64,000 nt of DNA from Sphingomonas sp. 7/4-4. GTDB lineage: Bacteria; Pseudomonadota; Alphaproteobacteria; Sphingomonadales; Sphingomonadaceae. Each line of letters opens with the position of its first letter. Within the stretch, counting starts at the first letter, position 1. Shown piece by piece: positions 1 to 64,000 of this stretch. The stretch is from assembly GCF_027941955.1 (NCBI RefSeq), contig NZ_CP115960.1, forward strand, positions 1,860,001 to 1,924,000, in the 5' to 3' direction. The translations under genes were made by a program, and so were the position numbers. The notes beneath the pieces were generated by a model. It saw nothing but the letters and a program-made list of their open reading frames with translations. It was not told the DNA's origin and did no database searches.

Positions 1-2
1 TG

Positions 3-545
3 TGGTTCGGCAGCATGGACGATGGCGAGAACAATATCTCCGGCGCGATCTACCGCCTCGGCGGCGACGGCGCCTGCGTGCAGGTCAGCCCGCACGTCTC
101 GATCACCAACGGCCCTGCGCTCTCGCCCGACGGCAAGACGCTCTACCATGTCGATACTTTGGTCGGCGTGATCTTCGCCTGCGACGTGGACGATGCCGGC
201 ATGCTGGTGAACCGCCGCGAGTTCGTCCGCATCCCGAACGAAGAGGGCTTTCCCGACGGCCCCACCGTCGACAGCGAAGGCTGTATCTGGGTCGGCCTCT
301 ATAAGGGCTGGGGCGTGCGCCGTTATTCACCGCAGGGCGAATTGCTCGAGACGATCGAATTCCCGGTCAGCGCGATCACCAAGATCGCGTTCGGCGGCCC
401 CGACCTCAAGACCGTGTACGCCACCACCGCCAACAAGCATATCGCCCCGGGCGATCTGGCGAAGGAACCGCATGCCGGCGACCTGTTCCGCTTCGAAGTC
501 AGCGTCCCCGGCCAGCGCGGCTTCCTGATCCGCGAAGGCGTCTGA
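3..545 (+). CDS. SMP-30/gluconolactonase/LRE family protein, 5' end cut by window edge
   Basis: The frame is open from base 3, so the true start lies to the left. The visible 180 residues show WFGSMDDGE near the left edge, GPALSPDGKTLYHVDT and FPDGPTVDSEGCIWVG, which are blades of the six-bladed propeller of the SMP-30/gluconolactonase family. Members are metal-dependent sugar lactonases that open aldono-lactones in the cytoplasm or periplasm. In Caulobacter the xylonolactonase XylC belongs to this family and sits beside xylD. Here xylD lies 5 kb away on the other strand, so a role in xylonolactone hydrolysis is possible but is inference. The gene ends with TGA and is convergent with the next gene, 7 bases away. 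Confidence 0.85.
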   Translation, partial: WFGSMDDGENNISGAIYRLGGDGACVQVSPHVSITNGPALSPDGKTLYHVDTLVGVIFACDVDDAGMLVNRREFVRIPNEEGFPDGPTVDSEGCIWVGLYKGWGVRRYSPQGELLETIEFPVSAITKIAFGGPDLKTVYATTANKHIAPGDLAKEPHAGDLFRFEVSVPGQRGFLIREGV

Positions 546-552
546 TCGCGCT

Positions 553-1029
553 CTACAGCTCGATCGCCATGAAGATCGTCCCGGCCGGCGTGGGCGCATA
601 ATAAGGCGCGATCCGCTCGAACCCCATCTCGCCGTACATCGCGATCGCGCGCGCCATCGAAGCCAGCGTGTCGAGCCGCAGCTCACGATATCCCAGCCGC
701 CGCGCTTCCGCGACCACCGCATCGGCCAGCGTCCGCCCCAGCCCGAGCCCGCGCGCCGCCGGAAGCAGATAGAGCCGCTTCATCTCGCACACGCTTTCGG
801 ACAAGGGCCTGAGCCCCACGCATCCCAGCGCCGCCCCGTCCGCATCGCGGGCGAGCAGCAACGCGCCGCGCGGCCCCGCATATTTGCCCGGCAACTCGGC
901 AAGCTCGTCGCCGAAACCCTGATAGCCGAGATCGACCGGAAGCGACGCCGCATAGCCGCGAAACAGCGTGGCGATTTCGTGCAAGTCTTCGTCACTCGCC
1001 GCGCGGTCGATTCGAATGTCCAGGGTCAT
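553..1029 (-). CDS. GNAT family N-acetyltransferase
   Basis: A 158-residue single-domain acetyltransferase that would move an acetyl group from acetyl-CoA to an amine; the substrate cannot be read from the sequence. The acetyl-CoA site is visible at about residues 82-100 as CEMKRLYLLPAARGLGLG, with the Q/RxxGxG/A loop in the form ARGLGLG. The C-terminus AMYGEMGFERIAPYY matches the usual beta5-alpha4 end, where a Tyr often serves as general acid. The length is normal for the family. The start at 1029 is the first ATG and gives MTLDIRIDRA. The gene stands alone, convergent with the lactonase-like gene and followed upstream by the MarR gene on the same strand. Confidence 0.88.
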   Translation of the reverse strand: MTLDIRIDRAASDEDLHEIATLFRGYAASLPVDLGYQGFGDELAELPGKYAGPRGALLLARDADGAALGCVGLRPLSESVCEMKRLYLLPAARGLGLGRTLADAVVAEARRLGYRELRLDTLASMARAIAMYGEMGFERIAPYYAPTPAGTIFMAIEL

Positions 1030-1108
1030 TTCGAAGATTTGCGGGAGGCGCCGAGGTTTTGCAATGCGGCCCGCCGCATCGTGCGAATGTTTAGCAATAG
1101 CGACGAAG

Positions 1109-1618
1109 TCACTCCGCGGCCTTCACCGGATCCATCGTCGCCTCCAGCTTCTTGAGCAATGTGGCGAGCACCCATTGCTCCTTGTCGCCAAGGCCGGAAA
1201 CGAGCCGGGCCTGGAGCGCCATCTCCTCGCGAAAACCCTGCTCTACCAGCGCCTTGCCTCTAGGCGTGAGCTCGACGAACACGCTTCTCTTGTCGTCGGT
1301 CGCGGCAGGCCGCCGGATGAGCCGCGCCGCCTCCAGCCGGTTGAGCCGCGCGGTCAGCCCGCCCGACGAGATGGCGAGCGCGCGATAAAGCTCGGTGGGC
1401 CGGAGCCGATGCGGCGACGGCGCGGAGCGCAATGCGGTCAGCACATCGAAGCCGCCGCCGTCGATCCCGTGCTTCGCCAGCACCGGCTCGACCGCGATCC
1501 GCGCGCGCAACGCAATCCGCCGGGCGCGCCCCAACACCGACAGGCCGCGCGTATCGACGTCGGGCATCGCGGCCGACCAGAGCGTGATCAGATGGTCGAT
1601 CGTATCGGTTTCAGGCAT
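1109..1618 (-). CDS. MarR family winged-helix transcriptional regulator
   Basis: A 169-residue regulator. The winged helix is seen at about residues 50-125: LRPTELYRALAISSGGLTARLNRLE is the recognition-helix region and RPAATDDKRSVFVELTPRG is the wing, with the conserved D-R pair of MarR proteins. It would bind palindromic DNA as a dimer and usually repress its own gene and a neighbour. I prefer the ATG at 1618 (MPETDTID) over one 36 bases upstream because the upstream option would run the protein through the operator-like palindromes. The divergent membrane protein gene at 1995 is the likely target. The array of palindromes between 1621 and 1733 supports autoregulation. Confidence 0.87.
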   Translation of the reverse strand: MPETDTIDHLITLWSAAMPDVDTRGLSVLGRARRIALRARIAVEPVLAKHGIDGGGFDVLTALRSAPSPHRLRPTELYRALAISSGGLTARLNRLEAARLIRRPAATDDKRSVFVELTPRGKALVEQGFREEMALQARLVSGLGDKEQWVLATLLKKLEATMDPVKAAE

Positions 1619-1994
1619 GATATCTCGCCAGCAAGACAAATATCCCGGCGGCAAGCGCCTCGACGCCGAGATACATATCTCGAAGATAAGATACTTATCT
1701 CGAAGTCAAGCTATTTATCTTGGAGACAAGATATTCATATTGCCGAGCAGCGGGACGCAAAGGTGCCGAAAGCCCGTTGCAAGCCCCATAACATCCCGCT
1801 TTTCCAAATATTTGCAAGCATTTTCGCCCGCGAAACGATCGCTTAGCGGCCTCATATTCAGCGTGTCGAGAGGTTTCGGCGTCGTCAGTATGCGCCGCCA
1901 CCTTCAACAACCGAGACCTGTCGATTCCTTCCTATTCCTGCAGGCTTTCATGAGGCAGGATGCGCGCCACAGCGTTCGCACGGGGAGTCGAGGC
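1619..1994. promoter_or_regulatory. Divergent promoter region with a phased palindrome array, probable MarR operators
   Basis: This 376-base gap between the divergent MarR and membrane protein genes holds several copies of one half-site. TATCTCG lies at 1621, TATCCCG at 1641, TATCTCG at 1676 and 1696, and TATCTTG at 1716. Inverted partners form palindromes: CGAGATA-CA-TATCTCG at 1667-1682 (perfect), AGATA-CT-TATCT at 1689-1700, and TATCTTG-GAGA-CAAGATA at 1716-1733 (perfect arms). The last three repeats are exactly 20 bases apart, two helical turns. This is the layout expected for a dimeric repressor binding cooperatively on one DNA face. The rest, 1740-1990, shows no clear gene. Confidence 0.7.
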
Positions 1995-2723
1995 ATGGCC
2001 ACTTTGACAGCGGAGCCCCCGTCTTCCAGGCGCGCCAATCCCGATCGGATATTCTTCGGCGGTGCGGCCATCGCGCTGCTGCTGGTGACGCTGATCGGCT
2101 TCGCGCCGACCTATTATCTCTCCTATTTCACCACGGCGCCGGCATTGAGCCCGCTCGTCCATTTCCACGGCGTGGTATTCAGCGCGTGGATGCTGCTCTA
2201 CACCGGGCAGAGCTGGCTGATCGGCTCCGGCAAAATCCGCTTGCATCGCCGCGTCGGGATCTTCGGTGCGGCTCTCGCGGTGCTGGTGTTCGTCCTCGGC
2301 GTGGTGACGGCAATCTCCCTCGCCCGCGCAAATCTCCACGCCGCGGTCCGTCACGGCCCGCCGGTGATCTTCCCGCTGGGCGCGATCACGGCCTTCGCGA
2401 TCCTGTGCGGCGCGGGCATCACCCTCCGGCGCCGCGCTGCGCATCACAAGCGGCTGATGCTGCTCGCAACCGTCGCACTCGCCACCACGCCCCTCGCCCG
2501 CATCACGCGGATGGCGACCGACGCCGTAACGCCGCCCTTCGGCGGCATTCTCCTGTCCGACCTGTTCCTGCTCGCGCTCGTCGCGTTCGATCTGCGCCAG
2601 CGCGGCCGCGTCCATCCGGCAACCCTCGCAGGCGGCGGTTTCCTCGTCGCCTCGCAGCTGTTCCGCCTCACCTTCGGCCAGACCGGGCTCTGGCGAAGCT
2701 TTCTCCACGCCGTGATAGGCTGA
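1995..2723 (+). CDS. Multi-pass membrane protein of unknown function
   Basis: A 242-residue, very hydrophobic protein with about six to seven membrane helices, for example IFFGGAAIALLLVTLIGFA near residue 20 and GIFGAALAVLVFVLGVVTAI near residue 95. A conserved-looking motif precedes the third helix: LVHFHGVVFSAWMLLY, then RLHRRVG. These histidine-rich turns are typical of an uncharacterised inner-membrane family in proteobacteria; I know no assigned reaction. The frame is open far upstream, but the ATG at 1995 is the first one that leaves the regulatory palindromes untranslated. Its position opposite the MarR gene suggests MarR-controlled expression. Confidence 0.75.
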   Translation: MATLTAEPPSSRRANPDRIFFGGAAIALLLVTLIGFAPTYYLSYFTTAPALSPLVHFHGVVFSAWMLLYTGQSWLIGSGKIRLHRRVGIFGAALAVLVFVLGVVTAISLARANLHAAVRHGPPVIFPLGAITAFAILCGAGITLRRRAAHHKRLMLLATVALATTPLARITRMATDAVTPPFGGILLSDLFLLALVAFDLRQRGRVHPATLAGGGFLVASQLFRLTFGQTGLWRSFLHAVIG

Positions 2724-2775
2724 AGCCGGCCCACCCGCGGGCTTGCGTCCTGAACGGTTTCGCATAGGCAGCAGC

Positions 2776-3032
2776 ATGGACTTCGACGATCAGCTCCGCC
2801 GCTATTTCGGTACCGCCGACCCTGCCACGCTCAGCCCCGACGCCCTTGCCGCCGGCACCGATCGCATCCGGGTCGATCTCGGGCTCGAAAAGGACCGCAA
2901 CCGCCGCTTCGCGCTCTGGGCACTGCTTCACATCCTCGGCAGCGCCCCGATCTCGACGTGGCGTTCAAGGACGAGGCCGATCGCGAAGCCGCGCGCAACT
3001 TCATGGATCTGATGGCCGACGACGAGGAGTGA
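2776..3032 (+). CDS. Small conserved-looking hypothetical protein, broken by one frameshift
   Basis: The reading frame begins MDFDDQLRRYFGTADP and runs to LHILGSAP, where it shifts. Adding one C to the run of four at 2945-2948 continues it as DLDVAFKDEADREAARNF and ends at TGA 3030-3032, giving about 85 residues rich in acidic amino acids. Without the correction the frame reads on as implausible WRSRTRPIAKPRAT. The protein has no signal peptide or membrane segment. I do not recognise the family beyond a resemblance to short acidic proteins of sphingomonads. It follows the membrane protein by 52 bases and could be cotranscribed. Confidence 0.55.
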
Positions 3033-3062
3033 GCGCGATCAGCGTAAGGGCGCGCTGCGCAC

Positions 3063-3452
3063 CTATTCCAGATCCGTCTGGATCCATCTCGGGGAGTGGT
3101 GGATGTCGATCGTCTGGAGGCGCCCCGGCCCCAGATTCTGAAATTTGTGCGGCACGCCCGCCGGGCCAAGAACCACTTCTCCCGCGCTTGCATCCAGCGT
3201 CGTATCCCCGACGAAAAATCGCGCATGGCCCTCGATGATGATGAAGGTCTCGTCATACGGGTGCACGTGAAGGCGTGGCCCGGCACCTATTTCGTCGGTA
3301 CCGTACGTAAGCACCGTCGTCGGCCCGCCTAACGCAATCCCCTCCAGAGAACCTCTCCACGGAGCCTCTTGCGCCGGATCGAAGAGCCTGGCCTTCGATG
3401 CGGGTCGCCCATCTGCCTCAACCGTTGCGGGGTCGAAATCCTTCCGCGGCAT
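3063..3452 (-). CDS. Cupin domain-containing protein
   Basis: A 129-residue single cupin barrel. The two metal-binding motifs are visible: RLHVHPYDETFIIIEG (HxH with a later Glu) near residue 67 and GVPHKFQN near residue 107. Such small cupins bind a metal and act as isomerases, dioxygenases or ligand sensors; the substrate here is unknown. The start at 3452 (MPRKDFDP) is preceded by AGGAGAGGA, a strong ribosome binding site, so a start 21 bases further upstream is less likely. It lies just downstream of the serine hydrolase gene on the same strand. Confidence 0.82.
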   Translation of the reverse strand: MPRKDFDPATVEADGRPASKARLFDPAQEAPWRGSLEGIALGGPTTVLTYGTDEIGAGPRLHVHPYDETFIIIEGHARFFVGDTTLDASAGEVVLGPAGVPHKFQNLGPGRLQTIDIHHSPRWIQTDLE

Positions 3453-3483
3453 CTGTCCTCTCCTATGTGCCACTGGCGTCCGC

Positions 3484-4505
3484 TTACTGAACGCCGCTAT
3501 CCGCAGAAAGTATCGCCTTCAGGATGCTTTCCGATCGGCGCTGGCCATAACCACGACCATAGGCGCTGGAGGTTATCGCGACCACGAGACGGCGGCTCGG
3601 GATGACATAGATCTTGTTGCCGCCATTGCCCGACGCGAACGAGACCGGAATCTGTTGCCCCCCGATGGACTGGACCTTCGCGTACCAGAAATACCCATAG
3701 CCATCGGCATAGGGGTCGCTGGCCGATATGCGCACCTTTGGCGCGAGCGCCGTGCGCAACCAGGCTGCGCTGACGATCTGGCGCCCGCGATAACGGCCTT
3801 TGTTGCGGACCATCTCTCCGATCGTCGCAAGTCCGCGCGCCGTGATCGAAAGATTGCCCTGTCCCTTCGTGTATCCGGCCGCGTCCGAGGTCCATTCCCA
3901 CTTGGTGATGCCGAGGGGCCGAACAGGGCCGACCGCGCGAAGCTCGCCATCTGCTGCTTCGTCGCCTTCGCCAGGACGATGCCGGCCGCATAAGCGGTGA
4001 CCGAATTGTATCGATAGACGGAGCCCGGAGGATCGGCGGCGGGCACCGCCAACAAGAAGGACGAGGGATCGGCCGCCGCATCCATCTTGTCCTCGTTGCC
4101 GGGCGAGGCGGGATTGTCATCGTCTGCCGCCAGCCCCGACCGCATCGTCAGAACCTGGTTGAGCGGCACGCTGCCGATCGCGCTCTGCCGGGCCTCCGGC
4201 CAATAGCTGGATACCGGATCGGTCACGCTCTTGATCGCGCCGCGATCCATCGCAATTCCAACCAGCAGCGACGTGACGCTCTTTCCCGCTGACCGAATGT
4301 CATGGAGTGAGTCCGCGGTCTCACCATTATAATATCGCTCCGCAACGACCCTGCCGTCCCGCAGGACCACGACGCCCTTGAGGTCCGGATGCTCGTCATG
4401 ATCGCGTTCGATCAGAACCGCTTGCAGCCGTGGGTCGATGCGGGTCCCCGACGGCGCGGCTTGCAGGCTTAGTGCTGCGAAAGCCAGGCAAAGAGCTTTG
4501 AGCAT
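3484..4505 (-). CDS. Exported serine hydrolase of the beta-lactamase family (class C type), with one frameshift
   Basis: The protein starts with a signal peptide, MLKALCLAFAALSLQAAPSG, and contains the class C serine motif SxxK as SAGKS near residue 74, in the context DIRSAGKSVTSLL. A YxN-like element, YRYNSVTAYAAG, lies near residue 166. These enzymes cleave amide or ester bonds in the periplasm (penicillin-binding-protein or esterase relatives); true beta-lactam cleavage is not implied. The frame breaks at 3915-3918: one extra base in that run of four turns LFGPSASP into LFGPLGITKWEWT. The frame then continues to GYGYFWYAKV and a normal C-terminus. With the correction the protein has about 340 residues, usual for the family. 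Confidence 0.82.
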
Positions 4506-4643
4506 CAATTCGCGGTCACTCCGTTGGTGGATCGGAAGCAGCGCCGTAGCCGAAATGAACTGCGAACGCACATGGCAATGGGCGGCGCTCTTCAGCCAGC
4601 GGAAAGCGGGCTGTGGGCCGTTAGGTCGTATCGACATTTCAAA

Positions 4644-4771
4644 TCCTCCCCGCCAGGGGAGGTGGCACGCGCAGCGTGACGGAGGGGCGGACGCACTGCG
4701 CTCAATTGGAGAGTGCGCTGCCTACCTCCCCTCCGACGCCTTCGGCGCCACCTCCCCTGGCGGGGGAGGAT
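4644..4771. repeat. Long imperfect inverted repeat (REP-like) between genes
   Basis: The left arm TCCTCCCCGCCAGGGGAGGT begins at 4644 and its partner, ACCTCCCCTGGCGGGGGAGG, ends at 4770. The arms also contain GACGGAGGGG against CCCCTCCGACG further in. The two arms enclose about 35 unique bases. It sits in the roughly 300-base gap between the hydrolase and the acetyltransferase genes, which otherwise shows nothing recognisable. It could fold as a large hairpin in RNA from either strand. Confidence 0.75.
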
Positions 4772-4803
4772 CCGACACGCGCCAGCGCTCGGTCCATCCT
4801 GCC

Positions 4804-5483
4804 TTACAAGCCGGCCGGCTCCAGCACGGTCACCGACACCTCGCACCGCACCCGGAAGCCCAGGCTCTCGTAGAGCGCAATCGCGCCGCGATTGTCGGCA
4901 TAGGCATGGAGGAACGGCGTCTCGCCGCGCGCGAGAATTCGCGCCGCCACCACGCGCATCAGCCCGCCGGCATAGCCGCGCCCGCGCCAGTCCGGGTGCG
5001 TGCAGACGCCGCTGACCTCGGTGAACCCATCGGGCTTCATCCGCTCGCCCGCCATCGCCACCAGCCGCCCTTCGTCGCGGATGCCGATGAAGTCGCCCAG
5101 CCGATGCGTCCGCGCGAAGAACGGGCCCGGCTCGGTCAGCATCGCGAGCGCCAGCATCTCGGCGGCGTCGGCGTCGCCCAGCTCGAGGAAATCGATCTCG
5201 CCGGCGCCGGACAGCGTTTCCGCCACCATCTGCACGCCCATCCGATGCTTCTCGACCCGCGTCCCCGGCACCGGCGGCAGCGCGTCCTTCTGCAGCACGA
5301 TCGCCGGACCGGTGGCCGCGATCAGCGCCCCCAAAGCAGACAAGGATGCGCTGTTTCCGTCCCCAATCGCTGCAAACACGGCAAAATCGGAGTCATATCG
5401 CAGCGCCGCCCCTCGCCCCACGCCAGCGCCTGCTGGCGGGTTCGCAGCGATGTCCATGCCGGGCGATCGAGCGGATGCGTCAT
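4804..5483 (-). CDS. GNAT family N-acetyltransferase (FR47-like), N-terminus frameshifted
   Basis: The C-terminal half is a clear acetyltransferase: FTEVSGVCTHPDWRGRGYAG near residue 155 is the acetyl-CoA binding strand and RGRGYA loop, followed by HAYADNRGAIALYESLGF. The uncorrected frame begins at an unconvincing MDIAANPPAGAG. Adding one base to the run of four at 5409-5412 joins it to an upstream frame starting at ATG 5483. That frame reads MTHPLDRPAWTSLRTRQQAL and continues into LAWGEGAALRYDSDFAVF, the usual N-terminus of this sphingomonad acetyltransferase type. The corrected protein has about 226 residues. Substrate unknown. Confidence 0.8.
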
Positions 5484-5653
5484 GCTCCGTGTCTAGCCGA
5501 TCCAGGGCCGTCGGACATTCCGGATCGCGCTTCCAAAGTAGGATTTGGCGTGCAACGCTTCGCCCCGCTCTTTGAACCGTTGAGAAAGCCGCTCCCGCAC
5601 ACGCAACAAACGTACGCGACCGCGCAACGGAATTTCACAAACCGCAGGCAAAG

Positions 5654-5672
5654 TGCGAAGTTAAGCTTCGCA
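5654..5672 (-). terminator. Weak hairpin downstream of xylD
   Basis: TGCGAAG-TTAAG-CTTCGCA forms a perfect 7-base-pair stem with a 5-base loop, 29 bases past the xylD stop. On the minus strand it is followed only by CTTTGCC, so the U-tract is poor. The rest of the gap from 5484 to 5700 shows no gene. Confidence 0.35.
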
Positions 5673-5700
5673 ATCCTCCACGCAGCCGCCGACTCAGTGG

Positions 5701-7464
5701 TTATGCCGCGGCGTCTTCTCGCTCGTCCGCCGGTATTTCAGCGCAAAATCGAGCACGCCGCCCTCGCCCAATTGCCCCACCTTCTCGCGGTACAATTCCT
5801 CCCACGGCGTGTTGCTCTCGGAATCGGCGGTGCCGGCTCGGCCTTGCGGCGCGCGATCTCGTCGGGCTCCACCAGCGCGTCGGCGGTGCCCGCATTGAGG
5901 TCGACGCGGAGGATATCCCCGGTCCGCAGCCAGGAAAGCCCGCCCCCGCCGCGCTCTCGGGCGAGGCATTGAGGATCGACGGACTGTCCGACGTCCCCGA
6001 TTGCCGCCCGTCGCCCAGGGTCGGCAGGCTCATGATGCCTTGCTGGATGATGTGATCGGGCGGCTGCATGTTGACCACTTCGGCCGAGCCCGGCCAGCCG
6101 AGCACGCCCGCGCCGCGGATCACGAGGATGCAGTTCGCGTCGATCTCCAGCGCGGGATCGTTGATCCGGTGGTGATAGTCGTCCGATCCGTCGAACACGA
6201 TCGCCCGCCCCTCGAACACGCCCTCATGCCCCGGCCGCGAGAGATAGCGCGCCCGGAAATCGTCGGAGATCACGCTGGTCTTCATGATCGCCATGTCGAA
6301 CAGATTGCCGGTGAGCACTAGGAAGCCGGCCTTCTCCATCAGCGGCGCATTCCAGGGCAGGATTACGTCGCGGTCCTTCGTGGGCGCACCCGCGACATTT
6401 TCGGCCAGCGTCCTGCCGGTGCAGGTCATCACCCCGCCGTCCAGTGCTCCCACCGCGAGCATCTCGGCGATCACCGCGGAATCCCCCGCGCGGTGGAAGC
6501 GCTCGGACAGATATTTGCCCGCCGGCTGCATGTTGACGATCAGCGGCAGGTCATAGCCCGAGCGCCAGTCGTCCGGCGTGATCTCGATCCCCGCGTGCCG
6601 CGCCATCGCGACCAAATGCGGCTGGGCGTTGGTCGATCCGCCGATCGCGGTGAGCAGCTTGATCGCGTTGAGGAAGCTCTCGCGGCTCAGGATCTTCGAG
6701 GGCCGCAGATCCTCATAGGCCATCTCGACGATGCGCTTGCCGGTCTCGTACGCCATCTGCCCGCGCTCGCGATACGGCGCCGGGATCATCGCGCAGCCGG
6801 GCAGGCTCATCCCCAGCCCCTCGGCGATCGAGTTCATCGTCGATGCGGTGCCCATCGTGTTGCAATGGCCCGACGAAGGCGCGCTCTCCATCGCGCGCTG
6901 GAGGAACTCCTCCTCGTCGATCTCGCCCGCCGCCATCTTCCGGCGGCTGCGCCAGATCACCGTGCCCGATCCGACCAGTTCGCCTTCGTGCCACCCGTCG
7001 AGCATCGGCCCGCCCGAGAGGACGATCGCCGGGATGTCCACGGTGGATGCCGCCATCAGCGAGCTCGGCGTGGTCTTGTCGCAGCCGGTGGTGAGGATGA
7101 CCGCGTCGATCGGATAGCCGTTGAGGATCTCGACCAGCCCCAGATAGGCAAGGTTGCGATCGAGCGCCGCGGTCGGCCGGCGGCAATTCTCGAAGATCGG
7201 GTGCAGCGGAAACTCCATCGGCACGCCACCCGCCGCCAAGATGCCTTCGCGTGCCCGCTTGACCGTCTCCAGATGGATGCGGTTGCACGGCGCGATGTCG
7301 CTGCCCGATTGCGCGATGCCGATGATCGGCTTGCCCGAACGCAGCTCGTCGGGGGTGATGCCATAGTTCATGAAGCGCTCGAGATAGAGCGCCGCCATGT
7401 CGCTGCGGCCGGGCGCGGCAAACCATTCGCGCGAGCGGAACGGGCGGGCGGGCGTACGGGTCAT
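5701..7464 (-). CDS. xylD: D-xylonate dehydratase (IlvD/Edd family), one frameshift near the 3' end
   Basis: It removes water from D-xylonate to give 2-keto-3-deoxy-xylonate, the third step of the oxidative (Weimberg/Dahms) xylose route, in the cytoplasm. The protein matches Caulobacter XylD along its length: [48 protein letters not shown] and [17 protein letters not shown]. The three iron-sulphur ligands are Cys60, Cys128 and Cys201. The frame breaks at the run of five at 5943-5947; one more base gives [20 protein letters not shown] and carries the protein to the usual ending [14 protein letters not shown] at 5701. The corrected length is about 590 residues, as in Caulobacter. It lies downstream of the sugar symporter gene on the same strand, separated by a palindromic repeat, so it is probably in that operon. 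A related L-arabonate dehydratase is a weaker alternative. Confidence 0.9.
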
Positions 7465-7486
7465 GGCGTTCAGGCTACTCCAAAAT

Positions 7487-7568
7487 CGTCATCCCGGCGA
7501 AGGCCGGGATCCAGGGCGGCGAAGGACAACGCCCTTGGCTCTGGATCCCGGCTTGCGCCGGGATGACG
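7487..7568. repeat. CGTCATCCCGG-type palindromic intergenic repeat
   Basis: CGTCATCCCGGCGAAGGCCG at 7487 pairs with CGGCTTGCGCCGGGATGACG ending at 7568. The inner parts also pair: GGGATCCAG against CTGGATCCC. It fills most of the gap between xylD and the symporter gene. Copies of the same element occur at 12809, 14733 and 16557. Confidence 0.85.
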
Positions 7569-7594
7569 GATGCACATTCAACGACGCGGAAGGC

Positions 7595-9009
7595 TCAGCC
7601 TTCCATCGCCTCCAGTTCCTTGCCCTTGGTTTCCTGGATGAAACGCTGGACGAGGAAGAAGCTGATCACCGCGCAAACGGCGTAGAAGCTGTAGCTCGCG
7701 GCAAGGCCGATGCCCGCCAGCATGATCGGGAATGCCTGCGCGATCAGGTAGTTGGCGAACCACTGCGCAAAGCCGCACACCGCCAGCGCCGAGCCGCGAA
7801 TCTGGTTCGGGAACATCTCGCCGAGCATCACCCACATCACCGGGCCCCAGCTGACGTTGAAGAAGATCACGTAGAGATTGGCGGCGACCACTGCGATCAT
7901 CCCGTTCTGCCCCGGCAAGACAAGCTTGCCGTCGACCAGCGCACCCTGGCTGAAGGCATAGACCATCGCGAACAGCGTTATCGCCATGCCCGCCGAGCCG
8001 ATCAGCAGCAGCGGCTTGCGGCCGACCTTGTCGATCACTGCGATGGTGATGAAGCACGCCGCGATCGAGACCGCACCCGAGACGATGTTGATCAGCAGCG
8101 AGTCGGCTTCGGAGAAGCCGGCGGCCTGCCACAGGGTCGAGCCGTAATAGAAGATCACGTTGATGCCGACGAGCTGCTGGAACACGGCGAGCAGCAGGCC
8201 GGCCCAGACGATCGCGCGGATGCCGAGAAAGCCGCGGCCGCCTGCGGGGTCAGCACGTCGCTCAGGCGCGGACGGTGGTCTACAGAGAAGCTCGCCTGGA
8301 TCTCGGCGAGCTTGAGTCCGCCTTCGGTGGGGCCGAACAGGTCCGTGAGAACGCGAAGCGCATCGGGATTGCGCCCCTTGGAGACGAGATAGCGCGGGCT
8401 CTCCGGAATGAAGAACAAGGCGATCAGGAACACGGCGGCGGGCAGCGCCTGCATCAGGTACATCCAGCGCCACGCCTCGATCCCGCCCCAGAACGGATTG
8501 GTCGACGCGCCGGCGGCACCGGCGAGATAGTAATTGACCACGAACGCGGCGGTGAGGCCCGAGATGATCATGATCTGCTGCACCGTCGTCATCCGCCCGC
8601 GGATGTTCGCGGGGGCGACTTCGGAGATATAGGCAGGCGACAGCACCGAAGCGGCGCCCACCGCCATGCCGCCGAGGATGCGGGCGATGACGAAGATATT
8701 GTGGTCATGCGCCAGACCCTGAACCAGCGCACCGATGAGGAAGAGGACCGCGGCGAGCCGCATCACGTTGCGGCGGCCCATGCGGTCTGCGAGCGTGCCG
8801 GCGAAGAACGCGCCGATGAAACAGCCGATCAGCAGCGAGCCCACGGTGAAGCCCAGGCCGGCATCGTCGAGCGCGAACGCCGCCTTGAGGCCCGGCTGGG
8901 TGCCGTTCACGGCGCCGCTGTCATATCCGAAAAGCAATCCGCCGATCGTCGCGACCGCGACGATGGCGCTGATCAGGCCGATATTGGCCCTCTCGGCGGT
9001 CTGGTTCAT
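7595..9009 (-). CDS. MFS sugar porter, probable xylose/H+ symporter, one frameshift
   Basis: An inner-membrane symporter of the sugar porter family (XylE/GalP type), about 472 residues with 12 membrane helices. The family signatures are visible: GGLLFGYDSGAVNG in helix 1, DRMGRRNVM between helices 2 and 3, RWMYLMQALPAAVF and PESPRYLVSKGR before the central loop, and QQLVGINVIFYYGSTL in helix 7. The C-terminal part has VIDKVGRKPLLLIG and ends FIQETKGKELEAMEG. The break is at the run of four at 8246-8249; one added base joins VLTPAGGRGFLGIRA. The ATG at 9009 has AGGAGAGGA upstream. An AGCGCT-type operator at 9053 lies just upstream. Its place before xylD points to D-xylose as substrate. Confidence 0.87.
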
Positions 9010-9052
9010 CCCCACTTCCTCTCCTGGTCACCCGTGCGCGACCGGCACGGCG

Positions 9053-9066
9053 TGTTAGCGGTAACG
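9053..9066. promoter_or_regulatory. AGCGCT-type LacI operator, weak copy, upstream of symporter gene
   Basis: TGTTAGCGGTAACG, 44 bases upstream of the symporter start, matches the palindrome found at 10327, 19715, 19893 and 26807 with two or three changes. It would place symporter and xylD under the LacI-type regulator encoded next door. Confidence 0.55.
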
Positions 9067-9098
9067 GTGGCCCGGACGCCGAGGAAATGCAAGCGCCT

Positions 9099-10225
9099 CT
9101 AGCGCGGACCTGAGTTGGATGCCGTGCCGCCGCGACGCCCGGCTGCGGTGCCGCGGCTCGGCGACGGCGGGCGCGCGCCCTTGGGCGGGGCGGAGGATTC
9201 CGCACGATCAACTCATGGTCGAGCACCTGCTCCTCCAGCTTGTCGGCCTCGGCCGAACGGTGCGCGCGAATGCGGGCGAGGAGCAGGGTCAGCGCTTCCT
9301 CGGCCATGGTCGAGATCGGCTGGCGCACGGTGGTGAGCTCGGGCCAGACCGTGGTGGCGAGCGACGTATCGTCGAACCCGACGACGCTCAGATCCTGCGG
9401 CACGTGCAGCCCGCGGCGATGCGCCACGCCCACTGCGGCGGCGGCCATGTCGTCGTTGCTGGCGAAGATCGCGGTCGGCGGTTCGGGCCGGTCGAGCAGC
9501 CGCTCGGCCGCGACGATCCCCGAGCGGAAGGTGAAATAGCCCTGCTCCACCGGCACCGACTTGATGTCGATCCCCGCCTCTTCCAGCGCGGCGGCGAAGC
9601 CGCGATAGCGCTCGGCGCTGGAGGTCTGGTTGGGGTTGCCCCGGATGAAGCCGATCGTGCGATGCCCCAGATCGAGCAGGTGCCGGGTCATCGCCGCGGC
9701 GCCTTCGAAATCGTCGATGCGGACGTTGAGGCTGCGCGCGGGCGGCAGGCCCATCGCGACCGACACCCACGGAATACCCGCAGCCTCTAGCTCGGCGCGC
9801 ACCGGCGCGGCTTCGGAGAGCGGCGGCGGCAGGATCACGCCCTCGACGCTGGTCGAGGCGAAGCTGCGGGTGGCTTCGGCCTGCTCGTCGGGACGTTCGC
9901 TTTCACACGCTTCCAGCACGAGGTGGCAGCCGGCGCGGCGTGCCGCGGCGAGTGCACCGATCAGGAATTGCGACAGATAAGCGGCGGAAGGATTCGAGTA
10001 GAGCAGCCCGATCTGCGTCGCATCGCCCGCGGCGAGGCTGCGCGCGGCGCTGTTCGGCGAATAATTGAGCTGCGCGATCGCCGCGAGCACCGCCGTGCGC
10101 GTGGTCTCGCGCACATTGGTTCCCCCGTTGACCACGCGCGACACCGTCATCGCCGACACGCCAGCGGCGCGTGCGACGTCCTGCACAGTGACTGAACCGC
10201 GGCTTCTTCGGCTAGGTTTGTTCAT
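9099..10225 (-). CDS. LacI family transcriptional regulator, probable xylose/xylan repressor
   Basis: A DNA-binding repressor with a sugar-binding effector domain. The N-terminal helix-turn-helix reads VTVQDVARAAGVSAMTVSRV, followed by NYSPNSAARSLAAG, the hinge. The periplasmic-binding-protein-like domain follows: GVILPPPLSEAAP, GHRTIGFIRGNPNQTSSAER and FASNDDMAAAAVGVAHRRG. It ends VVGFDDTSLATTVWPELTTVRQP. The C-terminal tail seems frameshifted at the run of four at 9187-9190; one added base gives LIVRNPPPPPKGARPP and a stop at 9099. Unrepaired, the frame runs on without a sensible end. The ATG at 10225 has AAGG at good spacing. It is divergent from a GH3 gene and flanked by operator-like palindromes, so it likely controls the whole 7.5-28 kb locus. 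Effector sugar inferred from context. Confidence 0.88.
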
Positions 10226-10279
10226 CCCCATCCTTTGCGCCCGAGGCATAAGGTGCGGTTTCGCGGAATGCAATCGGCA

Positions 10280-10293
10280 TGAAACCGGTTGCG
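10280..10293. promoter_or_regulatory. AACCGGTT-type palindrome upstream of first LacI gene
   Basis: TGAAACCGGTTGCG shares its core and most flanks with TGTAACCGGTTACA at 48478. It sits 55 bases upstream of the LacI start and 34 bases from the AGCGCT-type site, inside the LacI/GH3 divergent promoter. Confidence 0.4.
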
Positions 10294-10326
10294 GTACAGT
10301 TGACCCCGCCTGGACTCGGAGATAGC

Positions 10327-10340
10327 TGATAGCGCTACCA
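10327..10340. promoter_or_regulatory. AGCGCT-type LacI operator between LacI and GH3 genes
   Basis: TGATAGCGCTACCA differs by one base from the perfect palindrome TGGTAGCGCTACCA. It lies 46 bases before the GH3 start and 102 bases before the LacI start, so it could control both divergent genes. Confidence 0.7.
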
Positions 10341-10385
10341 AAAATCCACGAGACGGCGCAGCAGCGCCGCGACCGGGAGAGCCTG

Positions 10386-12804
10386 ATGATCGTTACCCGC
10401 CGCTTGCCGGGCAAGTCCGCCCGTCTCCCCTTACTGCGCTCGCCATGCTGGCCGCAACCGCGCTCACTCCAATGCCCGCCTTCGTCGCGCACGCCCAGAC
10501 CGCCCGCGCCGACAAGCCGCTCTACAAGGACGCCGCGCAGCCGATCGACGCGCGCGTCGAAGACCTGCTCAAACGGATGACGCTGGAGGAGAAGGTCCAG
10601 CAGATGGTCGCGATCTGGCTCCAGAAGGAGAAGATCCAGACGCCCGAAGGCGAATTCGACGCGCAAAAGGCAAGCCGGAACTTCCCCAACGGCCTTGGCC
10701 AGATCTCGCGCCCTTATGACCGCCGCGCGATCACCCAGGGTCCGGCTGCGGGCGCCGCCGCCGGCACCGTCAACCGCAGCGCCGAGGATACCGCACGCTA
10801 CATCAACGCCGCGCAGAAATGGGCGGTCGAGAAGACCCGGCTCGGCATTCCCCTGATCATGCACGAGGAGGCGCTGCACGGTTATGTCGCCCCCGGCGCG
10901 ACCAGCTTCCCGCAGGCGATCGCACTCGCCAGCACGTGGAACCCCAAACTTCAGGAACAGGTCTTCTCGGTCGCCGCACGCGAGATGCGTGCACGCGGCG
11001 CGAACCTCGCGCTCGCACCCGTCGTCGACGTCGCACGCGATCCGCGCTGGGGCCGGATCGAGGAGACCTATGGCGAGGACCCCTATCTCGTCGGCGAGAT
11101 GGGCCTCGCCGCGATCCGCGGCTTCCAGGGCACGACGCTGCCGCTCGCGAAGGACAAGGTTTACGTCACGCTCAAGCACATGACCGGGCACGGCCAGCCC
11201 GAGAGCGGCACCAATATCGGCCCCGCCAACGTCTCCGAGAGGACGCTGCGCGAAGTCTTCTTCCCGCCCTTCGAGCGCGCCGTCACCGAGCTGCCGGTGA
11301 TGTCGGTAATGCCCTCGTACAACGAGATCGACGGCATCCCGAGCCACGCCAATCGCTGGCTGCTCCACGATGTGCTCCGCCAGGAATGGGGCTTCAAGGG
11401 CGTGGTGCTCAGCGACTATTTCGCGATCCGCGAGCTGATGACGCGGCACAAGCTGTTCGACAATCTCGGCGATGCCGCCGTCCGCGCGCTCGACGCGACC
11501 GTCGACTTCGAGACTCCCGATGCCGAGGCCTATGCGTTGCTGCCTCAGCTGGTCCGCGAAGGCCGGGTGAGCGAGGCGCAGATCGATGAATCGGTGCGCC
11601 GTATCCTCAAGCTAAAGTTCAACGCCGGGCTGTTCGAGAACCCCTATGTCGACGTCAAGGCCGCCGCGGCCAAGACCGAAACGCCCGATGCGATCGCCCT
11701 CGCCCGCGAAGCGGCGCGCGAAGCGATCGTTCTGCTCAAGAATGACAAGGGCCTGCTTCCGCTCGATGCGAGCAAGATCAAGCGCATGGCAGTGATCGGC
11801 ACGCACGCCAGCGACACGCCGATCGGCGGCTATAGCGACGTGCCGCGCCACGTGGTCAGCGTGCTCGAAGGGCTCAAGGCCGAAGGCAAGGGCAAGTTCG
11901 AAGTCGATTTCGCCGAGGGGTGAAGCTCACCAAGAGCCGCGCCTGGGCCGCCGACGCGGTCGAACTGGTCGACGACGCCACCAACGACAAGCTGCGCGCT
12001 GAAGCGATCGAGACTGCGAAGAACGCCGATGTCGTTTTGCTCGTGCTCGGCGACAATGAGCAGCTCAGCCGCGAGGCCTGGGCGGACAACCATCTCGGCG
12101 ACCGCAACAGCCTCGAACTGATCGGCCCGCAAAACCAGCTCGCCAGGGAGATCTTCGCGCTAGGCAAGCCGGTGGTGGTGCTGCTGCTCAACGGCCGGCC
12201 GCTGTCGGTGAAGTATCTCTCGGAGAACGCGCCCGCGCTGATCGAGGGCTGGTATCTCGGCCAGGAGACCGGCAACGCCGTCGCCGACGTGGTTTTCGGG
12301 CGGGCCAACCCCGGCGGCAAGCTGCCGGTGACGATCGCACGCGATGTCGGCCAGCTGCCGATGTTCTACAACCACAAGCCGAGCGCGCACCGCGGCTATC
12401 TCTTCGCCGAGACCAGCCCGCTCTACCCGTTCGGCTATGGGCTTTCGTACACGACGTTCGACATCGCCGCCCCGGTGCTCGCGACGCCGACGATCGGGCG
12501 GTACAACAACGTCAAGGTCAGTGTCGACGTGACCAACACCGGCACCCGCGCGGGCGACGAAGTCGTCCAGCTCTATGTCCGCGACGACCTGGCCAGCGTC
12601 ACCCGGCCGGTGAAGGAACTCAAGCGCTTCGAGCGCGTCAGCCTGAAGCCCGGTGAGAAGAAGACCGTCACTTTCGAGCTCACGCCGCGCGACCTGTCGC
12701 TGTGGAACCTCGACATGAAGCGCGTCGTCGAGCCGGGGACGTTCACGATCTCGTCGGGGCCGGATTCGGTGAAGCTCAAGAGCACCACGCTGACCGTGAA
12801 GTAA
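10386..12804 (+). CDS. Exported GH3 beta-xylosidase/beta-glucosidase, two frameshifts
   Basis: Releases terminal sugars from beta-linked oligosaccharides in the periplasm. After repair at the run of four at 10437-10440 the signal peptide reads MIVTRRLPGKSARLPLTALA and ends TPMPAFVAHAQ. The N-terminal GH3 barrel contains MTLEEKVQQM, HEEALHGYVAPGATSFPQAI, DPRWGRIEETYGEDPYL and KHMTGHGQPESG. The catalytic nucleophile is the Asp of VVLSDYFA. A second break at the run of four at 11917-11920 is repaired by one base, giving FAEGVKLTKSRAWAADAVEL. The C-terminal sandwich and fibronectin-like domain follow: GQETGNAVADVVFGRANPGGKLPVT, then LYPFGYGLSYTTF. The corrected length is about 806 residues. An operator at 10327 and the neighbouring GH43, GH67 and GH10 genes favour xylo-oligosaccharides, but glucosidase activity cannot be excluded. 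Confidence 0.87.
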
Positions 12805-12808
12805 CCTC

Positions 12809-12890
12809 CGTCACCCCGGCGAAAGCCGAGGGCCAGGGTCACGAGCGATTACGCTCCTGGCTCTGGATCCCGGCTTTCGCCGGGATGACG
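12809..12890. repeat. CGTCATCCCGG-type palindromic intergenic repeat
   Basis: CGTCACCCCGGCGAAAGCCG pairs with CGGCTTTCGCCGGGATGACG. It fills the gap between the convergent GH3 and GH9 genes and could act as a two-way terminator-like hairpin. Confidence 0.85.
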
Positions 12891-12892
12891 TT

Positions 12893-14703
12893 CTAATCGT
12901 CCAGCCACGCTGCGACCCAGAACAACGGCGCGTTCCAGTTGATCGCCACTTCGTTGAGCGCATAGGCATTGATGTCGTCGGCCCAGCATGTCTGCGGCGC
13001 GCACTTGCCGCGCATCGCCCCCGCCACATTATCGCTCATTGCCGTCGAATTGGGCCCGCCCGAAAGCACCCCGGGCGGTGGCCCCGGCAGCTTCGGATCG
13101 ATCGAATGCGCCCAGAAGCGGTGGTGCGGGTTCATCAGCGGCCGCACGCCATAGCCGCTGACATAGGACTGGCCGAGCGGATTGCGGCCGAGGACATAGT
13201 CCATCGCCGCGACGACGCCCGCGCGGTATTTGGCGTCGCCGGTGAAGTCGTGCGCCAGTCCGAGCAGCATCGCGCGGTTGAGCAGGCTCGAATTCGATCC
13301 CCAGGGATAATCCTTCGCCACATAGGGGATGCCGTAGCCATTGCCCTTCTCATCGGCGAGGAAGCGGTCCGCCGCGGCGACGATCCCGCCGCGAAGCCGG
13401 TCGATCTCGCTCTTGGGCAGCGCATTGCGCGCGGTCGCCAGCGTGATCGTGCCCAACGTGGCGGTGCTCGGCCAGCCCGGTTCTCCCAGATCAGCGCGGA
13501 AATGCCGCGATCCCGTCACTGCATCGCGATATTCCGCCCCGCCGGTAGTGGCGAACAGCTCCGCCGCCGCCCAGTAGTATTCGTCCGAGACGTTGCCGTC
13601 GCCATAGCCGCCGCTGCCGGTGAAGCTGCTGGTGGCATAGACCTGCGGATTGCGCTTCGCCGCCTTCCACGCGCGCCCGGCGGCGGCGAGGCAGCGCGCG
13701 GCGAACGCATCATCCACGCCGCGCCACAGCCGCGCGCATTGCGCCGCGGTGGCGGCAAGGTTGAGCGTCGCCGCGGTGGTCGGCGGATAGAGCAGCCGCT
13801 CTTCCGGATCGTCCTGCGGCGGCATCGGCAATTTGGTCCAGTTGCGGTCGGCGACCTTCTGGTGCGCCATCCCCCGGCATCGATCTCGGCGAAATCGGCG
13901 GGCTCGGTTTCCCACGGCGGCCTGCCCGCTTTGGCGGGCTTCGGCGCGCCGGCTGGGACACGCGCGCGAACGCCATCGGCGATCTGCATCCGGAGCAGGA
14001 ACTCCATCTCGAAACGCGCTTCGTCGAGCAGGTCGCTGACGCGATTGCCCGCCTCGGGGATCTTCAGGCTGCCATCGCCGAACGCAGCCGGCCGCCGCTC
14101 ATAGGCATTGAGCAGGGTCCATAAAGAGATGCCGCCATTGACCACATATTTGCCGTGGTCGCCGGCGTCATACCAGCCTCCGGTAACGTCGAGCGCATAG
14201 CCGCATCCCGGCCATTCGATCCCGCGCTCGTCGCGTCCCGCGAAGCATTTGGCGACTTCCTTCGGATGCCCCGCCGGCCGCGCCCATGTCGCGCCGACCA
14301 GCCGCGCCTCGATCGGCACGCCGGCGCGCTGGTGATAGAAGAAAGCGACCGCATCCCGGGCGAGCGGCGCATAGATGCCTTCCCGGATCGCGAAGGCATT
14401 GCTCGGCGAACCGCCGACGACCAGGCGATAGCCTTCGCCCGGGGTGCGGAAATCGCTGAAGTCGATCCGCTGGACCTCCGCTCCCGAAGCCGCATCCTGC
14501 CCGAAAGGCTGCGCCTTGCCCTGCCGGACCGCGCGGCCAGCGGCATCGTACAGCGTCCAGGCCAGCGGCGCCGATCCCCCGCCGACGATGGCGATCTTGG
14601 CATCGCCGGGCTCGAAGCCGATCTGGTTGAGATGAACCGGCAGCGGCGGCGGCATCGCCGCGCCGAGCGTGAATGCCATGGTGGCAAGGAAGGCGGCGCG
14701 CAT
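12893..14703 (-). CDS. Exported GH9 family glycoside hydrolase (endoglucanase type), one frameshift
   Basis: Cuts beta-1,4-glucan or related hemicellulose chains outside the cytoplasm. A signal peptide (MRAAFLATMAFTLGAAMPPP) is followed by an immunoglobulin-like CelD_N domain, LPVHLNQIGFEPGDAKIAIV. The (alpha/alpha)6 catalytic domain begins with GGWYDAGDHGKYVVNGG, which holds the paired catalytic Asp residues. The C-terminal signatures are VLGRNPLGQSYVSGYG with the following NPHHR, and DDINAYALNEVAINWNAPL with the acid Glu. The frame breaks at the run of five at 13871-13875; one base turns EIDAGGWRTR into EIDAGGMAHQKVADRNW. Corrected length is about 603 residues. I start at ATG 14703 because GGAG lies 9 bases upstream; an ATG at 14718 is possible. 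Confidence 0.87.
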
Positions 14704-14732
14704 GAAGCGATTCTCCATCAGGGTTTTTAGAC

Positions 14733-14839
14733 CGTCACCCCGGCCTCGTGCCGGGGTCCACCGGGAGGCCAGCATCGGACAAGCAGCTTGAGCTCTGTCG
14801 TCAAGGCTCGGTGGATCCCGGCACAAGGCCGGGATGACG
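14733..14839. repeat. CGTCATCCCGG-type palindromic repeat, longer copy
   Basis: CGTCACCCCGGCCTCGTGCC at 14733 pairs with GGCACAAGGCCGGGATGACG ending at 14839, and GGGTCCACCG pairs with CGGTGGATCC inside. It separates the GH43 stop from the GH9 start; both genes are on the minus strand. Confidence 0.85.
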
Positions 14840-14853
14840 ATTGAAGGCTTCCA

Positions 14854-16662
14854 CTATTTCGCACTCCCGGCGAAGACCCCGAAGGTGGAGCCGACAAAGC
14901 CGCCCGCGGTTTTGGTCGTCAGCGCATCGGTGGTGAGTTGCGTCAAAGGGCGCCAGGCCAGCATCGGCGCATCGGGATTGCCGAGCAGCCGGGCATAGGA
15001 AAAACTATAGGCATTGCCGCGGACCTCGATGCGCAGCGCCAGCGGCTGGCCTTCGACGATGCCGAAGGTGTCGGCATCGACTCCGGCGATCGTCTCGCCC
15101 TCGGCGAGTGCCTTGGGCCCCTCGCGGCGATCGACGACGACGGCGAGCTTGCCGTCCACCCGCTTCAGCCCGACGAACAGCCAGTAATCGTCGTTCTGGA
15201 ACACGGCGAGGCCGGCACGGTCGCCGTCCTTTACCGGCGTGAAGCGCACCACTGTCTCGGCGGTGGCGTTCAGGTGCTGCTGACGGCGGGTGAGGAAGGA
15301 GGGATTGGCGTTGTCGCCGAGCCCCGCGTCACGCGCCTGCAGCTTGAGCGCGCCGCCTTCGAGGCGGAACCAGTCGGTGCGCGGGTTGCGCAGCATCATC
15401 CAGTACGGCGGCAGCTTCGTGCCGTCGAACTCGTCGCGCACTGCGAATGCGCCGTTGGTCGGCAGCGGCGGCGCGGGCTGCGCCGGCAAAGCGGGCCGCG
15501 CAGCCATCCACGGGATCGCCTGCCCCAGGTCGGTGATCCGCGGCCAGCCATCCTCCCAGCGCACCGGCATCAAAAAGGTCTCGCGCCCGGTCGAGTAGAA
15601 ATCGCCCGCATAGGGCCTGACGGCAAGGAACGTTGCCCACCATTTGCCGTCGGGCGTGGTGACGAGCTGGGCATGCCCCGCCGAAGTGATCGGGTTCGCG
15701 CGGTCGCGCGGCAGATCGCGCTGGGTGAGGACAGGATTGGCCGGATTGGGTTCATAGGGACCCGTCACGCTTTTCGAGCGCAGGATGACCTGGCTGTGGC
15801 CCTCGGCGGTGCCGCCCTCGGCACAGCTCAGATAGTAATAGCCGTCCTTCCGGAAGATGTGCGGCCCTTCGATCCAGATCGGCTTTTTCGAGAAATCGAC
15901 GCCGCCGTTCACCAGTACCTTCCGGGGGCCGATCGTCTTGAGCGCCTTGAGGTCGAACTGCTGGATCCAGATCGCGCGGTGGCCCTGATATTGCGGCTCG
16001 CCCTCGGGCGGGCCGTTGTTGAGGATCCAGGTCTTGCCGTCGTCGTCGAAGAACAGCGACGGATCGATCCCGCCCTCCAGATCAGGCAGCCACACCGGAT
16101 CGGACCAGGGGCCCGCCGGATTCTTCGCAGTGATCACGAAATTGCCGCCGCAATCCACGCAGGTGTTGAGGATGTAGAAGGTTCCCGCCTTCGCCTGGAT
16201 CGACGGTGCGAACACGCCGCGCGAAAGGCCGAGCTGCTTGAAATCGAGCTGGCCGGGACGATCGATCGCATTGCCGATCTGGGTCCAGCTGACCAGATCG
16301 CGGCTGCGGAAGACCGGGATGCCCGGAAAATAGCTGAAGGTCGACGTGACGAGGTAGAAATCCTTGCCGACGCGGGTGACGCTCGGATCGGGATAGAAGC
16401 CCTGCAGGATCGGGTTGCGATACTGATCGGGCGTCGGCTGATTGGCGCGATCCACCGGATCCTCGCCGCGATATTCGAACCAGTCGAAGCTCGCGACGGG
16501 CTGCGCCACCGCGGGCGCGGCGAACAGGAATGCGAAAAGCAGCAGTGCCCTCCATCCGTCACCCCGGCGAAAGCCGGGGCCCAGAGTCACGGGCGACGGA
16601 GTTCGTGGCTCTGGATCCCGGCTTCCGCCGGGATGACGATGGAAAAAACGCAGGATACTCAT
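14854..16662 (-). CDS. Exported GH43 beta-xylosidase/arabinofuranosidase with C-terminal beta-sandwich
   Basis: Removes xylose or arabinose from xylan fragments. The five-bladed propeller begins NPILQGFYPDPSVTRVGKDF, whose Asp is the general base; GGIDPSLFFDDDGKTWIL carries the second Asp and IWIEGPHIFRKDGYYYL the acid Glu. Residues from about 400 form the concanavalin-like domain of this family (DEFDGTKLPPYWMMLRNPRT, LTRRQQHLNATAETVVRF). The start at 16662 overlaps the upstream halogenase stop as ATGA, so translation is probably coupled. Oddly, the first 40 residues include a translated copy of the palindromic repeat (RHPGGSRDPEP, GPGFRRGDG) placed before the hydrophobic signal sequence ALLLFAFLFAAPAVAQ. 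The frame is otherwise intact, 602 residues. Confidence 0.88.
   Translation of the reverse strand: MSILRFFHRHPGGSRDPEPRTPSPVTLGPGFRRGDGWRALLLFAFLFAAPAVAQPVASFDWFEYRGEDPVDRANQPTPDQYRNPILQGFYPDPSVTRVGKDFYLVTSTFSYFPGIPVFRSRDLVSWTQIGNAIDRPGQLDFKQLGLSRGVFAPSIQAKAGTFYILNTCVDCGGNFVITAKNPAGPWSDPVWLPDLEGGIDPSLFFDDDGKTWILNNGPPEGEPQYQGHRAIWIQQFDLKALKTIGPRKVLVNGGVDFSKKPIWIEGPHIFRKDGYYYLSCAEGGTAEGHSQVILRSKSVTGPYEPNPANPVLTQRDLPRDRANPITSAGHAQLVTTPDGKWWATFLAVRPYAGDFYSTGRETFLMPVRWEDGWPRITDLGQAIPWMAARPALPAQPAPPLPTNGAFAVRDEFDGTKLPPYWMMLRNPRTDWFRLEGGALKLQARDAGLGDNANPSFLTRRQQHLNATAETVVRFTPVKDGDRAGLAVFQNDDYWLFVGLKRVDGKLAVVVDRREGPKALAEGETIAGVDADTFGIVEGQPLALRIEVRGNAYSFSYARLLGNPDAPMLAWRPLTQLTTDALTTKTAGGFVGSTFGVFAGSAK
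16557..16638. repeat. Palindromic intergenic-type repeat located inside the 5' end of the GH43 gene
   Basis: CGTCACCCCGGCGAAAGCCG pairs with CGGCTTCCGCCGGGATGACG. Unlike the other copies it lies within an open reading frame, between the start codon at 16662 and the signal peptide core. It keeps the frame open. Confidence 0.85.
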
Positions 16663-18161
16663 GCCGCACAATTCTCCCGAATGAAGTCGCGGTGTTTCGG
16701 CATGTAATCGGCCGAATTGGCGATCGCCTCGCGGATATGCGCGAGCCGCGAGCGTGTCTCTTCGAGGCTCATCACCTCGGCGACCGGATCGAAGCTCTGC
16801 GCGCCCATCAACTGGCCGTGCATCACCGCGAACCAGCTGGTGTCGTTGAACAATTCCTCGTTCTCGCGAAAGGCGCGGCCGTGGCTGCGGAAGACGCGCA
16901 TCTTCTCGGCCAGCCGCTCGGGGATCTCCATCGTCCGGCAGTAATCCCAGAACGGCGAATCCTGGCGCTCGGTGGCGTGGTAATGGAGGATGATGAAGTC
17001 GCGTATTTCCTCGTAATCGGTCGTCATGATGCGGTTGTAGCGATCGATATCGGCCTGGTTGAAATGCCTGTCCGGGAACATCGTCAGGAAGCGCGAGATT
17101 CCGCTCTGGATCAGCCAGATCGCCGTCGATTCGAGCGGCTCGATGAACCCGCCGGCGAGGCCCATCGCCACGCAATTCTTGATCCACAGCTTGTTGCGGT
17201 GCCCGGTCCGGAACGGAACCGTGCGCGGGTCGGCCAGCGGCTTGCCGTCGAGATTGGCGAGCAGGATCGAGGTCGCCTCGTCGTCGGACATGTATTTGGA
17301 GCAGAAGACGTGGCCGTTGCCGGTGCGGTGCTGGAGTGGAATGCGCCATTGCCAGCCGGCCGTATGGGCGGTCGAGCGGGTATAAGGCGTCCATTCGTCG
17401 ACGCTCTCGCACGGCACTGCGATGGCGCGGTCGCAGGGCAGCCAGTGCGACCAGTCGGTGAAGCCGGCCTTGAGCGCCTGCTCGATGATCAGCCCACGAA
17501 AGCCCGAGCAATCGACGAACAGATCGCCTTCCACTTCGGTACCGTCCTCCATCACCACCGACTGGACGAAGCCGTCCTCGCCGCGCAGCTTGACGTCGAC
17601 GATCTTGCCCTCGCGGCGCACCACCCCGCGCTCCTCGGCATAACCGCGCAGGAAGCGGGCGTAGAGGCCGGCGTCGAAATGGAAGGCATAAGCGATGTCG
17701 GAGAGCGGCGAGCGGCCGGCATCGATCGAGCGCATGAACTTGCCCATCTGCCCGGCCCTGGCCTGGAGCGACCATTCGTCCACGTCCGGCGCCTCGCCCA
17801 GCTGATGCAGGCGCAGGAAATAAGCGTGGAACGACACCCCCTGCATATCCACGCCATATTTGCCGAAGGGGTGGAAATAGGTGTGGCCTTGCCGCCCCCA
17901 ATTGACGAACTGGATGCCCAGCTTGAAGCTGCCCTGGGTGGCGCGCATGAATGCGTTCTCGTCCACGCCGAGCATGCGGTTGAACGTCGCCATCTGCGGG
18001 ATCGTCGCCTCGCCGACGCCGATGATGCCGATCTCGTCGGATTCGATCAGCGTGACGCTCGCATATTCAGGACCAAGGATGCGCGCGAAGGTGGCGGCCG
18101 CCATCCAGCCGGCGGTGCCGCCACCGACGATGACGATCTTGCGGATGCGGGTGTCGGTCAT
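16659..18161 (-). CDS. Flavin-dependent tryptophan-halogenase family protein (copy 1)
   Basis: A 500-residue FAD-dependent enzyme of the halogenase family. The FAD-binding GGGTAGWMAAATFARI is at residue 13 onwards, GVGEATIPQM near 52, the conserved Lys in TQGSFKLGIQFVNW near 81, and the flavin halogenase signature GWQWRIP near 272. The EPLESTAIW segment near 340, which in PrnA-type enzymes contacts halide and substrate, is present. Members would halogenate an electron-rich aromatic ring using reduced FAD, oxygen and halide. Relatives next to TonB receptors in Caulobacterales and Xanthomonadales are common, but their natural substrate is unknown. It overlaps the upstream halogenase and the downstream GH43 gene by 4 bases each, so all three form one coupled operon. 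Confidence 0.88.
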   Translation of the reverse strand: MTDTRIRKIVIVGGGTAGWMAAATFARILGPEYASVTLIESDEIGIIGVGEATIPQMATFNRMLGVDENAFMRATQGSFKLGIQFVNWGRQGHTYFHPFGKYGVDMQGVSFHAYFLRLHQLGEAPDVDEWSLQARAGQMGKFMRSIDAGRSPLSDIAYAFHFDAGLYARFLRGYAEERGVVRREGKIVDVKLRGEDGFVQSVVMEDGTEVEGDLFVDCSGFRGLIIEQALKAGFTDWSHWLPCDRAIAVPCESVDEWTPYTRSTAHTAGWQWRIPLQHRTGNGHVFCSKYMSDDEATSILLANLDGKPLADPRTVPFRTGHRNKLWIKNCVAMGLAGGFIEPLESTAIWLIQSGISRFLTMFPDRHFNQADIDRYNRIMTTDYEEIRDFIILHYHATERQDSPFWDYCRTMEIPERLAEKMRVFRSHGRAFRENEELFNDTSWFAVMHGQLMGAQSFDPVAEVMSLEETRSRLAHIREAIANSADYMPKHRDFIRENCAA

Positions 18162-19666
18162 GACATTCCTCTGGAGGGGCAGTGCCGTGCGAGCCAGTCG
18201 GCATGCGCGGGCATCGCCTCGGCCGTGCGGCGGAAGGTACTGCGGATGCGGTCGAGCATCTGGCGCAATTGCCCGGGATCGAGCGCGTCGGCGAGCGGAT
18301 CCCAGCCCTGCGGCGCGATCCCCTGCCCCAGCATCACCGCGATCCAGCTCGTCTCGGCGAACAATTCGTCCTCGCGCCGGAAGACCCGGCCGCGATTGCG
18401 GAACAGTTCGATACGGCGCGTGAGGCTCTCGGGCACCGCCATCTCGCGAGTGTGGCGCCACAGCGGCTCGTCGCGCCCGTTCGCCTTGTAATGGAGGATC
18501 ACGAAATCGCGGACCTGCTCGTACTGGGTCCGCGTGAAATCGTTATAGGTATCGCGCTCGGCATCGCCCCAGCCCTGATCCGGGAACAGCGCCAGCAGCC
18601 GCGAAATGCCCGCCTGGATCAAGTGGATGCTGGTCGATTCCAGCGGCTCGAGGAAACCGCCCGATAGTCCGATCGCGACGCAATTGCGGTTCCACGCCAG
18701 TTTCCGGCGCCCGGTGACGAAGCGAAGCGGCCGCGGATCGGCGAGCGGCTCGCCGTCCAGATTGGCGAGCAGGGTCGCCGCGGCCTCGTCGTCGGAGACG
18801 TGGGCGCTCGAATAGACATAGCCGTTGCCGGTGCGGTGCTGGAGCGGGATGCGCCATTGCCAGCCGGCGGCCCGCGCGGTGGCGCGGGTATAGGGCGCCA
18901 GCGGCCCGGCATTGGCCGTGGGCACCGCCAGCGCACGATCGCAGGGCAGCCAATGCGTCCAGTCCTCGTAACCGGTATGGAGCGCTTCCTCGATCAGCAG
19001 CCCGCGAAAGCCCGAGCAATCGATGAACAGGTCGGCCGCCAGCGCCGTCCCGTCCTCCAGCGTCACCGCCTCGACGAAGCCGTCCTCGCCGCGCAGCGCC
19101 ACGTCGAGGATCTTGCCCTCGCGCCGCACGACGCCGCGCGCCTCGGCATAGTCGCGCAGGTAGCGGGCATAGAGCGCGGCATCGAAATGATAGGCCTGGA
19201 CCAGCCGGGAGAGCGGCGAGCCTGCATCGCGCGCCGGCGCATCGTAGCGGCCCAGCCGGCAGGCGACGGCGCACAGGCTGTAATCGTCGAGCGCGCTCGC
19301 CTGGCGCGCGGCGTGGAGCCGGTGCCAGATCTGGTGGAACTTCACGCCTTCGATGTCGAAACCATAGTCGCCGAACGGATGCAGATAACGGTGCCCGGGC
19401 GCGTTCCAGTCGACGAACTCGATGCCGAGCTTCATCGAACCTCGGGTCCGGCTCAGGAAATCCTTTTCGTCGATGCCGAGCATCGCGTTGAAGGTCTGGA
19501 TTGGCGGAATCGTCGCCTCGCCCACCCCCACTGTGCCGATCGCATCCGATTCCACCAGCGTGACCTGCACGCCGGCCTGGACCATCCGCGCCAGCGCCGC
19601 CGCGGTCATCCAGCCCGCAGTACCCCCGCCGACGATGACGACACTCCGGATCGGCGGCGCGGTCAT
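18158..19666 (-). CDS. Flavin-dependent tryptophan-halogenase family protein (copy 2)
   Basis: A 502-residue paralogue of the next gene downstream, with SVVIVGGGTAGWMTAAALAR at the N-terminus, VGVGEATIPPIQTF, the Lys in RGSMKLGIEFVDW, the GWQWRIPLQHRTGNGYV signature and EPLESTSIHLIQAG. Differences from copy 1 are in the substrate-facing middle part (residues 100-160), so the two may act on different substrates. I start at ATG 19666; a TTG five codons upstream is possible. It is first in an operon with copy 1 and the GH43 gene. An AGCGCT-type operator lies 49 bases upstream, and the divergent gene is a TonB receptor. Enzyme class is sure, substrate is not. Confidence 0.88.
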   Translation of the reverse strand: MTAPPIRSVVIVGGGTAGWMTAAALARMVQAGVQVTLVESDAIGTVGVGEATIPPIQTFNAMLGIDEKDFLSRTRGSMKLGIEFVDWNAPGHRYLHPFGDYGFDIEGVKFHQIWHRLHAARQASALDDYSLCAVACRLGRYDAPARDAGSPLSRLVQAYHFDAALYARYLRDYAEARGVVRREGKILDVALRGEDGFVEAVTLEDGTALAADLFIDCSGFRGLLIEEALHTGYEDWTHWLPCDRALAVPTANAGPLAPYTRATARAAGWQWRIPLQHRTGNGYVYSSAHVSDDEAAATLLANLDGEPLADPRPLRFVTGRRKLAWNRNCVAIGLSGGFLEPLESTSIHLIQAGISRLLALFPDQGWGDAERDTYNDFTRTQYEQVRDFVILHYKANGRDEPLWRHTREMAVPESLTRRIELFRNRGRVFRREDELFAETSWIAVMLGQGIAPQGWDPLADALDPGQLRQMLDRIRSTFRRTAEAMPAHADWLARHCPSRGMS

Positions 19667-19714
19667 TCCGACACGCAAACTCTGGACGCGAACAAATTTC
19701 CTCCCCTTCCACGA

Positions 19715-19728
19715 TGTTAGCGCTCCCA
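19715..19728. promoter_or_regulatory. AGCGCT-type LacI operator upstream of halogenase operon
   Basis: TGTTAGCGCTCCCA keeps the core and most of the arms of the TGGTAGCGCTACCA palindrome. It lies 49 bases before the halogenase copy 2 start in the divergent promoter shared with the TonB receptor. Confidence 0.6.
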
Positions 19729-19892
19729 GCTTCTAAACCGCAACCGCGGCGATCGGGATTTCCACGCTGCATCGCAGCAAAAAACCGTTGCAAAATCAGC
19801 ACATACTTACAGCAGTGTAACTATCTCTATTGATCTTTGCCGCAAATCTCCTTTACCCTTGTCACAGAACTACAACAATTCGCGCAAAGCGA

Positions 19893-19906
19893 TGGTAGCG
19901 CTAACA
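19893..19906. promoter_or_regulatory. AGCGCT-type LacI operator upstream of TonB receptor
   Basis: TGGTAGCGCTAACA differs from the perfect palindrome by one base. It abuts the receptor's ribosome binding site (AGGAGGGGG), so a bound repressor would block elongation or initiation directly. Confidence 0.7.
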
Positions 19907-19921
19907 GGAGGGGGACGCTTG

Positions 19922-22900
19922 ATGCGCAAGCATTACGCCATGCATGCATGTGACAATGCATCGAAATTGAAGTCGGGGCTGCTCAGGGCGGGCGTTTCCG
20001 CCGCGGCATTGTGCCTGTTCGGGGCCGGCACTGCCTGGGCGCAGACCGAAGGCGCGGCGGCCCAGACCACACCTGCCGCGGAGGACGCGGCTACAACGCA
20101 GGATGGACAGACCGAGGACGAGATCGTCGTCCAGGGCTATCGCCAGTCGCTGCAGAGCGCACAGCAGATCAAGCGCAACTCCGACGTGATCGTCGATTCG
20201 GTCACTGCCGAGGATATCGGCGCCCTTCCCGATCGCTCGGTCACCGAGACGCTGCAGCGTATCCCGGGCGTCGCGATCAACCGCTTCGCCGCCGGCGTCG
20301 ATCCGGACCACTTCTCGGTCGAAGGATCGGGCGTCGTGGTGCGCGGCCTCACGTATGTCCGCTCCGAGTTCAACGGCCGCGAGGCGTTCAGCGCCAATAA
20401 CGGCCGCGCCTTGAGCTTCGCCGACGTGCCGTCCGAGCTGATGGGCGGCGTCGACGTGTTCAAGTCGCCATCGGCGGACCGCATCGAAGGCGGCATCGCC
20501 GGCGTGGTCAATCTGCGTACCCGCAAGCCGTTCGACGCCAAGGGCTTCGTCCTCGCCGCCTCGGCCGAGATGAACTATGGCGACTTCCAGAAGGATCCGA
20601 GCGCCAACCTCAACGTCCTCATCAGCAATCGCTGGCAGACCGGGATCGGCGAGATCGGCTTCCTCGCCAGCGCTTCCTATTCGAACCTGAAGAGCCGGGC
20701 CGATCGCCTGCAGGTGTCGAGCTTCCGCATCCGCAACCTCTATTCGGACGGCGACGTCAACGCCAATGGCGGGACGACGGTAGCCGGCCGCGTTCTCTTC
20801 CCGCGCGGCGCGGCGATCGGCACCCAGGAATTCGATCGCACCCGCTACGGCTATTCGGCCGCCGCGCAGTGGCGCAGCAACGACGGATCGATGGAAGCGG
20901 TGTTCCAGTTCCTGCGCTCCGACGCGCGCCAGGCGTGGAACGAGCACACCGTCGAGATCGCGACCGACAACGTCTCCGGCAACGGCGATTCGCGCCGCGT
21001 GCCCGGCACGACGCTGCAGTTCGATGAGGACGGCCTGTTCGCCAGCGGCACGATCACCGGCCCGACCGGATGGCGCTCCGACCAGTTCACCGGCGCCGGC
21101 CGCGTGCCGATGCTGGGCCTGCAGAGCAACAACATCCAGCGCAGCCATACCGAAAAGCTGGTCACCGACGATTACGGCTTCAATTTCAAATGGGACGTCA
21201 ACGAGCGGCTGGGCGTCACCGTCGACTATCAGCACGTCCAGTCGAGCAGCTATATTCTCGACAATACGCTGTGGAACTCGACCTATCAGAACGCGTCGAT
21301 CCAGCTGAACGGCAGCGATTATCCGACGGTCCAGTTCCTGCCGCCACAGGTCTGCAACGGCCCGGCCGCCAATTCGCAGAACCCGCCCGGCGGCGACTTC
21401 GACTGCGCAGGCTTTGGCAGCCGCGCTGGGGAGAACGCAGCGCCGGGGCAGCAATTTGCCCCGACCTATTTCGGCGCGGGCCACACCAGCTTCACCGATC
21501 CGTACAACAGCTTCCCGCGCGCAGCGATGGACCATGTCGAGGACAGCGACGGCAATTCGGACGCGGCGCGGCTCGATCTCGAATATGCCTTCCCCGAGAG
21601 CGGGTTCCTGAAGTCGATCCGGGCGGGCGCGCGCTATGCCGATCGCCAGCAGACGGCGCGCTTCTCGACCTATAACTGGGGGCGCATCTCCGAGCAGTGG
21701 GGCAATGACGGGCCGGTCTGGCTCAGCGATAATGTCGACGGCATCACCGGCGGCAGCGGTGGTACGCCGGTGCTCGCCGGCTCCAACGTGCCTTATTATT
21801 TCGACAATTTCTTCCGGGGCCAGGCACCCAATCCGCTCGGCGGACAGGGCCGCCTCTTCTACGGACCGGACACGGTCAAGAATTATGCGCAATATGTCGC
21901 CTATGCGACACTGGCGAATCGCGAATGGGAACCGACCGTCGCCAATTGCCCGGCCGACAACCCGGCCAACGGCGTCATGCGCAACGGCGGCTGGAACCCG
22001 CTCTACAATCGCTGCGGCGTGGTCCCGGGCACCTGGTTCCTGCCGGGCGAGATCAATCCGATCCGCGAGACCAACAAGGCCGCCTACATCATGGCGCGGT
22101 TCGACACCGAATTCGGCAACGGCATACATCTGACCGGCAATGCCGGCGTCCGCTACACGTCGACCAAGCGCGATCTCGCAGGGCGTGCAGCAATATGCCT
22201 ATGGCTCCACGTATCTGCCGACCGAGGCGACCTGCCTCGCGCCGCCGGCCGATGCTTCGCAGGCAGTCCAGGGCTATTGCTCCTTCCCGTTCGCGACGCG
22301 GACGGCAGTGCGGAATTTCCAGAACGGCGCGCTCATCAGAATCGCCCGGCAAGACCAAGTATGATTACTGGCTGCCGAGCGTGAACCTGAAGCTCGACGT
22401 TGGCGGCGGCCTTCAGTTCCGCGCCGCCTATTTCAAGGGCATCGCGCCGCCCGCCACCGGCCTCATCCGCAACTATGGCGCAGTCTCGGTAAACGCCGTC
22501 CAGAACACCAATGCCGACGGCACCGTCATTCCGAACAGCTACCGGCTGCAGGCGACGGTCAGTCGCGGCAATCCCTTCCTGAAGCCGGTCGAGGCAGACA
22601 ATTTCGACCTGACCGCGGAATGGTATTTCTCCAGCGTCGGCCAGCTCACGGTCTCGGGCTTCTACAAGCGGCTCAAGAACGTGCTGACCAACGAGACCTA
22701 CCGCACGACCTACACCAACAACGGCCAGACTTTCGACGCGGTGGTCACCAATCCGGGCAACGCACCGGAAACCGGCAAGATCAAGGGCGTCGAGGTGGCC
22801 TATCAGCAGACCTTCGACTTCCTGCCGGGCGTGCTCAAGGGCTTCGGCCTGCAGGCGAACTACACCTATATCGACTCTAGCGGCGTGCCCCAGAGCACAC

Positions 22901-23313
22901 TGTCCGAGACCGATCCGGATGTCGGCGCCGGCCGCGTGACCACGGTGGATCTCGCCAGCCTGCCGCTGCAGGGGCTTTCGAAGCACACGGTGAACATCAC
23001 GCCGTTCTTCGATGCCGGGCCGCTGTCGCTGCGCGCCACGTATTCGTGGCGCTCGGACTTCCTGCTGACCATCCGCGACGTGATCGTCCCCAACGATCCG
23101 ATCATCAACAAGGCGACCGGCCAGCTCGACGCGTCGATCTTCTATTCCCTGTCGGACCATGTGAAGATCGGTCTCCAGGGATCGAACCTGCTCAACGAAG
23201 TCGTGAAGACCAAGGCCGTGCTGCAGGGCCTCGACGGCGAGAATGTCGAAGTGCCGCGCGGCTGGTACATGAACGATCGCCGGATCTCGGGCATCATGCG
23301 CTTCAGCTTCTGA
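19922..23313 (+). CDS. TonB-dependent outer-membrane receptor, two frameshifts
   Basis: Imports oligosaccharides across the outer membrane using TonB energy. The start MRKHYAMHAC follows AGGAGGGGG. A signal peptide (LLRAGVSAAALCLFGAGTAW) precedes a TonB-box-like stretch, DEIVVQGYRQSLQSA, and the plug: DSVTAEDIGALPDRSVTETL, then GVDVFKSPSADRIEGGIAGVV with NLRTRKPF. The 22-strand barrel fills the rest and ends RRISGIMRFSF with the terminal Phe. Frame changes occur at about 22165-22180 (a GC pair seems missing, giving TKRAISQGVQQYAYG) and about 22335-22345, after which SPGKTKYDYWLPSVNLKLDV resumes. The corrected length is about 1,130 residues. It is the large CarR-like type common in sphingomonads. 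The operator at 19893 and divergent halogenases place it in the xylan locus. Confidence 0.88.
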
Positions 23314-23337
23314 TCCGAATTAGAAACACCCTGCCCT

Positions 23338-23370
23338 GGCGTCGCGAGTTTCCTCGCGGCGCCATTTTTT
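23338..23370 (+). terminator. Rho-independent terminator after TonB receptor gene
   Basis: GGCGTCGCGAG-TTTC-CTCGCGGCGCC forms an 11-base-pair stem with one G-U pair and is followed by ATTTTTT. It starts 25 bases past the receptor stop. Confidence 0.8.
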
Positions 23371-23386
23371 GGGCGATGCCCTCTCA

Positions 23387-23471
23387 CCGTTCGTGCTGAG
23401 CTTGTCGAAGCACCGTTCTTCCTCCACCGAGCGCTAGAAGAACAGCCCTTCGACAAGCTCAGGGCGAACGG
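23387..23471. repeat. CTGAGCTTGTCGAAG inverted repeat
   Basis: CCGTTCGTGCTGAGCTTGTC at 23387 pairs with GACAAGCTCAGGGCGAACGG ending at 23471. The arms enclose about 45 bases. This is a widespread sphingomonad intergenic palindrome of a different family from the CGTCATCCCGG elements. Confidence 0.8.
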
Positions 23472-23483
23472 AGTTGGGAAGTG

Positions 23484-24496
23484 ATGACCGCGCCCGCCCC
23501 CATCCGCGAGATCGAAGTACCCACTCCCGCGGCGTTCCGGGACGAGATCGTCGGCAGCTACACCCCCGTGGTGATCCGCGGGCTCGTGCGCGATTGGCCG
23601 GTAGTCACAGCCGCCCTCCAATCGACCGAGGCAGTGGCGGAACATCTGCTGCGCTTCGATCGCGGCGCGGCGGCGGAAGCGTTCGTCGGGCCGCCCGAAA
23701 TCGGCGGGCGCTTCTTCTATTCGCCTGACATGACAGGCTTCAATTTCGAGCGGCGGCGCGGCGGCTTCGGCGAATTGCTCCGCTATCTGCTGGGGATCGT
23801 CGGCAAGGAGGGCGCACCTTCGGTCTATGCCGGGGCGCTGGAGACCGCCGAGATGCTTCCGGGGTTCGCCGAGGCCAATCCCTGCCCCTGCTCGCCGAGT
23901 ACGACGCGCCGCCGCGGATCTGGCTCGGCAATCGCTCGATCATCTCCAGCCATTTCGATGTCTCGGACAATGTGGCTTGCGTGGTCGCCGGGCAGCGACG
24001 CTTCACGTTGTTTCCGCCCGATCAGATCCACAATCTCTATGTCGGCCCGCTCGACCGCACGATAGCGGGGCAGCCGACGAGCATGGTCGAGCTGAACGCT
24101 CCCGATTTCAATCGCTTCCCGGGCTTTCGCAAGGCACTCGCGGCGGCGGCGACCGCGGAGCTCGAACCCGGCGACGCGATCTACATCCCGGCCTTGTGGT
24201 GGCACCAGGTCGAGGCGCTGGCGCCGTTCAATGTCCTCGTCAATTACTGGTGGAACGATTCACCCGATGCGGCGGCGCGCTTCGACGCGATGGTGCATGC
24301 GGCGCTGGCGATCGGGCACCTCCCGGCCAAGCGGCGCGCGGCGTGGGAGGCGATGTTCGACACCTTCGTCTTCAGGCATCACGGCGACCCCGTGGCGCAT
24401 CTCGCACCCGAGCACCGCAGCGTGCTGGGCGAGCCGACGCCGCAGCTCAGGGCGTACATCAAGGCCTATCTCGCACGCGGCCTCCAGCGGCCGTGA
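23484..24496 (+). CDS. Cupin-like (JmjC/cupin_8) domain protein, one frameshift
   Basis: About 338 residues, predicted cytoplasmic Fe(II)/2-oxoglutarate oxygenase fold. The N-terminus REIEVPTPAAFRDEIVGSYT and PVVIRGLVRDWPVV is typical of cupin_8 proteins. The iron ligands appear as HFD in IISSHFDVSDNVACVV and the distal His in IYIPALWWHQVEAL. The frame breaks at 23880-23882; one more C gives ANPLPLLAEYDAPPRIWLGN. Proteins of this type are regularly found beside TonB receptors and flavin halogenases in alphaproteobacterial and xanthomonad carbohydrate loci; their substrate is unknown. It follows the TonB receptor on the same strand after a terminator and a repeat, so it may have its own promoter. 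Start: ATG 23484, preceded by GTG; either could serve. Confidence 0.83.
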
Positions 24497-24503
24497 GCGA
24501 CCC

Positions 24504-24576
24504 GTGCTCCGGCGAAGGCTGGAGCGTTGGCGATCGGGTGTATCCTCTCCAGGGCTCCGGCCTTCGCCGGAGCACA
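24504..24576. repeat. GCTCCGGCGAAGGC inverted repeat between convergent genes
   Basis: GTGCTCCGGCGAAGGCTGGA pairs with CCGGCCTTCGCCGGAGCAC. It lies between the cupin gene and the GH67 gene, which converge here. Related half-copies appear at 30149 and 30451. Confidence 0.75.
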
Positions 24577-24582
24577 GGGTGA

Positions 24583-26745
24583 TTACTTCCCGTTCCCTGG
24601 CGCGTATGGCGTCCGGATCGCCTTGTACCAGTCGAGATCGTGCGGCGGCGCGGCGTGGCCGGCGGGGAGCGGGCGCTTCGAGACCGACTGGAAATACGCC
24701 ACCGACGCATCGCGCCACCATTGCGCCTCCCGCCGCTGGATCGCCAGGAAGTCGCGGACCTCCGCCCAGCGGCGCCCGTCGACCTTGCCCTCGAGCCGGT
24801 TCCAGTCAGCCTGCATCGACGCCACGGCAGCGACGCCGCTATCGTAGCGCGTGACCAGTTCATCCCAGACATTCCGGCCCGAGGCCGTCCGGTATGTCCA
24901 GGGGACGTGGTGGAACCAGAGCAGGAACTTCTCCGGCACGCGTTTCAGGTCGCTGAATTGCGCGGCGACTTCGGGGGCATATTGCGCGACGGCGTCGGTG
25001 CCGGTCCGCGTGCGATCGAAGCCGATCCCGGCGGCGTCGGCCTTGTGGTAATAGACCGGGTTCCATTCGGGACGGGCGAGGTCGGAGACCCACGGCCCCG
25101 GGCCGTAATGGTGGCCGGTAGCCATCAGGTGGCCGAGCCCGAGCGGCGTCATGTAATCGACCACCGCTTCGCGCGAGCCCATCATCATGTTGACGATCGG
25201 ACCGGTGACCGCGGGGTCGTTGCCCCAGGTCAGCGCCGCCCAATCGCGGGCGATTTCCCCGGCCCTCGCGTCGGGATCCCAGGCGAAGCGACCGAACGCG
25301 TACCAGTTCGCCTGATCGAATTGCGAGCCCGACCAGTTCACGTCGCTGCCGATATTGGCGACTCTCGCCATGCCCGTCGCCGCGCCGGGCTCCACGGGCG
25401 TGGCGAGCATTTTCGCGACGGTCGTGCCCTTGCGCGGGCGGAAAGTGTCGGCCTCGAGCGCTTCCTCCCACATCGTGCCGAGGTAAGCGAGGTGCGTCGC
25501 GAAGCCGAGATACTCCTTGGTGATCTGGAACTCCATCATCAGCGGCGTCTTCGGCATCGCCCCGAACAGCGGATGAAAGGGCTCGCGCGGCTGGAAGTCG
25601 ATCGCGCCGTTCTTCACCTGGACGAGGACATTGTCGCGGAACTTGCCGTCCAGCGGCTGGAACTCGGCAAAAGCCTGTTTGTGGCGATCGTCGGGGTTCT
25701 CGGCGGCATAGACGAAGGCGCGCCACATCAGCACGCCGCCATGCGGCGCAAGCGCATCGGCGAACATGTTCGCGCCCTCGGCATGGCTGCGCTTGTAGTC
25801 GGCGGGGCCGGGCTGGCCCTCCGAATTGGCCTTGACGAGGAAGCCGCCGAAATCGGGAATGACGCGGTAGATCTCGTCGACCTTGGCCTTCCACCAGGCC
25901 GCGACCTGCGGGTCCAGCGGATCGGCGGTCCTGAGCCCGCCCAGTTCGATCGGCGCCGAGAAGCGGGCGGTCAGATAGACCTTGATGCCATAGGGCCGGA
26001 ACACGTCCGCAAGCGCCTTGACCTTCTCCAGCCATTCGGGGCGAAGCACATCGGCATTGGCGTTGACGTTGGTGAGGACGGTGCCGTTGATCCCGATCGA
26101 GGCGTTGGCCCGCGCATAATCGGTATAGCGCGGATCCTTGTAGCCCGGCAGCTTCTGCCAATCCCAGATCGATTGTCCCGCATAACCCCGCTCGACATGG
26201 CGATCGAGATTGTCCCAGTGATTGAGCACGCGGACCTTGAGCTTCGGCGCATCGGAAATGTCGAGATTTTCGAGCGGCTGGTCCAACTGAACACGCTTCA
26301 GGAACGCGAAGACGCCGTAGAGCACGCCGATATCCTGATTGCCGGCGATGACGGTGATGCGGACGCCCTCGGCCGTCCGCGCGCTGCGGATCAGATAGCC
26401 TTCGGGCCCGATCGCGGCCAGCTTCAGCCCGAGCGATGCGATGATCGGCGAGTTCTGCGGCGTGCCGATGACGACGGCGCCGTCTCTGGGTGCCGAGCCC
26501 GCCACGCCGAAGCCATTCCCGCGCAGCAGGCCGCCCATCCCCCGACGGAACTCGGCCGTCGCTGCGGCGAGCGTGGGGCTGCTGCCCTGCACGACGAGGT
26601 ACTGCACGGTCTTTCGAACGGCTTCTTCCGGCCGGTGCTCGAGTGGCTGATAGCGCAACCACAGGTCGTAGCCGGTCTCGCCGCGCGCCGCGGCGGGCAG
26701 CGCGGCGCTCAGCAGAAGCAACATAAAGCCAAGCAGAAGCCGCAT
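24583..26745 (-). CDS. aguA: Exported GH67 alpha-glucuronidase
   Basis: Removes (4-O-methyl)glucuronic acid from the non-reducing end of xylo-oligosaccharides. The protein is 720 residues with a clear signal peptide (RLLLGFMLLLLSAALPAAA). Family blocks run throughout: LNHWDNLDRHVERGYAG near 175, FLVKANSEGQPGP near 305 with the general acid Glu, VQVKNGAIDFQPREPFHPLFG near 378 with the catalytic Asp, and MMEFQITKEYLGFATHL with the catalytic Glu of TKEY. These agree in spacing with the catalytic triad of the Cellvibrio enzyme. The C-terminal helical domain (NPVYYHKADAAGIGFDRTRTG) is complete. I choose ATG 26745 because AGAGG is six bases upstream. It is divergent from the GH10 gene, with a perfect operator palindrome between them. 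Confidence 0.95.
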   Translation of the reverse strand: MRLLLGFMLLLLSAALPAAARGETGYDLWLRYQPLEHRPEEAVRKTVQYLVVQGSSPTLAAATAEFRRGMGGLLRGNGFGVAGSAPRDGAVVIGTPQNSPIIASLGLKLAAIGPEGYLIRSARTAEGVRITVIAGNQDIGVLYGVFAFLKRVQLDQPLENLDISDAPKLKVRVLNHWDNLDRHVERGYAGQSIWDWQKLPGYKDPRYTDYARANASIGINGTVLTNVNANADVLRPEWLEKVKALADVFRPYGIKVYLTARFSAPIELGGLRTADPLDPQVAAWWKAKVDEIYRVIPDFGGFLVKANSEGQPGPADYKRSHAEGANMFADALAPHGGVLMWRAFVYAAENPDDRHKQAFAEFQPLDGKFRDNVLVQVKNGAIDFQPREPFHPLFGAMPKTPLMMEFQITKEYLGFATHLAYLGTMWEEALEADTFRPRKGTTVAKMLATPVEPGAATGMARVANIGSDVNWSGSQFDQANWYAFGRFAWDPDARAGEIARDWAALTWGNDPAVTGPIVNMMMGSREAVVDYMTPLGLGHLMATGHHYGPGPWVSDLARPEWNPVYYHKADAAGIGFDRTRTGTDAVAQYAPEVAAQFSDLKRVPEKFLLWFHHVPWTYRTASGRNVWDELVTRYDSGVAAVASMQADWNRLEGKVDGRRWAEVRDFLAIQRREAQWWRDASVAYFQSVSKRPLPAGHAAPPHDLDWYKAIRTPYAPGNGK

Positions 26746-26806
26746 ATCCATCCTCTCACCGTCCGGATCTACGCCGAACGTTGACTTGTCCGTAGCAGCT
26801 TGACCA

Positions 26807-26820
26807 TGGTAGCGCTACCA
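26807..26820. promoter_or_regulatory. Perfect AGCGCT-type LacI operator between GH67 and GH10 genes
   Basis: TGGTAGCGCTACCA is a perfect 14-base palindrome, 62 bases before the GH67 start. It is the best copy of the motif shared by five promoters in the first locus. The rest of the gap up to 26948 contains half of a CATCCCGG-type repeat and two short copies of GTGACGGCCG. Confidence 0.78.
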
Positions 26821-26948
26821 GCACACTCCCATCATCCCGGCCTTCGCCGGGGCGACGCTCGATAGTTGGTGACGGCCGGCAGTGGTGACGGCCGATAGTT
26901 AGCGACGCTCCGTAGCCGGCAACAGTCGGTAGTTGAGGAGAGGACAGA

Positions 26949-28088
26949 ATGACGCGACTGACGCGCCGCGAGCTACTTGCCGTCGCCTCTGCCTGCGCAG
27001 TCGCGGCGCCTGCCTTCGCCGAGGCACCGGCATCGCTCAACGCGCTCGCCAGGGCCAAGGGCATGCGCTTCGGCTCGTGCTTCGCATGGAGCCCGCCGGG
27101 CGCCGACGCGGCATCCTTCGCCAACCCGAATTATGCGGCGCTGCTGACACGCGACTGCGGCATCCTCGTGCCCGGAAACGAGTTCAAATGGCAGCACTTA
27201 CGGCCGAAAAAGCACATCATGGACCTCACGCGCTTCACGGCCATGCTCGAATATGCCGAGGCCAGGGGCATGGCGATGCGCGGCCATACCCTGCTGTGGC
27301 ACAGGGCACGGTATTTCCCGAGATGGCTCAACGAATACGACTTCGGCTCGAACCCGCCCGCCGAAGCGGAGCATCTGCTGACCTTCCATATCCGCACGCT
27401 CTGCCGGCTCTATGGCGACCGCATCGTCAGCTTCGACGTCGTCAACGAGACGATCGACGAGAAGACCGGACTGCAGCGCGAGACTTCGCTCTCCAAAGCG
27501 TTCGGCGATGCCGATGCAATGGTCGACCTCGCCTTCCACACCGCGCGCGAACACGCCCCCAGGGCGCAACTGGTCTACAACGATTACATGAGCTGGGAGC
27601 CCGGCAACGAGAAGCATCGCGCGGGCGTGCTCCGGCTGCTCGAGGGCTTCCGCAAGCGCAACGTGCCGGTCGATGCGCTGGGCGTGCAATCGCATATCGG
27701 CGTCTATGGCGGCGACCTTCGCGGCGCCGTGCGCCGGCAGGAAGGCGAATGGCGCGCCTTTCTCGATGCCGTGGTGGCGATGGGCTACAAGCTGCTGATC
27801 ACCGAGTTCGACGTCAACGACAAGCAACTGCCCGGCGACGTCAGGATCCGCGACGCGGCAGTCGCCGCTTATGCCGACGCCTATCTGGAAATCATGTTCG
27901 CCTATCCGCAGCTCAGGGACGTGCTCGTCTGGGGGATGTGCGACAAATATAGCTGGCTGAACGGTTTCAGCCCGCGGGCCGATCGCTCTTATCAGCGCGC
28001 CACGCCCTATGACGAGAAGTTCCGCCCCAAGCCGCTGCATGGCGTGTTCGCCAAGCGTTTCGCCGCGGCCGCGATGCGGCCGGCTTGA
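26949..28088 (+). CDS. Exported GH10 endo-beta-1,4-xylanase
   Basis: Cuts the xylan backbone. The 379-residue protein starts with MTRLTRRELLAVASACAVAA, a signal peptide with a twin-arginine-like motif. The (beta/alpha)8 barrel follows: FKWQHLRPKKHIMDLTRFTA, the substrate-binding RGHTLLWHR near 111, and the acid/base Glu167 in FDVVNETID. The nucleophile Glu286 lies in LLITEFDVND, and VLVWGMCDKYSWLN closes the barrel. There is no carbohydrate-binding module. GAGAGGA precedes the ATG. It is divergent from GH67, sharing the operator at 26807, so both are probably induced together. Products would be taken up by the TonB receptor and trimmed by GH67, GH43 and GH3 enzymes. Confidence 0.95.
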   Translation: MTRLTRRELLAVASACAVAAPAFAEAPASLNALARAKGMRFGSCFAWSPPGADAASFANPNYAALLTRDCGILVPGNEFKWQHLRPKKHIMDLTRFTAMLEYAEARGMAMRGHTLLWHRARYFPRWLNEYDFGSNPPAEAEHLLTFHIRTLCRLYGDRIVSFDVVNETIDEKTGLQRETSLSKAFGDADAMVDLAFHTAREHAPRAQLVYNDYMSWEPGNEKHRAGVLRLLEGFRKRNVPVDALGVQSHIGVYGGDLRGAVRRQEGEWRAFLDAVVAMGYKLLITEFDVNDKQLPGDVRIRDAAVAAYADAYLEIMFAYPQLRDVLVWGMCDKYSWLNGFSPRADRSYQRATPYDEKFRPKPLHGVFAKRFAAAAMRPA

Positions 28089-28167
28089 ATGCATTGTGGC
28101 TCCCGTTCAGAAAAGCGGTGCTAGGGCGACGAAGCACGATTAAGGGGTGCGCAAGGGAGAGCCGGCA

Positions 28168-29178
28168 ATGGCCGCGGCGCAGGCGACAGTGAGTGTTCCG
28201 TTCGAAATCCTGCTCGAGCAAGGTGGGCTCGACGCGTCCGCCTTGCATGCGTTCGCCGGTGCGCTGGCAGCCGCCCATGCGCGCGCGGCGCCGGGGGACG
28301 GTGCCGCGTTGCTGGCGCGGATCGAACGACTCGCAAAGTCGGACGCCCAGCGCCGCGAGCTGTCTCGCCAGCTTCCGCTGCTTCGCCGCCGCAACACCGC
28401 CAAACGCGTGCGGCAACTGCAAGACGGCGCGCCCGAGGATATCCTGTTCGACCTCGCCGGCCACTTGCTCCAGCTGGTGCAGCGCGGCCTCGCTACCGAA
28501 GCCAATATCCTCGCCAATCGCTATCTCGACGTCGAGCCGCAGGGCGCGACAGGCTGGGCCACGCTGCCGCTGCTGCTGTCGTTGCGCGCCACCGAAGCCG
28601 GCGATGCTGCGCTGGCGGAATCCGCTCTCGCGCCCTATCCGCCGCGCCTCGTCGCGATCGGCGGGCTCTCGGGCACGGGCAAGTCCACGCTTTCGCGATT
28701 GCTCGGCGCGCGATTGGGCCGAATGCCGGGCGCGCGCGTTCTGCGATCCGATGTGTTCCGCAAGCGCCTGGCGGGGCTGGCGCCCGAGACGCGCCTTCCG
28801 CCAGCGCATTACACGCGGCACAGCGACGAGGAGACCTATGAGGCATTGTTCGAATCCGCCGACGATCACATCGCCTGCGGCAATTCGGTGATCCTCGATG
28901 CCGTGTTCCTTAGCCGCAGCGAGCGCGACGTGGCGGAGGCGATCGCACTGCGCCGCCGCGTGCCGTTCACCGGCCTCTGGCTGGAGGCGCCCGAGCGCGA
29001 TCGCATCGCCCGGGTGAGCGCGCGCGACGGCGACGCTTCGGACGCGACTGTCGAGGTGGTCCGCGAGCAATCGCGCCTTTCGGTGGGCGAGCTTGCCGGC
29101 TGGCATCGGATGCGAGTCAACCGGCCGCTGGACCTGATCGTCCCCGCGGCGCGCGCGGTGCTCGATCGGCGGCGCTGA
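28168..29178 (+). CDS. P-loop kinase-like protein related to COG0645/COG2187, N-terminal part reduced
   Basis: A 336-residue protein. The C-terminal half is a P-loop kinase: Walker A in IGGLSGTGKSTLSRLL near 174, then RVLRSDVFRKRLAGL, HSDEETYEALFESA and a lid with RIARVSARDGDASDATVEVV. The middle part (EDILFDLAGHLLQLVQRGLA, then LANRYLD and LPLLLSLRA) resembles the end of the aminoglycoside-phosphotransferase-like domain of COG2187 fusion proteins. The catalytic HGDxHxxN loop of that domain is absent, so this half is probably inactive or shortened. Its substrate is unknown. The start at 28168 has GGGAG upstream. It is followed 4 bases later by pfkB, with which it likely forms an operon. Confidence 0.7.
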   Translation: MAAAQATVSVPFEILLEQGGLDASALHAFAGALAAAHARAAPGDGAALLARIERLAKSDAQRRELSRQLPLLRRRNTAKRVRQLQDGAPEDILFDLAGHLLQLVQRGLATEANILANRYLDVEPQGATGWATLPLLLSLRATEAGDAALAESALAPYPPRLVAIGGLSGTGKSTLSRLLGARLGRMPGARVLRSDVFRKRLAGLAPETRLPPAHYTRHSDEETYEALFESADDHIACGNSVILDAVFLSRSERDVAEAIALRRRVPFTGLWLEAPERDRIARVSARDGDASDATVEVVREQSRLSVGELAGWHRMRVNRPLDLIVPAARAVLDRRR

Positions 29179-29181
29179 CGC

Positions 29182-30135
29182 ATGGTCGCAATCGTAACGC
29201 TGACGCTCAATCCGGCGCTCGACGTCTTCACCGGCACCGAAAGCGTGCACCCGACGCACAAATTGCGCTGCACCCCGCCCCGCTTCGAGCCGGGCGGCGG
29301 CGGGATCAACGTGGCACGCGTGGTCCACGCTCTGGGCGGCGAAGTGACCGCGGTGTTCCCCTGCGGCGGATCGTCCGGCACGGCATTCGAAAAGCTGCTG
29401 CGCGAATCAGGCGTGCCGATCGCGCCCGTGTCCATCGCCGGCACGACGCGCGAGAGCTTCACGGTCGACGAGAAAGAAAGCGGCGAGCAATATCGCTTCG
29501 TGCTGCCCGGACCCACGCTGAGCGACGGGGAGTTGGAGCAGATCCTCGAAACGGTGGGCGGAGTCGACGGCCCGCCCGCTTATGTGATCGCGAGCGGCAG
29601 CCTGCCGCCCGATTGCGATCCCGGGATATTCCGCCGGCTCTGCGCCTTGTGCGGCAGGATCGGCGCGCGACTGGTGATCGATACCTCAGGGGACGCGCTG
29701 GCCGCAGTCGAGGGCAGCTGCGCCTTTCTGATCAAGCCCAGCCTGCGCGAAGTGCAGGAGCTGGTCGGGCGCGAACTGCCCGATGCGGCCGCGGAGTGCG
29801 AAGCGGCGCGCGAGCTGCTCGCCCGCGGCTTCGCGGATGTGATCGTGGTCTCGCTCGGCGATCGCGGCGCGTTGCTGGTGGCCGAGGATGCCGAGCTGCG
29901 GATGCCCGCGATCGAAGTGCCGGCCGGCAGCGCCGTGGGCGCGGGCGATTCGATGGTCGCGGGGATCACGCTCGCCCTCGCCTCGGGCAAGTCGCTCGAA
30001 GAGGCGCTGCGCTACGGCGTCGCCGCGGGCGCGGCGGCGCTGATCACTCCCGGTTCGGAGCTAGCCCGGCGCGAGGATGTCGAACGGCTCTACTCGGCCG
30101 CCGTGGCGAGGGGCTCGGCGGATAGCAGGTCGTGA
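29182..30135 (+). CDS. pfkB: PfkB family phosphofructokinase/hexose kinase
   Basis: An ATP-dependent sugar kinase of 317 residues from the ribokinase superfamily, cytoplasmic. Its start VAIVTLTLNPALDVFTGTE, the substrate loop FEPGGGGINVARVVHALGGE and the ATP/anion-hole motif AVGAGDSMVAG near 252 (catalytic Asp) match the 6-phosphofructokinase-2, 1-phosphofructokinase and tagatose-6-phosphate kinase subgroup. The motifs do not separate these activities well; 6-phosphofructokinase isozyme 2 is my best guess. The last 20 codons lie in a 68-base segment that is repeated at 30524-30591. Confidence 0.85.
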   Translation: MVAIVTLTLNPALDVFTGTESVHPTHKLRCTPPRFEPGGGGINVARVVHALGGEVTAVFPCGGSSGTAFEKLLRESGVPIAPVSIAGTTRESFTVDEKESGEQYRFVLPGPTLSDGELEQILETVGGVDGPPAYVIASGSLPPDCDPGIFRRLCALCGRIGARLVIDTSGDALAAVEGSCAFLIKPSLREVQELVGRELPDAAAECEAARELLARGFADVIVVSLGDRGALLVAEDAELRMPAIEVPAGSAVGAGDSMVAGITLALASGKSLEEALRYGVAAGAAALITPGSELARREDVERLYSAAVARGSADSRS

Positions 30136-30138
30136 AGC
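30071..30138. repeat. 68-base direct repeat, copy A (3' end of pfkB)
   Basis: Matches 30524-30591 with 7 mismatches in 68 bases and no gaps; the core GGCTCTACTCGGCCGCC is identical. Copy A contains the pfkB stop codon. Confidence 0.85.
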
Positions 30139-30542
30139 TGGTAGCCAAGCTCCGGCCTGCGCCGGAGCACGGGGCCCCCAAGGCACGCCAGCTACCCTCG
30201 GGGGTATAGACATTCAGCCTATACTTCCCTCGCCCCCTGAAAGGGGAGAGGGTTGCGCAGACTTGGGTCGCGCACTTCTGCGCGGCCTTAGTCGGAGCTG
30301 GGTGAGGGGTGCGGCCGCAAAGCGGCCGCGCGGAGCTACGCTCCGCTCTACCCTCTCCAAGCTACGCTAGGCGCTAAAGCGCCAAGCTTCGCTATCCTCT
30401 CCCCTATCAAGGGGAGAGGGAGTTTTAGGTTGAATATCGATACGACCTAGTGCTCCGGCGAAGGCCGGAGCCCTGGATGGCGCGCACATCGCTTGGTGGC
30501 CGCAGCTCCGACTCAGAGCCGGCACGAGAATGTCGAGCGGCT
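30136..30542. repeat. Intergenic cluster of several palindromic repeats
   Basis: This 407-base gap holds no gene. It contains GCTCCGGCCTGCGCCGGAGC at 30149-30168, a dispersed element at about 30231-30308 that recurs inverted at 35869-35947, and a hairpin-rich tract with CGCTAAAGCGCCAAGC. CCTCTCCCCTATCAAGGGGA lies near 30395, and TGCTCCGGCGAAGGCCGGAG is at 30451. It looks like a pile-up of REP-type insertions between two convergent genes. Confidence 0.7.
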
Positions 30543-30591
30543 CTACTCGGCCGCCCTGGCGAGGGGCTCGGCGCAAAACAGGTCGTGAAGC
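30524..30591. repeat. 68-base direct repeat, copy B (3' end of ArsR gene)
   Basis: Copy of 30071-30138. Here the segment encodes, on the minus strand, the last residues of the ArsR protein and its stop at 30543. Confidence 0.85.
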
Positions 30592-30845
30592 GATTCGAGC
30601 ATGCGCTTCGCCTCCGCGCTCGCCAGCGAATAGAAGATCATCTGGCCGGCGCGGCGCGCGTTGACCATGCCTTCGCGGCGAAGCAAAGCGAGCTGCTGCG
30701 AAACGGCAGTATCGCGTGCGCCGGTGAGCCTCGCCAGCTCGCCGACGGACTTCTCGCCGTCCCACAAATGGCACAACAGCAACAGGCGACTCCGACCCGA
30801 CAGCGCCTTGAGGAACAGGGACGCGCGGTCAATCTCAGCAATCAT
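30543..30845 (-). CDS. ArsR/SmtB family transcriptional regulator
   Basis: A 100-residue winged-helix regulator: FLKALSGRSRLLLLCHLWDG, then KSVGELARLTGARDTAVSQQ is the helix-turn-helix and LALLRREGMVNARRAGQMIF the wing. It lacks the CxC motif of arsenic- or cadmium-sensing members in the recognition helix, so it may sense something other than a heavy metal. It could relate to the BigR/SqrR-like group, but the diagnostic cysteine pair is not visible; only one Cys (CHLW) and one near the end (LFC) are seen. I chose ATG 30845 over a start 120 bases upstream because the added residues look unrelated to the family. It is divergent from the AlkB-like gene. Confidence 0.82.
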   Translation of the reverse strand: MIAEIDRASLFLKALSGRSRLLLLCHLWDGEKSVGELARLTGARDTAVSQQLALLRREGMVNARRAGQMIFYSLASAEAKRMLESLHDLFCAEPLARAAE

Positions 30846-31054
30846 TTGGTCTTTCACGGCGCGCACCGCTAAGCCCGGAAGATGTTCGTTGCAACCGCTA
30901 TCGATCGGATTCGGAACGGATTTCGACAAGAAACGTCGTTGCGCCGGTCGTTGCGTTAACTGCAATCGGAAAATCTGTTTGGTTTTGAAGCCTGAACTGA
31001 AGCTCTGCCGCCCGGCCTCGACCGGGCCGAATCGGGCTTGAGACGGATGTTATA

Positions 31055-31648
31055 ATGCCCCTTCCCGCAGCCGATCTGTTCGGCGCCCCTTTGCTGTCCG
31101 GTTTCGCTTATGCGGAAGACCTCGTCACGCCGGACGAGGAAGCGCTGCTGATCGCCGCCGTGGATGCCGCGGAGTTGAGCCCGTTCCGGTTTCAGGGCTG
31201 GCTGGGCAAGCGCCTGACGACCAGCTTCGGCTGGCGCTACGACTTCGATCATGGGGCCTTCACCATGGGCACGCCACTGCCCGAATGGCTGCTCCCGCTG
31301 CGCGAGAAGGCGGCGGACTTTGCCGGGCTCCGGGCCGGGGACTTCGCCCACGCACTGCTGATCCGCTACGATCCGGGCGCCGGGATCGGCTGGCACAGGG
31401 ATCGGCCGGTATTCGAGCATGTCGTCGGCGTGTCGCTGGGCAATCCAGCGGTGATGCGGTTCCGGCGGCGACGCGCCGGCGGGTTCGATCGCTTCGCCGC
31501 GCCGGTCAGCCCCCGCTCGGTCTATCATCTCTCGGGCGAGGTGCGGCATGATTGGGAGCACAGCCTCGCCCCGATGGACGTGCCACGCTGGTCGATCACT
31601 TTCCGGAGCCTGTCCGAAAAGGGCCGCGCGCTCAGTTCTGCGTCCTGA
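31055..31648 (+). CDS. AlkB-like Fe(II)/2-oxoglutarate dioxygenase
   Basis: A 197-residue AlkB-family protein, probably repairing alkylated bases by oxidative demethylation. The start PLPAADLFGAPLLSGFAYAE is typical of short bacterial AlkB homologues. The iron triad is visible as HxD in GIGWHRDRPVFEHVVGVSLG near 113 and the distal His in VRHDWEHSLAPMDVPRWSIT near 170, followed by the 2-oxoglutarate-binding Arg of RWSITFR. Length is normal. It overlaps the 3' end of the convergent MFS gene by 17 bases. A TATAAT sequence lies directly against the start codon. Confidence 0.87.
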   Translation: MPLPAADLFGAPLLSGFAYAEDLVTPDEEALLIAAVDAAELSPFRFQGWLGKRLTTSFGWRYDFDHGAFTMGTPLPEWLLPLREKAADFAGLRAGDFAHALLIRYDPGAGIGWHRDRPVFEHVVGVSLGNPAVMRFRRRRAGGFDRFAAPVSPRSVYHLSGEVRHDWEHSLAPMDVPRWSITFRSLSEKGRALSSAS

Positions 31649-32842
31649 TCGTCATCGCCGCCGCACCGCCTGCCAGCACGCCGGCCGCGAGGACGAGCAG
31701 CCACGGCCCGTATCCGGCCCGATCGGGGCTGAGCGCCAGTGCGAGCAGGGGCGCGACCATCGCCGGCAGCGTGTTGGTGAGGTTGAGGATGCCGAGATCG
31801 CGGCCGCGATGCGCCGGCGAGGGCAGCAATTGCATCGCCAGCGCCGATTGCATCGCGAGGAACACCGACATGCCCGCTATCGCGACGCCGAAGCCGAGCG
31901 TCGCCACCGGCCAGCTCGACGCCGCGGCCATGATCGCCAGCCCCGCCGCCATCGTCACCGCCGACACCGCGAGGAACGGCTTCCGGCGCATCATCCGGTC
32001 CGAGAGGCGGCCCGCGGCGATCGTGAGCAACAACGCCACGATGGTGACGCCGGCGAAGATCGCCGCGACGCTTTCGCTCGCCGCTTCCGCCCTGCTCTTG
32101 TCCGGGATCTTCTCGCCCAGCACGGCAAGGAAGTAGAACAGGCCGAAGGTGCCGAGTCCGTTGCCGGCGATCTGGACGAGCATGCGCGCGATCCAGATGC
32201 GCGCGAAATCGGCGCGGCGGCGGACGCGCAGTGCGGGCGGCGGCTCGGGAAGCGGGTCGCGGCGCTCGCGAATGAATAGCAATAGCGGCAGAACGAGTAT
32301 TGCGATCACTGCGCAGAGCAGCGCGTAGCGCACGCCTTCCGGGCCGAGCCCGCGGAGCGTCACGCCGACCGCGACGAGCGAGGAAAAGGGTGCGCGGCGC
32401 CCATCAGCCCGGCGACCAGTCCCTTCTGGGCGTCGGGCACCTCGTCGGCCATGATCGCGCCGACCGGGGCGAACATCATGTTGATAGCGATTTGCAACAG
32501 GGCCACTGCGGCCAGCATCGACGCGCCGTCGCCGCTCCAGTGGAACAGGCCATAAGCGAGGATCAGCAGGCCAAGCCCGGCGAGGATCCACGGCCGGCGG
32601 GTGCCGAGGCGGCGATAGGTCCGGTCGCTGAGCGCGCCGAAGACGAGATTGGCCACGCTCGCCACCGCCGCGCCGCCCAGGGCCGCGGCGCTGAGCAGCG
32701 CGACGCGGTGTTCGGGGTCGGCTACCGCAGTCACCTTCAGCGGAAGCAATACGGAGACGAACGGAATGAAGCTTGCGTACAGCCCCGCATAAGCGAGCGC
32801 ATAGAGGACGATGAAGCCGCGGCCGGGGGACGATTGGGGCAT
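31632..32842 (-). CDS. MFS transporter, one frameshift
   Basis: About 404 residues, 12 membrane helices. The N-terminal half shows ALAYAGLYASFIPFVSVLLP, LGGAAVASVANLVFGALSDR and TRRPWILAGLGLLILAYG. After the break it continues LVAVGVTLRGLGPEGVRYAL and LSDRMMRRKPFLAVSAVTMA. The break is near 32381-32390: one added base joins GLMGAAHPFSSLVAVGV. The DR/DRxxxRR loops between helices 2-3 and 8-9 are those of the major facilitator superfamily. Substrate unknown; a drug or metabolite exporter is possible. The ATG at 32842 is preceded by TTG, which could also start. It is convergent with the AlkB-like gene and lies 65 bases downstream of the RNB gene on the same strand. Confidence 0.82.
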
Positions 32843-32906
32843 CAAGTGTCAACTTCGGCGTGCACTTGTTCCCCGTTGACGCAGCGGCCGCCTCGCGCGG
32901 CATCCA

Positions 32907-34292
32907 TCAAGCGGTCAGCTCGAACGTGATCCGCTGGCGCCCAGGATCGGCCCCAATCAGCTTCACGGAAATCGCGTCGCCGGGCTCCGCGCCGGGCATC
33001 GCCAGCCGCGCGACTATGGGGAGATCGCGCAACTGAATCCGCGCGCCGTGATCGTCCGCGTCGGTGACCACTGCCGCGAAAATCTGCCCTTCCTTGCCCT
33101 GCAGCATCACTGCCTCGGCCAGGTCGATCACGGCGCGGTCGATCTGCCCGCCGATCGCGCCCGCACGCGCCATCACCGCCGGCAGCTTCCCGAACGCCTC
33201 GGTCACTTCCGCCGGCACCGCCTGGCCGTTGGCGACGGCGAGCGTGGCGCGAATAACGTAGCGATCGGCAAGGCGGCGGAGCGGCGCGGTGGCATGGGCG
33301 TAGGTCGCGGCAACCGCCGCATGCCACGGGACGATTCCGGGCTGGAAAGGTTGATAGGAGGCGCCCTGCCCTGCCCGGCGGACCGCGAGCATGAAGGCCG
33401 CCTGTTTCGGATCGGCGCCGTCGAGCGTCGCCTCGAACTGCGCGAGCGGCGCCATGCGCGGCCAGTTCAGTCCGAAGGCGATAGCGGTCTGGCGGAGGCG
33501 CGCGACGGCAGCGTCGTCGGGCTCGGCCATCACGCGAAACAGGCCGGTCTTGTGCGCGGAGAGCAGGTCCGCGATCGCCATGTTCGCCGCGAGCGATAGC
33601 GCCGCATTGCGCTCCTCGGAGACGAGGCGTGGGCGGAACACCAGTTCGAAGCCGCCGTTCTCGCGCGCGGCGACTTCCTGCTCAGGCGGATCGACGCGGG
33701 CGGCGCCGCGACGAGCCTCGGCGTGCTGGAGACGGGAGGTGAGTTCCGCGAAACCGGCCGGCAGATCGGCGTCGCGGACGCTGTCATAAGCGAGCTTGGC
33801 ATTGCTGCGGATGATGGCGCGCTCGGCACCGTCGAGACGCACCGTGCCGTCGGACGCGACGCGAACGGTGAAGATCACCGCGGGCCGTGGGCCCTCGGGC
33901 AACAGGCTGGCCGCGCCTTCGCTGAGGATCGATGGATAGAGGCCGGCCTTTCCATCGGGCAGATAGAGCGTGGTGCCGCGATGCCATGCCTCGACGTCGA
34001 GCGGGTCGCCGTCGGCGACGAACCACGCCACGTCGGCGATGGCGTAGTGAAGCAGCAGGTCGGCGCCGCTGGGCTCGATCGCGAAGGCCTGGTCGAGATC
34101 GGTCGCGCTGGCCGGATCGAGCGTGACGAAATGACGGGCCGTGCGGTCGACATGCTCGGTCGGGGCACGGCGTGCGGCGGCTTCGGCGGCGGCGAGCACC
34201 GCGGGCGGGAAGCCCTCCGGCACTTGGAAGCGCGTGCGGATCGCGGCGAGGCCGCGGGACAGGCTGTTGGCCGGATCGGCGATGGTCTTCAT
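32907..34292 (-). CDS. RNB-domain 3'-5' exoribonuclease (RNase II/R family)
   Basis: A 461-residue shortened RNase II relative. The RNB catalytic motif is LDPASATDLDQAFAIEPSGA near residue 57, with three of the metal-binding Asp residues in order. ADVAWFVADGDPLDVEAWHR near 85, GTTLYLPDGKAGLYP, then ATYAHATAPLRRLADRYV near 335 are the other conserved blocks. It lacks the N-terminal cold-shock domains of RNase II/R and has only a short C-terminal S1-like part (KEGQIFAAVVTDADDHGARI). Such short forms are common in sphingomonads. It would degrade single-stranded RNA. The ATG at 34292 (MKTIADPANS) is preferred over one 27 bases upstream because of homologous length. Confidence 0.88.
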   Translation of the reverse strand: MKTIADPANSLSRGLAAIRTRFQVPEGFPPAVLAAAEAAARRAPTEHVDRTARHFVTLDPASATDLDQAFAIEPSGADLLLHYAIADVAWFVADGDPLDVEAWHRGTTLYLPDGKAGLYPSILSEGAASLLPEGPRPAVIFTVRVASDGTVRLDGAERAIIRSNAKLAYDSVRDADLPAGFAELTSRLQHAEARRGAARVDPPEQEVAARENGGFELVFRPRLVSEERNAALSLAANMAIADLLSAHKTGLFRVMAEPDDAAVARLRQTAIAFGLNWPRMAPLAQFEATLDGADPKQAAFMLAVRRAGQGASYQPFQPGIVPWHAAVAATYAHATAPLRRLADRYVIRATLAVANGQAVPAEVTEAFGKLPAVMARAGAIGGQIDRAVIDLAEAVMLQGKEGQIFAAVVTDADDHGARIQLRDLPIVARLAMPGAEPGDAISVKLIGADPGRQRITFELTA

Positions 34293-34446
34293 GCGTGTTG
34301 GGTACACGCGCGGACCCACCTTGGGAAAGCCCGCGACGCTTGATCGCTACGCACGATCGCGGCAGACGGACATGCGACGGCGGCGCCAACCTTTCCGGTG
34401 TGGAGCAGTGAATGCCGGAGCGAGTCCGGCATGACGGAGAAAGATT

Positions 34447-35772
34447 TTGAAGCCCCTCCCCATGAAGGCGCGCCTCGTCCTGTTCGCCTTCGGGGACTTC
34501 GCGTTCAATCTCTACTGGCAGAGCATCATGCTCTTCCTGCTGTTCTACTATACGGACGCGCTGGGACTGCCGATGACGACCGCGGCGGCGATCTACACCG
34601 CGGCGTCGATCTGGGACGGGATCGCCAATTTCATCGCGGGCGCAGTGACCGACCGGCACCAGCCGAAACGGGGCTATGGCCGCGTGCTGATCCTGGGCAG
34701 CGTGCCGCTCGGCCTGGCCTGTATCCTGACCTATGCGCCGCTGGGAACCGGTGCCGCAGGGCTGGCGCTGGTGGTGATCGGGCATCTGCTGTTCCGCACC
34801 GCTTATGCCGCATTGAACGTGCCCTATCTGGCGATGGGCGCACGGATCAGCGTCGACAGCCGGGATCGGGCGTTCGTCGCGGGCGCACGAATGCTGTTCG
34901 GGACGCTGGCCTGGGTGGTCGTGGCACGCGGGACGGTGCCGATCGGAATGTGGCTCGGTGGCGGCCCGGTGGCGGCGCAGAGCTATTTGTGGGCGGCGGT
35001 GCTGTTTGCAGTGCTGGGGACTGCGATCCTGATGCTGGTGGGGGCGACCTATCGCGAGGATGTGGTGCCCGCCGCCCCTGCACCGCCCTCGGTGCGCGTG
35101 AGCGTGGCGAGCCTGCTCGCCAACCGGGCGTTCGTGACGCTCAACCTCGCAATGATGGCAATGATCGTCGCAGTGACCGTGCTCAACAAATCAGTGCTCT
35201 ATTATTTCAAATATTTCCTCGGCAGCAACGATGCCGGGCAGAGCGCATTGGCGTGGATGGGTGTGGTGAGCGCAGTGGCGGTGCCGGCGTGGATGCTGCT
35301 CCAGCGCTGGCTGGGGACACGCGCCTTGTGGTTCGTCGCGGCTATCGCATGCATGGCCGGGCTGACGCTGTTCGCCGCGGTGCATATCGACACGCCGGTG
35401 GCGATGCAGCTGTTCCTCGTCGGCATGCAGGCGCTGATCGTCGGGCTGCATTTCGCCTTCTGGGCGATGCTGCCCAACACGATCGAATATGGCGAGCAGG
35501 CGACCGGACTGCGCGTGGAAGGCGCTGTATTCGGAGCGGCGGCATTGCTCCAGCGCGTGGCAATCGGGCTGGCCACGGCGATCCTCGGGCTCGGGTTCGA
35601 CAGCGCGGGCTATGTGGCGAACGTGCAGCAGAGCGCGGCGACGCTGGCCGCGATGCGGTGGACGATCGCACTGGTGCCGCTGGGGGCGCTGGCGGTGTCA
35701 TGCGGGCTGATGCTGCTCAACCCGCTGGGCAAGGGCGCACATGCGCGGATCGTGAAGGGGTTGGAGCGGTGA
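34447..35772 (+). CDS. GPH-family (MelB-like) sugar:cation symporter
   Basis: A 441-residue inner-membrane transporter with 12 helices of the glycoside-pentoside-hexuronide:cation symporter family. The N-terminus GDFAFNLYWQSIMLFLLFYY, the cation-site region SIWDGIANFIAGAVTDR with two Asp residues in helix 2, and the loop RHQPKRGYGRVLIL match MelB relatives. LPNTIEYGEQATGLRVEGAV near 337 is the family motif of the second half. The start may be TTG 34447, which has GGAGA upstream, or ATG 34462, which has no clear ribosome binding site. It is the first gene of the second polysaccharide locus and would import the mono- or disaccharides that the GH3 and other enzymes release. Exact substrate unknown. 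Confidence 0.87.
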   Translation: MKPLPMKARLVLFAFGDFAFNLYWQSIMLFLLFYYTDALGLPMTTAAAIYTAASIWDGIANFIAGAVTDRHQPKRGYGRVLILGSVPLGLACILTYAPLGTGAAGLALVVIGHLLFRTAYAALNVPYLAMGARISVDSRDRAFVAGARMLFGTLAWVVVARGTVPIGMWLGGGPVAAQSYLWAAVLFAVLGTAILMLVGATYREDVVPAAPAPPSVRVSVASLLANRAFVTLNLAMMAMIVAVTVLNKSVLYYFKYFLGSNDAGQSALAWMGVVSAVAVPAWMLLQRWLGTRALWFVAAIACMAGLTLFAAVHIDTPVAMQLFLVGMQALIVGLHFAFWAMLPNTIEYGEQATGLRVEGAVFGAAALLQRVAIGLATAILGLGFDSAGYVANVQQSAATLAAMRWTIALVPLGALAVSCGLMLLNPLGKGAHARIVKGLER

Positions 35773-35774
35773 AA

Positions 35775-35947
35775 ACTTGTTCCTCTCCCTGTGGGAGAGG
35801 TAGCGCAGCTTGGCAGCTTGCTGCCTAGCGGAGCTAGGTGAGGATGTCCTGCCCCCGATAGGGTGATCCCCTCACCCAGCTCCGACTAGGGCCGCGAAGA
35901 AGTGCGCGACCCAAGTCTGCACAACCCTCTCCCGACGGGAGAGGGGT
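35775..35947. repeat. Composite intergenic repeat including an inverted copy of the element at 30231
   Basis: The first part holds TTCCTCTCCCTGTGGGAGAG and a short hairpin, GCTTGGCAGCTTGCTGCC. From about 35869 to 35947 the minus strand matches the element at 30231-30308, sharing AGACTTGGGTCGCGCACTTC and TAGTCGGAGCTGGGTGAGG. It lies between the convergent GPH symporter and GH3 genes. Confidence 0.7.
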
Positions 35948-35950
35948 AGC

Positions 35951-38242
35951 TTAACCCTTTACCAGCTCGAACGTGCCGCGAACGCCTTCGGCCTCGGCGG
36001 ACGGGGCGATCCAGACGTCGAACGTCCCCGGCTCGACGGTCGGCTTGTCGTCGCGGCCGTAGAATAGCAGCAGCGCGCGGTTGAGCTTGAAGGTCACTGT
36101 TTCCGACGCGCCGGGGGCGAGCTTGATCTTGCGGAAGGCCTTCAATTCGCGGACCGGACGGGTGATGCTCGCCGCACGATCGTGGATGTAGAGCTGCACG
36201 ACCTCTTCCGCCGCCCGCGTGCCCCGGTTGCTGATCGTCGCGCTGACAGTCAGCTCGCCGTCCCATGCCAGCGTCGGCGCCACCTGCAGACCCGAATATT
36301 CGATCCGGCCATAGGTCAGGCCGTGGCCGAACGGATAGAGCGCCTTGTTCGGAATGCCGCGATAATGCGCCTTGTAGGGCTCGAGCTTGTCGTCCGACGG
36401 ATTGGGTCGGCCGGTGGGCTTGTGCGCATAATAATAAGGCTGCTGCCCCGGCGAGCGCGGGAAGCTGCTCGGCAGGCGGCCCGAGGGGCTGTAGTCGCCG
36501 AACAACACATCGGCAGTGGCGTTGCCGCTCTCGGTGCCGAGGAACCAGGTCACGAGGATCGCCGGCGCATCGGCGACCGCGCCCTGCAGCGCGAGCGCGC
36601 GGCCGTTCTTGAGGACGATTACCACCGGTTTGCCGACCGCGGCGACTGCCTCGGCGAGCGCCTGTTGCGGCGCGGGCACGACGATCTCGGGACGCGACTG
36701 CGCCTCGCCCGACATGTTCTCGCTCTCGCCGATCGCAAGCAGGACCACGTCCGCGGCACGCGCAGCGGCGACGGCGGCGTCGATGCCGCCGGGAAGCGCT
36801 TCCTCGACACCTGAGCCGGCAGTGACGGTGACGCTGCTCCTGTCGACGACCGCGGCGCGTACGCCCTCGGCGAGATCGACGGCGTACTCCTGGCCGCCAT
36901 AGACCACCCAGGGCCCGTTGAGGTCATGCTTGCCCGAGGCGAACGGGCCGATGATCGCGATCTTCTTGCCCGATTTGGGCAAAGGCAGCAGGTCGCCTTC
37001 GTTCTTGAGCAGGACGATCGACTTGCGCCCTGCCTCACGAGATAGCGCGATAGCGGCCCTGGTGCGCGAGCGCGCCTTTTCGCGCTTCAGGTCGATGCGG
37101 CGGAAGGGATCGTCGAACAGCCCGAGCGCGGCCTTGATCGCGAGGACCTTCCGCACCGACTCGTCGAGCCGCGCCTGCGGCACTTCGCCGGCCTCGACCA
37201 GCTCGGGAAGGTGCTTCCGGTAGAAGCCGCTGGTCATGCTCATGTCGACGCCGGCGAGGAAGGCGAGCTTGGCGGCCTCGCGCGAATCCTTGGCGAAGCC
37301 GTGGTCGATCATCTCCATGTCGCCCGTGTAATCGGAGACGACGAAGCCCTCGAAACCCCATTCGCCGCGCAGGACATCGCGCATCAGCCATTCGTTGCCG
37401 GTGGAGGGGATGCCCGAAATCTCGTTGAACGACGCCATGAACGACAGCACCCCGGCATTCACCGCGGCGCGGAACGGCGGGAAATAGATCTCACGCAGCG
37501 TGCGCTCGGAGAGGTCGACGGTGTTGTAGTCGAGCCCCGCCTCCGCGGCGCCATAGGCCGCGAAGTGCTTGGCGCAGGCCATCATCGAATCGATCGCCCT
37601 GAGATCGGGGCGCTGGAAGCCGCGGACGCGTGCCTCGGACATCAGGATGCCGAGATGCACGTCCTCGCCGGCGCCTTCCATCGTACGGCCCCAGCGCTGG
37701 TCGCGTGCGATGTCGACCATCGGCGCGAAGGTCCAGTCGAGGCCCGAGGCGGCGCCTTCATAGGAGGCCATGCGCGCGGTGCGCTCGGCGAGATCCGGCT
37801 CGAAGCTCGCGGCCTCCCCTACCGGCACCGGGAAGATCGTGCGATGGCCGTGGATCACGTCGGCGGCGAAGAGCAAGGGGATCTTGAGCCGCGATTCCTT
37901 CATCGCCACGGTCTGCATGCGGCGCGCCATCTCGGCACCGTTGCCGTTGAACACGCCGGTGAGCTGCATCTGGCGGACTTCTTCGAGCTGCTGCTCGAAG
38001 CCGGGACCGTTGGTCGGCGGATTGAGCTGCGTCGCGACGCCGCCGCCCCAAGCGCTGGGCATCAACGTGAGCTGGCCGGCTTTCTCGGCCAGGGTCATCT
38101 TCGCGATCAGCCCGTCGACGAAGGCGGGCACCGGCAGCGCCGCCGCAGCCTGAAGCAGCGCGCGGGCCGGGCTGGAGACCCAAGCCGCGACCGCGCCTGC
38201 ACCCAGCAGCGCCGCGCGTCGCGAAATCTTGGTGTCGAGCAT
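35951..38242 (-). CDS. bglX: Exported GH3 beta-glucosidase (BglX type)
   Basis: An intact 763-residue periplasmic glycosidase. The N-terminus MLDTKISRRAALLGAGAVAA carries a twin-arginine motif. The catalytic barrel shows MTLAEKAGQLTLMPSAWGGG, ADVIHGHRTIFPVPVGEAAS, MVDIARDQRWGRTMEGAGED and KHFAAYGAAEAGLDYNTVDL. The nucleophile is the Asp of GFVVSDYTGDMEMIDHG. The second domain has KSIVLLKNEGDLLPLPKSGK and FLGTESGNATADVLFGDYSP, followed by a fibronectin-like domain (LYPFGHGLTYGRIEYSG, VSATISNRGTRAAEEVVQLY). It cleaves terminal beta-glucose from oligosaccharides. The order and spacing match BglX of E. coli. An AACCGGTT-type operator lies 94 bases upstream, shared with the divergent LacI gene. 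Confidence 0.92.
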   Translation of the reverse strand: MLDTKISRRAALLGAGAVAAWVSSPARALLQAAAALPVPAFVDGLIAKMTLAEKAGQLTLMPSAWGGGVATQLNPPTNGPGFEQQLEEVRQMQLTGVFNGNGAEMARRMQTVAMKESRLKIPLLFAADVIHGHRTIFPVPVGEAASFEPDLAERTARMASYEGAASGLDWTFAPMVDIARDQRWGRTMEGAGEDVHLGILMSEARVRGFQRPDLRAIDSMMACAKHFAAYGAAEAGLDYNTVDLSERTLREIYFPPFRAAVNAGVLSFMASFNEISGIPSTGNEWLMRDVLRGEWGFEGFVVSDYTGDMEMIDHGFAKDSREAAKLAFLAGVDMSMTSGFYRKHLPELVEAGEVPQARLDESVRKVLAIKAALGLFDDPFRRIDLKREKARSRTRAAIALSREAGRKSIVLLKNEGDLLPLPKSGKKIAIIGPFASGKHDLNGPWVVYGGQEYAVDLAEGVRAAVVDRSSVTVTAGSGVEEALPGGIDAAVAAARAADVVLLAIGESENMSGEAQSRPEIVVPAPQQALAEAVAAVGKPVVIVLKNGRALALQGAVADAPAILVTWFLGTESGNATADVLFGDYSPSGRLPSSFPRSPGQQPYYYAHKPTGRPNPSDDKLEPYKAHYRGIPNKALYPFGHGLTYGRIEYSGLQVAPTLAWDGELTVSATISNRGTRAAEEVVQLYIHDRAASITRPVRELKAFRKIKLAPGASETVTFKLNRALLLFYGRDDKPTVEPGTFDVWIAPSAEAEGVRGTFELVKG

Positions 38243-38335
38243 TTCGTTCCTCTCCCGGATGGCCGCGCCCCAACCCGGCGCGGCAAGCGACTCACGGGCA
38301 CCACCCACGCAACTTTTATGCTTGTTGCGGTGTCC

Positions 38336-38349
38336 CGTAACCGGTTACA
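38336..38349. promoter_or_regulatory. AACCGGTT-type LacI operator between GH3 and LacI genes
   Basis: CGTAACCGGTTACA is one base from the perfect palindrome. It lies in the 189-base divergent promoter of bglX and the second LacI gene, so it could repress bglX and autoregulate the regulator. Confidence 0.75.
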
Positions 38350-38431
38350 TAGCTCCTGACGGGCGAGGATTGCAATCGCCCTCGCGGTCTGAAACGTAGG
38401 GGACATGCGTGAGACCGGAAGCAGGAGCAAA

Positions 38432-39445
38432 ATGGGCGAGGCCACGATCCGCGATGTCGCACGCCGCGCCGAGGTTTCGGTCGCGTCCGTGTCGCGCGCC
38501 CTGAACGGCCTCAACAATGTCCGCGGTGAAACGCGCGAGCGGATCGTGGCCGCCGCCAAGGAGTTGGGATACGTCCCTCATGCCGGCGCACGGAGCCTGA
38601 GCCTGGCGCGCACCCGCGCGATCGGCGTGGTGCTGCCCGACCTGCACGGCGAATTCTTCTCCGAATGCGTGCGCGGCATGGACCGCGAGGCGCGCCGGCG
38701 CGGCTATCTGCTGCTGCTCTCCAACATGCATGACGACAGCGAGCAGGCCGCGGTGGCGCTGCGCGCGATGCGCGGGCGCGTCGACGGACTGCTGGTGATG
38801 GCACCGCACATCACGCTGGAATCGCTGGAGCGCGCGCTGCCGGCGGCGCTGCCCGCGGTGCTGATCAATGCGCCGGGCGAAGTCACGTCGCGGCCCTCGC
38901 TGCGGCTCGACAATCGCGCGGGCGCCGAGGCGATGGTGCGGCACCTGCTCGCCAACGGCTATCGCCACATCGTCCACATCGCCGGGCCGGAGGGCAATGT
39001 CGATGCGCGCGAGCGGCTGCAGGGATTCCGCGACGCACTGGCCGAGTTGGCGCCCGACATGCCGGTGCGGATCATCACGGGCGACTTCAACGAGGAGACC
39101 GGCGAAGCCGCGGCGCGTGACATCCTCGAGAGCGACGCGCCGTGCGACGCGGTGTTCGCCGCCAACGACATGATGGCGATCGGCTGTCTCCACACGCTGC
39201 GCCAGGCCGGCAAGCGCGTGCCCGAGGATATCGCCGTCGCCGGCTTCGACGACGTGCCGCTGGCGCGCTATCTCGCGCTCACCACGATCGAGGTGCGCAT
39301 CGCCGAGATCGGCGCGCGCGCGGTCTCGCGGCTGATCGACATGCTCGAAGGCAAGGGCCCGGGTGCTCCCATCGAACTGCACGAACCCCACCTCATCGCG
39401 CGCGCCACCACCGTCGCACGCGCCGGCGTATCCGCACATGGCTGA
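38432..39445 (+). CDS. LacI family transcriptional regulator of the second polysaccharide locus
   Basis: A 337-residue intact repressor. The helix-turn-helix reads ATIRDVARRAEVSVASVSRA, then the hinge GYVPHAGARSLSLARTRAIG. The effector-binding domain shows VVLPDLHGEFFSECVRGMDR, NGYRHIVHIAGPEGNVDARE, FAANDMMAIGCLHTLRQAGK and VAGFDDVPLARYLALTTIEV. The ATG at 38432 has AGGAG five bases upstream; another ATG at 38405 lacks this. It belongs to a different LacI branch from the protein at 9099-10225, and its recognition helix (VSVASVSRALNG against VSAMTVSRVVNG) differs. This agrees with a different operator, TGTAACCGGTTACA, found here and in the promoters of bglX, the GH144-like gene, the TonB receptor and halogenase copy 3. 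Confidence 0.9.
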   Translation: MGEATIRDVARRAEVSVASVSRALNGLNNVRGETRERIVAAAKELGYVPHAGARSLSLARTRAIGVVLPDLHGEFFSECVRGMDREARRRGYLLLLSNMHDDSEQAAVALRAMRGRVDGLLVMAPHITLESLERALPAALPAVLINAPGEVTSRPSLRLDNRAGAEAMVRHLLANGYRHIVHIAGPEGNVDARERLQGFRDALAELAPDMPVRIITGDFNEETGEAAARDILESDAPCDAVFAANDMMAIGCLHTLRQAGKRVPEDIAVAGFDDVPLARYLALTTIEVRIAEIGARAVSRLIDMLEGKGPGAPIELHEPHLIARATTVARAGVSAHG

Positions 39446-39505
39446 GCGCATCTCCCTTTTCGCGTGGGCGCCGCGGGGCGCAATGGGCCTTTGGCGTGCC
39501 CGCCT

Positions 39506-39519
39506 TGTAACCGGTTTCA
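39506..39519. promoter_or_regulatory. AACCGGTT-type LacI operator upstream of GH144-like gene
   Basis: TGTAACCGGTTTCA matches the palindrome with one change. It lies 80 bases before the GH144-like start and 61 bases past the LacI stop. Confidence 0.7.
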
Positions 39520-39532
39520 CAACACCCCTCCT

Positions 39533-39567
39533 GGGAGGCGGCGCCTCGTGCGTCGCCTCCCGTCTTT
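39533..39567 (+). terminator. Hairpin with T-tract between LacI and GH144-like genes
   Basis: GGGAGGCG and CGCCTCCC pair perfectly around a 13-base loop and are followed by GTCTTTT. It could end LacI transcription, but since it lies downstream of the operator at 39506 it would also sit in the leader of the next gene. Confidence 0.5.
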
Positions 39568-39585
39568 TGGGGTAGAAGGACGAAC

Positions 39586-41021
39586 ATGATCGACAGACGC
39601 GCGCTGCTTACCCGTTCCTCGCTGCTCGCGACCGCGGGCGCCCTCCCCGCCTGCACGCCCGTGGCCCGGCCGGACGGCGCGCTTGCGGGGAACAGCCTCC
39701 CGGCCTTTTACGAGGATATCGAGGAGCGCACGTTCCGCTGCTTCTGGGACAATGTGAACCGCAAGAACGGGCTGGTACCGGATCGCTGGCCGACGCCGAG
39801 CTTCTGCTCGATCGCCTCGGTCGGCTTCGGGCTGACCGCCTATCCGATCGGCGTCGAGCGCGGCTGGTGCACCCGCGCGGAGGCACGCGACCTGACATTG
39901 ACCACGCTGCGCTTCTTCTGGAACGCGCCGCAGGGACCTGAACCGACCGGCAAGACCGGGCACAAGGGCTTCTTCTACCATTTTATCGACATGGAGACCG
40001 GCGAACGCTTCCGCGATGTCGAGCTTTCCAGCGTCGACACCACCCTCCTGCTGATGGGGGTGCTGTTCGCGGGACGCTATTATGACCGCGATGATCCCGC
40101 CGAGGCCGAGATCCGCAAGCTCGCTTTGGCGATCTACGCGCGCGCCGACTGGAACTTCTTCCGTTCGGACGGGCGCAAGCCGGTGTCGATGGGCTGGCAT
40201 CCCGAGCGCGGCCTGATCCCGGCAAGCTGGGTCGGCTATAATGAAGGCATGTTCGTCTATGTGCTCGGGCTCGGCGCGCCCGAGCACCCGCTGCCGGCGG
40301 ACAGCTGGGAGGCGTGGACCGCGAATTACGCGCGCTGCTGGCGCGGCGAGGGACCGACGCGCCACCTCGCCTTCGCGCCGCTGTTCGGCCACCAGTACAG
40401 CCAGATCTGGATCGACTATCGCGGCATCCAGGACGCGCCGATACGCGAAGCCGGGCTCGATTATTTCGAGAACAGCCGACGCTCGACTTTTGCCAACCGC
40501 GCTTATTGCACCGCCAATCCGAGGCACTGGGACGGCTGGTCGAAAGACATATGGGGCCTCACCGCATGCGACGGGCCGGGCAATTACAAGCTGCCGTTCA
40601 AAAGCGAGACGCGCGAATTCTTCGGCTATTCGGCACGCGGTCCGCTGGGCCAGCCCGACGAGCGCGACGACGGCACGCTGGCGCCGACAGCGGCTCTGGG
40701 TAGCCTCCCTTCGCGCCCGAGATCGTCATTCCCTGTGCCCAAGCGCTGCGCCGCGAGCATGGCGACCGGCTCTATGGGAAATACGGGTTCGTCGATCTGT
40801 TCAACCCGAGCTTCCGGTACGTCGATGCTCGGCTGGAGACCGGGACAGTCGATCCGGCGCACGGCTGGTACGCGCGCGACCATCTGGGCATCGATCAGGG
40901 ACCGATCCTGCTCCAGGCCGCCAACTACCGGAACGACTTCGTCTGGCGGTACATGCGTGAGGAACCGGCGATCCGCCGCGGGCTCACGCTGGCCGGGTTC
41001 AAGGGCGGCTGGCTGGGTTAG
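39586..41021 (+). CDS. Glucoamylase-family (GH144-like) lipoprotein, one frameshift
   Basis: About 478 residues. The start MIDRRALLTRSSLLATAGAL and the following PAC give a lipobox (LPAC), so the mature protein is probably a lipoprotein in the periplasm. The (alpha/alpha)6 barrel of the PF10091/COG5368 family is recognisable from FYEDIEERTFRCFWDNVNRK, PSFCSIASVGFGLTAYPIGV, FFYHFIDMETGERF, ELSSVDTTLLLMGVLFAGRY and WGLTACDGPGNYK. Characterised members (GH144) are endo-beta-1,2-glucanases. The frame breaks at 40707-40709; one added C gives GSLPFAPEIVIPCAQALRRE and leads to GPILLQAANYRNDFVWRYM and the stop at 41021. The operator at 39506 links it to the second LacI regulator. Confidence 0.82.
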
Positions 41022-41032
41022 GCTCCATCGAC

Positions 41033-41083
41033 ATTCATTCCTCTCTCATCAGGAGAGGAGAAGAGCCGCTTGAATGTCGCTAA
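41033..41083. terminator. Inverted repeat between convergent genes
   Basis: CGACATTCATTCCTCTCTCA pairs with the reverse partner GGAGAGGAG...GAATGTCG. It lies between the GH144-like and asparaginase-fold genes and may terminate both. There is no strong T-tract. Confidence 0.45.
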
Positions 41084-41085
41084 AC

Positions 41086-42090
41086 CTAGCCCGGCTGCGC
41101 GAACAGGCTGGCCGAGGGCAGCACCTCCGCCGCGCCCGAATGACGCGTCACGGCATAAGTGAAGCCGGGGAGCAGCGCATAGGCGCCGACCCGGCCGTCA
41201 TGGCCGAGCGCGAGGAAGCCGACCTGCATCCCCTTGATCGCTTCACCGCGCAGCCGGACGATGTGCTTCACTGCTTCCTCGCACGCCTTTTGCGGCGAAA
41301 GCCCGGCTCGCATCGAGGCGATCACCCGCGCGGTACCGGCGATGCGTGTCACTTCCTCGCCGACACCGGTGGAGGCGGCGGCGCCGACGCCCTTCTCGAG
41401 AAACAGGCCACTCCCCGCCTGCGGCGAATCGCCGACGCGGCCGCGCATCTTGAAGGCCATGCCCGACGTGGTGCAGGCGGCCGCGAGATGGCCGTCTAGG
41501 CCGCGCGCGAGGATGCCGATCGTGTCGTGGTTGAGGCTCGAACCCGGCGGTCCGGGCAAGCGGTTCTCGATATTGGCGACGGGCTGGTAATGCGCGGTCT
41601 TGAGCCATTCGCGCCACGCCTGCTCGGCCTCGGGCGTCAGCAATTTGGTCCGCTGCATGCCCTGAGCGAGCGCGAAACGGGTGGCGCCTTCGCCGACGAG
41701 CAGGGTGTGCGGCGTCTTTTCCATCACCAGCCGCGCGACCGAAATCGCGTGAACGACGTCCTCGAGTGCGGCGACGGCCCCCACGCGGCCGTCCTCGTCC
41801 ATGATGATCGCGTCGAGCGTGACGTGACCGTCGCGGTCGGGATAGCCGCCATAGCCCACTGAATGATTGGTCGGATCGGCTTCGGGCACGCGGGCACCGG
41901 CCTCGACCGCATCGAGCGCGGAGCCACCGGCCTTGAAGCGCGCGAGCGCAGCCTCATTGGCGGCCTTGCCGAAATCCCAGGTGGAGACGACCGCGACCGG
42001 ATCGGCCGGCGCCGCCTTGGTGGCGCTCGCCGCCAAAGTGGCGGCGGCGCCGAGACCCAGCGCGCCGCGTCGTGAGATGGCTTCGTTCAT
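41086..42090 (-). CDS. Exported N4-(beta-N-acetylglucosaminyl)-L-asparaginase / isoaspartyl peptidase family (Ntn hydrolase)
   Basis: A 334-residue Ntn hydrolase that self-cleaves to expose a catalytic Thr. The Thr is in NHDTIGILARGLDGHLAAAC near residue 190, in the form found in glycosylasparaginases. VSTWDFGKAANEAALARFKA and GSALDAVEAGARVPEADPTN, then VGYGGYPDRDGHVTLDA, match the N-terminal subunit of aspartylglucosaminidase, which splits the GlcNAc-Asn bond. The signal sequence ISRRGALGLGAAATLAASAT has a twin-arginine motif, so the enzyme is exported. Its start overlaps the stop of the repaired cutC as ATGA. An exported enzyme of this type in a glycan locus suggests action on glycoprotein-derived material or on isoaspartyl peptides; the choice between these is open. 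Confidence 0.87.
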   Translation of the reverse strand: MNEAISRRGALGLGAAATLAASATKAAPADPVAVVSTWDFGKAANEAALARFKAGGSALDAVEAGARVPEADPTNHSVGYGGYPDRDGHVTLDAIIMDEDGRVGAVAALEDVVHAISVARLVMEKTPHTLLVGEGATRFALAQGMQRTKLLTPEAEQAWREWLKTAHYQPVANIENRLPGPPGSSLNHDTIGILARGLDGHLAAACTTSGMAFKMRGRVGDSPQAGSGLFLEKGVGAAASTGVGEEVTRIAGTARVIASMRAGLSPQKACEEAVKHIVRLRGEAIKGMQVGFLALGHDGRVGAYALLPGFTYAVTRHSGAAEVLPSASLFAQPG

Positions 42091-42814
42091 GCTTTCCCTC
42101 TGCGAGCGCGGCGCGCAACTGCGCCACGATCATCCTGTCGGTGTGGCGGCGCGGGCCGCTGGCGAAGCCGAGCCGCAGCGTGGCGGCATCGGGTTCGGGC
42201 CCCGGCGCGCTCGCCGATCCGTGCACCTCATCCACGCCTGTCTCGGCGACGAGGCGCGCAACATTGGCGGGCGTGACGCCAGATCCGGCGATGATCGACA
42301 GGCGCTGGCCGGCCTCGGCGACCATCGCGGCGAGCACCGGCATGCCCAGGATCGCGGTCGGGGCGCCGCCCGAGCTCAGGATATTGTCATAGCCGAGCGC
42401 CGCGGCTTCACGCACGGCCGCGACCGGGTCTGGAACCAGGTCGATCGCGCGGTGCAGGACAAGCGTCGCGCCCTGCGCGGCATCGCGGAAGCGCGCCAGC
42501 GCCTCACGGTCGAGCCCGCCATCGGGCCGGAGCGCGCCGACCACCACGCCGGCGACGCCGCGCGCGACCGCGAGGCGGATCTCCTCGATCATCAACGCCG
42601 CCTCGCCTTCAGCGAGCACGAACCCGCCCGCGCGGGGGCGGATCATCATGTGGATCGGACAGCCGGTCTGCACCGCCTGTTCCACCAATGCGGCCGAGGG
42701 CGTGAGGCCGCCGAGCTCGAGCGCGGAGCATAATTCGATCCGGTCGGCGCCGCCGGCAACGGCCGCGCGGAGCCCGGCGGAATCGTCGACGCAGATTTCG
42801 AGGAGAGCCGGCAC
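42087..42814 (-). CDS. cutC: CutC family protein, frameshift near the 3' end
   Basis: About 242 residues in a TIM-barrel fold. LEICVDDSAGLRAAVAGGAD and RIELCSALELGGLTPSAALV at the N-terminus and PIHMMIRPRAGGFVLAEGEA are diagnostic of CutC, a protein first linked to copper homeostasis in E. coli, though its biochemical role is unsettled. The likely start is GTG 42814. Uncorrected, the frame runs past the next gene's start; one extra base in the run of three at 42096-42098 gives ALAEGKA and a TGA overlapping the next ATG. It lies between the GH43 lipoprotein and the asparaginase-fold genes on one strand. CutC-like genes are often found in glycan loci, so a role in sugar metabolism is possible. 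Confidence 0.83.
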
Positions 42815-42858
42815 GATGTCGCTTCTAGGCGAGTCCGCCGCCTCGTCAAACGGTCGCG

Positions 42859-44666
42859 CTAGGGGACCCGCACCGACCTGGAGCGCTTCGACACACCGTT
42901 CTCGTCGAACGCCTCGATTGCGACCCAATAAGCCTGCCCGACATTGAGCGCGCGCAGCTCGAGGCTGTCCCCCTGATCGGCCCAGCGCTGATAGGTGAGC
43001 GTCAGGCGATCGGGGCGGATTCCCCACAGGACGTTGTAGCCGACCGCGCCCTCGACCGGCTTCCACGTCACCCGGGCATTGCGTTCGTCGGCGCCCCGTT
43101 TCGCAGTGACGCCGGCGGGTATTGCAGGGGCTTGCCGCCGGCGGAGCCGAAGATGCGGATGTCGCTGATCGCAAGGTTGGCGGCGCCGACATGGCCGTGG
43201 ACATAGCGCACATAACGCGCCTTCACCGGCGCGGGCAGCTCGAAATAGGCGTTGGGCCGGTCACGGCGCGGCGCTTCGGTCCGGGCGAGCGGCGACCAGC
43301 TCCGCCCGTCCGCCGAGGATTGCAGCGCGAACTCGGTATAGACGTCCGGTGCGTCGGCAAAGCGGTTCGATTTGTAGTCGGCGAAATTGACCTGCACGGC
43401 GCGCAGCGTCTTCACCGCGCCGAGATCGACCGTCAGCGTCTCTCCCGCCTTGTTGGCGCCCGCGACCCAGAAGGTGCGCGGATTCTCGTCGGTGACGCGG
43501 TCCGCCGCGAACTCTCCCATCGTGGTCGAGGCGCTTGCCGGCTTGCGGTAGGAAAGCAGCATCCAGCCGGTGAACAGGCTGTCGGGATCGCCGATCTTGC
43601 CGGTCGGCACGAATTGCGGGAAATCGCCGAAGCGCGTGGAGACGCGCATCTGGCCATCAGCCTCGAACGCGGCCGGCCACATGCCGATGCGGCGCTCGAA
43701 CGCCCAATTATAGCCCAGCCACGGCGTGCCGGTGTTCCACCAATTGCCGTGCACATCCTCGAAGGTCGAGCCGTGGCCGGCACCCTGCACGAATCCGCCG
43801 GGCTTGTACGCGACCGGATTATACGGCGCATATTCGAACGGCCCGAGCGGACTGTCCGACACATAGGTGCCGTTCGCATAGGCGTTATATTCGGTGCCGG
43901 GCGCGCCGTACTGGAGGTAATAGCGGCCCTTGACCTTGGTCATCCACGCGCCCTCCATGAAGGGCTTGATGGGCGTGCCGTCGGGCAGCGTCCCCGAATG
44001 GTCCTGGCCGAAGCGTTCCCAGCCATGTCGATCGGGATGCAGCGCCAGCATCGGCTGCGCCTGCCCCTTGTAGATCAGCCGCCCGTCCCGGAATTCGATC
44101 TCCATCGCGTAGAGCGGGAAGACGTTCGACGAGTTCCAGTAGATGTACCATCTGCCGTCATCGTCCTTGAACAGAGCGGGATCCCATGGGCCGGGCGGGA
44201 TCTCGCCCGGCTTGATCTTCTCCTCCTCGCCCGGGCGGACCTGCCCGGGCAGCCGGGGCATGCGCCGGACGAAGAAGTCGAGCTTGCCGCTGTCGGGATC
44301 GGTGGTGGAGAGGATCGAGGTCGGCTCCATCGTCGATTGCAGGATCACCAAGCGCTCGCCATCGGACCAGACCGCAGGCGCGACGATCGACTGGAACGGC
44401 CAGCGGCTGGGCGTGACGAAGGTCCAGTCGATCAGATTGCCCGAGCGCCAATAGCCGTCGGCCAACGTCTGGAACAGGTAATAGGCGCCCTTGTGCCGCA
44501 CGATCGCGGGGTCGGCGCCGGTACGGTACGAGATGCCTTCGTTCAATTGCTCGAAATTGTAGCGGTAATCCAGGTCGAGCGGATTGATATAGGTCCGCTT
44601 CGCAGGCTGGGCGGCGGCAGTGCACGCGGCCAGCAGGGTCACGAGGCTGAGCACGGCGCGGATCAT
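42859..44666 (-). CDS. GH43-like lipoprotein with discoidin (F5/8 type C) and fibronectin III domains, one frameshift
   Basis: About 601 residues. A lipoprotein signal, MIRAVLSLVTLLAACTAA, precedes a five-bladed propeller with YRTGADPAIVRHKGAYYLFQ, GPWDPALFKDDDGRWYIYWN and FMEGAWMTKVKGRYYLQYGA, holding the Asp, Asp and Glu expected of GH43-type enzymes. A discoidin domain follows from about 400 (VDLGAVKTLRAVQVNFADYK, KARYVRYVHGHVGAANLAIS). The frame breaks at 43117-43119; one added base gives QYPAGVTAKRGADERNARVT and a fibronectin III domain (VTWKPVEGAVGYNVLWGIRP) ending at 42859. Specificity cannot be read, and the discoidin domain suggests glycan binding. Its start overlaps the DUF6445 gene stop by 4 bases. 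Confidence 0.82.
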
Positions 44667-45340
44667 GCGCGATATCCCTTGATGAACAGATTGGCGGTGA
44701 GCCGGCCGCGGCGCGGATCGGCGCTGAAGTCCATGCCCTCCGGGATCAGCCCGGAATGGAGCAGCCGCCCCTGATAGATCGCCAGCCGATCCATATTGCC
44801 CTCGACCATGCCGATCTGCTCGAAATGGCCGTTGGAGCCGTTGGTATAGCCGATGAGCGACATGCTCTCGCGGCGCGCGGCGGCGATGAAGGCTTCGCGA
44901 TTGGCTTCGGTGACCGCCTCGATCCCGGTCGAGCGCTGGCGGTAGAAGGCGGTGCCCGGCGTATCGGCGAGATAGTGCAGGATCGCGACATAATCGGGAT
45001 CGGCGGAGTCGAAATGCGGCGCACGCTGCGCCGGAGTCAGCGTTTCGGGCGGCGCAGTGACCATCGAGAAGCTCGCCTCGAGCAAATCGAAGCGAACGAA
45101 ATCGAAAGCCCCACCGAGAAACGGCGCCACGGCGTGCAACAGGGTCTCGACATAATGCCAGGCATCCAGATCACGCTCGGACAGGATGCGGCGGAGGCCG
45201 GGATAATAAGTGCCCACGCTCGACGGGAACGGCGCGAGCGCAGCGGCGGTCTCGACCACTGCCCGCGCGTCGCCGGAGAAGCCGTCGATCACCACGACCG
45301 GGCTCTGGCTGGTTCCGAAGCGGCGAAGTTCGGGCTTCAT
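44663..45340 (-). CDS. DUF6445 family protein, probable Fe(II)/2-oxoglutarate oxygenase fold
   Basis: A 225-residue protein without signal peptide. Its start PELRRFGTSQSPVVVIDGFS and the block RAPHFDSADPDYVAILHYLA resemble prolyl-hydroxylase-like enzymes. HFD would be the first two iron ligands, the distal His is probably RLLHSGLIPEG, and the Arg of RGRLTANLFIKG would bind 2-oxoglutarate. No reaction has been assigned to this family as far as I know. Genes of this type recur next to TonB receptors and flavin halogenases. It lies between the TonB receptor (67 bases upstream, after a terminator) and the GH43 lipoprotein, with which translation is coupled by an ATGA overlap. Confidence 0.75.
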   Translation of the reverse strand: MKPELRRFGTSQSPVVVIDGFSGDARAVVETAAALAPFPSSVGTYYPGLRRILSERDLDAWHYVETLLHAVAPFLGGAFDFVRFDLLEASFSMVTAPPETLTPAQRAPHFDSADPDYVAILHYLADTPGTAFYRQRSTGIEAVTEANREAFIAAARRESMSLIGYTNGSNGHFEQIGMVEGNMDRLAIYQGRLLHSGLIPEGMDFSADPRRGRLTANLFIKGYRA

Positions 45341-45352
45341 CTGACCTGATTA

Positions 45353-45385
45353 CAAAAATCGGGGGAGGAATGTCTCCCTCCCCGA
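45353..45385 (-). terminator. Rho-independent terminator after the second TonB receptor gene
   Basis: On the minus strand CGGGGAGGGAGACATTCCTC and the following CCCCG form a GC-rich stem, followed by ATTTTTG. It lies 23 bases past the receptor stop and just before the DUF6445 start, so downstream genes depend on read-through or another promoter. Confidence 0.75.
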
Positions 45386-45407
45386 GTGGTTCGCTTCAAA
45401 GGGGGAC

Positions 45408-48400
45408 TTAGAAGCGGTAGCTTGCGCCGACCTGGAAGCTGCGGGCGTTGCCGACCGTGCCGTTCTCTTCCCAAGTGACTGGATTGTTCCCGGCGCCCCA
45501 GCCGGAATAGTTGCGGTTGATCGAGTCGAAGACGTTGAACACCTCGCCCTTGATCTGGAGATCGTGCCCCCAGGGCAGGCGGAAGGTCTTCGTCAGCCGC
45601 AGATCGACATTGGCATAAGCGAACTCGTTCGGCGGAAAACGCACGCCGCCGAGGTTCGCGATGCAGCCGACGCCGTCGGGGGTCGGGCTGGGAGGCGTGA
45701 TCGCCGCCGGCGGACAGCCGGCAAAGCCATAAGCCGGGCCGGAGGCGAAGGTGCCCGTCGCCGAGAACAGCACGTCGAGGGGCAGATTGACCATCCCCGT
45801 CATGACGAGGCGATACTGATCGACGCCCTGGACATTCTGCCAGCCGAACTGCGTGACGTCGGGACCCGCGAAGAACTCGTCCGAGCCGAGCTCGGTGCCC
45901 ACGTTCGTCCGGGCGCGCTGATAGGTGCCGGAGAGCGTGAAGCCCCAGCCCGATTCCTTCGAATAGGGCTTGTCCACGGTCAGGTAGATCGCGTTGTAGA
46001 CCGCCTTGCCGTCGTTCTGGCCGATATTGAGCTTGCCGTTGAAGCCCGCGAGCTGGCCGTTCTGGGCGGCGCAGATGCTGGTTGGAACGGGCGTTCCATC
46101 GCGGTTGGTCAATGAACCCGCGATATTGTCCTGGACCCAGAGGCCGCCGCCGTCGGAACAGCCGGTGACGTTTCCGTTCGCATCGCGGTTCACGATGCGT
46201 GTGTACCAGCCGTTCTCGAAGCGGTTGCCGCGGACGAACTGGAAGATGTTGTGGCTGCGGATGTGCGCGAAGGTGAGCGAGGTCTGCACCGCGCCGAAGC
46301 GCTTGCGTACGCCGAGGCTGAACTGATCCGAAAAGGGCAGTTTGGTGTCGTTGTTGAGCAGCCATACGTCGCCGCCATTGCCCTGCGCGATCGCGGCCGC
46401 GCGCAGCGCATCCGGATCGCGGTAGCTGTCGCTCCAGTTGGTGCAGCCCTGCGGCGGCGCCGGGTAGCCGGTGCCCTGGCAGAAGGACAATGTGCTGACC
46501 GACTGGTAATAGCTCTTGATCGTCTCGATGCCCGAGGTGATGAACAGCGGGCGGTCATAATAGCGCCCGGCGCCGGCGAAAAAGATCAGGTCACGATCGC
46601 CGTTGACGTCGTAGCTGATGCCGAGACGCGGCTGGATCGCGCCCCAGAACGGTTTCCGATTGTCACCCGTCGAGATGTAATCTTCAGGATCGATCCCCGC
46701 CGCCTTCCATCCCGGATAATTGCGAAGCGCCGTGGCGATCTTCTCTGGAGTGACGAAATTCTCGTTCTTGGCGTTGGTTTCGAAATCCCAGCGAAGGCCG
46801 GCATTGATCGTCCAATGATCGTCGGGCGACCAGTCGTCCTGGACGAACAGGCCGATCTGGGTGTTCTTGGCGGTCGCCGCCTCGACGGGCACGGTCGAGA
46901 TACGCGCGGCCAGCGGGACCTGCACCGCGGGATCGGTGAAGGTGGCAGCGTTGTAATAATAGCTGCCGTTGTTGCGGCTGTCCTCGAGCCGCTCATAGGT
47001 GTTGAGCGTCAGCTTGGCGCCGGCCTTGATCGTGTGCGCGCCACCGAAGAAAGTGACGTTGTTCTTGAACGTCCAGGTTTCCTGATCGTCGTTCTGGATG
47101 AAGCTGTTGCCGCCGAGCAGCACCGCCTCGCCACTGTTGATGTCGGGACGGTAGTTGATGATGATCTCGGGATCGTCGCTCTCGCGCGGCGTGCCGTTCG
47201 ACACGGTGTTGTAAGCAACCGTGAGCTCGTTCAGCCAATTGTCGCCGCGATGGTTCCACTCGGCCTGATACACGTTGATGTTGCTGAGCAGCCGGCGGCC
47301 GTGCTCGGGCACCGAGGCGCCGCCGTAATCGGCGAGATTGTCTTCCTTGCGGACGAACACGCTGGCGTTGATCGTATCGCGATCGGTAGCGAACAGGCTC
47401 AGCTTGCCGAAATAGAGGCGCTGCTCGAAGCTCTGCGCATAGACGCCGTTATACTGGTCCTTGAGGAACTGCGGAACGGCGTCGCCGGGGTTCGGCCCCA
47501 GATTGATCGCCGCCGAAGGGAGCTTCTGGCTGGTGCCCTCGAAAGCCGCGAAGAAGTGCAGCTTGTCCTTGATGATCGGACCGCCGAGATCGGCGCCATA
47601 CTGCCAGCGGCTATAGTCGGGCTTTTCGCGATTGCGCTCGAAATAAGGCTGGCCGATGAACGCCTTGGGCTGCCACTCGCCGAACGCGCCGCCGTGGAAT
47701 TCGGTGCCGCCGGTCTTGGTGACGGCAGTGATGATCGCCGATCCGGCCTGCTCATATTCGGCCTTGAAGTTCTGGGTATCGACCTTGAACTCCTGCACCG
47801 CCGATTGCGGGAAGGGATTGCCGCGCGAGAAATTCTGCCCGGCCACGCCGCCATGATTGATCGGGTTCTTGAGGCTCAACCCGTCGATGAAGACGTTGGT
47901 GTTGTCCGAGCTGACGGCACCGGCCTGCACGCGACGCGCGCCCGAGGTCGGCGACACCGAAACGCCGGGCGCGAGCGCGGCGAAGTTGAGGAAGTTGCGC
48001 TCGTTCTGCGGGAGATTCTCGATCTGCTGCTGGCTGACATTGGTCGAAACCGTGGCGGTGCGCGTCTCGGTGCGATCGCGCGTGCCGGTGACGACGATCT
48101 CGCTGCCGGTGCCCGCCGTGTCGGCGGAACTGCCGAGATCATAGGTCACCGTCTGGCCGACGGGGAGAGTCACTGTCTCCGCCTCGCCGCCGGTCGATAG
48201 CTGCACCTGATAGGTGCTCGGGCGCAGGCCGACGATGACGTAATTGCCCTCGGCATTGATCGTCGCGGTGACCTTGCGGCCCGTAACGGTATCGGTGACC
48301 GTGACCGTCGCGCCGGCCGCGGCACCTTCGACATGGCCTTGCAGCGTGGAAGTGGTCTGTGCGGACGCGGGCGACCCGATCGCCAGCGCCGCAGCGAGTG

Positions 48401-48455
48401 CGGCGGCGGAAATCCCACGTGCGACACTCAAGCGGATCTGTTTGGAATCCCTCAC
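45408..48455 (-). CDS. TonB-dependent receptor with N-terminal carboxypeptidase-like regulatory domain
   Basis: An intact 1,015-residue outer-membrane importer. A signal peptide (VARGISAAALAAALAIGSPA) is followed by a carboxypeptidase regulatory-like domain at about 35-110 (GHVEGAAAGATVTVTDTVTG, then YVIVGLRPSTYQVQLSTGG). The TonB box GSEIVVTGTRDRTETRTATV comes next, then the plug with NLPQNERNFLNFAALAPGVS and DNTNVFIDGLSLKNPINHGG. The barrel ends GNARSFQVGASYRF with the terminal Phe. It resembles the Oar-like type more than the CarR type of the first locus, so it probably takes a different glycan. The start is GTG 48455 with GGGGAGA upstream. The perfect operator at 48478 lies 23 bases from the start codon. 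Confidence 0.92.
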   Translation of the reverse strand: MRDSKQIRLSVARGISAAALAAALAIGSPASAQTTSTLQGHVEGAAAGATVTVTDTVTGRKVTATINAEGNYVIVGLRPSTYQVQLSTGGEAETVTLPVGQTVTYDLGSSADTAGTGSEIVVTGTRDRTETRTATVSTNVSQQQIENLPQNERNFLNFAALAPGVSVSPTSGARRVQAGAVSSDNTNVFIDGLSLKNPINHGGVAGQNFSRGNPFPQSAVQEFKVDTQNFKAEYEQAGSAIITAVTKTGGTEFHGGAFGEWQPKAFIGQPYFERNREKPDYSRWQYGADLGGPIIKDKLHFFAAFEGTSQKLPSAAINLGPNPGDAVPQFLKDQYNGVYAQSFEQRLYFGKLSLFATDRDTINASVFVRKEDNLADYGGASVPEHGRRLLSNINVYQAEWNHRGDNWLNELTVAYNTVSNGTPRESDDPEIIINYRPDINSGEAVLLGGNSFIQNDDQETWTFKNNVTFFGGAHTIKAGAKLTLNTYERLEDSRNNGSYYYNAATFTDPAVQVPLAARISTVPVEAATAKNTQIGLFVQDDWSPDDHWTINAGLRWDFETNAKNENFVTPEKIATALRNYPGWKAAGIDPEDYISTGDNRKPFWGAIQPRLGISYDVNGDRDLIFFAGAGRYYDRPLFITSGIETIKSYYQSVSTLSFCQGTGYPAPPQGCTNWSDSYRDPDALRAAAIAQGNGGDVWLLNNDTKLPFSDQFSLGVRKRFGAVQTSLTFAHIRSHNIFQFVRGNRFENGWYTRIVNRDANGNVTGCSDGGGLWVQDNIAGSLTNRDGTPVPTSICAAQNGQLAGFNGKLNIGQNDGKAVYNAIYLTVDKPYSKESGWGFTLSGTYQRARTNVGTELGSDEFFAGPDVTQFGWQNVQGVDQYRLVMTGMVNLPLDVLFSATGTFASGPAYGFAGCPPAAITPPSPTPDGVGCIANLGGVRFPPNEFAYANVDLRLTKTFRLPWGHDLQIKGEVFNVFDSINRNYSGWGAGNNPVTWEENGTVGNARSFQVGASYRF

Positions 48456-48477
48456 AACATTCTCCCCTAACCCTCAT

Positions 48478-48491
48478 TGTAACCGGTTACA
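48478..48491. promoter_or_regulatory. Perfect AACCGGTT-type LacI operator upstream of second TonB receptor
   Basis: TGTAACCGGTTACA is a perfect 14-base palindrome 23 bases before the receptor start. It is the reference copy for the second operator type. The remaining gap to 48600 shows nothing else. Confidence 0.8.
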
Positions 48492-48599
48492 TGTCCGTTT
48501 AGACGGCTTCTCGATCTCCGACAACGATGTCAAAACGCTTTCGCGCCATCTGTCAACAACGCCGTCGTCCGACCTTGGTTCAACCGCGACGAGCTGTGC

Positions 48600-50138
48600 C
48601 TATCCTGCAACAGTCAGCGGCGGCGCCTGGCAATGGCGGGCAATGAAGGCCGCGTGATCGGGCATTGCGTTGGCGACGTCGGCGATCACCTCCGCGGTGT
48701 CGCGCATGAAATCGGCGACCGTGGCCTCCGGGATCATCTCGACCATCGGGTCATGCGCGACTTTCAGTCCCTGCCCCAGCAACACCTGCACCCAGCTCTC
48801 CTCACGGAACAGCTCCTGCGCCGCGCGGCGGAAGAAGCGGCCCGAGGAGGCGAACAATTCCAGCCGTTCGGTGAGGCTGTCGGGCACCGCCATGTGCCTG
48901 AGGTAGCGCCAATACTCCGTGTCCTCGCGTTCGGTGACCTTATAGTGCGCGACGATGAAGTCGCGCACGTCGGTGAACTCGAAATCGTGCTGGCGATTAT
49001 ATTCGGCCACGTCCGGCGCGGCGAAGCCCTGGTGCGGGAACAGCGCCACCAGCTTGGTGATGCCGGTTTGGATCAGATGGATGCTGGTCGATTCGAGCGG
49101 CTCGAGGAAGCCCGAGGACAGGCCGATCGCGACGACGTTCTTCTCCCAGGCCTTGTGGCGCTTGCCCGGACGGAAGGCGACCGGGCGCGGATCGGCGAGC
49201 GGCTTGCCGTCGAGATTGGCGAGCAGCACCGATGCGGCCTCGTCGTCGGAGATCTGGCTGCTTGCGAACACATGGCCGTTGCCGATCCGGTGCTGGAGCG
49301 GGATGCGCCATTGCCAGCCATGATCGCGCGCCGTCACCCGCGTATAGGGCGTCAACGGCGACACGCTCTCGCACGGCACCGCGAGCGCGCGATCGTTGAG
49401 CAGCCATTGGCTCCAGTCCTCGTAACCGACGCCCAGCGCCTGCCCGATCAGCAGCCCGCGCATTCCCGAGCAATCGACGAACAGGTCGCCATCGACCGTG
49501 CGGCCGTCCGCCAGCACGACATGGTCGACATGCCCGCTCTCGCCGTCGAGCTTCACATCGACGATCCGGCCCTCGATCCGAGTGACGCCCTTGCCCACGG
49601 CGCGCACGCGCAGGAACTTCGCCAGCAGCGAGGCATCGAAATGATAGGCATAGTCGATGCCCGAGATCGGCGACGTGGGGTTTCGCGGATCGGGAAAGCA
49701 GAATTTGTTCGCCATCCCCGCGCGGCAATTGAGCGCATAATCGTCGAAATGGCCGACGGGTTTGCCGCTGGCCTTGAGCTTGAGCCAGAGCTGATGCGGG
49801 TGCAGCCACATGAAATCCTGGCCGATCCGTCCGAAGCCGTGGAAATAGCGGTCGTCGCCGGTGCGCCAGTTGACGAAGTCGATGCCGAGCTTGAACGTCG
49901 CCTGGGTGGCGCGGATCATCTCGACGAGATCGATTCCCGCGAGCGCCATATAGTCGCGGATCGCCGGGATGGTCGCCTCGCCGACGCCGATGATGCCGAT
50001 CTCGTCGGATTCGATCAGCCGGATCTCGTAGCCGCGGAATAGATGCGAGAGCATCGCCGCAGTCATCCAGCCGGCGGTGCCGCCGCCGACGATGGTGACG
50101 GACTTGATCGGCACGGGGCCGCGCACGGTATCGGTCAT
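48600..50138 (-). CDS. Flavin-dependent tryptophan-halogenase family protein (copy 3)
   Basis: A 512-residue member with SVTIVGGGTAGWMTAAMLSH near 12, IGVGEATIPAIRDYMALAG near 50, the Lys in RATQATFKLGIDFVNW, GWQWRIPLQHRIGNGHVFAS near 277 and SGFLEPLESTSIHLIQTGIT near 345. It is less like copies 1 and 2 in the region after NW (RTGDDRYFHGFGRIGQDFMW), which shapes the substrate tunnel. The ATG at 50138 has GGGGAGAGG upstream. It lies upstream of the TonB receptor on the same strand, separated by 144 bases with the receptor's own operator, and has an AACCGGTT-type site 62 bases before its own start. Substrate unknown. Confidence 0.88.
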   Translation of the reverse strand: MTDTVRGPVPIKSVTIVGGGTAGWMTAAMLSHLFRGYEIRLIESDEIGIIGVGEATIPAIRDYMALAGIDLVEMIRATQATFKLGIDFVNWRTGDDRYFHGFGRIGQDFMWLHPHQLWLKLKASGKPVGHFDDYALNCRAGMANKFCFPDPRNPTSPISGIDYAYHFDASLLAKFLRVRAVGKGVTRIEGRIVDVKLDGESGHVDHVVLADGRTVDGDLFVDCSGMRGLLIGQALGVGYEDWSQWLLNDRALAVPCESVSPLTPYTRVTARDHGWQWRIPLQHRIGNGHVFASSQISDDEAASVLLANLDGKPLADPRPVAFRPGKRHKAWEKNVVAIGLSSGFLEPLESTSIHLIQTGITKLVALFPHQGFAAPDVAEYNRQHDFEFTDVRDFIVAHYKVTEREDTEYWRYLRHMAVPDSLTERLELFASSGRFFRRAAQELFREESWVQVLLGQGLKVAHDPMVEMIPEATVADFMRDTAEVIADVANAMPDHAAFIARHCQAPPLTVAG

Positions 50139-50199
50139 CGCCTCTCCCCGCCGCGCTTTCGGCCACGGCTGATGCCTGTTAGGCGATGCCGGGGCGCCT

Positions 50200-50213
50200 C
50201 GTAAACGGTTACA
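50200..50213. promoter_or_regulatory. AACCGGTT-type LacI operator upstream of halogenase copy 3
   Basis: CGTAAACGGTTACA matches the palindrome with two changes. It lies in the 257-base gap between the halogenase and the divergent eCIS operon. From 50214 to 50395 I see no other signal and no clear eCIS promoter. Confidence 0.6.
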
Positions 50214-50395
50214 ACAGCGCACCCCGCCGCGCGCATGCCTCCGTATCGGACAAGCATTTCGGATGCGTCGTCTGTTGCCAGCGCGCCCGGCCCCGATAGG
50301 CTCGGGTTCAAGTCGCATCGAATCCAGCCGCGCCCGTGCAGGCGCAGCGGCGTCATCCGTTCCGCGTGGCACCTCGAGGGGGAAGATCTTGGCCC

Positions 50396-50986
50396 ATGGT
50401 CATGATCAACGATGTTCTGTTGTCCGTCCGCAACCGGATCGAATCCGCGCTGCAGGCGACGCAGGCGCGCGACGAGGAGTGGATCCGGCTGACCAATCTG
50501 ACCGGGCTCGACGGCGCGGTGCAGCCCGACCTCGCCGGGCGGATCGTAATGTCGCTCGCGGCGCTCCAGCACGACACCAGCCTCGGATCATACCAGCCGG
50601 TCCGCGCGAGCGGCGGCGACAATTATGCGATCTCGAGCGCGCCGCAATTCATCGACGCTTATGTGCTGTTCACGTCGTGCTTCGTCGAGGCGAGCTATGT
50701 GGCGGGGCTCGCGATCCTCTCACGCGTCATCGAATATCTCCAGGAATATCCGGTATTCGATGCCGCGAGTTCGCCGGAGATCGGCAGCCGGATGGGCAAT
50801 CTGGCGATCGAACTGGTCAGCCTCGATCTGGGGCAGGTCAGCCATCTCGCCACGTATACCGGGCTGAAGGGGCAACCCTTCGTGCTCTATCGTCTGCGCC
50901 GCCTGCCCTTTGCCGGCGCGGCGATCACATCGGTGGCGCCGGCGGTGCAACAGGCACCCCCACCCCTGCTCCAGCCCAGGGAATGA
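50396..50986 (+). CDS. eCIS tail terminator/cap protein (DUF4255, Afp16/Pvc16-like)
   Basis: A 196-residue structural protein. The DUF4255 pattern is clear: MINDVLLSVRNRIESALQAT at the start, VMSLAALQHDTSLGSYQP, then PQFIDAYVLFTSCFVEASYV near 80 and YLQEYPVFDA near 110. It ends with LGQVSHLATYTGLKGQPFVL, followed by YRLRRLPF. In Afp and PVC particles this protein caps the far end of the tube and sheath and sets their length. Start is ATG 50396 or the in-frame ATG 50402; GAGGGGGAAG lies upstream. It is the first gene of the operon, 4 bases before the next. Confidence 0.88.
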   Translation: MVMINDVLLSVRNRIESALQATQARDEEWIRLTNLTGLDGAVQPDLAGRIVMSLAALQHDTSLGSYQPVRASGGDNYAISSAPQFIDAYVLFTSCFVEASYVAGLAILSRVIEYLQEYPVFDAASSPEIGSRMGNLAIELVSLDLGQVSHLATYTGLKGQPFVLYRLRRLPFAGAAITSVAPAVQQAPPPLLQPRE

Positions 50987-50990
50987 GCCG

Positions 50991-52193
50991 ATGACGACGA
51001 TCTTCGACTCGTTCCTCGACCAGGCGCTGCGGAGCCTGCCGCTCACTGCGCTGCAGCCACCGCCCGGGCCGACGCCGCTGCCGCCGCGCGCCGCGCTGGC
51101 CGGGCGCTACGATCGCTGCATCTCGATCGATATCCGCCACCAATTCTACAATCGCAGCGACGGCGTCTGCACCGATATCGCCGTCGAGCCGACACGCCGC
51201 ACGCTCGAGCGGCTGGCGCTGTACGGCTATGTCGTCCGGCGCCGCGCCGACGGGATCGACCTGTTCTGGGATACCGCAGTCAAGGCGCAGGCGAACGACA
51301 TCTTCGCCAAATTGCAGAGGCGCTTCGGCCAGGTGCCGCCGGACGTCTGGGCGCGGCTCTACGAACCACCTCTGCTGTTCGCGCTGCACGTCGCCAATCC
51401 GCGCTTCGCAGTGTTCACCGAAATGCCGACCGACCACCGGATCGGCGATCCGCCTCTGCGCCTGTCGAGCCGCTCCAATGTGCCGGGCACGGTCGGCACC
51501 GCGGCGCTGACGATCGACTGGAGCACATTGCTCGACCGGCCGAGCATCGTCGACACCCGCGGGATGGAAGGCGTGGGCACCAGCGTGCCGCCCCCGCCGG
51601 AAAAGGACGGGAAGGAACCGCCGCTCGATCCCGCCAAACAGGGCCCGGCCGCGCAGGAGCGCATGCAGGTCGAGCGGCAGTCGCAGGCGCTGGCGCTGCT
51701 CGATCTCCACTTCACCCGCGTCGATCCCGCGCCGTTCGAGGGCTGGGACGGGATGCCGGTCGATCGGGCACCGAAAACGCCGCGATCGGGCAAGCCCGAT
51801 TTCTTCCGCCCGGTGACCTACGCGATCCAGTTCGCCGCGCGGCAGACCCGGTGGCGCTATTTCGTCGCAGCGCGCAGCGGCACGCTCGACTCCGCCAGCC
51901 TGAGCGTAGTCGCGCCCGACGGCAGCGATGCCGGCTTCCGTCTCGACGACGCACCCCATCTCCTCCCCGACGGACGCCCCGCCGCGTGCCTGACCAGCGA
52001 CGTTCCGCGCGCGATCCTCGCCAGCCCCGAGGCGCAGCTCGCGCTGACCGGGAAGCCGCTGGGCGGGCGCAGCTATCCGCGCATCCTGGTCGACCGGCTT
52101 CCCGGTCCCGCGACCGACAGCGTCATCCCAGCCGCGACCCCACGCAGCGGTCAGCCGCCGCCGGCCTGGTCCGACATCTACGTGTTCGTCTGA
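50991..52193 (+). CDS. eCIS-associated protein of unknown function
   Basis: A 400-residue protein I cannot assign to a named family. It has no signal peptide or membrane helix. Visible parts are IFDSFLDQALRSLPLTALQP, a segment RYDRCISIDIRHQFYNRSDG, a central acidic and proline-rich linker at about 195-230 (VPPPPEKDGKEPPLDPAKQG), and a C-terminal part VTYAIQFAARQTRWRYFVAA ending PPPAWSDIYVFV. It starts 4 bases after the cap gene and ends 25 bases before the sheath gene, so it belongs to the operon. The two-part beta-rich look and the place between cap and sheath suggest a structural or assembly role. That is inference. Confidence 0.75.
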   Translation: MTTIFDSFLDQALRSLPLTALQPPPGPTPLPPRAALAGRYDRCISIDIRHQFYNRSDGVCTDIAVEPTRRTLERLALYGYVVRRRADGIDLFWDTAVKAQANDIFAKLQRRFGQVPPDVWARLYEPPLLFALHVANPRFAVFTEMPTDHRIGDPPLRLSSRSNVPGTVGTAALTIDWSTLLDRPSIVDTRGMEGVGTSVPPPPEKDGKEPPLDPAKQGPAAQERMQVERQSQALALLDLHFTRVDPAPFEGWDGMPVDRAPKTPRSGKPDFFRPVTYAIQFAARQTRWRYFVAARSGTLDSASLSVVAPDGSDAGFRLDDAPHLLPDGRPAACLTSDVPRAILASPEAQLALTGKPLGGRSYPRILVDRLPGPATDSVIPAATPRSGQPPPAWSDIYVFV

Positions 52194-52218
52194 AAGCCCC
52201 CAAAACGGGAGATACGCG

Positions 52219-53961
52219 ATGGCTACCCAGTACAAGACACCGGGCGTCTACATCCAGGAACCCGACAGCTTCCCGCCCTCGATCGTCGGGGTGGACACTG
52301 CGGTCCCCTGCTTCATCGGCTATACCCAACAGGCGACCGACACCGACAAGCGCGCGCTGACGCTGATCCCCAAGCGCATCGAATCCATGGCCGAGTTCGT
52401 CCAATTCTATGGCCGCGGCTATTCGCAGAAATATTATCTCGCGGCAGCCGATGCCGAAGCCGCGGCGGACGACGACGCGGCGACGACCTCTCCCGACATG
52501 AACTGGGGCAATGTCTCGCTCGACGGCAATACGTCCTTTGCGCTGATGCAGGTCGGCAAGACCGTGTTCAACCTCTACAACAGCATGCGGCTGTTCTACG
52601 CCAATGGCGGCGGCCCCTGCTACGTGATCTCGTGCGGCGCGTTCGAGACCGGCGGCAATCCCACGCCCATCTCCGCCGACGATTTCGAGGACGCGCTGGG
52701 TGTGTGCGAGAGCTTTGTCGGGCCAACGATGGTCGCGATCCCCGATGCGATCCAGCTCGCCGACAAGAACCAGTTCGCCAACGTCACCGCCCGCATGCTG
52801 CGCAGCTGCGCCAAGACCGGCGACCGCATCGCCTTGCTCGACATCTGGGGCGCGAACACGCTCCAGCCGCGCGACGACTGGAAGCCGGCGATCGCCGATT
52901 TCCGCAGCGGCGTGGCCTCGCAGGTGCCCCCCGAGATGTGGCGTTTCGGCGTGGCCTATTTCCCGCCGCTGGTGACGTCGGTGGTATCGCCGAGCGAGAT
53001 CGACATCTCCAACTTCGACACCGACGGCACCAACAAGACGACGCTGCAGGCGGCGTTGCTCGGCGTGCTGAGCGCAGCCTATCCGGCCCCGCCGCCGGCA
53101 CCCGCGCCGAGCCCCGCTCCAACTCCGACTCCGACTCCGAGGCCCACGCCGGGGCCCACCCCCACGCCGACCCCAACGGCGCTCACTGCGCTGAACGCCA
53201 AGGGCCAGACGATCTATGCCAGCTACGTCCAGAAGATCGGCACGTCGTTGGCGGTGCTGCCCAAGCCTGCCGACGCCAATTCGGTGGCGACCGGCATCAC
53301 CCACAAGCAGCTCACCTCGGCGCTGACCGCCACCGTGCCCGGCTTCCAAAACCTGCTCGCCGCAGTGGCCGCAACGCAGGGCGTCCTGCCGACCAGCGGC
53401 GCGATCGCCGGCGTCTGGGCGACCAACGATGCATCGCGCGGCGTGTGGAATGCCCCCGCCAATGTCGGCATCGCGACGATGGTGATGCCCAAGCTGCCGA
53501 TCGCCGGCGACGACCAGGACGATCTCAACGTCCCGGTCCAGGGCCTCGCGGTCAACGCGATCCGCACCTTCCAGGGCCGCGGCAGCCTGATCTGGGGCGC
53601 GCGCACGCTCGACAGCCTGTCGAACGACTGGCGCTACATCCAGGTGCGGCGGACGATGATCTATGTCGAGCAATCGGTGAAGCAGGCCCTGGACGCGATG
53701 GTCTTCCGCCCCAACACCGCCCAGACTTGGGTCACCGTGGTCTCGATGATCGAGAGCTTCCTCCACGGCCTCTGGGCCTCGGGCGGCTTGATGGGGAACA
53801 GCCCCGGGCAGGCGTACAATGTCGTCGCCGGGCTCGGCAGCACGATGACGCCCGACGACGTGCTCAACGGCGTGATGCGCGTGCAGGTGACCCTGCAGAT
53901 GGTCCACCCGGCCGAGTTCATCGAACTCACCTTCAAGCAGCAGATGCTCGGCGGCGCCTGA
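52219..53961 (+). CDS. eCIS contractile sheath protein
   Basis: A 580-residue sheath subunit. The N-terminus YKTPGVYIQEPDSFPPSIVG and VDTAVPCFIGYT is typical of Afp/PVC sheath proteins, and the C-terminal sheath domain is complete: SGAIAGVWATNDASRGVWNA, PANVGIATMV, then GRGSLIWGARTLDSLSNDWR, YIQVRRTMIYVEQSVKQAL. These parts interlock neighbouring rings and drive contraction. Between them, at about residues 289-321, lies an unusual stretch made almost only of Pro, Thr and Ala (PAPAPSPAPTPTPTPRPTPG). GGGAG lies upstream of the ATG. There is one sheath gene here, while Afp and PVC have three. Confidence 0.95.
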   Translation: MATQYKTPGVYIQEPDSFPPSIVGVDTAVPCFIGYTQQATDTDKRALTLIPKRIESMAEFVQFYGRGYSQKYYLAAADAEAAADDDAATTSPDMNWGNVSLDGNTSFALMQVGKTVFNLYNSMRLFYANGGGPCYVISCGAFETGGNPTPISADDFEDALGVCESFVGPTMVAIPDAIQLADKNQFANVTARMLRSCAKTGDRIALLDIWGANTLQPRDDWKPAIADFRSGVASQVPPEMWRFGVAYFPPLVTSVVSPSEIDISNFDTDGTNKTTLQAALLGVLSAAYPAPPPAPAPSPAPTPTPTPRPTPGPTPTPTPTALTALNAKGQTIYASYVQKIGTSLAVLPKPADANSVATGITHKQLTSALTATVPGFQNLLAAVAATQGVLPTSGAIAGVWATNDASRGVWNAPANVGIATMVMPKLPIAGDDQDDLNVPVQGLAVNAIRTFQGRGSLIWGARTLDSLSNDWRYIQVRRTMIYVEQSVKQALDAMVFRPNTAQTWVTVVSMIESFLHGLWASGGLMGNSPGQAYNVVAGLGSTMTPDDVLNGVMRVQVTLQMVHPAEFIELTFKQQMLGGA

Positions 53962-54001
53962 GGCCCGCTTATCCCTATCCCTTTTCTGACAGGAGCAGAT
54001 C

Positions 54002-54456
54002 ATGGCTGACGGCAGTGCACAGGACGAAGTCTGGCCGCTTCCCAAATTCTATTTCAACATCGATCTCGGCGACGGCAAGACGCAGGGCTTTTCCGAGATC
54101 AGCGGGCTCGAGAGCGAAACGAAGGCGATCGAATATCGCCACGGAGACAGCGCGGTGTTCGCGCCGATCAAGATGCCGGGGCTGCGCAGCGTCGGCAACG
54201 TCACGCTCAAGAAGGGGTGTTCACCAAGGACTCGATCTTCTGGGCGTGGTTCAACGAGACCCAGCTCAACATCATCAAGCGCCGCACGGTGATCATCAAC
54301 CTGCTCAACGAAAAGGCATCGCCGATGATGACCTGGACGCTGACCAACGCCTTCCCGGTCAAGATGCAGGCGACCGATCTCAAGTCCGACGCCAGCGAAG
54401 TCGCGATCGAGACGCTCGAGATCGCCTATGAGACGCTGGCGGTGAAGGCCGCCTGA
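54002..54456 (+). CDS. eCIS inner tube protein 1 (gp19-like), one frameshift
   Basis: About 151 residues, the ring-forming inner tube subunit. The gp19 family blocks are KFYFNIDLGDGKTQGFSEIS, GLESETKAIEYRHGDSAV and, after repair, VTLKKGVFTKDSIFWAWFNE. It continues RRTVIINLLNEKASPMMTWT and ends EVAIETLEIAYETLAVKAA. The break is at the run of four G at 54214-54217; one more restores the frame. AGGAG lies upstream. The stop TGA overlaps the next ATG. It likely forms the bulk of the tube along the sheath. Confidence 0.9.
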
Positions 54457-54986
54457 TGCCGCCGGCCGGCGCCCCTGCCGCCAAGGCTGCCGCCGACCCG
54501 CGCGAGCGGCCGCTGCGCACCGACGGCATCTATGTGCCGCCGCCGGTATTCGCTTTCCGCGTCGATATCGACGGCGCGGAAAGCGACACCAGCTTTCAGG
54601 AGGTATCGGGGCTCGAAGTGCAGTTCGAGACCGAGGATTTGGTCGAGGGCGGGCAAAACCGCTTCGTCCACCGTCTGCCGGTGCGGACCAAATATTCGAA
54701 CCTGCTGCTCAAGCGCGGCGTGGTGACGCAGGCATCGGCGTTCGGCGGCTGGGTGTCGCGTGCGCTCTCGGCGGGACTCGTCCGACAGGGCGGCGGCGCG
54801 AAGACGATCGGCATCAAGCTGATCAACGAGAAGAAGCAGCCGCTGATCGCGTGGAATATATTCGGCGCCTATCCGCTGCGCTGGGAGCACACGCCGCTCA
54901 ATGCGATGGGCAACGACGTGCTGATCGAGACGGTCGAGCTCAGCTACCAGTTCTTCCAGCGCCAGAATTTCCCGCAGGCCGCGTGA
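54456..54986 (+). CDS. eCIS inner tube protein 2 (gp19-like)
   Basis: A 176-residue tube paralogue with an extra N-terminal Ala/Pro-rich tail (MPPAGAPAAKAAADPRERPL). The core is PVFAFRVDIDGAESDTSFQE, VSGLEVQFETEDLVEGGQNR and KYSNLLLKRGVVTQASAFGG, ending VLIETVELSYQFFQRQNFPQ. In Afp and PVC a second tube type (Afp5) forms a ring near the baseplate; this gene fits that role by its place before the LysM and spike genes. The start overlaps the preceding stop by one base. Confidence 0.88.
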   Translation: MPPAGAPAAKAAADPRERPLRTDGIYVPPPVFAFRVDIDGAESDTSFQEVSGLEVQFETEDLVEGGQNRFVHRLPVRTKYSNLLLKRGVVTQASAFGGWVSRALSAGLVRQGGGAKTIGIKLINEKKQPLIAWNIFGAYPLRWEHTPLNAMGNDVLIETVELSYQFFQRQNFPQAA

Positions 54987-55192
54987 TGCCGCTGGAGATC
55001 CGCCAGATCGCCATCCAGATGCGTGTCGCCGAAGACCCCGGCGAGCAGGAGGAAGAGAGCGGGCCGCGCTCGGTGCTCGACCTCGTCGATTGCGACTGCG
55101 ACGAAGGCGACGAGGAGGAGAAAGAGGCGGCTCTGGTCGAACGCTGCGTCGAGGCGGTGCTCGCCGAACTCGCGCGCCGCCAGGAGTGGTGA
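54986..55192 (+). CDS. DUF5908 small eCIS protein (Afp6-like)
   Basis: A 68-residue acidic protein. The start MPLEIRQIAIQMRVAE is the hallmark of DUF5908, and the rest is very acidic (DCDCDEGDEEEKEAALVERC) with a short helix at the end. Proteins of this size lie between the tube and LysM genes in Afp/PVC clusters. Their role is unclear. It overlaps the tube 2 stop by one base and ends 1 base before the next start. Confidence 0.82.
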   Translation: MPLEIRQIAIQMRVAEDPGEQEEESGPRSVLDLVDCDCDEGDEEEKEAALVERCVEAVLAELARRQEW

Positions 55193-55193
55193 A

Positions 55194-55886
55194 ATGGCCG
55201 GCAAGGGCGGGCTCGACAAGCTGACCATCACCGGCTTCGCCGACCCCGGCTTCAACAGCCAGGCGAAGACTCGCCCCAATCCGATCAAGGCGATGATCAA
55301 CCCCAACCAATATTCGCAGGCGATGGGGGTCTGCTACACCAAGCAGCAGGGCGCGGGCGGCACCGGCAAGAAAGTGGTGTTCAATCGCGACAAGGGCGAA
55401 GCGCTCGAGCTCGCGCTCGTCTTCGACGGCACCGGCACCGTGCCCGACGCGCCGACCAAATCGGTCGACGACCAACTCGCCGATCTCAAACGCCTGATCT
55501 ACGAGATCAACGGCGAGATCCACTCGCCCAATTATGTCCAGCTCGCCTGGGGCAGCCTGTTGTTCAAGGGGCGGCTCAAGTCGATGGGGATCGACTATAC
55601 CTTGTTCGCGCCCGACGGCACCGCGCTCCGCGCCAAGGTGAAAGCCACCTTCCTCGGCTATCACGACAATACCGACGGCCGCGCAGCACAGAAGCTCAGC
55701 TCGCCCGACATGACGCATGTCGTGACGGTGCTCGCGGGCGACACGCTGCCTTTGCTCTGCCACCGCATCTATGGCGACAGCCGCTATTATCTCGCGATCG
55801 CCGATCATAACCGGCTCGACGATTTCCGCACGCTCGAGCCGGGCCAGGCGTTGCTCTTCCCGCCGATCGCGCAGGCCGGGCGATGA
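55194..55886 (+). CDS. eCIS LysM-domain tube/baseplate adaptor (Afp7-like)
   Basis: A 230-residue protein with an N-terminal tube-like domain (DKLTITGFADPGFNSQAKTR, AMINPNQYSQAMGVCYTKQQ, LDLAL-type strands) and a C-terminal LysM domain (THVVTVLAGDTLPLLCHRIY, DSRYYLAIADHNRLDDFRTL, PGQALLFPP). Afp7 and T4 gp53 use this layout to join the spike and inner baseplate to the tube. AGGAG lies 8 bases before the ATG. Its stop overlaps the spike gene start as ATGA. Confidence 0.9.
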   Translation: MAGKGGLDKLTITGFADPGFNSQAKTRPNPIKAMINPNQYSQAMGVCYTKQQGAGGTGKKVVFNRDKGEALELALVFDGTGTVPDAPTKSVDDQLADLKRLIYEINGEIHSPNYVQLAWGSLLFKGRLKSMGIDYTLFAPDGTALRAKVKATFLGYHDNTDGRAAQKLSSPDMTHVVTVLAGDTLPLLCHRIYGDSRYYLAIADHNRLDDFRTLEPGQALLFPPIAQAGR

Positions 55887-57682
55887 ACGCCGTCTCGCCT
55901 GCATCGAAGACCGGCCTGCCGGTCAAGCTGGCGCTCACCGCCGACGACACCAGGGTCGACACCGATCAGATCGCTTCGGTCGAGATCTGGTGGGAGGCCA
56001 ATCGCGTGCCCCGCGCGCGGATCGTGATCTATGACGGCCAGCCCGACAGCGAGACCTTCCCGTTCAGCGACGCCGAGACCTTCGTCCCGGGCGCGAAGAT
56101 CGTGCTCTCGGCCGGCTACGGCTCCGATCTCGCAGTGATCCACAAGGGCGTGGTGGTGCGCCACGGGCTGCGCATCGTCCCCGGCGCTTCGGCCCAATTG
56201 GTGGTCGATACCAGCGATCCCTTGCTCAAGATGACGCTCGCCCGGCACAGCGCCATCACGGAGAAGGCCACCGACGCGGCGCTGATCTCGGCGCTGGTCT
56301 CGGCCAATGGCGGCAGCATGCGCGGTAACGCCGCCGCTACCACACCTGTCGAGGCGATGGTGCAGGCGCATGCATCGGACTGGGATCTGATGCTGCTCCG
56401 TGCCGAGGCGAGCGGCTGCGTGGTGGTGATCGACGATAGCGAAGTCGCGGTGATCGCACCCACCGCTTCGACCAGCCCGGTGCTCACGCTCGAATATGGC
56501 GAGTCGATCCTGAGCTTCGACGCGCAGATCGATGCGGTGTCGCAGCTCGGCGACAGCGCCGTGAACAGCCGCGCATGGAGCTATTCGGACCAGGCCGTGA
56601 CCGAGGCCACGCCCGCGGGTAGCACCGATGTGACCGTTCCCGGCAATTTGAAGGCCGCGGCGCTCGCCGACGTGCTGGGCGTTTCCGCCTTTGTCCAGCA
56701 GACCGCTGCCGCGCGCGGCGAGGACGAACTCGGCAAATGGTCGGCCGCGGCATTGATGCGCGCGAAGCTCTCGCAATTCACCGGCACCGTGAAGTTCCAG
56801 GGCAGCGCGTTGGCCAGGCCGGGCGCGCACGTCACGCTGGCGGGCCTCGGCGAGCGTTTCAACGGCAATGCATTCGTCAGCGGAGTCCGCCACCTGATCC
56901 GCGGCGGCGATTGGCATACCATAGCCGATCTCGGCATGCCCGCCGAACGCTTCGCCAGCCGCGACGCGAAGATCGTCGACCCGCCCGCCGCCGGTCTCGC
57001 GCCACCGCTGCGCGGGCTGCATGTCGGCCAGGTCAAGGCCGTCGCGGAGGACCCGAACGGCGATTTCCGCGTGCAGGTCACGTTGCCGCTCACCGATCCC
57101 GACAATGCGATCTGGGCACGGCTCGCCCAACCCTATGCCTCGGAAGGGTTCGGCTGGTCGTTCTTTCCCGAAATCGGCGACGAAGTCGTGCTCGGATTCA
57201 TGAACGAGGATCCGGCGAGCGCCGTGATCCTCGCCAGCGTCTATTCGAGCCAGCGCGCGCCGACCCACACGCCCGAAAAGACCAACGACATCAAGGCGCT
57301 GGTCACCCGATCGAAGATGGAAGTGAACTTCAACGACAAGGACGTGATCCTCAAGATCAGCACGCCCGGCGGCCGCTATGTCGAGCTCGACGACGAGGCG
57401 GGAACGGTCACTGTCACCGATCCCAACGCCAACAAACTGGTGATGAAGAGCGACACGGTCGAGCTGATCAGCGCTGCCAATATGACGATCAAGTCGGCGA
57501 CCAACATGACGATCGATTGCGGCGCAAACCTCACGATCAAGGCCGCAGCCAATTGCGACATGAGTGCGGTGCAGATCAACGCCACCGCGTCGGGTCAGCT
57601 CGCGCTGGCGAGCAACGGCATGGGCTCGCTCAAGGCGGCGGCGATCCTCGAGGTCAACGGCGCGCTGGTGAAGATCAACTGA
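55883..57682 (+). CDS. eCIS VgrG-like central spike protein (Afp8-like)
   Basis: A 599-residue spike subunit, working as a trimer. The N-terminal gp27-like part includes VEIWWEANRVPRARIVIYDG and FVPGAKIVLSAGYGSDLAVI. The OB-fold follows near 375: GLHVGQVKAVAEDPNGDFRV, then WARLAQPYASEGFGWSFFPE and IGDEVVLGFMNEDP. The beta-helix end has repeats such as ANMTIKSATNMTIDCGANLT. In contractile machines this spike pierces the target envelope with a PAAR tip. There is no C-terminal effector extension. The stop overlaps the next start by one base. Confidence 0.92.
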   Translation: MNAVSPASKTGLPVKLALTADDTRVDTDQIASVEIWWEANRVPRARIVIYDGQPDSETFPFSDAETFVPGAKIVLSAGYGSDLAVIHKGVVVRHGLRIVPGASAQLVVDTSDPLLKMTLARHSAITEKATDAALISALVSANGGSMRGNAAATTPVEAMVQAHASDWDLMLLRAEASGCVVVIDDSEVAVIAPTASTSPVLTLEYGESILSFDAQIDAVSQLGDSAVNSRAWSYSDQAVTEATPAGSTDVTVPGNLKAAALADVLGVSAFVQQTAAARGEDELGKWSAAALMRAKLSQFTGTVKFQGSALARPGAHVTLAGLGERFNGNAFVSGVRHLIRGGDWHTIADLGMPAERFASRDAKIVDPPAAGLAPPLRGLHVGQVKAVAEDPNGDFRVQVTLPLTDPDNAIWARLAQPYASEGFGWSFFPEIGDEVVLGFMNEDPASAVILASVYSSQRAPTHTPEKTNDIKALVTRSKMEVNFNDKDVILKISTPGGRYVELDDEAGTVTVTDPNANKLVMKSDTVELISAANMTIKSATNMTIDCGANLTIKAAANCDMSAVQINATASGQLALASNGMGSLKAAAILEVNGALVKIN

Positions 57683-57980
57683 TGCCCCCGCCGCGCGCCT
57701 CACCGACATGCACGCCTGCCCGATGGTGACGCCGGGCGTGCCGCCGATCCCGCATGTGGGCGGGCCAATCTCGGGGCCGGGCGCCCCGACGGTGCTGATC
57801 GGCAACCTGCCCGCCGCTCGCGTCGGCGACATGGCGGTGTGCGTCGGCCCGCCCGACAGCATCGTGAAAGGCTCGGCCACCGTGCTGATCGCCGGCATGC
57901 CCGCCGCCCGGATCGGCGACACCTGCGCGCATGGCGGCAGCATCGTGCTCGGCCTGCCGACCGTGCTGATCGGCGGCTAG
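57682..57980 (+). CDS. eCIS PAAR-domain spike tip protein (Afp10-like), frameshifted at the 5' end
   Basis: About 99 residues. With one extra C in the run of five at 57685-57689 the start is ATG 57682, overlapping the spike stop, and reads MPPAARLTDMHACPMVTPGV, the usual PAAR start. Without repair translation would need to begin at the internal ATG 57708. The PAAR repeats follow: NLPAARVGDMAVCVGPPDSI and AGMPAARIGDTCAHGGSI, with His and Cys residues that bind the tip metal. It sharpens the spike. Confidence 0.9.
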
Positions 57981-57983
57981 GCG

Positions 57984-58406
57984 ATGCCCGTCCGCCCCGT
58001 CTCCTTCCTCGGCCGCGGCTGGAGCTTTCCGCCGCGCGTGTCGACGGCGACTTTGGGCACCGAGATGGAGGAAGGCGATTCCGATATCCGCCAGAGCCTG
58101 TTCATATTGCTCTCCACACCGCAGGGCGAGCGGGTGATGGTCCCGACCTATGGCTGCGACCTGCACCGTTTCGTCTTCGCCGATCTGACCGCGAGCCTGC
58201 TCAGCGAATTGCGCGAGATGGTCAGCACCGCGATCCTCCGCTGGGAGCCGCGGATCGACCTGCTCGACATCACCGCCGCCGTCGACGCCGCCGATCCGGC
58301 TCTGGTGCTGATCGGGATCGATTATCGTGTCCGCGCGACCAACACGCGCAACAACCTCGTCTTCCCCTTCTACAAGAACGAAGGCACTTTGGTGGAGGGG
58401 CCATGA
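57984..58406 (+). CDS. eCIS baseplate protein, GPW/gp25 family (Afp9-like)
   Basis: A 140-residue gp25 homologue with lysozyme-like relatives in T4 baseplates. The pattern is SFLGRGWSFPPRVS, then EGDSDIRQSLFILLSTPQGE, RVMVPTYGCDLHRFVFADL with the EPR-type motif in AILRWEPRIDLLDI. It starts the baseplate wedge and docks to the sheath. It lies 3 bases after the PAAR gene and overlaps the next start by 4 bases. Confidence 0.92.
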   Translation: MPVRPVSFLGRGWSFPPRVSTATLGTEMEEGDSDIRQSLFILLSTPQGERVMVPTYGCDLHRFVFADLTASLLSELREMVSTAILRWEPRIDLLDITAAVDAADPALVLIGIDYRVRATNTRNNLVFPFYKNEGTLVEGP

Positions 58407-61400
58407 CCGGTCCTTCCCCGCTGATCACGCGCTGGACGACACAGGCCGGCCGCGAACCGCCCGCCTTCGCGCCCGAACGTGCACGGCTCGATCCGCGCGG
58501 GCTGCCCGAACTGCTCGCCGACATCGCCAGGCTCGCCGCGGATATCCCCTTCCACAACGATGCCGGCGCGGTGGAGGGCGACTGGCGCAGGATCCTGCTC
58601 GCCGATCGGAGCTTCGTGCTGGCCTTGCTCGCCACCGCCGATATCGACGCGCGCGCCGAGCCGCTGACCGCGCTTCTCGAACAGGCGCGCGGCATCGGCA
58701 GCCCGCGCGAGCACGAGCGACGCCTGACCGAGTTGGTCGAGGCACTGCTGCGCTTCGCCGACGATCTCGACGATTGGCTCGGTCCCGCCGACCTCGGCGA
58801 GGCGACGCAGGGGCGATCGATCCGACAGCTCGCCGAAGACGCCGTGGAGAGCGTGCTCGGGCCGCAGCTCCAGCGCCTGTTCGACGAAGTCGTCGCGGGC
58901 GAGGCCGCGCTGGGCGAGCACTTCCACCACCATCATTGGGACACGCCCCGACCATGGCGCCGCGCCGTGATCGAGGGCGAGATACACGGCGTCGCCGAAG
59001 CCGTCGAACGCGCCTGGGCCGGCCGCATGCTCGAAGCGCTCGCCGATGCCGTGGAACGCTTCCTCGACGAGATGCGCGAGTGCGAAAAGCGCGCGAATAT
59101 GGCGTTCAAAACGACGTTGCACGCGGGCGATCACAGCGCGCACCCAGCGCTGGTGATAGCCTTCGCGCAAATGTCCCTCCACGCCCGCAACCTCCTGAAC
59201 GCAGTGCCGCAGCACCTGATCGATTTCTACCAGCAGGAATTGCTCCACGCCGCGCCCGCGCAGAGCCAGCCCGATCATATGCTGGTGGCAGTGGAGCCGA
59301 AGCCGGGGACGCGGCCGACCTTGGCCAAGGGGACCCTGCTCCCCGCCGGCAAGGATGCGAACGGGCGCGGGATCGCCTTCGCGACCGATGCGCCGCTGGC
59401 CGTCACCGGCGCAGTGCTGCGCGAGGCGCGGCTGTGGTGGCCGGAGAATGGCGACATCACTCTGCATCGCATGACACCGGGGCCGGACGGGCGCCTCGGC
59501 GATGCGGCGACGGGGATCGCGGCACCGCCACCGGGCGAACCATTCGAGGCGAGCGCAATCTTCTCCACCTCGCTGCTCGGCCTGGCCGGCGGCACGCGAC
59601 GCGTGGGGCTCGAACTCGATCTCGGCGGCGGCGTCGACATGACGGGCGCGGAACTCAGGCTCTGCGTGTCGACGGCAAAGGGATGGCTACCCGTGCTTTC
59701 GCCCGATTGTTCGTTCGATTCGGGCACGCTGACCGTGAGCTTCACGCTGCCGCCCGACTTTCCGCCGCTCGCCCCCTGCTCGGAAATCACCGACGCAGTT
59801 CTCCAACCCGCATTGCGCCTCACCCTCGTTGCCGGAGCGCTGCCGGAAGCGCGCCTCACCGACGCCCGGCTGAGCATCGCGGTCAAGGACCTGCCCGACC
59901 TCCAGATACGGACGCCCGCGGGCCTCGCCAGCGCGTCGGCTGCGGCCCCGTTCGGTGCGCCGCCCTGGCCCGGGGCTGGCTGCGCGTCGACCATCCCGTG
60001 CTGGCCGGCCCCCGCTCGATCGGCTGGTGCTGCGCTTCGACTGGGCCGGGCTGCCGCCGGGCGATGGCGGGTTCGCCGATTATTATCGCGGCTATGTCGT
60101 CGATGGGCAGGGGCAGTTGTTCGACTTCTCGCCGTTCGACAACGCGGCATTCGCAGTGACGCTCTCGGCGCCGGTGCACGGCTGGGACGTCGCCCAACGC
60201 CTCCCGCTGTTCGCGCCCGCAAGCCTCGACATCGCGCCGCCGGTGTCCGCCGCGCCTCCTCCCAACGTCTTCGCCGCCGAGTTCGAGCCGGCGCCGCCGC
60301 TGATGCCCGAACGCGGCCCGCTCGCGCCCGGTTCGTGGCTCGCCGCCAGTGCCAGCGACAGCGGCGAGCCGCTTCCCGACCATATCTGCGTGACGCTTGC
60401 TGCGCCGACATACGGTTTCGGCCACTCGCTCCACGCAGCGAACGTTCAATATGCCACCGAGGCGATCGCCCGGGGCGACGCGCCCTCCCCGCCCGGCCCG
60501 GCTTCCTCCGGCGCCTGTTCGCCGCGATCGTCGCGCTGCCCGGCAAGCTCTTCAAGAGGATCGAGGGCATCGAAGCCGAGCTCGCGGCGCCGGAGCCGGT
60601 GGTCGTGCTGCTGCCCAACCCGCCCTTCCAGCCGCTGCTGTCCGGCATCGCACTCGATTATGCGCGTACTCTGGGGGCCGACGCGCTCACGCTGCACCAT
60701 GCGGCGACGCTCGACAGCCCCGCCGAACTCCCGATCGTCGGCGCGCCGCTCTTCCCCGCCGGGCCTGACGCACTGACGCTCGATTTGTACTTCGAAGGTG
60801 CGCAGCCGGACGACGTTCTGGTGCTGCTCGTCCAACTGGCGGCGAGCGACGCGGGCGACTTCAGCCCCGGCTACCGCTATCGGATCGCGGACGATTGGAC
60901 ACCGCTCCCTTCCCGCGCGCTGCTGGCCGACGAGACCAACGGGTTCACCACCACCGGCATTCTCCGGGTCGCGGTGCCCACGGATGCGGCGCAGCCGTTC
61001 GGGCTTCGGCTGACGTTCGCCGACGCCGCCACGGTGCCGCCGACGATCGTCGCGATCCTTCCCGACGCGGTCTCGGCGACCCGGGTGATCCATGGCACAG
61101 AGACGGCGATGCCGCCCGTGCCGACGGGCACCGTGACCAAATTGCCGGGCACGATGCGCGTAATGCAGCCGCTCGACACCGCCGGCGGCCAGCCGCCCGA
61201 GCCGCCCGCGATGCTACGCGCCCGTACGGCCGAGCGCGTCCGTCATCGCAATCGCGCGCTTGGCGCTTGGGACATCGAGCATCTGGTACTTTCCGAATTC
61301 CCCGACGTGGCGCAGGTGCGGGCATTCCCCGAAGGCGATCCCGCCCGGCAGGCGACGGCTGCCAATGTCACGGTGGTCGTCACCGCTGCGGGCGGGGCGC

Positions 61401-61792
61401 CCAAATTACCGCGGCAATTGCGGGCGGCCATCGCCGATCGGCTCGCGCAAATCTCCAGCCCGTTCGCCCGGATCTCGGTGGTCGATCCGATCGCGGTTCC
61501 CATCCATGTCTCGGCTCGCCTGATCCTGACCGATGCCGATCCCGGCCCGGTCGAGGCGGCCCTGGCCGGCTTTCTTTCGCCGGGTGCCGAACCGGGCCTC
61601 GATCTCGCCGACGATACCGGCATCGATCGCGTCCGCGCCGGGATCGCAGAATTCCTGCTGCACCTGCCGCAGGTACGCGCGCTCGATCGCCTGACGGTGG
61701 GATTGGGCGACGCCCCGCCCGGCTGGCACATGGCGGTGCCCGGCGCGATCGAAGTGGTCGGCGTCGCCGCGACAGCCTCGGCATCATGGTAA
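58403..61792 (+). CDS. eCIS baseplate J/gp47-like wedge protein (Afp11-like), three frameshifts
   Basis: About 1,131 residues after repair. The N-terminal helical part (GLPELLADIARLAADIPFHN) leads to AFAQMSLHARNLLNAVPQHL, then IDFYQQELLH near 280. The C-terminal gp47-like domain has RVRHRNRALGAWDIEHLVLS, EFPDVAQVRAFPEGDPARQ and LPRQLRAAIADRLAQISSPF. Breaks lie at 59946-59949, 60009-60013 and 60487-60490; one base in each run restores VDHPVLAGP, PLDRLVLRFDWAGLPPGDGG and PGFLRRLFAAIVALPGK. It forms the baseplate wedge that triggers contraction. A histidine-rich cluster (HFHHHHW) occurs near residue 175. Confidence 0.85.
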   Translation: MTGPSPLITRWTTQAGREPPAFAPERARLDPRGLPELLADIARLAADIPFHNDAGAVEGDWRRILLADRSFVLALLATADIDARAEPLTALLEQARGIGSPREHERRLTELVEALLRFADDLDDWLGPADLGEATQGRSIRQLAEDAVESVLGPQLQRLFDEVVAGEAALGEHFHHHHWDTPRPWRRAVIEGEIHGVAEAVERAWAGRMLEALADAVERFLDEMRECEKRANMAFKTTLHAGDHSAHPALVIAFAQMSLHARNLLNAVPQHLIDFYQQELLHAAPAQSQPDHMLVAVEPKPGTRPTLAKGTLLPAGKDANGRGIAFATDAPLAVTGAVLREARLWWPENGDITLHRMTPGPDGRLGDAATGIAAPPPGEPFEASAIFSTSLLGLAGGTRRVGLELDLGGGVDMTGAELRLCVSTAKGWLPVLSPDCSFDSGTLTVSFTLPPDFPPLAPCSEITDAVLQPALRLTLVAGALPEARLTDARLSIAVKDLPDLQIRTPAGLASASAAAPFGAPPWPGAGCASTIPCWPAPARSAGAALRLGRAAAGRWRVRRLLSRLCRRWAGAVVRLLAVRQRGIRSDALGAGARLGRRPTPPAVRARKPRHRAAGVRRASSQRLRRRVRAGAAADARTRPARARFVARRQCQRQRRAASRPYLRDACCADIRFRPLAPRSERSICHRGDRPGRRALPARPGFLRRLFAAIVALPGKLFKRIEGIEAELAAPEPVVVLLPNPPFQPLLSGIALDYARTLGADALTLHHAATLDSPAELPIVGAPLFPAGPDALTLDLYFEGAQPDDVLVLLVQLAASDAGDFSPGYRYRIADDWTPLPSRALLADETNGFTTTGILRVAVPTDAAQPFGLRLTFADAATVPPTIVAILPDAVSATRVIHGTETAMPPVPTGTVTKLPGTMRVMQPLDTAGGQPPEPPAMLRARTAERVRHRNRALGAWDIEHLVLSEFPDVAQVRAFPEGDPARQATAANVTVVVTAAGGAPKLPRQLRAAIADRLAQISSPFARISVVDPIAVPIHVSARLILTDADPGPVEAALAGFLSPGAEPGLDLADDTGIDRVRAGIAEFLLHLPQVRALDRLTVGLGDAPPGWHMAVPGAIEVVGVAATASASW

Positions 61793-63680
61793 TACCCGCG
61801 GTCATCGCCCGCGATCCGGTGGTGCCGCCCGCACAGGATTTCGACGCACTCAAGAGCGAGGCGATCGGGCTGCTCCAGCAATTATGCGCGCACTGGACCG
61901 ACTATAACGCACACGATCCGGGCGTGACTTTGGTCGAGCTGCTCAGCTATGCGCTGACCGATCTCGGCTATCGCGCGACGCTTCCGGTCGCGGACCTGCT
62001 CGCCGGCGCGAAGCTGGCGACGCAGGACGGCATCTATCCCCCTGGCGCGCGCTGCCCTCACCACCCGTGACGATCGCCGATTTCCGGCGCCTGCTGCTCG
62101 ATCGCGTCGACGGACTGGCCAATGTCTGGCTGACACCGCGGCGCGGCGGCGCCGATGTGGACGGGCTCTACGACATCCGCCTCCACGCCAGGCTGCCGTT
62201 GCCGGGCGTGCATCCGGAGCCGCACCCCCACTATCGCGATCTGGTCGCCCGGGCGCGGCGCGTCTTCCGGCGCAACCGGCCGCTCTGCGAGGATATCGGT
62301 TCGATCCGCGTGCTTCGGCCACTGCGGACGACCGTGAGCGCTGACGTGGCGATCGATCGCGGCGTGCGGCCCGAGGCGGTGATGGCCGAAGCATTGTTCC
62401 GGCTCGCATTGACCCTGGCGCCCGAGCCGCGACGATCGGGACTGGATCCCGCCGGTCCCCCGATTCCCGATGGCCCGCTGCTGACGAACGGCTTGTTCGC
62501 GGCGGGTGAGCTGACCGACAAGCCGGCGAGCATCGATCGCGAAGCGCTGGCCGAGATCCTGCGCGACGTGCCGGGCGTGCTGCGGGTTTCCGATGCGCGA
62601 TTATGGGTGGAGGATCACGGGTGGTGCGACGGCACGGTCCAGATCGACACCGACTGCTATTGCAGTCTCGATGCCGGGATCGAAAGCGACGCGCTGCCGC
62701 TGGCGCTCAGCCTCGACGGGCGCGCATGTGCGGTCGATCGCGGCGACGTGCTGCGGCGATTGCTGCGGCGCTGGGACGCCCATCGCGCGGATCACCCACT
62801 GAAGGCCGCCTACCGGGAAACCTTCATCTTGCCCGAGGGACGCGCCCGCGCGCTCGCCCGCTTTGCGCCGCTGGGGCCGCAACTCCCGCGCGTCTATGGC
62901 CTTGCCGGCACCGGCAAGCCGGAGAGCGCCGCGGCGGCGCAGCTTCAGGGCTTTCTCGCCCTCTTCGAGGCAGTGATGCGCGGCATGTGCATCCGGCTGG
63001 ACGAGGTCGCGGCGCTGCTCGGCGGCACGATCCCCGCGGACCTTCCTGCGCAGCACCGGGAGGACCTGCTGGACTTGCTGCTCGCCCTCTACGGCGTGCC
63101 GGCCGACCGCATTCCGATACCGCCGCGCCTCACAGGCTCCCGTCAGGCAGCCACGCTCCATCGCGTCACGATCAAGCAGACTTTGCTCGATCATCGCGCG
63201 ACGCTGGCGAGGCGCCGTGGCCGGGGCTTCGATCCCGATGCGCGCAGCAGGATACGCCGGGAAGCCGGCGCCGCTTTCCAGGCCAATCTCCTTCTCGGAG
63301 GCGGTCCTGGCCGGCACGGCCGCGTCTGCCTGATCGAGCATATGATGCTGCGCCCGCGCACCCGCGCCCGCCGCGAGCTCGAACAAGGCCGCTTCACGTA
63401 CGCCATGGCGGTCAGCGCGGGGATCGCGATGCGCGACGAAGAGCGCCACGATCCCCGCTATCGCGCAGAGATCGAAGCCGCGATCCGCGATGCGCTGCCC
63501 GCGCATATCGCGCTGCACGTCCACTTCCTCGATCCGCCACGATGGCGGCGGCTGCATGATCTCAGTCGCCTTTGGCATGCCGCGCTTGCGCTCGATGAGC
63601 GGCATGCCGCCGATCAGCTCGCCGCCGAGCTCCGCGACCTGCTGGAGCGCTGGTCGCAGCGCGAGCGTGCGCGCGAATGA
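61786..63680 (+). CDS. eCIS second baseplate-region protein (Afp12-like), one frameshift
   Basis: About 631 residues. The first part reads AQDFDALKSEAIGLLQQLCA, HWTDYNAHDPGVTLVELLSY, ALTDLGYRA, a motif seen at the start of Afp12-type proteins (DPGVT-LELL). The frame breaks at the run of five at 62038-62042; one more C gives YPPWRALPSPPVTIADFRRL, LLDRVDGLANVWL, the strongly conserved block of the family. The remainder (LLEQ-type helices, ALFEAVMRGMCIRLDEVAAL, CLIEHMMLRPR) belongs to the same protein. It overlaps the preceding gene by 7 bases and the next by 4. Confidence 0.82.
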
Positions 63681-64000
63681 CGACCAACGGCGCGGTGATC
63701 GAGGCCGAGATCGCCTGGTTCCGCGAAACGGTGGACCTGCGCCTCGACCTCCATGCGCGCGAGGCTGACGGCGATCTGCTCGCCAGCGTTCCGGTCCCCG
63801 AACTGGACGATCTGCCTGTGCCCTATGCCGACGGCGTGCGCGAAGCCGGTCTCGCACCTGCGGAACGGCTCGTTCTGATGCTCGCGCTGCTGCCGCACCT
63901 CCGCCCGCAGGCGCTCGACCACTTCCTGATCCAGAACGATGCGAGCAAACGCCGCTTTACCGAATTCGGCGGAGCGGAAGGCGGCACGCAGCACGGATTT
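63677..64000 (+). CDS. eCIS operon protein of unknown function, 3' end cut by window edge
   Basis: The first 108 residues are visible, starting TTNGAVIEAEIAWFRETVDL and including GLAPAERLVLMLALLPHLRP, then FGGAEGGTQHGF at the edge. The FTEFGG-type turn followed by a His recalls a hypothetical protein found before the AAA+ ATPase gene in other eCIS clusters, but the fragment is too short to be sure. The ATGA overlap with the previous gene shows the operon continues beyond the window. The fibre, tape-measure, ATPase and effector genes should lie there. Confidence 0.7.
   Translation, partial: MTTNGAVIEAEIAWFRETVDLRLDLHAREADGDLLASVPVPELDDLPVPYADGVREAGLAPAERLVLMLALLPHLRPQALDHFLIQNDASKRRFTEFGGAEGGTQHGF

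Follow-up and report, generated by a model that had tools for sequence, protein, structure and literature searches.

An eCIS-type operon in Sphingomonas with no recognized fiber gene and a likely cargo gene beside clpB

Sphingomonas sp. 7/4-4 carries an operon that probably (we put this at roughly 0.6) encodes a contractile injection system (CIS) of the AlgoCIS/thylakoid lineage with no recognized fiber gene, likely injecting a swappable eCIS_core protein encoded ~1.8 Mb away beside clpB. Thirteen of its 14 genes occupy positions 50396-64000 of the 64,000-nt stretch analyzed here (the window; GCF_027941955.1, NZ_CP115960.1, 1,860,001-1,924,000, forward strand), where Pfam and profiles from relatives identified a single operon of the extracellular CIS (eCIS) type. 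By its genes, the machine is of a kind already known, here as a variant with no recognized fiber and a likely off-site slot for swappable cargo. The features are as follows, in window positions unless marked otherwise.

50396-50986, +: Cis16A, cap (Pvc16_N, formerly DUF4255), 196 aa; PF14065, E 3e-15 (family search also at genome 1910426-1910950)
50991-52193, +: Cis16B-like, likely cap adaptor, 400 aa; no Pfam family; SalCis16b (PDB), E 3.6e-4
52219-53961, +: Cis2, contractile sheath, 580 aa; PF17482, E 2.8e-10
54002-54456, +: Cis1a, inner tube (gp19-like), one frame break; PF06841 on both pieces, E 1.1e-12 and 2.5e-22
54456-54986, +: second tube protein, 176 aa; PF06841, E 7e-37
54986-55192, +: Cis6, plug-type small protein (DUF5908), 68 aa; PF19265, E 2.6e-11; plug role from the literature
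55194-55886, +: Cis7, tube initiator/LysM adaptor (CIS_tube), 230 aa; PF19266, E 2.4e-49
55883-57682, +: Cis8, VgrG-like spike, 599 aa; PF04717, E 4.2e-19
57682-57980, +: Cis10, PAAR spike tip, frame break near start; PF05488, E 2e-22 on 57708-57980
57984-58406, +: Cis9, gp25-like sheath initiator, 140 aa; PF04965, E 3.6e-25
58403-61792, +: Cis11, baseplate J-like wedge protein, three frame breaks; PF04865, E 9e-4, under the family cut-off; relatives' profile
61786-63680, +: Cis12, second wedge protein, one frame break; profile of ten relatives
63677-64000 and on to genome 1925014, +: Cis15, AAA+ ATPase; PF00004, E 5.5e-27 (part past the window)
Genome 1925019-1928661, beyond the window: Cis14, tape measure, one frame break; PF19268, E 4e-25
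G000:C1:3754780-3755583, minus: likely cargo, eCIS_core protein, between an M28 peptidase gene and clpB; PF13699, E 5.9e-11

The original prediction, made from the letters of the window, had placed 13 plus-strand genes at these coordinates, and both Pfam and the relatives' profiles bore it out; the 13th gene is cut by the window end, and the operon's last stop, that of the 14th gene, Cis14, lies 4.7 kb beyond it. Overlapping junctions had also been described: 7 of the 12 overlap by 1-7 bases and the other five are gaps of 1-40 bases, with the PAAR start placed by homology with relatives. Genes for all the eCIS core parts (cap, sheath, tube, spike, PAAR, gp25, baseplate J, AAA+, and tape measure) stand in this one operon, and the AAA+ ATPase and tape measure expected to the right of the window were both found there (PF00004, PF19268). 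Up to three genes had been left as unknowns; the second gene indeed belongs to no Pfam family, yet it weakly matches SalCis16b. The predicted halogenase neighbor was recovered (PF04820, E 2.6e-180), and ARAGORN found no tRNA in the whole window; the original prediction had noted none at the junction. The locus had been called neither a prophage nor a type VI secretion system. In agreement, Pfam recognized no capsid, portal, or terminase among 14 flanking proteins scanned, and TssM (IcmF_C, PF06744) occurred in none of the eight genomes with a window-type operon, with a positive E. coli control.

The 7/4-4 copy differs from those of its relatives by seven frame breaks in five genes: Cis1a, PAAR, Cis11 (three), Cis12, and Cis14. 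Such damage could mark a decaying pseudogene cluster, a reading that we consider highly improbable. All of the breaks remove a single base at or next to a G/C run, and the operon shows no lone one-base insertion; homopolymer runs of at least six number 4.3 per 100 kb in the assembly vs. 27-29 in relatives. The downstream sugar genes and the M16, M28, and clpB genes of the cargo site are frame-broken in the same assembly, and the genome, although in one contig, has a completeness score of 88.8%, which fits sequence error. The broken genes are intact in relatives (Cis1a at 151 aa in six named ones, Cis11 as a single frame of 1133 aa in S. gei), the one exception being Cis11 of strain IC-56. Because the relatives' genes are intact and the assembly is poor in long homopolymers, sequence error very likely accounts for the breaks, with the operon itself probably whole in the organism. 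Programmed frameshifting was ruled out, as the frames are open in relatives and the sugar and clpB genes break alike; Cis12 as a natural two-gene split was discarded because it is one open frame in six named relatives, as was an independent gene for the Cis11 N-terminal stretch, which is continuous with Cis11 in relatives. The frame breaks had gone unremarked in the original prediction.

The sheath and wedge proteins were compared with those of solved systems in the PDB. The sheath, which has a proline-rich insertion at about residues 290-320, scored 360 bits against SalCIS, 291 against AlgoCIS, and 276 against the thylakoid CIS, vs. 129 against the S. coelicolor-type sheath. A Cis12 profile of ten relatives matched Anabaena All3315 (E 4.2e-95) and Alg12 (E 4.8e-91), and a Cis11 profile of six relatives matched Anabaena All3317 (E 1.8e-55) and Alg11 (E 4.8e-43), although Cis11 is less decisive on lineage, PlPVC1 being as close as Alg11. 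The Cis11 profile also aligns with Alg11 residues 286-496 (i-E 2.7e-4), a possible match to its cage domain IV; the pTM of the S. gei Cis11 model is only 0.47. A likely counterpart of the cap adaptor 16B that goes with the AlgoCIS-like lineage was found through SalCis16b (E 3.6e-4), in a match covering residues 39-144 only; against Anabaena All3326, the score is below significance (E 0.36), and all the named ones among 24 homologs come from sphingomonads. From the VIA-align comparison, the rows down to the CIS and phage baseplates were used. By these sheath and wedge match scores, rather than by a tree, the operon is assigned to the AlgoCIS/thylakoid-CIS lineage (subtype Ib) and not to Afp/PVC. 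The description of the locus as the Afp/PVC set thus holds for the eCIS type but was too broad as a label, sheath and wedge being nearer SalCIS, AlgoCIS, and the Anabaena thylakoid CIS.

Afp/PVC shares with the Sphingomonas operon the cap, sheath, tubes, spike, PAAR, gp25, Cis11/12, AAA, and tape measure; it differs in having several sheath genes (Afp2-4, Pvc2-4) vs. one here, and the Sphingomonas operon has an extra Cis16B, no recognized Afp13/Pvc13-type fiber gene, and no linked toxin genes. SalCIS (PDB 9r9h, 9r9n, 9rce; our literature search found no paper on it) provides the closest solved sheath and the only significant Cis16B match, but SalCis12 has 804 aa. AlgoCIS of Algoriphagus machipongonensis, as described in PMC8894135 and PMC13314943, shares caps 16A/16B, a plug-type Cis6, the LysM adaptor, Cis12, a large Cis11 with a region that probably corresponds to the cage, and the DUF4157 cargo class. 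It has the fiber Alg19, and no gene for such a fiber was found in the Sphingomonas operon; its Alg12 has 933 aa (vs. ∼630 aa, with ∼100 outer-part residues skipped), and its cargo is encoded inside the gene cluster. The Anabaena thylakoid CIS, as described in PMC8894136, gives the best PDB match for both Cis12 and Cis11 and likewise has a bipartite cap; however, its Cis12 has a large insertion that is skipped in the Sphingomonas alignment, and its Cis13-type membrane fiber and Cis19 crown have no gene found in the Sphingomonas operon.

A fiber or effector gene had been expected past base 64000, but the operon stops at the tape measure: the Cis14 stop is at genome 1928661, and the next gene encodes a dehydratase. 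ORF lists show the tape measure last, followed by a non-CIS gene, in all six relatives whose downstream DNA was read. No tail-fiber gene was recognized within the operon, which has no extra large gene, and the S74 fiber domain (PF13884) was found in none of the eight genomes with a window-type operon, although the same search was positive in a different CIS operon of genome G303. A divergent or unlinked fiber may be present; according to PMC12923769, many eCIS operons have no fiber gene or none that has been identified. The wedge protein itself is short (585-635 aa in relatives), and its profile aligns with residues 7-831 of the 933 of Alg12 while skipping ∼100 internal residues; the AlgoCIS papers place the fiber contacts on the outer part of Alg12 (PMC8894135, PMC13314943). 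A structure model of Cis12 was made for the S. gei protein. However, G303 combines a short Cis12 (674 aa) with an S74 fiber gene, so a short wedge is no proof of an absent fiber.

Two other modes of action would accommodate these features. A cytoplasmic CIS whose particles stay inside and fire in the producer under stress, as in Streptomyces, would need no fiber, and none was found. PMC12923769 mentions that fiber-less loci, excluded from its catalog, might act intracellularly, and PMC12998442 describes the Streptomyces and Roseiflexus CIS as cytoplasmic or probably so. The Streptomyces CIS is likewise described as acting without release (PMC10066040, PMC12237407), but its sheath is the more distant one in the scores above, its baseplate proteins are matched in part only, and the variable cargo ends described below look more like weapons between strains than like an unvarying suicide protein; we regard this mode as unlikely. 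Decidedly unlikely, in our assessment, is a membrane-anchored CIS of the T6SSiv or thylakoid type, which extensions of the baseplate would hold in place while it fires out of the cell. It is favored by the nearest solved wedge proteins being those of the Anabaena thylakoid CIS and by the T6SSiv cage site, which according to PMC8894135 is where that apparatus is joined to the inner membrane. Both T6SSiv, a relative of AlgoCIS, and the thylakoid CIS are described as anchored by parts other than TssJLM (PMC8894135, PMC8894136), so a lack of TssJLM is not enough to dismiss membrane anchoring. Against it, Cis12 lacks the long insertion of the Anabaena protein, ORF lists contain no Cis13-like gene in the operon, and a crude hydropathy scan of the operon proteins gave no clear membrane helix (highest 19-residue mean, 1.93). 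Sequence did not separate the Streptomyces mode from the T6SSiv mode.

The likely cargo gene adjoins clpB, unlinked to the operon. A survey of 295 genus genomes with the Cis8 spike as marker found the window-type operon in eight and a second operon kind in nine. An eCIS_core protein (DUF4157, PF13699) is present in 8/8 of the former, 8/9 of the latter (G395 being the exception), and 45/278 others. The site table, with G319 and G543 among its genomes, covers the 49 of 295 whose M28 and clpB genes were both among the rows listed and adjacent, plus three read from loci. Among these 52 genomes, a CIS cap gene accompanies the 16 sites holding an eCIS_core gene in every case, compared with 4/15 empty sites and 7/21 holding something else; the Fisher tests of association ignore kinship among genomes, and the hits had already been seen when the eCIS_core subtype was delimited. 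The N-terminal 120 residues of eCIS_core proteins are alike in 105 of 105 pairs, whereas the C-terminal parts are alike in 2 of 91 pairs and, at the clpB site, in 1 of 45. DUF4157 proteins are described as lumen cargo in AlgoCIS (PMC8894135), and the protein at the clpB site is likely a swappable cargo of the window operon. In the training data of PMC11297309, 88% of eCIS toxins lie within 10 genes of the operon, so unlinked cargo would be unusual; our literature search found no report connecting DUF4157 with clpB.

The clpB-site protein might instead serve another CIS, with the window operon having other cargo. The 7/4-4 genome contains two further CIS loci (CIS-B and CIS-C) and three Pvc16_N cap genes in total, and neither operon kind occurs in 6 of the 16 genomes with cargo at the clpB site, which is thus not reserved for the window-type operon; in G378, which has that operon, the site is empty and the eCIS_core gene lies elsewhere. 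Nevertheless, all eight operon-bearing genomes encode an eCIS_core protein, and in G581 and G503, both with cargo at the clpB site, the window-type cap is the only one found. We therefore think service to another CIS doubtful and retain the window operon as the probable user of the clpB-site cargo.

On this basis, particles would form in the cytoplasm, built up around the tape measure, and the Cis15 ATPase may assist loading of the eCIS_core protein via the N-terminal part that these proteins share, by analogy with DUF4157 cargo in the AlgoCIS tube. Release would come from lysis of some cells. With no fiber, the part to touch the target first would be the cage likely formed by Cis11 around the spike, and opening of the cage would trigger the sheath; a competing microbe is the most likely candidate for the target.

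A broader reading, which we hold only tentatively and at somewhat under even odds, is that the M16/M28-clpB interval is an arming site, where eCIS_core genes (one to four per genome) are swapped or stacked for several distant CIS operons, and that the fiber was lost twice, once with a trimmed wedge plus cage and once with a PF08924-fused wedge. Six of the nine second-kind operons have this glycoside hydrolase-like domain fused to the wedge protein, and if the reading is true, the domain would bind or cut the target wall. No report linking DUF1906/Rv2525c with CIS was found in our literature search, which for eCIS in Sphingomonas or Sphingomonadaceae turned up two papers, one of them on an unrelated subject.

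Because different proteins of the same kind occupy the clpB site, one syringe could be rearmed with new payloads. A fixed payload-swap site would reveal CIS cargo missed by operon-based searches and link cargo to machine through comparative genomics. eCIS particles are under study as devices for protein delivery, with fibers regarded as the target-setting part; a 14-gene operon with no recognized fiber, in several named Sphingomonas species, would offer a small natural system for target finding by the baseplate alone.

G306, initially counted as a second-kind carrier, was dropped because it lacks Cis12 and its spike gene stands alone, and the Fisher test uses the corrected set. In G534, two eCIS_core genes lie inside the second-kind operon itself, between Cis12 and the tape measure. 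The further CIS loci and extra cap genes of 7/4-4 had been missed by the original prediction.

The genome of Sphingomonas sp. 7/4-4 is a single contig of 4.42 Mb, of which the window comprises bases 1860001-1924000. The original prediction of thirteen plus-strand contractile injection system (CIS) genes from window base 50396 was borne out, and their gene set was identified. A tape-measure gene, sought to the right of base 64000, was found there as the fourteenth gene, for a total operon length of 18.3 kb. The features are as follows.

Window 50396 onward, plus strand: Cis16A cap, Cis16B-like cap adaptor, sheath, two tubes, DUF5908, CIS_tube/LysM, spike, PAAR, gp25, Cis11, Cis12 and AAA+ ATPase (13 genes within the window)
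Genome 1928661 (stop; L008:4661 in the stretch directly right of the window), plus strand: tape measure, the 14th gene, beyond the window

The operon is a compact eCIS, a fixed machine. The halogenase gene predicted to precede it is present upstream, paired with a TonB receptor, and downstream lies a hemicellulose locus (dehydratase, GH127, arabinofuranosidase, and GH43). The same dehydratase adjoins the operon in four of the six relatives read, and genomic position is thus partly kept. Beyond the hemicellulose genes, a run of very long, repetitive, apparently frame-broken minus-strand ORFs extends from L008:17684 to L009:17035. PAAR and gp25 are separated in S. xinjiangensis by an ORF that looks transposase-like by eye (L017:13005-14348).

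Lineage was placed by bit-score ranking of protein matches. The sheath scored highest with SalCIS (360), AlgoCIS (291), and the Anabaena thylakoid CIS (276), all nearer than PVC and Afp (at most 183) or the S. coelicolor type (129). The Anabaena system holds the best match for both wedge proteins: Cis12 scored 323 with Anabaena, 309 with Alg12, 235 with SalCis12, and 162-140 with PVC and Afp; Cis11 scored 192 with Anabaena, 151 with PlPVC1, and 150.5 with Alg11, and is thereby less decisive on lineage.

Five genes have broken frames in this assembly, with one break each in tube 1, PAAR, Cis12, and the tape measure and three in Cis11. Against the closest relative, Sphingomonas sp. Root241 (L016), all seven breaks are one-base losses at or beside a G/C run, and six fall within runs of at least four in that relative. 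Isolated one-base changes amounted to nine losses and no gains in 18,266 bases of the operon, four losses and no gains in 11,729 bases of downstream sugar genes, and three losses and three gains in 12,137 bases upstream; relative against relative, there were two losses and one gain in 16,552 bases and no losses and one gain in 12,891 bases. Homopolymers of at least six bases (8 in 184,000 bases vs. 35 in 129,238 and 95 in 324,040 of relatives) are approximately sixfold rarer than in relatives. Even clpB is broken, though 95-96% identical to that of another genome, G416. The named relatives (Sphingomonas sp. UNC305MFCol5.2, S. naasensis, Sphingomonas sp. Root241, S. xinjiangensis, Sphingomonas sp. 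IC-56, and S. gei) have uninterrupted frames for the tube, Cis11, and Cis12, except for an early stop in Cis11 of IC-56. Because of the losses at G/C runs, the homopolymer depletion, the other broken genes, and the open frames in relatives, the breaks are very likely assembly errors. They were left unmended in our analysis, and many false pseudogenes are to be expected in protein-based studies of this genome. The IC-56 stop (L018:14443, inside the Cis11 match) may mark one naturally broken copy.

A spike search over 295 genomes of the genus found the window's operon kind in eight, including this one (spike identity at least 69%). A spike at 39-42% identity occurred in ten; one (G306) has an orphan spike only, leaving a second operon kind in nine. 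Across 298 genomes sampled from the family, of which six belong to this genus, no Cis16B was found outside the genome studied.

Candidate cargo was sought among eCIS_core (PF13699, DUF4157) proteins. DUF4157 has been linked strongly to eCIS toxins (PMC8213781), and DUF4157 proteins have been shown to fill the tube of AlgoCIS (PMC8894135). PF13699 was present in 61 of the 295 genomes: all eight with the window's kind, eight of nine with the second kind, and 45 of 278 others (Fisher p 2.8e-11, ignoring kinship among genomes). A shorter-matching subtype, delimited only after the hits were seen, occurred in 16 of 17 operon genomes vs. 11 of 278 others (p 2e-18, with kinship ignored and the subtype defined post hoc). 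Of these 11, ten were checked for a Pvc16_N cap gene and all carry one; the remaining genome, G303, contains a CIS operon.

Seven of the eight genomes with the window's kind have their eCIS_core gene in the interval from an M16 peptidase gene to clpB, with M16 followed by M28 in five; the eighth (G378) has an empty interval here and carries its eCIS_core gene at another location. Searching the genus with M28 and ClpB gave 49 genomes with adjacent matches among those listed; the interval held one to four eCIS_core genes in 13, was under 300 bases in 15, and held other content in 21 (0.6-5.5 kb without eCIS_core). Adding three loci read directly (G000, the genome studied; G503; G581) gave 16 genomes with an eCIS_core gene at the site. 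Among the matches listed plus these loci, a Pvc16_N cap gene was found in 16/16 of them, 4/15 with an empty site, and 7/21 with other content. The 16 comprise seven with the window's kind, two with the second (G350, G411), one with G303's kind, and six with other CIS by cap gene. N-terminal parts were alike in all 105 pairs of 15 eCIS_core proteins; C-terminal parts were alike in one of 45 pairs of ten clpB-site proteins. A Pfam scan of 14 eCIS_core proteins gave a second family in one only, a weak, below-cut-off C39-like peptidase (G437, E 6.5e-4). The payload of the operon is likely drawn from this off-site, exchangeable position, and the M28-clpB interval may be a general insertion hotspot. 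By analogy with AlgoCIS, particles would be assembled, loaded, released, and fired at a target through a cage trigger; a self-acting cytoplasmic mode is among the strongest rivals.

Also among the strongest rivals is that the protein at the clpB site works with one of the two CIS loci that the genome has besides this one, three in all. These two are as follows.

G000:C1:2529199-2544243 (L010/L011), minus strand: CIS-B, in which searches identified a Pvc16_N cap, two sheath-like stretches, CIS_tube, GPD spike, and Baseplate_J; tube-like ORFs were picked out by eye
G000:C1:3971608-3989628 (L012/L013): CIS-C, with cap gene, frame-broken sheath, and spike by search and gp25-like and tube-like ORFs by eye

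CIS-B adjoins a sigma-54 activator, and similar weak spike matches occur in G416 and G339. Four large ORFs of CIS-C had no Pfam match; in several other genomes, a CIS-C-type weak spike match lies ∼15 kb from an eCIS_core frame of roughly 1000-1200 aa.

In the second-kind operons read, the tape measure and AAA+ genes stand ahead of the cap, and no fibre gene was recognised in those of G392, G350, G393, and G534. PF08924, a glycoside-hydrolase-like domain, lies within the Cis12 frame in six of nine (G392, G393, G395, G446, G526, G534) and in a separate frame in two (G411, G532); it was found neither in G350 nor in any of the eight genomes with the window's kind. At L064:1702-5115 and in other second-kind operons, it forms the Cis12 C terminus after a proline-rich linker, with a long histidine run in G393. 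In G350, an outer-membrane-receptor-like ORF adjoins the cargo gene in the clpB interval. G534 carries two eCIS_core genes inside its operon, between Cis12 and the tape measure, an interval that they share with two glycosyltransferase-like ORFs (by eye; L090:8395-13830, reverse-complement coordinates).
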